From positions 1 to 26,358 of the forward strand of contig JAFGBV010000268.1 in the NCBI GenBank assembly GCA_016932955.1: a stretch of 26,358 nucleotides of DNA, written 5' to 3'. How positions within the stretch are numbered: the first letter of the stretch is position 1; every line of letters starts with the position of its first letter. The notes beneath the pieces were generated by a model that was not told the origin of the DNA, did no database searches, and worked only from the letters and a program-made list of their open reading frames with translations. Source of the DNA: Anaerolineales bacterium (GTDB lineage Bacteria > Chloroflexota > Anaerolineae > Anaerolineales > UBA4823). The translations under genes were made by a program, and so were the position numbers. Shown here piece by piece: positions 1-26,358 of the stretch.

Positions 1-1
1 A

Positions 2-664
2 GCAGTGGTCAATGTCGCCCACTTCGCACCCTTTGCCCCAGCCCTGGACGCCACCTCTGTCTCCGTTTACCTGAATGGCACTGAAGCGATTACCGACTTC
101 GTATACGGCGAAATCGTCCCTGGCGTCGAGCTTTTGGTGGGTGAGTACCTGGTGGAGATCGTTCCTACCGGCACCACAACCCCCGCAATCACCGGCACCT
201 TCATGCTGGATGATATGCAGTACACCCTGTCAGCCATTGGCGATGGCGTGAATCAACCCTTGGAACTGTTTGCACTGGTTGATGAAACCGAGATGGCAAT
301 GGCAAGCAGCCCGAATGCGGATATGGCAAAGCTGCGCATTGCCCACCTGGCGCCTTGGGCTTCTGGTGAGGCACTGGTTGACATCTGCACCGACAGTGGA
401 ACGGCTATCCTCAACAATGTTGGTTACAAGGATTTCACCGATCCTTACCTGGAGCTGGAGTCCGGCAAGTACGATCTGTTGATTGCCGTGGCAGGCACAG
501 ATTGTGGCACAGTTGCGCTGGATATTCCTGCAATATTCCTGCGTGACGGAACGATAACGGATGTGTTCGCAATTGGTGGCGCCAATGAGTATCCCCTGGA
601 GGTCACCAGCATCACCGGAATCACACTGATTAGATACACCGTCCTACCATTTGTGATGAAATAA
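2..664 (+). CDS. DUF4397 domain protein, 5'-truncated by window edge
   Basis: The frame is open to the left edge, so the true start and any signal peptide are missing; the GTG at base 5 is not believed to be the start. The visible 220 residues hold two similar halves. The first opens VNVAHFAPFAPALDATSVSV and the second LRIAHLAPWASG, both matching the (V/L)R(V/I)AH.(A/S)P.AP pattern that begins DUF4397 beta-sandwich domains. These domains are usually extracytoplasmic and of unknown function, and an exported or cell-surface location is inferred. One Cys pair is visible in the second half (CTDSG and DCGT) and could form a disulfide. The gene ends just before a strong hairpin and is convergent with mutS. 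The family call is fairly secure; no specific role can be given. Confidence 0.75.
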   Translation, partial: AVVNVAHFAPFAPALDATSVSVYLNGTEAITDFVYGEIVPGVELLVGEYLVEIVPTGTTTPAITGTFMLDDMQYTLSAIGDGVNQPLELFALVDETEMAMASSPNADMAKLRIAHLAPWASGEALVDICTDSGTAILNNVGYKDFTDPYLELESGKYDLLIAVAGTDCGTVALDIPAIFLRDGTITDVFAIGGANEYPLEVTSITGITLIRYTVLPFVMK

Positions 665-685
665 ATACCCCCTTTCCCCGTAATC

Positions 686-714
686 CCTCCCCCGTCTGGC
701 ACGGGGGAGGTTTT
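686..714 (+). terminator. Intrinsic terminator of the DUF4397 gene
   Basis: CCTCCCCCGT (686-695) pairs perfectly over 10 bp with ACGGGGGAGG (701-710) around a 5-base loop and is followed by TTTT. It lies 22 bases after the DUF4397 stop. It also sits against the end of mutS on the other strand, but no T-run follows the stem in that direction, so it mainly serves the plus strand. Confidence 0.85.
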
Positions 715-3287
715 CATTCATCCGCTAAGAATTTTCGCTTCCACTCGTATAGCTTATTCAGCGCTTCAATGGGGGAAAGCGCGTTTACATCGACAGCTTT
801 CAGTTCCTGGAGAATAGGATTGGTTTCAGGGAACAGAGCAAGTTGACGCGGGGTATCCGGGTCGATCCGCACAGCCTTCCCGGAAGATTTTTCTAACTGG
901 CGCAGGATCTCCTCTGCCCGCCCAACCACCGGACGCGGCAGCCCGGCTAACTGACCGACATGGATGCCATAGGAACGGTCAGCACCTCCAGGGATGATCT
1001 TGTGCAGAAACACGACCTGCCCGCCCGTCTCACTGACCGCGACATTGAAATTGCGCACGCCTGGCAAAAGGTCTGCCAGTTGGGTCAGCTCATGATAATG
1101 GGTGGCGAATAGTGTTTTCGCGCGCAAGCCAGGGTGGTTATGGATATATTCCACCACAGCCCAGGCGATCGAGACGCCATCATAGGTGCTGGTGCCGCGT
1201 CCAATCTCATCCAGGATGAGCAGGCTGCGTTGTGTGGCATGGTGGAGGATATTGGCTGTCTCCACCATCTCTACCATAAAGGTGGACTGTCCAGAATGGA
1301 TCTCATCCTGAGCACCAATTCGGGTAAAAATACGATCCACAATCCCAATTTGAGCAGATTGGGCAGGAACATAACTGCCCATTTGCGCCATCAGCACAAT
1401 GAGCGCCACCTGACGTAAATAGGTGGATTTGCCGCTCATATTTGGCCCGGTAATGATTCTCACCCGTTCGCCCTCTTCAAACCAGGCATCGTTGGGCACA
1501 AAGCGCTCTCCACTCAGGGTATGTTCCACCACCGGGTGCCTGCCATCACGAATTTCCAGCACATCATCTTCCACCACCTGCGGGCAAACATAGTTACCCA
1601 GTGCAGCAACTTCAGCCAGGGCTGCCAACACATCCAGTTCAGCCAGGCAGCGGGCAGTGGTCAACATTTTCTCCGCGGAGGTTGCCAGGCGCTCGCAAAG
1701 TTCATGGAATAGACGCGTCTCAAGCTCGTGAATGCGCTCTTCTGCGTTGAGTACCAGCGACTCGTATTCCTTCATCTCTGGGGTGATATAGCGCTCTGCA
1801 TTGACCAGCGTCTGCTTGCGAATATATTCATCTGGGATCATGCCAGTATGGGAATGGGTTACCTCAATGTAATACCCGAACACCTTGTTGTACCCCACCT
1901 TCAGAGACTTGATCCCCGTGTGCTCACGCTCAATAGCCTCCAGGTTGGCAATCCACTCGCGCGCATGGCGCGAGCGCTCAATCACACCATCCAGCTCCGC
2001 TGAATATCCACTGCGAATCACGCCTGTATTTTGCAATGTAGCGGGGGGATCATCTGCCACAGCCGTCTCCAGAATCGCCAATTCATCTTGGCAAAGGTCA
2101 AAGCCTGCCAGGATTCGCGCGTGAGGGCCTTCCTGTGGCAACAGGCTATGTAAACCAGGTAAACGCTGGAGTGTGCTGCGCAGTCCCACCAGATCGCGCG
2201 GTTGCGCAGTCCCCCCGGCAATGCGGGTGGTCAGGCGCTCCAGGTCGCCAAGCATTTTCAGGGCAGCACGCAGCTCAGCGCGCATCATCCCATTTTCGAA
2301 GAAAAATCCCACACCAGTTTGACGCTGGCGGATTCGATCCACATCCAATAAGGGCTTGCTCACCCACTGGCGAATCAAGCGCTTGCCCATCGGTGAAACA
2401 ACCATGTTCAATTCCCCCAGCAGAGAACCCCGCTCGCTGCTACTGCGGATGGTTTCCATCAGCTCCAGATTGCGGCGTGTGGCGGCATCCAGGGTCATAA
2501 ATTCAGATAGCGAGTAGGTGCTCAGGCTGCCGAGCAGCTTAAGTGCGGCAGGCTGGGTCTCTGCAAGGTATTGAACGATTACGCCAGCCGCACGCACTGC
2601 CAGCGGCATGCCGTGCAGCCCAAATCCATCCAATGAGGCCACACTAAAATGCTGGAGCAGTTGCTCCTGGCAACGCCCCGGCTCAAAACGCCAGGCAGGC
2701 CAGGCAGTGGTATGGCCGGGGAGGTTATTGGGTAGCTCAATAGTATCAGGATGGAGCGTCTCTGCAGGGTGCAAGCGCGCCAACTCCGTGCGTAGCGCAG
2801 CGCGGATATCAGCCCCTTGTAGCTCAGTCGCAGCAAATTCTCCCGTGGTTATATCGACGTAGGCAACTCCAGCGCGCTCTTCTTGCACCAGGATGCTCGC
2901 CAGGTAGTTGTTGGCATCCGATGGCAGCAGGCCCGGCTCCACCAGCGTGCCGGGCGTGACCACGCGCACCACCTTGCGTGGGAACAATCCTTTTACCGGT
3001 TGGTCGCCTACCTGCTCACAAATGGCGACATGGAAACCGCGCTCGATCAACCGCGAAAGATAATTCTCCACTGCATGGTGCGGGATGCCTGCCATGGGTA
3101 CCCGCGCCCCCTTGGCAACATTGCGAGAGGTCAGGACAATATCCAGCTCGCGCGAGGCGACTTCCGCATCCTGGTCAAAGGTCTCATAAAAATCTCCCAG
3201 ACGAAAGAAGAGGATCGCCTGTGGATACTGGCGTTTTATTTCCAGGTATTGTTTACGGATGGGTGTAATATCGTCTACTTTGGACAT
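714..3287 (-). CDS. mutS: DNA mismatch repair protein MutS
   Basis: MutS recognises mismatches and small loops and couples ATP hydrolysis to the start of methyl-independent or methyl-directed repair. At 857 residues it is the usual length of MutS1. The mismatch-wedge F-x-E motif is F33-Y34-E35 in GDFYETF. The connector, lever and clamp domains follow. The ATPase has Walker A GPNMSGKST at 614-622, the DEIGRGTSTYDG Walker B and signature region from D693, and the H-loop TLFATHYHEL. The tail carries QLALF at 815-819, a match to the beta-clamp binding motif, then the helical C-terminal segment. The start is supported by GGGAAAGG upstream. It is transcribed alone, divergently from the ABC ATPase; no mutL is present in the window. 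Confidence 0.97.
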   Translation of the reverse strand: MSKVDDITPIRKQYLEIKRQYPQAILFFRLGDFYETFDQDAEVASRELDIVLTSRNVAKGARVPMAGIPHHAVENYLSRLIERGFHVAICEQVGDQPVKGLFPRKVVRVVTPGTLVEPGLLPSDANNYLASILVQEERAGVAYVDITTGEFAATELQGADIRAALRTELARLHPAETLHPDTIELPNNLPGHTTAWPAWRFEPGRCQEQLLQHFSVASLDGFGLHGMPLAVRAAGVIVQYLAETQPAALKLLGSLSTYSLSEFMTLDAATRRNLELMETIRSSSERGSLLGELNMVVSPMGKRLIRQWVSKPLLDVDRIRQRQTGVGFFFENGMMRAELRAALKMLGDLERLTTRIAGGTAQPRDLVGLRSTLQRLPGLHSLLPQEGPHARILAGFDLCQDELAILETAVADDPPATLQNTGVIRSGYSAELDGVIERSRHAREWIANLEAIEREHTGIKSLKVGYNKVFGYYIEVTHSHTGMIPDEYIRKQTLVNAERYITPEMKEYESLVLNAEERIHELETRLFHELCERLATSAEKMLTTARCLAELDVLAALAEVAALGNYVCPQVVEDDVLEIRDGRHPVVEHTLSGERFVPNDAWFEEGERVRIITGPNMSGKSTYLRQVALIVLMAQMGSYVPAQSAQIGIVDRIFTRIGAQDEIHSGQSTFMVEMVETANILHHATQRSLLILDEIGRGTSTYDGVSIAWAVVEYIHNHPGLRAKTLFATHYHELTQLADLLPGVRNFNVAVSETGGQVVFLHKIIPGGADRSYGIHVGQLAGLPRPVVGRAEEILRQLEKSSGKAVRIDPDTPRQLALFPETNPILQELKAVDVNALSPIEALNKLYEWKRKFLADE

Positions 3288-3348
3288 GAATCACGGACCT
3301 TTCCCACAGCCATCGCCAAAAACACTCGGCAGAAATAACCGCCACACC

Positions 3349-3377
3349 ATTCTATATGTTGCGCGCTATTTCGGCAA
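3349..3377 (-). promoter_or_regulatory. Predicted mutS promoter
   Basis: On the minus strand TTGCCG (3372-3377), a 17-base spacer and TAGAAT (3349-3354) match sigma70-type boxes at 4/6 and 5/6 positions. Transcription would start near 3342, giving a leader of about 55 bases to the mutS start. Confidence 0.45.
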
Positions 3378-3422
3378 GGGAGGCGCAGGCGAATGTTGCT
3401 ATTTGGCAAATTCATCTGCAAA

Positions 3423-3445
3423 CAGATTGTCATTTTGGCAATCTG
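3423..3445. promoter_or_regulatory. Inverted repeat, possible operator
   Basis: CAGATTG (3423-3429) and CAATCTG (3439-3445) form a perfect 7-bp inverted repeat with a 9-base centre. It covers the -35 box and most of the spacer of the ATPase promoter, where a bound repressor would block RNA polymerase. The regulator is not in the window and the binding role is inferred only from position and symmetry. Confidence 0.4.
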
Positions 3446-3455
3446 CGAATATAAT
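3427..3455 (+). promoter_or_regulatory. Strong sigma70-like promoter of the ABC ATPase gene
   Basis: TTGTCA (3427-3432) and a perfect TATAAT (3450-3455) are separated by exactly 17 bases. The start codon at 3492 lies about 30 bases past the expected transcription start, with AAAGGAG in between. A perfect 7-bp inverted repeat overlaps the -35 box and spacer and is listed separately. Confidence 0.7.
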
Positions 3456-3491
3456 TACGCTACCATATATTCGACGAAAGGAGCAAATCTT

Positions 3492-4592
3492 ATGGCAAGC
3501 GTTACGTATGATCATGTCTACAAGCGGTTTGGCGATGTTATTGCGGTCAATGACCTGAACATCACCATAGCAGACAAGGAATTTCTCGTTTTGGTTGGGC
3601 CTTCTGGCTGCGGGAAAACAACCGCGCTGCGATGCCTGGCCGGGCTGGAAGAAATCAGCGAGGGGAAGATCATGATCGCCGACCGCGTCGTCAACGACGT
3701 GGCCCCGAAAGATCGCGATATTGCAATGGTCTTCCAGTCCTACGCTCTCTATCCGCACATGAGCGTGTATGACAACATGGCTTTCGGGCTGAAACTGCGC
3801 AAGGTACCCAAAGATGAGATCAAGCGCAGAGTGGAGGCAGCGGCAGCAATTTTGGGTATTGAGGGCCTCCTGGACCGCAAACCCCGCCAGCTTTCGGGCG
3901 GCCAGAGGCAGCGCGTGGCAGTCGGACGGGCTATCGTGCGCGAGCCTAAGGTTTTCTTGTTCGACGAGCCCCTATCCAACCTGGATGCCAAACTGCGCGT
4001 GGAGACCCGCGCGAACATCAGCAAGCTGCACCAGCAACTGCAGACCACCTTCATTTACGTGACCCACGACCAGGTGGAGGCGATGACCATGGCCTCCCGC
4101 ATTGCGGTGATCAATAAGGGTATTTTGCAGCAAATCGACACGCCGCAGAGCCTATATGACCGCCCAGATAACCTATTCGTGGCGGGCTTCATCGGTTCTC
4201 CCGCAATGAACTTCTTCAAAACCAAGCTGGAGCGCGGCGATGGCAAACTCTTCATCAATGGAGGCTCCTTCCGCGTTGAAGTGCCCGGCGACCGTGTCAA
4301 TACCTACATGAAATATGCGGACAAGCCAGTGATCATGGGCATCCGCCCCGAAAATATCCATGATCCTCAGTATCAGCCAGCGAACATCTTCCCACAGCCC
4401 GTAGAAGGGACTGTAGATGTGACTGAGCTGATGGGGAACGAAATCTTCCTGTACATGACCAGCGGCGAACACGCATTTGTCGCCCGGGTTGACCCACGCA
4501 CCAAAGTAGCGATGGGTGAAAAGACCCAGGTGGCCTTCAACATGGGCAATATGCATCTGTTCGACCCGGACACTGAGCAGGCAATTCGCTAG
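3492..4592 (+). CDS. Carbohydrate ABC transporter ATP-binding protein (MsmK/UgpC/MalK type)
   Basis: This cytoplasmic ATPase would drive CUT1-family importers of sugars, oligosaccharides or glycerol-3-phosphate. The start at 3492 (MASVTYDHVYKRFG) is chosen over an upstream in-frame ATG because AAAGGAG lies 8 bases before it and homologues begin here; this gives 366 residues, usual for the family. Visible motifs are Walker A GPSGCGKTT at 36-44, Q-loop Q82, signature LSGGQRQ at 134-140, Walker B VFLFDEP ending at 160, D-loop NLDAK and H-loop H192. The C-terminal third is the TOBE/MalK regulatory region, with the typical GIRPENI segment. No permease or binding-protein gene adjoins it, so it is probably a shared ATPase; the sugar permeases at the right of the window lack a visible one. 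Substrate cannot be told from sequence. Confidence 0.93.
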   Translation: MASVTYDHVYKRFGDVIAVNDLNITIADKEFLVLVGPSGCGKTTALRCLAGLEEISEGKIMIADRVVNDVAPKDRDIAMVFQSYALYPHMSVYDNMAFGLKLRKVPKDEIKRRVEAAAAILGIEGLLDRKPRQLSGGQRQRVAVGRAIVREPKVFLFDEPLSNLDAKLRVETRANISKLHQQLQTTFIYVTHDQVEAMTMASRIAVINKGILQQIDTPQSLYDRPDNLFVAGFIGSPAMNFFKTKLERGDGKLFINGGSFRVEVPGDRVNTYMKYADKPVIMGIRPENIHDPQYQPANIFPQPVEGTVDVTELMGNEIFLYMTSGEHAFVARVDPRTKVAMGEKTQVAFNMGNMHLFDPDTEQAIR

Positions 4593-4616
4593 GAGAATCC
4601 TGCATCACCAAACGAT

Positions 4617-4680
4617 CAAACACCTCTCCATGAGGTTGCCGTTCCCCAGAAAAATCTCTCTGGGGAGGTGTTTGGTTTAT
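4617..4680 (+). terminator. Extended hairpin after the ABC ATPase gene, likely terminator
   Basis: CAAACACCTC (4617-4626) pairs perfectly with GAGGTGTTTG (4665-4674), and a nested CCCCAGA (4644-4650) pairs with TCTGGGG (4659-4665), both followed by a T-rich tail (GTTTAT). A smaller competing CCTC/GAGG hairpin lies at 4623-4635. The two larger stems share base 4665, so they are close alternatives or form a stacked structure. It probably ends the ATPase transcript, though some read-through into gpmA is possible because no strong promoter separates them. Confidence 0.6.
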
Positions 4681-4717
4681 CAACCTATATCCATGATAAG
4701 AAAGTAGTAAATACACA

Positions 4718-5473
4718 ATGGAATCAAAATATACACTGGTACTTTTACGGCACGGGCAAAGCATCTGGAATCTTGAAAACCGTTTCACCGGCTGGACAGA
4801 TGTAGATCTGAGCGAGCAAGGTGAAAAAGAAGCGCATGATTCCGGGCGTTTGCTGAAAGAAGGGGGCTATACCTTCGATATCGCATACACCTCCGTTCTC
4901 AAGCGGGCGGTCAAAACACTGTGGATTGTCTTGGAGGAGATGGATTTACATTGGATCCCAGTCGTGCGTGCCTGGCAACTCAATGAGCGCCATTATGGTG
5001 CGTTACAGGGCTTGAACAAGGGTGAGATGGCAGCCAAGTTCGGTGAGGAACAGGTGCAAATCTGGCGGCGCAGTTTCGATATCCAGCCTCCCGCCCTTGA
5101 ACTAGATGACCCACGCCACCCTCGTTTCGACCCGCGTTATGCTGCACTGACTGAAAGCGAGACACCAAGCACGGAATGCTTGAAGGACACAATAAACCGC
5201 ATGATGCCTTACTGGCACAGCACCCTTGCTCCAGTCGTTAGCTCTGGTAAGCGCGTGCTGATCGCTGCGCACGGAAATAGCCTGCGTGCACTGGTGAAAT
5301 ATCTGGATAATATCTCAGATGCTGACATTGTCGGCTTGAACATCCCCACCGGTGTGCCGTTAGTGTATGAACTGGATAAAGACCTCCGCCCGGTCAAAAG
5401 CTATTACCTGGGCGACCCAGAAGCCATTCGCAAGGCCGCCGAGGCGGTTGCCAACCAGGGGAAGGCCCGTTAA
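4718..5473 (+). CDS. gpmA: 2,3-bisphosphoglycerate-dependent phosphoglycerate mutase
   Basis: The enzyme interconverts 3- and 2-phosphoglycerate in glycolysis and gluconeogenesis in the cytoplasm. The protein is 251 residues, the normal size for the dimeric or tetrameric dPGM class. The phosphohistidine motif [10 protein letters not shown] holds H12, followed by the diagnostic [13 protein letters not shown]. The catalytic acid is E90 in LNERHYG, and the second active-site His is H185 in AAHGNSLR. These features separate it from the cofactor-independent enzyme and from general histidine phosphatases. The Shine-Dalgarno is weak (AAGAAAG) and promoter-like boxes TTGGTT and GATAAG just upstream are poor matches, so expression may depend partly on read-through from the ATPase gene. 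Confidence 0.96.
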
Positions 5474-5525
5474 TTCAATATACCAAACAATGATACCAAT
5501 GCGTATCTCCAAAGGAGGAGGAAAA

Positions 5526-5554
5526 TTAACCGATACCACTTACCAAACGATAAA
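5526..5554 (+). promoter_or_regulatory. Weak candidate promoter of the FxLYD lipoprotein gene
   Basis: TTAACC (5526-5531), a 17-base spacer and GATAAA (5549-5554) each match the sigma70 consensus at 4 of 6 positions and lie about 60 bases before the chosen start. The leader just upstream also contains a perfect Shine-Dalgarno-like run AAAGGAGGAGG (5510-5520) with no suitable start codon after it. Confidence 0.25.
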
Positions 5555-5613
5555 CATTCGCTAAACTGCCAACTATGACAACCGAGAATCATCATCAAAA
5601 GGAGAGAAGAATT

Positions 5614-7062
5614 ATGCGCACTACTCGAAAATTGGGCATGGCTTTCTTTGCCCTGGCAATTGTAATCAGCATCTTGGCCTGCGGTGGGAGCGCCGAGCCC
5701 ACTCCGACCAATCCACCACCACCTACCAACACGGTTCCACCCCCGCCACCCACCGACACACCCCTCCCCCCACCTACCGAAGCCCCACCTCCCACCGAAC
5801 CGCCTGCTCCTACTGAAGCACCTCCACCCACCGAAGACACTGGGGGCGGCGTCGCTCCTAATCGCGTTGCCGGGCAGATCAACGTGATCGAAGTCAATGG
5901 CTACAAGGATTCTTGGGATGACTGGCACATTGTCGGCCTGATCAGCAATGACACCGACCGCTTCGTCAACGATATCGAAGTGGAAGTGGAAATCTTCGAT
6001 GCCAGTGAAAACTCGCTATTTGTGGATACCACCTACACCGCCCTGTACTCACTCGCGCCGGGTGAGATCACACCCTTCGAGTTGTATGTCTACGAAGACC
6101 TGACCGACCCCGACCACTTTGTCGCTTCGATCACAGGTAATGGTACATCCAGCGCCGAGCGCGGCACTGTGGATATCCAGAACGTCACCCTGTGGCTGGA
6201 TGAATTCGATGACATCCATCTCGTTGGCGAACTGGTCAATAACTCCAGCGATATCATCAACATGAGCGGTTTGGCCGCTGCCATGTTCGATGACGCCGGC
6301 GCACTGGCGACCGTCGATACAGTCAACGCCATGATTCGCTACCTGGAACCCGGTGACAGCGGCCCCTTCCGCATCACCATCGATGCCCCCGAAGATCAGG
6401 CTGCTTCCCTCACTGACTATACCATCTACACCGATGCTCAAATCACCGATGCAACCGACAAATACGATCTGACGCTTTCTGAAGAGCATTATGATTACGT
6501 GGATGCCTACGATAATTTCCACCTGGTGGGCTCTGTCACCAACAACAGCGATCAGCTCATGAATGTTTCACTGGTAGCCGGTCTATATGATGATGCGGGT
6601 AACGTTGTCGATGCAGCCACCGCTTCGCTGCCGGTATACTCGCTGGCTCCCGGCGAGACGATGGGCTATGACTTCGATTTCTGGGGCCCGGTCAACTATG
6701 CTGCCGGTGCATACGATGCCGCGACGGAGTATAACGTGCAGATCGACTGGTACTGGACCTGGGATACCACCACCGAGCTGGTTGACCTGACCACGGTCGA
6801 AGACACCAATACCTTCGATTCCTACTCCGGTACGTTCAACGGCAAGGTTTCCAACTCGACCGGCGCCGAGATCGAAAGCGCCACCGTGATCGTCTCGATT
6901 TATGACAAGGCTACCGGACAACTGGTTGCTGTGTCTTACGACTGGCTCTTCGATCCCATTCCCAATGGCGGAACTGGCGATTACGAAGTCTATGTTGATA
7001 TCCCCGATGGGTTCGCGATCGAAAATTACGAATATGTGATCACCGTCAAAGGCGAAAAGTAA
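5614..7062 (+). CDS. Secreted lipoprotein with proline-rich linker and four FxLYD-like domains
   Basis: The start at 5614 is preferred to the ATG at 5575 because AAGGAGAG lies 7 bases upstream and the product then opens with a signal peptide: MRTTRK, a hydrophobic stretch, then a lipobox-like SILAC with Cys as the expected lipidation site. The mature 482-residue precursor continues with a linker of Pro and Thr (about residues 28-80, many PPPT and PTE units) that would hold the rest off the membrane. Four similar modules follow, from about residues 90, 190, 290 and 396. Each has a HLVG or GKV strand, N(N/D)(S/T) and a (V/I)..(F/L)(Y/F)D.. strand, the FxLYD-type Ig-like pattern. They are rich in Asp and Tyr. 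A role in surface binding or adhesion is only inferred; no enzyme motif is seen. A bidirectional terminator follows. Confidence 0.75.
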   Translation: MRTTRKLGMAFFALAIVISILACGGSAEPTPTNPPPPTNTVPPPPPTDTPLPPPTEAPPPTEPPAPTEAPPPTEDTGGGVAPNRVAGQINVIEVNGYKDSWDDWHIVGLISNDTDRFVNDIEVEVEIFDASENSLFVDTTYTALYSLAPGEITPFELYVYEDLTDPDHFVASITGNGTSSAERGTVDIQNVTLWLDEFDDIHLVGELVNNSSDIINMSGLAAAMFDDAGALATVDTVNAMIRYLEPGDSGPFRITIDAPEDQAASLTDYTIYTDAQITDATDKYDLTLSEEHYDYVDAYDNFHLVGSVTNNSDQLMNVSLVAGLYDDAGNVVDAATASLPVYSLAPGETMGYDFDFWGPVNYAAGAYDAATEYNVQIDWYWTWDTTTELVDLTTVEDTNTFDSYSGTFNGKVSNSTGAEIESATVIVSIYDKATGQLVAVSYDWLFDPIPNGGTGDYEVYVDIPDGFAIENYEYVITVKGEK

Positions 7063-7109
7063 CCCCCCTTTTACGGCGAGAAGCAAGCTGCAAAGAATCA
7101 TTATGCACG

Positions 7110-7151
7110 AATAAGGTTGACCCGACGCCTGTGCGCCGGGTCAACCTTATT
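7110..7151. terminator. Bidirectional intrinsic terminator
   Basis: AATAAGGTTGACCCG (7110-7124) pairs perfectly over 15 bp with 7137-7151 around a 12-base loop. The A/T-rich stem ends give TTATTATTAT after the stem on the plus strand and an A/T-rich flank on the other side. It lies between two convergent genes and can end both transcripts. Confidence 0.88.
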
Positions 7152-7171
7152 ATTATGGATTCTACTATTGG

Positions 7172-9262
7172 CTAATACTCGTACAACAACCAGGATACGA
7201 GGTTATAGATGAAAGTAATGCGTACATCATCCGGCAAACGATAGAGGGCGAAAGCGCCCAAAACGTAGCGCCCGTAAGTATCGTCGCTGGCGATCAACAC
7301 TGGTGTGCCCGCACTGGGGCTGGTTGGCCCGCGTGAGAGCACGATCGAGGTGGTTTCATCTAGCGTGAAATCTTCTTCGCTGATCACCAGGCTTTCCACG
7401 CCGCTCAGTGATTCCAGAAGTGTAAGTGGTTCCTCAGGGAAACCATAAGCCAGCGGGTGTTCGGTGTCCACCAGCTCGAGATCGTACAGCGGCGCAGGCA
7501 GCGTTGCCAGCATAAAAGAAGGCAGCAACGCCTGGTCACCCAGGATAGCCATACTACCCTCGAAGCTGAAGATTACATCCAAAACATCCATATCTGTATC
7601 ATCAGCCGCGTAGTCGCCCGAGTCGTAGATCACCGCATCATAACCATCCAGATCACTCTCACTGGGAATTCCATCCAGGTTGGTAGACCAGATCGTTACT
7701 GTATAATACGGGCTGAGCAGTTCTTCCAGCTCAGTCTGGCTGGTTTGAACGCCGATCGCGCCATCATCATTGGAAAGGATAAACACGCTCGACACATCAT
7801 AGTAGTAATCATCGTCTGTGCCGCTATCGTCCCAGTAGTCATCATCCTCATGGCTTGTATCTCCCTGAGATGTGCACACGTAAATCGTCTCAGTATTGGC
7901 GCAATCTACCAAGTCCTGATCGGAAAGCCGTTCTACTGCCACGCGCACAGCCGCCTCGTCCCAGGCCAGCACCACCAAGACAACCCGGGAATCAACATCC
8001 CCAACAAGGAACAAGGCCGTATCTGGCGCCAAAAAAGTTCCCAGCTCCGGCACCGCCACCGTATCCTGAGGTGGTTCTTCATCTTCCTCGTCCAGACCAC
8101 TATCACTTTCTTCCTGGCTGGGCAGATCTATAACAATCCCAGCCTCATCCAGGTATGCTTGCACAGTATCCAATGCATCGAATGTGCCAAAGTACAGTAC
8201 ATCATGGTCAGCATCAGGCTCACTGCGCAGGGTCACCTCAATTCCTGCCTGATCCAGGGAATATTGCAGCGTCTCCTGCAGTGACAGCCACTCTGTGTCC
8301 AGCGGTTCATCCGTTGTTTTAACCAGATCTACCGGGCCATCAAACAGGTAGGGGAAATCCTGCAAATCCCACTGGCGTTGTGCACCCACCATCCAATCGG
8401 CAATGTTGCTCAAGAAATGATCGTTATCAGCAATCGTATGGTATGGGGTGGTCATCAGGGTCATATCACCCAGCGCAAGTACGCGTCCCTCAGCGGTAAG
8501 AATGCCAGCAGCCAGATTTTCCTCCCCCGTACGTACATTAGAATGCGTTTGCGCATCACCCGCCAGGATCACCTCTCCCGGCCCTTCCAGTGAGTGCGTG
8601 GCATTCAGAATGATCGTTTCCAGGCCTTGGGTAAGCGCCTGACCTTCAGCAAACCCGCTGATACTCACATTGCGATAGTTGCCTGCGTTTTCTTCCAGGT
8701 TATACAGGTAATCGTCAAAATAGACAATTCCGAAAGCCTGCGAGATGCTGTTCACGGAAGGGATAGCGCTGACCGGGAAGAATACCGAAAAGAGATCATA
8801 GGAATCGGCGTAAGCCGGGCGGGTTGGGTCCGCAGCAATGAGCACATGCCCGCCATCCTGTACAAATGCCAAGACAGCATCCACTTCTTCCTCGTAAAAC
8901 TCATAGGCTGGCGCAACTACCACATAAGCAACCGCCCCGCGCAGGCTCTGTTCCAGGGTGGTGGAATAACCATCATAGGTTTCAATGCTCACGCCGCGCG
9001 CTGCCAGCCGATCGCGCAGGGGGGTCAGATCATCGATCAAGAGGTTATTATCGTGTGCCAGGTCGAGCACCACGCGCCCTTCTGCCTGGACGGGTGTGTC
9101 CTCATAAAGAGTATAAGTTACCTCTGGCAGGCGTATCTGGCTATCTTGAACCTCGGGAATCTCGCCGGGGTCGTAGCGAGTAAAATTAAGCCACAGCCAT
9201 CTTCCAGCAATTGGAAGCCCGATCAAAAGCAAAAACAAGAGGATTTTCGCCATCGTCTTCAT
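7172..9262 (-). CDS. Membrane-anchored DUF4350-like protein with two GATase-like domains, acidic
   Basis: The 696-residue protein starts with one membrane helix (about residues 5-24), leaving the rest probably outside the membrane. Residues 60-300 resemble DUF4350/ThuA-like Rossmann folds: GRVVLDLAHDNN, then YVVVAPAYEFYEEEVDAVL, FVQDGGHVLIAADPT and a later VLALGDMTLMTT. A related second module lies at about 500-690, with VFILSNDDGA and GSMAILGDQALLPSF, and ends in YGRYVLGAFALYRLP. Between them are strongly acidic low-complexity stretches (SDSGLDEEDEEPP; EDDDYWDDSGTDDDYYYD). No catalytic Cys-His dyad is evident, so it may bind rather than catalyse. The start overlaps the sppA stop in an ATGA, which implies translational coupling. 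It resembles periplasmic parts of gliding or ABC-linked GldG proteins, but that link is weak. Confidence 0.55.
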   Translation of the reverse strand: MKTMAKILLFLLLIGLPIAGRWLWLNFTRYDPGEIPEVQDSQIRLPEVTYTLYEDTPVQAEGRVVLDLAHDNNLLIDDLTPLRDRLAARGVSIETYDGYSTTLEQSLRGAVAYVVVAPAYEFYEEEVDAVLAFVQDGGHVLIAADPTRPAYADSYDLFSVFFPVSAIPSVNSISQAFGIVYFDDYLYNLEENAGNYRNVSISGFAEGQALTQGLETIILNATHSLEGPGEVILAGDAQTHSNVRTGEENLAAGILTAEGRVLALGDMTLMTTPYHTIADNDHFLSNIADWMVGAQRQWDLQDFPYLFDGPVDLVKTTDEPLDTEWLSLQETLQYSLDQAGIEVTLRSEPDADHDVLYFGTFDALDTVQAYLDEAGIVIDLPSQEESDSGLDEEDEEPPQDTVAVPELGTFLAPDTALFLVGDVDSRVVLVVLAWDEAAVRVAVERLSDQDLVDCANTETIYVCTSQGDTSHEDDDYWDDSGTDDDYYYDVSSVFILSNDDGAIGVQTSQTELEELLSPYYTVTIWSTNLDGIPSESDLDGYDAVIYDSGDYAADDTDMDVLDVIFSFEGSMAILGDQALLPSFMLATLPAPLYDLELVDTEHPLAYGFPEEPLTLLESLSGVESLVISEEDFTLDETTSIVLSRGPTSPSAGTPVLIASDDTYGRYVLGAFALYRLPDDVRITFIYNLVSWLLYEY

Positions 9263-10161
9263 TTCTCACCCCTCAGGATTAGATCATATAACAGATAGAT
9301 ACCCGGCGGCAGGGTGCGCTCCCCGGTCAGCGGGTCTGCTGCACCTGACCAGGTCAACTCCCCGTAATAATACTTCTCCAGGAACGCATCCAGCACCGTC
9401 TCTTCCAGATCTACCACATCATATTCCCGCAAACCCGCCAGCTCGGCGGCTTTCGCAACTGCTTCGCTCTGGCTGCCCAGCGCATCGATCATACCCATGC
9501 TAAGCGCATTCCGTCCGGGGTACGCCAGCCCTTGAGAGAGTTCAACCGGTGTGATGACCAGGCGTGAGCCTCGTTGGGTTACCACGGTGGCAAGAAATTC
9601 TTGCTTGATGCCCTCGATCTCGCGCAGGAATGCCTGATCGTTGCTGGCTGTGAGCTTGAACGGACCGCTGGCAAGCACCACATCGTTAACGCCGATGTTG
9701 TAAGGAAAATACCCCCACACGCCAACGTTGCCAATTGTCGAGGACGGTTTGGCGTACAGGTAATCGGTGGCCATCGCCACATAGTAGCCGCCGCTGGCAG
9801 CCATGGTGTCGATCGAGCCAACCACCGGCATGCGCGTACGCAACTCTTGCAACTCCAGATAGATCGCCTGGGTGGCAACAACCTCACCGCCAGGGGAATC
9901 GATCTGGAACACAACTGCCTTGATGCGCTCATCTTGCCTGGCAGCATCGATCTCCAGATTGACCAGCTCTGCGCTCAGGGTCCAGATATCTTCCCTCAGG
10001 CGAATGATGCCAACTGCCGGCTTTGGAATGGCATAGAAAGCCACCACTGCGCCAATCACCAATGGCAAGATTACCCAGAACAAGCAACCGATGGTGAATC
10101 GCCCCGCCGAAGTTTTTCGCTTCGGCTTTGGCGGTTCGGGGGGTGGAATATATTCGCTCAT
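9259..10161 (-). CDS. sppA: S49 family signal peptide peptidase (SppA-type serine protease)
   Basis: SppA enzymes cleave remnant signal peptides and other membrane-associated peptides using a Ser-Lys dyad. The start at 10161 (MSEYIPPPEPPKPKRK) is chosen because AAGGAG lies just upstream; an earlier in-frame ATG at 10182 is possible and the longest frame would overlap the preceding gene. The 300-residue product has a Pro/Lys-rich cytoplasmic head, one membrane helix (about 26-48), then the ClpP-like fold. The oxyanion region IDSPGGEV, the nucleophile S123 in MAASGGYY, the SSTIGNVGVWG strand and the likely general base K169 in SGPFK are all in place. This is the short, single-domain type found in Gram-positives and archaea. 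Its operon position with membrane proteins fits envelope quality control. Confidence 0.88.
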   Translation of the reverse strand: MSEYIPPPEPPKPKRKTSAGRFTIGCLFWVILPLVIGAVVAFYAIPKPAVGIIRLREDIWTLSAELVNLEIDAARQDERIKAVVFQIDSPGGEVVATQAIYLELQELRTRMPVVGSIDTMAASGGYYVAMATDYLYAKPSSTIGNVGVWGYFPYNIGVNDVVLASGPFKLTASNDQAFLREIEGIKQEFLATVVTQRGSRLVITPVELSQGLAYPGRNALSMGMIDALGSQSEAVAKAAELAGLREYDVVDLEETVLDAFLEKYYYGELTWSGAADPLTGERTLPPGIYLLYDLILRGEK

Positions 10162-10195
10162 CTTTTTCTCCTTCTCAGACATGCACAGATTTGGA

Positions 10196-10948
10196 TCACT
10201 GATTGTCACTGCGCTGCATTTTCTTATTCCGCCAGCGTGGTATCCAGCGAAAAATTGCCGGCAAAGCCAGCGCCATCCCTGCCGTGAGACTGCCAACCAT
10301 CAGGAATGTATCGCGCCAGAAACGCTCTGGAAAAAGACGAATCAACGTGTCGCTGTACAAGAACATCCAGGTATCGGCGGCAAAAAAGACTTCGTGGAAC
10401 TTGACAAAGATAAAGCCAAAAGCCAGCACCACCAGCAAGATAATTGCCACAATGAGCATCAAGGTCAAGTAACCGCCGTACACCAGCCCATCCCGATAGG
10501 CATCATTCCACCTCATCCTCCAGGCAATTGCTTCTAACAAAGCAAGAAGCACCAGGCTGCCCACCCACACCCGCAATGCCGCCTGCACCAGCAGCTTCAC
10601 ATCCAGCATGTGCTCAAGTTCGCGGTCATTGTACAAGCGGGTGCAATCATCCATGTAGAGGCAGGATTGCGCAGGGGCTTGCTCCCCCTCCGGGAAGCGC
10701 AAATCGCCCAGGAAGGAGATATCGGCATCGTTAAGTAGATAGTCGATGGCGATGCGGGAATAATACAACCGGTCTTGCAGGGTGAAATCAAAGCGGTCTT
10801 CCGGAAAGCCCGGTGTGCGGTATTCAAATTCCACAAACCACGGATTGATCACAATGCGCACCGCAGCCAGCGCAATCGCAATTGGCACCAGCAAGGTGAC
10901 CAGCCAGGAGATGGTTTTTTTCAATGGGGGCATCGAATCTCTTTCCAT
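10196..10948 (-). CDS. DUF1461 / TIGR01906 family integral membrane protein
   Basis: The product has 250 residues with an N-terminal membrane helix (about 11-30), an extracytoplasmic loop of roughly 85 residues, and four further helices. The signature of the family is present near residue 180: VKFHEVFFAADTW followed by DTLIRLFPERFW, where the paired aromatic and acidic residues are strongly conserved. A Cys pair (SCLYMDDC) in the outside loop could form a disulfide. The family is widespread in Firmicutes and Chloroflexota and its function is unknown. An ATG 15 bases further in (MPPLKK, preceded by GGAAAGAG) is an alternative start. It follows the spermidine-synthase-like gene after 8 bases and precedes sppA by 34, so the genes are almost certainly co-transcribed. 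Confidence 0.8.
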   Translation of the reverse strand: MERDSMPPLKKTISWLVTLLVPIAIALAAVRIVINPWFVEFEYRTPGFPEDRFDFTLQDRLYYSRIAIDYLLNDADISFLGDLRFPEGEQAPAQSCLYMDDCTRLYNDRELEHMLDVKLLVQAALRVWVGSLVLLALLEAIAWRMRWNDAYRDGLVYGGYLTLMLIVAIILLVVLAFGFIFVKFHEVFFAADTWMFLYSDTLIRLFPERFWRDTFLMVGSLTAGMALALPAIFRWIPRWRNKKMQRSDNQ

Positions 10949-10956
10949 ACAGTACC

Positions 10957-12537
10957 TTAATAACCTATTTGTTCCAGGTCGCCGAATAGAACATAACTCA
11001 GAACCATATTATTGGTGATCCATTCGATTGGCGACCAGTCATCGGTATAAACCACATCAACCGGCGGTGTGGGCTGGTGATTATTGATCGCCACCTGGAT
11101 CGATTCCAGCAGCAAAGGATGGGCGTTGCCGCGCGCCACCAGAGCCTGGTGGTTCTGCTCCAGATTTGAAAAATCTGTCGGCTGCAGCGTGGCATAGACG
11201 ATTGTATTGAATGAATAGGGCACGTCGGCGACGTACACCGAAGGAAACACGGTCTGGATGGTGCTTGCAAGGTCGTCGATCAAGCGCCGGTCGCTGGGCG
11301 AGCGCCCGATATTAATCACCATCACGCCATCTTCTGCCAGGTGGTCATACACACTGCGGAAGAACTCTTGCGTCGTCAGGTGCCAGGGGATATAGGGAGG
11401 CCGGTAAGCATCAATGCCGATAATGGTATAGCGCTGCTGTGCATGTTCCAGTCCCCAACGCCCATCTTGCGCATACGCGTTCAGATTGGGAAGGTTCATA
11501 CCGAAGTACTGGCGACCCACTTCGATGATCTGTGGATCGATCTCGTAGCCATCGATCGGGATCGCACCATATACTGCCGTAGCCTGGCGCGGGATCGTCC
11601 CGGCTGCCAACCCCACAACTGCCATACTCTCCACATCTTGCTCGGTAAATGGAGGAGCATTGAAAAAGGGAGCCACCAGGAATTGCTGCCAGGGGCCGCC
11701 ATAATTGAGATGCTCGGGGTGCCAGATGGAATGGATACCCTGCCCTTCATTGAGGCGCAGCCAATGATAACCATCCCGCTCAATCACCTGGATGTAGTTA
11801 TACGCTGACTCTACCTCATAGATCTGCCCGTTGGTCTGCTTGATTGGTCCTGCCGCCCACAGGATTGCCAGCACCGCCAGAATTATCACCATCCATCCCA
11901 TAGGCAGCGTTTTACGCCAGCCGACCTCCCTCCAGAGACCAAGGAGTGCGACTAGGAGTAAAAATACGCTGAAGATCAAAAATGTGTAGGTAGTGCCAAA
12001 GATGGGGATCATCACCAGCACAGGCAAAAACGTGCCAATAAACGAGCCCAACGTGGATACAGCATAGATCTGCCCCGAAATACGCCCCGCCTCGCGCGAA
12101 TCGCGGATCGCCAACCGGATGGCAAAAGGTGAGATCGTACCCAGCAGGGTTACCGGAACGATGAAGAGGATCAAAACAGCGGTAAACGCGCCAAATAAGA
12201 TGCCCACCTGCAGTTGATCAAATGCATCTGCTGCCATGCGTAGCACCGGCCGCGCCGCAAAAGGCACCAGGCCCGAGGTGAATGCCCCCCAGGCTAAAAC
12301 CCGGTACATCGTCTGCGGGTGAGGCGACCGGTCTGCCCAACGCCCGCCAATAAAATAGCCGGCGGTGAGGTAGATCAAGATCAAGCCGATAATGCTGGCC
12401 CATACCAGGTTGCTGGTGCCAAAAACACTGCCCAGCAAACGTGAAGCAGAAAGCTCAAGCGCTAACGTGGTCATGCCAGAGATGAAGACGGTGAAGTAGA
12501 GGTAGCGTTTCATTTTCAGATGCGATGTATTCTCCAT
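10957..12537 (-). CDS. Spermidine synthase-like protein with N-terminal membrane domain
   Basis: The 526-residue product joins a membrane domain of about seven or eight helices (residues 10-235, MFS-like, opening with FISGMTTLALELSASRLLG) to a polyamine-synthase-like methyltransferase fold. In the second part VVGLAAGTIPRQ is the cofactor-binding glycine loop, GYEIDPQIIEVGRQYF carries the acidic residue that would hold the ribose, and GIDAYRPPYIPWHLTTQEFF follows. Such fused proteins are common in environmental bacteria; whether they make polyamines is generally not shown. The usual DxxDP-like catalytic motif of true spermidine synthases is not obvious here, so an aminopropyltransferase activity is uncertain. 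It is the first gene of the four-gene operon, with a TATAAT box about 33 bases upstream. MKRYLYF, eight residues in, is another possible start. Confidence 0.8.
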   Translation of the reverse strand: MENTSHLKMKRYLYFTVFISGMTTLALELSASRLLGSVFGTSNLVWASIIGLILIYLTAGYFIGGRWADRSPHPQTMYRVLAWGAFTSGLVPFAARPVLRMAADAFDQLQVGILFGAFTAVLILFIVPVTLLGTISPFAIRLAIRDSREAGRISGQIYAVSTLGSFIGTFLPVLVMIPIFGTTYTFLIFSVFLLLVALLGLWREVGWRKTLPMGWMVIILAVLAILWAAGPIKQTNGQIYEVESAYNYIQVIERDGYHWLRLNEGQGIHSIWHPEHLNYGGPWQQFLVAPFFNAPPFTEQDVESMAVVGLAAGTIPRQATAVYGAIPIDGYEIDPQIIEVGRQYFGMNLPNLNAYAQDGRWGLEHAQQRYTIIGIDAYRPPYIPWHLTTQEFFRSVYDHLAEDGVMVINIGRSPSDRRLIDDLASTIQTVFPSVYVADVPYSFNTIVYATLQPTDFSNLEQNHQALVARGNAHPLLLESIQVAINNHQPTPPVDVVYTDDWSPIEWITNNMVLSYVLFGDLEQIGY

Positions 12538-12569
12538 TCAGAGGATCATTCGAGCGTTGGCTTGAGGAG

Positions 12570-12575
12570 ATTATA
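12570..12575 (-). promoter_or_regulatory. Candidate -10 box of the four-gene minus-strand operon
   Basis: A perfect TATAAT occurs on the minus strand about 33 bases before the spermidine-synthase-like start. No good -35 box is found at the normal distance, so the call rests on one element and its position in the divergent intergenic gap. Confidence 0.3.
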
Positions 12576-12608
12576 TCTCAACAATGGCGAATACGCATGA
12601 TCCGCCTA

Positions 12609-12637
12609 TTGCCCCAATCAGACAGGTTGCGTATAAT
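12609..12637 (+). promoter_or_regulatory. Predicted promoter of mscL and possibly the downstream plus-strand run
   Basis: TTGCCC (12609-12614) and a perfect TATAAT (12632-12637) are 17 bases apart. AAGGAGGA precedes the mscL start 30 bases on. No terminator is seen between mscL and alaS or through to the DUF692 gene, so one long transcript is possible. Confidence 0.55.
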
Positions 12638-12667
12638 TGACCCATTCGAGAAAAGGAGGATAATAAG

Positions 12668-13105
12668 ATGTTAAAAGAATTCAAAGAATTTGCCATGCGT
12701 GGCAGCGTGCTCGACCTGGCAATCGGCCTCATCATTGGTGGCGCGTTTGGGAAGATCGTGACCTCATTCGTGAATGATATCCTCATGCCACCCATTGGTT
12801 TGCTGCTGGGGAAAATCAACTTTACCGACTTGTTCATCACACTGTCAGGTGAGAAATTCACCACCCTGGCAGATGCCCAAGCGAATGGGGCTGTGACCTG
12901 GAATTACGGCATCTTCATCAGCGCGATCGTGGATTTCTTAATCGTGGCCTTTGTGATCTTTTTGCTGGTGCGCCAGATCAACAAAATGAAAGCCCAACCC
13001 GCCCCAGCACCTGCTGCACCGACCACCAAAGAATGCCCTTACTGCTTCACCACCATCCCCATCCAGGCTAAACGCTGCCCCCATTGCACATCCGATCTTG
13101 AGTAG
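12668..13105 (+). CDS. mscL: Large-conductance mechanosensitive channel with C-terminal zinc ribbon
   Basis: MscL opens under membrane tension to release solutes during hypo-osmotic shock. The first 105 residues match the family: the amphipathic N-terminus [20 protein letters not shown], the pore-lining helix with [12 protein letters not shown] and [11 protein letters not shown], an outside loop, and the second helix (about 80-102). After a Pro/Ala linker the usual C-terminal helical bundle is replaced by a small zinc ribbon with C123, C126, C137 and C140 (CPYC and CPHC). The total of 145 residues is close to the typical 130-150. The start has an excellent AAGGAGGA. I have a general impression that ribbon-tailed MscL proteins occur in some Gram-positive and Chloroflexota lineages, so the tail is probably a lineage variant. 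Confidence 0.93.
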
Positions 13106-13146
13106 AGCTGGACTCAAATCGAAATATCACCCGTTCAGGAGTTTGA

Positions 13147-15888
13147 ATGACCAGGAAATTCACTGGCGTTGAGATTCGCCAGACATTTATTGATTATTTC
13201 ACCGAAGTCGGCCACACATTTGTGCCATCGGCCTCGCTTGTTCCTGGAGGCGACCAGACATTGCTCTTCACCAATGCAGGAATGGTGCAGTTCAAAGATG
13301 TTTTCCTCGGCACCGATAAGCGCCCCTACAAGCGGGCTGCCAATTCGCAAAAGTGCATGCGTGTGGCTGGCAAACACAATGATCTCGAAGATGTCGGGCG
13401 AGATGACACTCACCATACCTTCTTTGAAATGCTGGGGAACTGGTCATTTGGTGATTACTATAAGCCACAGGCGATTGAATGGGCATGGGATTTGCTGACG
13501 AATGTCTGGGGGCTGCCCAAAGAGCGCATGTGGGCTACCTGCTTTCGCGACGATAAGGGAAACATCCCCCAGGATGATGAGGCTGCTGAAGCATGGCGCG
13601 CTCAACCCGGTTTCGATCCCTCTCATGTGCTCTTCTTCGGGCGTAAAGATAATTTCTGGGAGATGGCCGAAATCGGCCCCTGCGGGCCGTGCAGCGAGAT
13701 CCACTTCGACCGTGGCATCTCCTATTGTGATAAGCAGCATGTAGAGGGGCATGTTTGCTCCGTCAATGGCGATTGCCAACGTTTCTTGGAGCTGTGGAAC
13801 CTGGTCTTCATCCAGTACAACCGCCTGGATGCAATCCATCTGGAGCCGCTCCCCGCAAAGCACGTCGATACCGGCATGGGCTTTGAGCGCATCGTCTCCG
13901 TTTTGCAAGATGTCGATTCCAATTATCGCACCGATCTGTTCTGGCCTTTGATCGAAACCACCCAGCAGCTCACCGGGCACAGCAGCGCTGAAGTGGAGGA
14001 AAACTTCACCCCTTACCGCGTGATCGCAGACCATGCCCGGGCAGCGTCTTTCCTGGTGGCAGATGGGGTCGTGCCTGGAAACCTGGGGCGCAACTACATC
14101 ACGCGCATGATCATCCGCCGCGCCTACCGCTTTGGCGGCAAGATCGGGTTGCACGAGCCCTTCCTGGGCAAAGTGGCCGAAAAAGTGATCAAGATCTACG
14201 GCGAAGTCTATCCCGAGCTGGTGCGCCATCAAAGCGCTGTGATTAGTGCCATTACCCGTGAGGAAGAGCAGTTCCAACGCACCCTTGACCGGGCAACTGC
14301 ACAACTGGAAAACCTGCTCAATGGGCTTCAGCAGAATGGGCAGCGCATCCTCTCCGGCGAGCAGGCTGCCGACCTTTACACCACCTACGGAATGCCGTTT
14401 GAGATCACCCGTGACATTGCGCGCGAACGTGGCCTGGATGTGGACGAAGCTGAGTTCCACCGCTGCATGGATGAGCATCGCCTGGCTTCTGGCGCGGGTA
14501 AAGCAATGGGCGCGCTGGGCGGGGAGGGCGTGGATGTATACCGTGCTCTTACGGATGACCTGCACAAGGCAGGCAGTCTCCCGGCAGAAGGGGTTGCTTA
14601 CGACCCCTATACGCGCCTCGAAGTGCAAGGCACGCTGCTTGCACTCATCCACGATGGGCAGCCTGTTTCCCAGGCTCAGGCAGGCGATGTTGTTGAAGTG
14701 CTCCTTCCTGAAACCTGTTTTTACGTCGAGTCAGGCGGGCAGGTTTCGGATACCGGCGTCATCCACGCACGTGACAATGCCTGGGAAATCCAGGTCGAAG
14801 GTATGCGCAAACCCGCTGCGGGCATCATCGTCCATACTGGCACCGTTATCTGGGGATCTCCGAAAATTGGCGATCCTGTGATTGCCGTGGTGGACGCGCA
14901 GCGCAGACGGGACATCATGCGCAACCACACTGCCACCCACCTGCTGCACACCGAGCTGCGCGCTGTGCTGGGAATTCATGCCCGCCAGGCCGGGTCTCTG
15001 GTGGCGCCGGATCGCCTGCGCTTTGATTTTACCCACCCCGATGCAGTTACTCCAGAGCAGTTGCAGCGCATAGAAGCCGGCATCAACCGCCGTATCCTGG
15101 GCGATTACAGCCTGAAGATCACTTTGAAACCATTGCAGCAGGCGATCAACGAAGGGGCCATGGCTTTATTCGGGGAGAAGTATGCCGAAACGGTGCGCAC
15201 AATCACCATCGGCGGCGATGATCCCTTCTCCTACGAGCTGTGCGGGGGTACCCATGTGGATGATACGGGCGATATCGGCATTTGCCTGATCACCAGCGAA
15301 GGGAGCGTGGCAGCAGGGATACGCCGCATCGAAGCCGTGACCGGCCGCGGCGCCTATGAACTGGTGCAGCACCGCTTCAGCACCCTCAGCCAGGCGGCTG
15401 CCCTGCTTGGCGCCACCCCAGACCTAGTTCCGCAAAAAGCCGAAGCGCTCTTGAGCGAGTTGAACCATAACCGCAAACAGATCGCCGCCCTGCGCCAGAG
15501 CCTGGTTGCAGCCGACTTTGAGCGCGCAATGGGGAATGTAACCCAGGTCAGTGGTGTGCACCTGCTCACCGCCACCCTGGGCGATGCCGACGCCGATACC
15601 CTACGCCAGATGATCGATCGCTTTGAGAATCTGTATCCAGCAAATGCGGTGATCGTGGTGGCAGGCGTAAGCGGAGGGCGCCCAACCCTGGTGGCAGCGG
15701 TCACCAGCGACCTGGTCGCCCGCGGCCTGAACGCCAGCGAACTGGTCAGGCATGTTGCTGCGCCGCTGGGTGGCGGTGGCGGCGGCAAGCCCACACTTGC
15801 CCAGGCAGGCGGTAAGGATGCCAGCCAATTGCCCCAAGCGTTGCAAAGCGTGGCAGCCTGGGTCAGCCAGAAAATCAGTCAGGGATAG
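13147..15888 (+). CDS. alaS: Alanine--tRNA ligase
   Basis: The enzyme charges tRNA-Ala in the cytoplasm and edits mischarged Ser and Gly. At 913 residues it is full length. The class II catalytic core opens with TGVEIRQTFIDYF and FTNAGMVQFKDVFLG, and ends in the tRNA-recognition helices. The editing domain holds the metal site H594 and H598 (HTATH), with C699 and H703 (CGGTH), and the family segment SEGSVAAGIRRIEAVTG. The C-Ala domain ends with a glycine-rich GGGGGGKPTLAQAGG loop. After CGPCSEIHFDRG an insertion carries C194, C204 and C210 plus H198 and H202, a possible metal or structural element. AGGAG precedes the ATG, 41 bases after mscL. No T-box leader is present in that gap. Confidence 0.97.
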   Translation: MTRKFTGVEIRQTFIDYFTEVGHTFVPSASLVPGGDQTLLFTNAGMVQFKDVFLGTDKRPYKRAANSQKCMRVAGKHNDLEDVGRDDTHHTFFEMLGNWSFGDYYKPQAIEWAWDLLTNVWGLPKERMWATCFRDDKGNIPQDDEAAEAWRAQPGFDPSHVLFFGRKDNFWEMAEIGPCGPCSEIHFDRGISYCDKQHVEGHVCSVNGDCQRFLELWNLVFIQYNRLDAIHLEPLPAKHVDTGMGFERIVSVLQDVDSNYRTDLFWPLIETTQQLTGHSSAEVEENFTPYRVIADHARAASFLVADGVVPGNLGRNYITRMIIRRAYRFGGKIGLHEPFLGKVAEKVIKIYGEVYPELVRHQSAVISAITREEEQFQRTLDRATAQLENLLNGLQQNGQRILSGEQAADLYTTYGMPFEITRDIARERGLDVDEAEFHRCMDEHRLASGAGKAMGALGGEGVDVYRALTDDLHKAGSLPAEGVAYDPYTRLEVQGTLLALIHDGQPVSQAQAGDVVEVLLPETCFYVESGGQVSDTGVIHARDNAWEIQVEGMRKPAAGIIVHTGTVIWGSPKIGDPVIAVVDAQRRRDIMRNHTATHLLHTELRAVLGIHARQAGSLVAPDRLRFDFTHPDAVTPEQLQRIEAGINRRILGDYSLKITLKPLQQAINEGAMALFGEKYAETVRTITIGGDDPFSYELCGGTHVDDTGDIGICLITSEGSVAAGIRRIEAVTGRGAYELVQHRFSTLSQAAALLGATPDLVPQKAEALLSELNHNRKQIAALRQSLVAADFERAMGNVTQVSGVHLLTATLGDADADTLRQMIDRFENLYPANAVIVVAGVSGGRPTLVAAVTSDLVARGLNASELVRHVAAPLGGGGGGKPTLAQAGGKDASQLPQALQSVAAWVSQKISQG

Positions 15889-15930
15889 CAGGCCCTCTCA
15901 GTGCCTGCACGAAAGCGGGAGAGATTTAGT

Positions 15931-16731
15931 ATGGAAAAACAGGAAGCAGTAGATTTTGTCCTGGAGCGGATTGCGCATGATTATATGCAGGAAGAAATCG
16001 CCCGCGATCTGAGCCACCACCTGAAAGCTCCCCCAGAGATTCTGCTACAATTCGTCGCCCGTGTGGAGCAGCAACATCCTCACATCCGGCCCTTGCCAGT
16101 TGCAGAAGAGCCCATTCAGGAGGACACACTCCCGCCAGCATTCGATCAGCAGCCTCCGCCACCCGCTTTCACCGCTGGGCTGGACGATTTTCCAGATGCA
16201 GAATCTGAATCAGTAATCCCGGCTCCTATTCCCATCATCCCAGAACCAGCACCGATGGCTGAGTCGGTTGTGCAAAGCCCGCCCCAACCTGCTGCCAAGC
16301 CAGCATTTAAAAGCCAGATCCTTAATGATGAAAAACTGCTCAAAGTGGTTTACGACTCGCTCAAGAAAGGCCGAAAACGCAGCGACATCACCACATATGT
16401 CTGTGAGCGCACCGGGATGGAATGGAACGAAGCGCAACGTTTCGTCGCCCAGGTGGAAGTTGAAAATTTCAAAAAACTCTCTGCCCACGAGAACATCCCC
16501 TACATGATCTTTGGCATCGGGGGGGCCATCGTGGGCTTTGTGGTTATGATGGCTGGCATAGCAGCCCTGGCGCCTTATATTATCGTCTTCCTCAAGATCC
16601 CCCTGGAACTGCCTGTTTACATCAGTACTTATCCAGACACTGCGATCGCCATCTTCTTGACTGGTTTTGGCCTTCTGGTAGGCGGGATCGTGGGGATCTA
16701 TATGGCGGTCCAGGCCCAGGCAAACGCTTAG
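15931..16731 (+). CDS. Two-repeat helical protein with C-terminal membrane helices, function unknown
   Basis: The start at 15931 (MEKQEAVDFVLERIA) is preferred to a GTG 30 bases earlier because GGGAGAGA lies 6 bases upstream. The 266-residue product has two similar helical modules of about 45 residues. The first (residues 5-50) ends in LLQFVARVEQQH; the second (about 137-182) has LLKVVYDSLKKG and ends in AQRFVAQVEVEN. A Pro/Ala/Glu-rich linker separates them. The C-terminal 80 residues hold two strong membrane helices (MIFGIGGAIVGFVVMMAGI and AIAIFLTGFGLLVGGIVGIY) and a short tail. No enzyme motif is seen. It sits between alaS and the baseplate-J-like gene, in the position where Firmicutes carry the small IreB gene; the two proteins do not look related. 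Confidence 0.7.
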   Translation: MEKQEAVDFVLERIAHDYMQEEIARDLSHHLKAPPEILLQFVARVEQQHPHIRPLPVAEEPIQEDTLPPAFDQQPPPPAFTAGLDDFPDAESESVIPAPIPIIPEPAPMAESVVQSPPQPAAKPAFKSQILNDEKLLKVVYDSLKKGRKRSDITTYVCERTGMEWNEAQRFVAQVEVENFKKLSAHENIPYMIFGIGGAIVGFVVMMAGIAALAPYIIVFLKIPLELPVYISTYPDTAIAIFLTGFGLLVGGIVGIYMAVQAQANA

Positions 16732-16764
16732 GGCATCCATCACCGCAGGTTGAATTCACTTCCC

Positions 16765-16780
16765 CTCCAGATGACTGGAG
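16765..16780 (+). promoter_or_regulatory. Hairpin covering the ribosome-binding site of the next gene
   Basis: CTCCAG and CTGGAG form a perfect 6-bp stem with an ATGA tetraloop. The 3' arm carries the only plausible Shine-Dalgarno (GGAG) for the start at 16790, 9 bases on, so folding would hide it. The stem is short and may just be chance. Confidence 0.35.
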
Positions 16781-16789
16781 CACCCCCGT

Positions 16790-18298
16790 ATGAAAACGCA
16801 GATCATCACGCTGGATATCCTTGACGATGCGATCTCTGTGCGTGACAAGATGGGCTGGGGGCAAACCGGTCGCATTTTGCTTATCTGGCCAGAACACGGG
16901 CAGGTGTTGCGTCGCCGTTTAGACCTCGTATTATTGCAACGCTACTGTGCCAGTATCGGCGCACAGCTTGCGCTGGTAACAACGCAAGGAGATGTCTGCT
17001 TCCATGCCAGTCAACTTGGCATTCCTGTATTTGAGACAACACTCCAAGCACAAAATGAGCGTTGGCGCGCCGGACACCGACGCAAGCCGCGCCTGCGCCG
17101 CCAACTGCCCCACCCCGACCTGGAAAACCTGCGACTGGAGGCCCACCCACCCCTACCCGCATGGCAGAGCAAACCGTTTGGACGCCTGACACCCTTTACA
17201 TTAGCCGTTCTCGCATTGCTGGCCCTGATCGCAATCCTGCTGCCCGGCGCGCAAATCACGCTCAGGCCAGAAATGCGCCCCCAGTCAATCTCCCTACCGG
17301 TAACAGCCAGCGCTGCGTTTCAAACGGTCAATCTGGCAGGCGCACTGCCCGCCAGACCTGTTTCTGTTGTGGTTGAAGGGCGGCAGGCTCTGAGCGTCAG
17401 CGGCACCGTTATGTTGCCGGTCAATGCATCCAGTGGGAGCGCCCTCTTCACCAACCTCACCGAAACCGCGATCACTATTCCTGCAGGTGTCATCATCAGC
17501 ACCTTAGGAGCCAGCCCGGTGCGCTTTGCCACCACACAAGAGGCCGTCATACCAGCCGGGCCAGGGCGAACGATCAGCGTTCCAATTACTGCTCTGCTAC
17601 CCGGTACAGAAGGGAATCTTCCACCGGGCAGCCTGATCGCAATTGAAGGTAACCTGGGCCTGGTGCTCTCGGTGACCAATACAGCCTCTACAACCGGCGG
17701 AAGCCTGAGCCCTGCCCCTGCAGCAACAGAAGATGACCGCAGCACCCTTTATGATCAGCTCTTCCAAACACTGCGCCAATCCGCTTTGGAAGATCTACAA
17801 GCCGGGCTGGAAGCCAGCGATTTCCTGCTTGCCGAGACGATAGAGCCAGCGCTCATCCTCGAGGAGACTTATTCTCCCGATATCGGCCAAGCCAGCCAGC
17901 AGCTTGACCTGACCCTGCGTATCGAGTTCCGCGTGCTGGCGGTTTCTGGAAAGGATATCGAGGCGCTGGTAGTGCCAGTGATGGATGCAGCGCTGCCCCA
18001 GGCATTTGCCCCTCTACCAAACACGCTGGTCACCACAGCCAAAGCCCCACCAGTGGTTGCAGCAGATGGCAGCGCCAGTTGGGTGATCCAGGCTACGCGC
18101 ACGACCCGGGCTGATATCCCAGGCAGCCTGGTGGTAAATCTTGTCCTGGGACAGCCAACTCAGAACGCCCGAGATCGCCTGGAAACTGACCTGCCACTTG
18201 CTGCTGCTCCGCAAATAGACCTCAATCCGGCCTGGTGGCCCAGGCTTCCATTCTTACCCCTGCGCATCCAGGTGACCATCATAGAAAGCAACACCTGA
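16790..18298 (+). CDS. Baseplate J/gp47-like membrane protein, function unknown
   Basis: The 502-residue product has three parts. Residues 1-125 form a cytoplasmic domain starting MKTQIITLDILDDAISVRDK and GRILLIWPEHGQVL, with an Arg-rich tail around 92-105. A single membrane helix spans about 136-152. The outside part is beta-rich, with repeated short strands (LFTNLTETAITIPAGVIIST, ALLPGTEGNLPPGSL) that recall the Baseplate_J family, then a helical section (LYDQLFQTLRQSAL) and a final strand-rich segment. Such proteins are annotated as baseplate J in Chloroflexota next to ruvX and mltG. No other phage, tailocin or type VI gene is near, so a tail role is unlikely. A cell-envelope function with MltG is possible but is inference. 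It is joined to ruvX by a 3-base gap. Confidence 0.6.
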   Translation: MKTQIITLDILDDAISVRDKMGWGQTGRILLIWPEHGQVLRRRLDLVLLQRYCASIGAQLALVTTQGDVCFHASQLGIPVFETTLQAQNERWRAGHRRKPRLRRQLPHPDLENLRLEAHPPLPAWQSKPFGRLTPFTLAVLALLALIAILLPGAQITLRPEMRPQSISLPVTASAAFQTVNLAGALPARPVSVVVEGRQALSVSGTVMLPVNASSGSALFTNLTETAITIPAGVIISTLGASPVRFATTQEAVIPAGPGRTISVPITALLPGTEGNLPPGSLIAIEGNLGLVLSVTNTASTTGGSLSPAPAATEDDRSTLYDQLFQTLRQSALEDLQAGLEASDFLLAETIEPALILEETYSPDIGQASQQLDLTLRIEFRVLAVSGKDIEALVVPVMDAALPQAFAPLPNTLVTTAKAPPVVAADGSASWVIQATRTTRADIPGSLVVNLVLGQPTQNARDRLETDLPLAAAPQIDLNPAWWPRLPFLPLRIQVTIIESNT

Positions 18299-18301
18299 AA
18301 G

Positions 18302-18721
18302 ATGAGAATCCTCGCCATTGATCCCGGAGAAAAACGCCTGGGGATCGCGATCAGCGATCCCACAGGAACAATCGCCAACCCGCTCGCAGTGCTCAAGCAT
18401 GTGGCACGTTCTATCGATGCCGCAACAATTGCCGGGTTAGCCCAGGAGCACCAGGCAGGATTGATCGTGGTCGGCCAGGCGCTGGATGAGGAAGGCCAGC
18501 TCACCCTCCAGGCACGCCGCGCCAAGCGCCTGGCAGAGGCAATCCGCCTTCAGTGCGATATCCCGGTCGTTTTATGGGATGAAAGCGGAAGCACCCAGGC
18601 AGCTCGCCAGGCGCGCCTGCTAATGGGCGCCCGCCGCAGCAAGCGCCAGGGTCATCTGGATGACCTGGCTGCTACTTACATCCTCCAAACCTACCTGGAC
18701 ACCCACCATCAAGTGAATTAA
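18302..18721 (+). CDS. ruvX: RuvX/YqgF family putative pre-16S rRNA nuclease (Holliday junction resolvase-like)
   Basis: YqgF proteins are RNase H-fold nucleases needed for 16S rRNA 5'-end maturation in several bacteria; the older name reflects a predicted Holliday junction role. The 139 residues are standard. The three acidic metal ligands can be placed at D7 (AIDPGEKRLGIA), E94 (LWDESGST) and D120 (HLDDLAATYIL). In the central motif the common DER.TT is DESGST, so the Arg is Ser and one Thr is kept. The start lies 3 bases after the previous stop with only a weak ribosome-binding site inside the upstream gene, as expected for coupling. The alaS-ruvX-mltG order supports the assignment. Confidence 0.88.
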   Translation: MRILAIDPGEKRLGIAISDPTGTIANPLAVLKHVARSIDAATIAGLAQEHQAGLIVVGQALDEEGQLTLQARRAKRLAEAIRLQCDIPVVLWDESGSTQAARQARLLMGARRSKRQGHLDDLAATYILQTYLDTHHQVN

Positions 18722-18724
18722 CCC

Positions 18725-19873
18725 ATGCCTAGAAGAACTCGCCAATCTTCCTCCTTCCTGGGAGCATTCTTCCTACCGCTGGTTGCGCTTGCTCTCATGA
18801 TCATCATTATCCTGGCGGCAGGAATCTGGAGTATCACCACTCGGGCAGAGGTGCTGTTTGGCCACCCCCAGCCAGGGTTGCATGCTGAACAGCGCCTGGT
18901 GCTTTCCATAATGATGGTCATACAGGCAGACTCACTCACCGAAGCAGCCTATCCTGGCGCGCCCCTTCAAGACTTTCGGATCAACCAGGGCGAGTCGATC
19001 CCCTCCATCACCGGGCGGCTGCTGGACGCCGAATTGATCACCAACCCGGCTGCTTTTCGCAGTTACCTGCAATATACAGGATTGGATAAGAGCATCCAGG
19101 CTGGTGAATACGCCATCAGCGCAGGAATGACGCCGATCGAGATTGCCCAGATCTTCCAGCAAGCGCCGCTAGGCCAGGCAGTGCTGACAGTTTTGCCTGG
19201 CTGGCGGGCTGAAGAAATCGCGGCAGCGCTGCCCCTCACCGGTTTCTCCATCACTGCGGAGGAATTCTTGCTAGCAACACAAATCCAGCCCCAGGGATAT
19301 TCATTTTCGGCAGAAATCCCGCTGGCGAATATCGAGGGCTTTTTATTTCCTGCCACTTACGAGATGGCGCGAGAAACTTCCGTTCAACAGTTGATCCCTG
19401 CCATGCTTAGCAATTTCGACGCCCTGGTGAGCCCGGAAATCCGCAGCGGGTTCTCAGAGCAAGGATTGACCCTTTACCAGGCAGTAGTCCTGGCTTCAAT
19501 CATCGAAAGAGAAGCCATCCTGGATGAGGAAATGCCGCTGATCGCCTCCGTGTTCCACAACCGATTGGTAGCCGGTGCCACGTTATCCTCAGATCCGACC
19601 ATTCAATATGCCCTGGGGTTCAACAACGCACAAAATACCTGGTGGACCAATCCCCTATCTGCCAGCGATCTGCAATTCGATTCTCCCTATAACACTTACC
19701 TGTACCCTGGCCTGCCGCCAACGCCCATCTGCAGCCCTGGCCTGGCGGCTCTCAGGGCAGCTGCTTTCCCCGCCCAAACGCCCTACTACTACTTCCGGGC
19801 TGCTTGTGATGGATCAAGCCGCCACCTGTTCGCCGAAACCTACCAGGAGCATCTGGATAATGCCTGCCCCTGA
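18725..19873 (+). CDS. mltG: Endolytic transglycosylase MltG (YceG family)
   Basis: MltG cuts glycan strands in nascent peptidoglycan and is thought to set strand length or release growing strands. The 382-residue product has a basic N-terminus, one membrane helix (about 13-34) and an outside domain. A LysM-like part (FRINQGESIPSITGRLLDAE) precedes the catalytic part, in which IEGFLFPATYEM, ASIIEREA with catalytic E261, VFHNRLVAGATLSSDPTIQY and NTYLYPGLPPTPICSPG are all family signatures. A linker of about 55 residues between the helix and the LysM-like part is somewhat long. It starts 3 bases after ruvX and its end overlaps the histidine phosphatase start by 14 bases. Confidence 0.94.
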   Translation: MPRRTRQSSSFLGAFFLPLVALALMIIIILAAGIWSITTRAEVLFGHPQPGLHAEQRLVLSIMMVIQADSLTEAAYPGAPLQDFRINQGESIPSITGRLLDAELITNPAAFRSYLQYTGLDKSIQAGEYAISAGMTPIEIAQIFQQAPLGQAVLTVLPGWRAEEIAAALPLTGFSITAEEFLLATQIQPQGYSFSAEIPLANIEGFLFPATYEMARETSVQQLIPAMLSNFDALVSPEIRSGFSEQGLTLYQAVVLASIIEREAILDEEMPLIASVFHNRLVAGATLSSDPTIQYALGFNNAQNTWWTNPLSASDLQFDSPYNTYLYPGLPPTPICSPGLAALRAAAFPAQTPYYYFRAACDGSSRHLFAETYQEHLDNACP

Positions 19874-20522
19874 TGTACAGCCTGCGCAATGCAGCGGGCA
19901 GATGGTTCAGCATGCGGGAGGTTTGCTGGTACTGGTCAAGCATGCCCCGCCTGTCATCGATCCGGCGCTTGCTCCCGCCGAGTGGGTGCTCTCAGAAGAA
20001 GGGCGCGCTCGCAGCCGGGCGCTGGCGGAATACCTGCGCAGCTATCCTTTGGATGCCATCTTCCACAGCCACGAGCAAAAAGCCGCTGAAACTGCCAGCA
20101 TCCTGGCTGCCAGGCTGGGATTGCCCTGTGAGTATGCCCAGGGATTGCAGGAACACGCCCGCAGTACGCATGACTACACCTCGATTGATCTATTTCATCA
20201 GCGCGTGGCAGAATTCTTTGCCCAGCCCGACAGCCTGGTCTTCGGCCACGAAACCGCCACGCAAGCCCGGCAGCGCTTCACGAATGCCGTCGACCGGCTA
20301 TTGGAGGCGCACCCGGGTCAATCCCTGGCGATTGTAGCCCATGGCACAGTGATCAGCCTGTTAGTTGCGGAACGTTGCGCGGTCGAAGCGTTCCCCCTCT
20401 GGCAGTGCCTGGGATTGCCCTCTTACATCGCCTTGAACATCCCTCAGTGGGATATCTTACACATCACGGCAAGTATTGAACACCGCCAATCAGCAACAAG
20501 AACAACTCAAACCTCCTCATAG
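19860..20522 (+). CDS. Histidine phosphatase family protein
   Basis: The start at 19860 (MPAPDVQPAQ) overlaps mltG by 14 bases and has AGGAG 10 bases upstream; MVQHAGG at 19902 is an alternative with a poorer site. The 220-residue product has the phosphoglycerate-mutase fold with LVLVKHAPP (H28 as the phosphorylated His), WVLSEEGRARSRALAEYL, SHEQKAAETA and a second His, H161, in AIVAHGTV. In both conserved phosphate-binding positions Lys replaces Arg: K27 in the RHG motif and K74 in the RAxxTA motif. I recall a KHA subgroup with the same changes, so the protein is probably active. Substrate is unknown. It is not a glycolytic mutase: the FTGWTDVDL segment is missing. Confidence 0.82.
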   Translation: MPAPDVQPAQCSGQMVQHAGGLLVLVKHAPPVIDPALAPAEWVLSEEGRARSRALAEYLRSYPLDAIFHSHEQKAAETASILAARLGLPCEYAQGLQEHARSTHDYTSIDLFHQRVAEFFAQPDSLVFGHETATQARQRFTNAVDRLLEAHPGQSLAIVAHGTVISLLVAERCAVEAFPLWQCLGLPSYIALNIPQWDILHITASIEHRQSATRTTQTSS

Positions 20523-20535
20523 ATTGGAAGCACAG

Positions 20536-21348
20536 ATGCAGCTCGCCATAAACTACTCCCTCCCTGCCGCAAACCTGGTCACAGAAAAACAGATCCCCCT
20601 GGATTACTTTAAAACCCCGGATTGGCCTGACATGATCGCCGATGCCCGGCTTCTGCGTCCGGTGGCGGTGCATTTCACCTTGCACGCTGGTCACCCCAAC
20701 CTGAGAAACACCGATTGGACGTCGATTGAGCGCCTATTGAGCGAAACCAGCACCCCCTTTGTCAACCTGCACCTGGACCCCATCATCGAGCATTACCCCG
20801 GCATGCACGTCGACACAGTTGACCTCCTTGACCAGGAATTGGTGCTAGAGCAGATCATTTTCGATGTAGAGACAGTAGCCGGCTGGTTTGGCAAGGAAAA
20901 AGTCATCGTGGAAAATGTCCCCTACCGCGCACTGGAAGGGAAAGTCCTGCGACCAGCGGTAGAACCGGCGACGATCCAGACCCTGCTTGCCGAAACCGGT
21001 TGTGGGCTGCTGCTTGACCTGCAACACGCCCGCATTGCCGCCCATTATCTGGGCATCGATGAGCGCCAGTACATCGCCAGCTTACCCACCCAGCGCATCA
21101 AAGAGATGCATTTCGCCGGCTTACACAATCAAAACGGGAGATTGGAAGACCACCTGGATGCCACGGAGGAAGATTGGAGGCTGCTCGAATGGGCGCTAGA
21201 AAACATCCGGTGCGGAGAGTGGTCAGCGCCGTGGCTGCTCGCTTTCGAGTACGGCGGCGTGGGCGAGATCTTCGACTGGCGCAGCGACCCAAATGTGATG
21301 CAAGTGCAAGTCCCGCGGCTCTACGAGATGGTACACGCTGCGCGATAG
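20536..21348 (+). CDS. DUF692-like (MNIO-type) TIM-barrel protein
   Basis: The 270-residue product begins [15 protein letters not shown] at 20536, with GGAAG five bases upstream; an earlier ATG at 20476 lies inside the preceding gene and is disfavoured. The TIM-barrel pattern fits the DUF692 family, recently named multinuclear non-haem iron oxidases, or a close sugar-phosphate-isomerase relative. Candidate metal ligands appear in the right order: [18 protein letters not shown]126-N127 (VENVPYR), D161 and H164 ([11 protein letters not shown]), E190 and H192 (EMHFAGLH), D205 (EDHLD) and E238 (FEYGG). MbnB and TglH of this family modify RiPP peptides with a partner protein. Neither precursor nor partner is visible here, so a housekeeping variant seems more likely. 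The 3' end overlaps the converging ROK gene by 28 bases. Confidence 0.7.
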
Positions 21349-22235
21349 GCATCCTGCGCCAGCGCTAATGCGCCTAAAACACCTGCGCGCCCGCCCAGGG
21401 CAGGTGGGACAATATACTGGTCGATCTCAGTCAGCAAGGCTGGAGATTGAACATATCCATTCAGCAGCAATTGCACACGCTGGCGCACCAGCGGAAATAG
21501 CTGCATTTGCGACATCACACCGCCGCCCAAGATAATACGCTGTGGGGATAGGACGCAAATGTAATTCACCAGTCCCAAGGCCAAATACTCTGCTTCAAGG
21601 TCCCAGGCGGGATGGTCCGGCGGGAGCGTTTCAGCCCGCTGACCCCAGCGTTCCTCAATCGCCGGACCGTTGGCCAGTCCTTCCAAACAGGTGCCGTGAA
21701 AAGGGCAATGTCCTGGATACGGATCTCGCACCGGATCATGCGGCAACAAGATATGCCCCATCTCAGGGTGAACCAGCCCATGCGCCAGCTTCCCACCGAC
21801 CATTGCGCCGCCCCCGATGCCTGTTCCAATGGTAAGGTAAATGAACGTATCCAGGCCCTGTGCTGCGCCCCAACGCCCTTCAGCCAGAGCAGCGCCATTC
21901 ACATCCGTATCGAACCCAATTGGAAGATCGAAAACGTCACGCATTGCCCCAATAAAGTTCGTATTGCTCCAACCCGGCTTCGTCGTGGAGGTTATATATC
22001 CATAGGTTGGCGAACAAGGTTCAGGGTCTAACGGACCAAAAGAAGCAATACCCAATGCCTCAAATGCTCCATGCGCATCAACGGCCTGACGAAAGAAGGC
22101 GATTGCCTTACCCAGTGTTTCCTGAGGCGTTGTGGTCAGGAAGCGCGTTTCGGCGCGAATATCCTGCGGACCACTGCCAATTGCGCAAACAAATTTCGTT
22201 CCACCCGCTTCGATGCCTGCAAATAGTTTCTCCAT
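21321..22235 (-). CDS. ROK family sugar kinase (fructokinase-like)
   Basis: The product is 304 residues and would phosphorylate a hexose such as fructose, glucose or a related sugar with ATP in the cytoplasm. The phosphate loop is [12 protein letters not shown] (8-19). D111 in [13 protein letters not shown] is the expected catalytic base and [13 protein letters not shown] follows. The zinc site is H161 ([10 protein letters not shown]) with C177, H180 and C183 in [12 protein letters not shown], the arrangement of the bacterial fructokinase (GmuE/ScrK-type) branch. The start lies one base after the treS-like stop and uses AAAGGGTG inside that gene, so the two are translationally coupled. That pairing suggests the kinase acts on a sugar released or imported by the same operon. 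The 3' end overlaps the DUF692 gene on the other strand. Confidence 0.88.
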
Positions 22236-22236
22236 A

Positions 22237-23859
22237 TCACCCTTTCAGCCATAAAAACTGAAACGGTGCTAATTTTAACTGCAATTGGCTATTTTGTGCA
22301 CTCGAAGCAGGAGCGGTTGGTTGGTATACCAGTAGGGAATCAATACTTCGGATTTTCGGCGGCAGGATCACGGTTTGTGCTTCTGGAGAAAGATTGTTCA
22401 CGATGAGGATCTCCTCACCCTGATACACACGCCAATAGACCGCTACAGACTGCTGGTAACTCTCCTCCCAGATGAGATCACCCAGGCCAAAAGCCTTGTG
22501 CGCCTTCCGTACAGCGATCATGTGCTTGACCATCTGAAGAAGCGATTTTGGATCAGCACACTGGGCAGCAACATTAACATTGCCAGGGTCATAGGGGTGC
22601 GAATCATTTACAGGGGCAAAAAGAGATTCTAAGGTCGCCGTAGAAAAGCCTGCACCCACGGATGGATCCCACTGCATGGGGGTACGCACGCCGTTGCGAT
22701 CTGGCAACCAGATATTATCTCCCATGCCAATCTCATCGCCATAATAAAGCACAGGCGAACCCGGCAAGGTGAAAAGCAATGAATAGGCCAATTCGATCTT
22801 GCGACGGTCATTCTCTAACAATGGCGCCAGGCGCCGGCGAATCCCCAGGTTAAGACGCATGCGCGGGTCGGGGGCGTATTCCTGCCACATCCACTCTCGC
22901 TCCTGCTCTGTGACCATCTCCAGCGTCAGCTCATCATGGTTGCGCAGAAACGTACACCACTGGCAATTCCTAGGAATGGTAGGGGTGCGCTCCAGAATCC
23001 ACTGGATCGGCTGGCGGTTGCCCTGGCGTAAAGCCATGTAAATGCGCGGCATCACCGGGAAATGAAAACCCATATGAAATTCATCTCCCTCTCCAAAATA
23101 TGGGCGTACATCCTCTGGCCATTGGTTAGCCTCTGCCAGCAGGATGCGTCCCGGATAATTCTCATCCATGAAACGGCGAATCCGTTTGAGATATTCATGG
23201 GTTTCAGGCAGGTTTTCGCAATTGGTGCCCTCGCGCTCAAACAAATATGGCACAGCATCTGCGCGAAATCCATCAATCCCCATATCCAACCAGAACTTCA
23301 TCACCTTGATCATTTCCTTGCGCACCCGAGGATTGGCATAATTTAGATCTGGCTGAGAAGCATAAAAGCGATGCCAGTAATACTGCCCTGCCTGCTCATC
23401 CCAACTCCAATTAGAGCGCTCAGTATCCAGGAAAATGACCCGTGCATCACTATATTTTTGATCCGTATCGCTCCAGACATAGTAGTCCCGATAGGGCGAA
23501 GTACGGTCTGCCCGCGCGGCCTGGAACCAGGGGTGTTGGTCAGAGGTATGGTTCAATACCAGATCGGTAATAATGCGCATGCCGCGCGCATGCACTGCTT
23601 CTACCAAACGCTTGAAATGCCCCAAGGTACCATATTCGCGCAATATGCTGTAATAATCGGCAATGTCGTAACCATCATCTAATAGCGGTGAGGAGTAGAT
23701 CGGCAGCAGCCATAAGCAGTCAACCCCCAGGTCTTGCAAATAATCCAGCTTGGAGGTCAGGCCAGGCAGGTCGCCGTGCCCATCCGCATTGGAATCACAG
23801 AAAGCTCGCACATATAACTCATAAAAGACTGCGTTTTGATACCACAAAGATTCATTCAT
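22237..23859 (-). CDS. treS: GH13 trehalose synthase-like enzyme (maltose-trehalose interconversion)
   Basis: The start at 23859 ([20 protein letters not shown]) matches where homologues begin; the longer frame to 23910 adds 17 residues unlike the family. The 540-residue TIM-barrel enzyme fits GH13 subfamily 16, which isomerises maltose to trehalose through a glucosyl intermediate. The catalytic set is D201 ([14 protein letters not shown]) as nucleophile, E243 (ILLAEANQW) as acid/base and D309 (LRNHDEL). Early landmarks are [19 protein letters not shown] and [14 protein letters not shown], and [12 protein letters not shown] and [10 protein letters not shown] are also typical. The C-terminal part is short and has no fused maltokinase. 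An alpha-amylase or glucosidase activity cannot be excluded. The operon context suggests the substrate is imported by the adjoining ABC system. Confidence 0.88.
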
Positions 23860-23965
23860 AAGACACACCACGTTAGGGAATCTCAAGCGTCTGCTGAAAT
23901 TCCTCAGCATTTAATCGTCTGCTCTGAAACCACACAGGTCTTGTATGGATCAACCAAATTGCTGC

Positions 23966-23988
23966 ATTATAATCCCAGCCTGCTGGGA
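23966..23988 (-). promoter_or_regulatory. Candidate treS promoter element with palindromic operator
   Basis: TATAAT is read on the minus strand at 23966-23971. Directly upstream of it in that direction is TCCCAGC (23973-23979), two bases, and GCTGGGA (23982-23988), a perfect 14-base palindrome that falls where the -35/-10 spacer should be. No good -35 box is seen. A 2-base loop is too small for an RNA hairpin, so a protein-binding site is the better guess. Confidence 0.35.
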
Positions 23989-24000
23989 AATGATTCGGAT

Positions 24001-25185
24001 TTAACCTTTTACCGCACCAGCCAGCATGCCCCGAACAAAATAACGTTGAAAAGCGAAGAAAATGATCATGGGCAACAGCATCGACAAGAAAGCGGATGCC
24101 GTCAGCAGATGCCACCCAGCACCGAGAGAGGAGACCATGTTACTGATCTGGTAGGTCATCACAGGGTTGTTGCCGCCCAGGAACACGAGGGCCACCAGCA
24201 GATCATTCCATACCCATAAGAATTGGAAGATAGCCAGTGCAGCGATTGCTGGCATTGCCAAGGGGATTGCTAGCTTATGGAAAGCGGTCCAGTGTGAAGC
24301 CCCGTCCAGGTAAGCCGACTCAAACAGGTCGCGCGGCAACGTCCCCAGGAAGTTGCGCATCAGATAGATCGAATAGGGCATTCCAAACCCGGTATGGAAC
24401 AGCCACACTCCCAGAAACGTGCCGTTCAGGCCCAGTTGTGCGAATGTTCGTGAGATCGGGACCAAAGTCATTTGCAAGGGAATCACTTGTAGCCCTACCA
24501 AAATTGCAAACAACCAGTATCGGCCTTTGAAATCTAGCCAGGCAAAGGCGTACCCGGCAAACGCCGCAAATAAGATTGGCAGGATCGTTGCAGGCACGGT
24601 TACAACCAGGCTGTTGATGAACGCCCTTCCCATCCCTCGCGGGTTGAGCAGATCTGAGAGGTTACAATTCATCCCTGGCGGTGGCGAGCCGGATTCACAA
24701 TCAGCCTGGTATGTATTGGTGCCACGATAGCCTACCAGAGCATCGACATAGTTATTAAGCGTAAGCTTGGGGGTGCTTTCACCGCCAGCCATCCGTTTCA
24801 TCTGGGCGGCGATATCCGCAGCCTCTTGGGCTGACGGCAGGGGAATATCGCCCATGTGCGGCTGCCCATCGATCTCCCTGCGCAGCATCGCCAGCAATTG
24901 CAGCGAGCGCGGATACTCTTCGATCACTGCAGGGTCGCTCAGGTTTGCCGTTACGATCTTTGCCCCATCCACCCCATGGCAATCGCCACAAAACTGGTTG
25001 TACTCTTCTGATCCGGGTGGGGCGGCAAGCGCCATCCACCAGCCATTGGTATTCACAGATTGCACCGGACGGAACGAGGTCACCAGTAAGCCCAGGGCTG
25101 GTATCAGCCAGATCAACATAAGGCCAATCACCGCCATATGCAGCGGGAGTCGATTGAAGATTCGGTTAATCTTGCTCTTGTTCAT
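24001..25185 (-). CDS. CUT1 sugar ABC permease (MalG type) with inserted cytochrome c domain
   Basis: The 394-residue product is the inner permease subunit of a carbohydrate importer. The first helix (about 15-36) ends in LVTSFRP. The permease core from TLNNYVDAL (142) on has the usual five further helices, with the ATPase-contacting EAA loop at 289-310 (ESAYLDGASHW and IPLAMP). Between them, residues about 58-135 form a c-type cytochrome-like domain: EEYNQFCGDCHGVDG with C66, C69 and H70, LSDPAVIEEY, LRREIDG, PHMGDIP with M111 as likely distal ligand, and the helix EAADIAAQMKRMAGG. A second insertion at 151-183 holds C163 and C174. The insertions lie in the outside loop, where haem c attachment is possible. 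Typical MalG proteins are about 275-300 residues. The start overlaps the upstream permease stop (ATGA) with AGGAGG 7 bases before it. Confidence 0.88.
   Translation of the reverse strand: MNKSKINRIFNRLPLHMAVIGLMLIWLIPALGLLVTSFRPVQSVNTNGWWMALAAPPGSEEYNQFCGDCHGVDGAKIVTANLSDPAVIEEYPRSLQLLAMLRREIDGQPHMGDIPLPSAQEAADIAAQMKRMAGGESTPKLTLNNYVDALVGYRGTNTYQADCESGSPPPGMNCNLSDLLNPRGMGRAFINSLVVTVPATILPILFAAFAGYAFAWLDFKGRYWLFAILVGLQVIPLQMTLVPISRTFAQLGLNGTFLGVWLFHTGFGMPYSIYLMRNFLGTLPRDLFESAYLDGASHWTAFHKLAIPLAMPAIAALAIFQFLWVWNDLLVALVFLGGNNPVMTYQISNMVSSLGAGWHLLTASAFLSMLLPMIIFFAFQRYFVRGMLAGAVKG
24781..25014 (-). other. Cytochrome c-like domain encoded within the permease gene
   Basis: This stretch, in frame with the permease, encodes one complete small cytochrome c fold in the order expected of cbb3/class I domains. 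The CXXCH haem site CGDCH is encoded at 24976-24990 and the likely axial Met at 24853-24855. The spacing of 41 residues between His and Met is short but within the range of minimal cytochrome domains. Permease sequence resumes directly after the final helix. Confidence 0.85.
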
Positions 25186-26144
25186 CTCATCGCCTCCTGT
25201 TCCAAAAAGCGGCGAATATTCATGTAAATAAAGGGGATAATGAGCACTACCAGGATCACCGCCACTGCCGCCCCGCGCCCGGTATTGAAGTTGATATACA
25301 TTTCGGTGTACATCCTGTTGGCAATCACTTCAGTGCCATAGTTACCCCCCGTCATAACGTACACAATATCAAACAACTTCAGTACATTGATCACCATGGT
25401 GGTGATAACCACCGTAATCGTAGGCATGATGATGGGAACCATCACCGACCAAAATACCCGCCATTCGGTGGCGCCATCCACACGCGCCGCCTCCAGGATT
25501 TCTTCAGGCACCGATTTTAGCGCTGCGGCCAGAACCGTCATGCAGAACCCGGTCCAGATCCAAATCCCCACCACGATCAAAGCCAGCGTATTGATTCCCG
25601 CGGTTGAGATGAATGCCACCGGCTTGAAGCCTAATCCAGTAATGATAGCATTGAGCAGACCTATCTGATTCGCCCCAGTTCCATAGTCATAAACAAACCC
25701 CCAGATCACCCCGGCACCTACGAACGAGATTGCCATCGGCATGAAGATCATCGATTTTGCCAGCGCTTCATATTTAACCCGCTCTGCCAACACTGCAAAT
25801 AGCAATCCGATGGACACTGTGCCGGTCACCATCAAGGAGATCCATTTTATAGTGTTTCCGTAGGATGATGTCCAAAATGTTCTCCATACTGTCTGGATAG
25901 ATGTTGTATCGACCTCTGCGGTCAGCGCGTAGCGAAAGTTCTCAAAGATCCCCCAGCAAGGTCTGCCTTCCATACACGTCACACTGGCAGGTTGTGTGCC
26001 ATCCTGGTTTTGAAAAGAGAGCACGATGGTAGTGAACATCGGATAAAGAATGAAAAAGCTCATCACGATGATTGCAGGCGCCAGGTACAACCACGGCGTA
26101 AGCTGCCCTTGTTTCATAATCTGAGGAGTTGCATTATTTGACAT
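25182..26144 (-). CDS. CUT1 sugar ABC permease (MalF/UgpA type)
   Basis: The 320-residue product is the first permease subunit of the same importer. It begins with a short cytoplasmic segment and a helix at about 18-43 (LTPWLYLAPAIIVMSFFILY), typical of the LacF/UgpA branch. The EAA loop reads EEILEAARVDGATEWRVFW with E218, A219, A220, D223 and G224 and ends in MVPIIMP; it docks onto the ATPase. An outside loop after the first helix carries C57 and C63 (CMEGRPC), a likely disulfide that is not general in the family. GAGGGGAG lies before the ATG. It overlaps the next permease by four bases, so the two subunits are made in step. The substrate is not visible from sequence but the treS and sugar kinase genes behind it point to a glucoside. 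Confidence 0.93.
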   Translation of the reverse strand: MSNNATPQIMKQGQLTPWLYLAPAIIVMSFFILYPMFTTIVLSFQNQDGTQPASVTCMEGRPCWGIFENFRYALTAEVDTTSIQTVWRTFWTSSYGNTIKWISLMVTGTVSIGLLFAVLAERVKYEALAKSMIFMPMAISFVGAGVIWGFVYDYGTGANQIGLLNAIITGLGFKPVAFISTAGINTLALIVVGIWIWTGFCMTVLAAALKSVPEEILEAARVDGATEWRVFWSVMVPIIMPTITVVITTMVINVLKLFDIVYVMTGGNYGTEVIANRMYTEMYINFNTGRGAAVAVILVVLIIPFIYMNIRRFLEQEAMR

Positions 26145-26190
26145 AGATTATTCTCCCCTCGGGTTACTAAAATATTGAAATGGCAGGGTT

Positions 26191-26229
26191 TTCAGGGGGC
26201 CATCCTGACAGGCAGGGCAGCCCCCTGAA
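26191..26229 (-). repeat. Hairpin between binding-protein and permease genes
   Basis: TTCAGGGGGC (26191-26200) pairs perfectly over 10 bp with GCCCCCTGAA (26220-26229) around a 19-base loop. No T-run follows on the minus strand, so it is not a classic terminator. In ABC operons such stems often protect the mRNA of the highly expressed binding protein and lower permease expression. Confidence 0.55.
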
Positions 26230-26244
26230 GGAGAAATGAAATGT

Positions 26245-26358
26245 TTACTTGCCGAGTGCTTCAGCCTGGACGGCAGCCGCAGAAGCCAGGGCTGCATCCA
26301 GATCTTCACCACTCAAGTAACTGATGATCGCTGCCCATTCGGCGCTGCCAAAGCCGCC
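26245..26358 (-). CDS. C-terminal end of a carbohydrate-binding lipoprotein (ABC solute-binding protein), partial
   Basis: The last 37 codons of a gene entering from the right edge are visible on the minus strand and end at TAA. They read GGFGSAEWAAIISYLSGEDL and end in AEALGK, an alternating helical tail as seen in extracellular sugar-binding proteins of this family, where the last helices repeat a (S/T)..(V)..Y(L/M).(S/G) pattern. The position directly upstream of two CUT1 permeases, with a hairpin between them, supports this. The 5' part, with signal peptide and ligand residues, is outside the window, so the substrate class cannot be judged. Confidence 0.65.
   Translation of the reverse strand, partial: GGFGSAEWAAIISYLSGEDLDAALASAAAVQAEALGK

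Follow-up and report, generated by a model that had tools for sequence, protein, structure and literature searches.

The permease characterised here is of the CUT1 type and has acquired a class-I-like cytochrome c domain, which many members of one bacterial order have kept. It is encoded in a stretch of 26,358 nucleotides, referred to below as the window. The joining of this domain to a MalG-type permease is real and widely conserved. As to its function, we infer that the domain is an extracytoplasmic c-haem redox sensor that may gate alpha-glucoside import by way of binding-protein docking, and we put the probability of this reading at about one half.

The permease and its inserted domain

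The permease gene forms one continuous, intact frame, just as an earlier preliminary description had claimed (Table 1). Pfam analysis locates a BPD_transp_1 domain at residues 207–387 (4.2e-15), and the nearest solved relatives by sequence in the PDB are SugB (8.9e-25) and MalG (4e-14). The chains of both proteins are also matched by the full-length structural model. The first and second long helices of this model cover residues 3–37 and 185–216, and the loop carrying the CXXCH motif lies between them. The loop following TM1 of MalG-type subunits is outside the membrane, and the basic N-terminus of the window permease agrees with an outside location of the TM1–TM2 loop. We infer that the haem domain is placed outside the membrane, in the first extracytoplasmic loop.

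Table 1 Coordinates of the permease, its conserved residues and the associated genes in the window
Feature	Position	Strand	Evidence or remarks
MalG/AglG-type permease with inserted cytochrome c domain, 394 aa	24001..25185	-	single open frame, intact
Cytochrome c domain, residues ~48–136 (probable)	24778..25044	-	Cytochrome_CBB3 in excised loop; homologues; CcoP profile match
CGDCH haem c attachment motif, C66-C69-H70	24976..24990	-	120/120 homologues; 273/273 distinct domain-bearing sequences
H110, proposed distal haem ligand	24856..24858	-	His in 270/273
M111, ligand named in the preliminary description, not conserved	24853..24855	-	273 sequences: Met 137, Val 83, Leu 47, Ile 4, Thr 2
C163...C174 loop, probable disulfide before TM2	24664..24699	-	both Cys in 273/273 haem members
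ROK-family sugar kinase	21321..22235	-	ROK 8.9e-61; fructokinase ScrK 275.3 bits, below cut-off 400
Trehalose synthase-like GH13 (maltose alpha-D-glucosyltransferase, TreS type)	22237..23910	-	TIGR02456 836.7 bits, cut-off 678.35; Alpha-amylase 8.6e-100
Partner MalF-type permease, 320 aa	25182..26144	-	BPD_transp_1 5.9e-20; 4-bp overlap with haem permease
Probable solute-binding protein, C-terminal end, cut by window edge	26241..26358	-	sequence; ORF at same place in relatives
MalK-type ATPase, ~19 kb off, candidate for the importer	3393..4592	+	ABC_tran 7.7e-32, OB_MalK 6.2e-15

The preliminary description had placed a cytochrome c domain at 24781–25014, which corresponds to residues 58–135 of the permease. 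In the window protein the signal for such a domain is below threshold. Cytochrome_CBB3 scores 20.7 bits with the whole protein (5.2e-4) and 23.5 bits with the excised loop (7.3e-5), in both cases below the Pfam cut-off of 27 bits, and Cytochrom_C is likewise under its cut-off (0.13 and 0.011, respectively). Taken by itself, the window protein is suggestive of a cytochrome c domain and not conclusive, and it is the relatives that appear to settle the question. Cytochrome_CBB3 is found in 116 of the 120 best-listed homologues at E ≤ 1e-3 (best 4.5e-8) and BPD_transp_1 in all 120; precomputed annotation adds PF13442 for many, not all, of the same proteins. The Pfam comparison suggested in the preliminary description gave BPD_transp_1 and, for the cytochrome families, scores under the cut-off in the window protein; of the outcomes named there as speaking against the proposal, this is the only one that arose, and then in part, given the Cytochrome_CBB3 matches in the relatives. 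The central claim of that description, of a cytochrome c domain within a MalG-type permease, in a loop expected on the outer side, is borne out.

In the full-length model the loop contains helices at residues 59–70, 94–102 and 119–132 (block pLDDT 73–89), an order compatible with a cytochrome c fold. The model of the domain alone is poor (pLDDT 65.6), giving one Foldseek match (E 5.7), no VIA match and no match to a solved cytochrome. Cytochromes are also not among the 50 matches listed in each full-length structure search, places that the permease part fills.

Homologues and their distribution

A homologue search over approximately 5.8 billion proteins identified 7998 relatives; the 120 best were listed. 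A second search, which used the divergent protein P0121 (locus L010) as query and was scored on residues 45–200 only, gave 172 proteins, again with the best 120 listed. CXXCH is present in 240 of the 241 proteins from both searches (the window protein and P0121 included), and the lone protein without it, P0216, is an N-terminally cut fragment. In one source the homologues are often named 'alpha-glucoside transport system permease protein'.

Among loci from named genomes, 14 of 80 (the best 80 of 589 confirmed) have CXXCH in the permease frame, and the record titles of these 14 are all Chloroflexi, Anaerolineales, Anaerolineaceae or Levilinea. Of 400 genomes sampled from the phylum, at least 9, counting the centre genome, contain the complete haem loop (E ≤ 5.5e-48). 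Of 400 sampled from the order, at least 84 match at E ≤ 1e-10: 68 contain the complete loop, one is cut and 15 match only behind the haem domain. These counts are lower bounds, because at most 10 first-look candidates were scored per genome. Three other phyla gave no haem permease: 0 of 198 sampled genomes in the phylum of a Spirochaetaceae genome (G414, locus L050), and 0 of 249 in each of the phyla of a Rhizobium (G411, locus L019) and a Paenibacillus genome (G412, locus L020), in samples that had no internal positive control, the identical query being positive in its own phylum and order. One homologue, P0220, is labelled as a partial Spirochaetota protein and is possibly a contamination.

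The same architecture occurs on many contigs and in several sources, including the chromosome record CP070708.1 (locus L012). An assembly chimera, which the preliminary description had named as a way in which its proposal could fail, or a chance motif is contradicted by these relatives, because they share the architecture across contigs, sources and sampled genomes, and we give it practically no weight. The fusion was to be sought in related genomes, and there it was found, the full haem loop being present in at least 68 of the 400 genomes of the order.

Conserved residues of the domain

The codons of C66, C69 and H70 are at 24988–24990, 24979–24981 and 24976–24978 on the minus strand. The three residues are invariant, both in the 120 best-listed homologues and in the whole set of 273 distinct domain-bearing sequences, where distinct means differing in the last 330 residues. 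Since these 273 had originally been picked by their CXXCH, a set of 276 distinct rows was recounted by filled domain columns. More than 50 of the 68 domain positions are filled in 273 of the rows, and all 273 have CXXCH; the remaining three are the fragment P0216 and two haem-less members. Retention of the motif, another point on which the preliminary description had staked its case, is complete in the collected sequences that have the domain. CXXCH is found within the first 200 residues in none of 63 outgroup permeases of the same family. Because of this absence and of the invariance of C66, C69 and H70, the motif is, as judged from the sequences, more than chance. A haem c covalently attached at C66 and C69 is strongly indicated, and H70 would be its proximal ligand.

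The distal ligand differs from that originally suggested. The preliminary description named M111 as the conserved partner of H70, and as a conserved sixth ligand it has to be rejected: methionine is found there in only 137 of the 273 sequences, while the neighbouring H110 is histidine in 270. The three exceptions at H110 have either a methionine at the same place (P0127) or a histidine two residues earlier (P0236 and P0239). The divergent locus L170, which is outside the 273, does not have H110 and has the methionine of a GQMP sequence nearby, in the canonical style. H110 is a likely metal ligand because the histidine is either kept or swapped for another possible ligand, and its conservation as compared with that of M111 makes it the better candidate for the distal haem ligand. 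We propose that the haem would be coordinated by H70 and H110, with M111 as an occasional substitute. The conserved distal methionine of class I cytochrome c is thus not present, and it is for this reason that the domain is termed class-I-like.

A second pair of cysteines, C163 and C174, probably forms a disulfide just before TM2. Both residues are also present in 15 of 15 haem-less members of the clade described below, and both together in none of the 63 outgroup permeases. One of these, an Ardenticatenia permease (locus L027, 9980–11032), has a cysteine-rich loop without CXXCH at the same position, possibly a forerunner of the C163/C174 loop.

Gene neighbourhood and partner proteins

In the window the ROK kinase is followed, in order of coordinates, by the TreS-type GH13, the haem permease, its partner and the last part of an ORF in the position of the binding protein (Table 1). 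As in other CUT1 systems, there are BPD_transp_1, an adjoining second permease, binding-protein relatives and a MalK-type ATPase, the last of which presumably pairs with the importer. Evidence for the binding protein comes also from other loci, where the ORF in this position resembles AcbH among solved sugar-binding proteins (L003, 9e-10) or matches SBP_bac_1 (L011, 1.7e-26); it has no Pfam match in L003, L005 or L002. In these last three loci it is followed by two permeases and then by a GH63/MGH1-like hydrolase and a GH13-type gene (the GH13 call in L003 being made from position and N-terminal sequence). A LacI-type regulator is located upstream in L003, L005 and L011.

From the TreS-type GH13 and the ROK kinase alongside, the predicted substrate is an alpha-glucoside, for instance maltose or trehalose. 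The GH63/MGH1-like neighbour in L003, L005 and L002 hints that glucosylglycerate or similar compatible solutes could also be taken up. The hydrolase of L003 (11186–12934) matches MGH1-like at 3.2e-75 and the glucosylglycerate hydrolase model at 105.8 bits, against a cut-off of 550.

The partner permease also has a pair of cysteines, C57 and C63, in its first outside loop. They are present in all 73 clade loci where a partner was found, and in 1 and 0, respectively, of 59 outgroup loci, the partners here being the best BLAST matches within each locus, adjacent or otherwise. A role for the cysteine pairs of the two permeases as part of the haem mechanism was considered and rejected, both pairs being kept in the 15 haem-less members; because they persist without the haem domain, the pairs are more likely to be structural.

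In 15 of 16 inspected loci the permease is the sole carrier of CXXCH among the picked ORFs (100 aa or longer); in the sixteenth, L085, an overlapping ORF had taken the place of the permease frame. None of the 22 neighbour ORFs scanned with Pfam in 5 loci belongs to a redox family (L003, 3 ORFs; L005 and L002, 10; L012, L011 and L016, 9).

Some further observations concern nearby genes. In L012, a single frame just upstream of the permeases (7709–9331) combines a BPD_transp_1_N start with an SBP_bac_8 part, and may be an assembly fault. Elsewhere in the window, an MscL-type channel (12668–13105, plus strand; TIGR00220, 132 bits) ends in a zinc-ribbon-like CPYC...CPHC tail at its C-terminus (UPF0547 3e-4, below cut-off), and a 526-aa protein (10957–12537, minus strand) has a spermidine-synthase-like C-terminal domain (Spermine_synth 2.2e-7, residues 331–449).

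Origin and loss of the domain

The window protein was aligned with 138 other distinct permeases (139 rows), and after L150, which is cut at a contig end, had been dropped, a tree with 138 tips was calculated on the permease core without the loop. In this tree 60 haem-bearing members group together with 15 haem-less ones, separately from the 63 outgroup permeases, which include those of rhizobia, Paenibacillus, cyanobacteria and other Chloroflexota; the printed support for the whole clade is 57, a value possibly displaced by re-rooting. The 15 haem-less members are the same 15 matches from the order sample that lie only behind the haem domain. In the best tree they are nested at two places inside the group, 14 of them in one part.

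A tree in which all haem members are constrained to one clade, obtained by a fast search only, fails the AU test (p 0.0255) and passes the SH test (0.0585). For these reasons nested loss is favoured but unproven, and a haem-less ancestral state is disfavoured. A single gain followed by losses of the domain is thus moderately supported: the domain probably arose once, in an AglG-like clade, at least two lineages of which later lost it in its entirety. No remnant of a cytochrome is recognisable in any of the 15 haem-less clade members. They have 69–85 residues between query positions 40 and 186, compared with 145–163 in the 60 haem members, and the corresponding loops of the 63 outgroup permeases have 35–173 (median 119), mostly of unrelated sequence. 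Because the haem-less members keep C163 and C174 and retain no remnant of the domain, the transporter apparently works without it, as would be expected for a regulatory add-on.

For one haem-less member, L137 (genome G704, on a contig of 179736 bases), the importer may be plasmid-borne; CP069395.1, a Chloroflexota record in a plasmid collection, may be compared.

Haem-related genes in the host genomes

Gene content was compared in 80 genomes, comprising 65 of the 68 haem-domain genomes of the order sample and every one of the 15 loss genomes. Of the haem-domain genomes, 62 of 65 contain the haem-c assembly family PF01578, compared with 8 of 15 loss genomes (Fisher p 1.8e-4), and the haem-copper oxidase subunit COX1 is present in 46 of 65 and 2 of 15 (p 6.3e-5; 44 of 65 and p 2.3e-4 without two genomes that have weak matches only), p-values that overstate the evidence and are not independent tests, because completeness is not given, many of the named genomes are metagenome assemblies, and 14 of the 15 losses are clustered in one part of the tree. 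There are exceptions in both directions: haem-c assembly genes are still found in 8 loss genomes and are absent from 3 haem-domain genomes, and COX1 is not matched in 19 of the 65. Within the 18 genomes made up of the 15 loss genomes and these 3 exceptions, CcmE is present in 7 of the former and none of the latter, and ResB in 1 of the 18. That the domain correlates with genes for haem-c assembly and haem-copper oxidases fits, and does not prove, a role linked to respiration.

Proposed function

On our hypothesis, the AglG/MalG-type subunit of a CUT1 alpha-glucoside importer would bear a monohaem class-I-like cytochrome c domain in its first extracytoplasmic loop, with haem c attached outside at C66 and C69, H70 as its proximal and H110 as its likely distal ligand. 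From this position the domain could make contact with the solute-binding protein or with the other permease. It would act as a redox (perhaps O2-linked) sensor, whose oxidation state or coordination might alter either the docking of the binding protein or the ease with which the transporter opens, and the uptake of alpha-glucosides would in this way track the state of the respiratory chain. In a study of the maltose transporter, the N-lobe of MalE is suggested to contact mainly MalG (PMC3150292), and for this reason a domain in this loop appears to be well placed to affect docking. A more specific version, which we hold tentatively and consider slightly less than an even bet, is that of a redox-gated ABC importer, in which the permease haem, possibly bis-His through H70 and H110, would sense redox state or O2 outside and directly switch sugar uptake. 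In that version the two clade-specific cysteine pairs, predicted to lie on the same side, perhaps act together with the haem.

The haem could instead be structural, the covalently bound cofactor forming the folding core of a docking domain that holds the binding protein and has no redox function. The retention of H70 and H110 in the face of free replacement of M111 would fit such a role, as would the varied loops of the outgroup, which indicate that a haem-free loop can serve. The losses, however, are accompanied by fewer haem-c assembly and oxidase genes, which a structural haem predicts only through haem supply, and we think this explanation rather doubtful. We regard as unlikely an electron-transfer module, in which the haem would relay electrons from one extracytoplasmic partner to another, such as a bc1-type complex or an acceptor outside the cell, while the fusion would do no more than anchor the domain beside sugar uptake. 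The resemblance to the electron-carrying domains of CcoP speaks for it, as does the higher frequency of haem-copper oxidases in haem-domain genomes, but a carrier of this kind sits poorly with a neighbourhood in which the permease has the only CXXCH among the picked ORFs and no scanned ORF is of a redox family, and with the haem-domain genomes in which COX1 is unmatched.

It is very improbable that no haem is bound and that CXXCH is a relic, or a disulfide or metal site in an ordinary loop. The sub-threshold Pfam score of the window protein and the poor domain-only model would be expected on that account, but the domain never occurs without CXXCH, H110 is nearly always kept, and all but three of the haem-domain genomes compared have haem-c assembly genes. 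The redox sensor is favoured over a carrier or a structural haem because of the add-on position of the domain, its loss as a whole and the link to respiratory genes.

If this proposal is correct, ABC import would be controlled by a redox cofactor within its own membrane subunit, and the haem domain could explain how sugar uptake is matched to the supply of electron acceptors in these bacteria. Close relatives have both haem and naturally haem-less versions, and the effect of the domain is therefore measurable in otherwise similar proteins. In the literature searched, which was mostly without subscription papers and preprints, we recognised no prior description of a CUT1 permease with a haem domain and found no report of control of ABC import by a built-in redox cofactor.

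Comparison with known systems

The CUT1 importers MalFGK2-E, SugABC-LpqY and AglEFGK resemble the present system in the BPD_transp_1 core, the partner permease, the sugar-binding protein and the operon with sugar enzymes. They differ from it in the extra domain and in the cysteines. The best matching stretches of the 13 matched PDB sequences (SugB, MalG and others) all start at residue 179 or later, none being in the haem region, and cysteine pairs in both permeases mark the haem-permease clade.

Among solved proteins, the inserted domain most closely resembles the c domains of CcoP, subunit III of the cbb3 oxidase. They have in common the CXXCH and the sequence that follows, with a profile E of 2.7e-7 for the whole CcoP sequence, a value that sums several stretches of which the best single one has an i-E of 0.021. 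The methionine of the CcoP sequence GQMPA, which we take to be its haem ligand, aligns with P109 of the haem permease, one residue before the conserved H110. In contrast to the setting of CcoP in an oxidase, there is no oxidase gene among the scanned neighbours of the permease.

For the placing of a large extracytoplasmic region in a CUT1 permease, the nearest parallel is the P2 region of E. coli MalF. This presumably carries no cofactor, and it lies in MalF and in a different loop, whereas the haem domain is in the MalG-type subunit. MalF-P2 is likewise located beside the binding protein, according to the same study (PMC3150292). For the sensing function, the closest parallels are DcrA, GSU0582 and GSU0935, membrane proteins that are described in PMC8396549 as sensing redox state with a c haem bound covalently in an extracytoplasmic domain. 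These are chemoreceptors, with PAS-like domains in the case of the Geobacter proteins, while the haem permease has a cytochrome-like domain and is a transporter.
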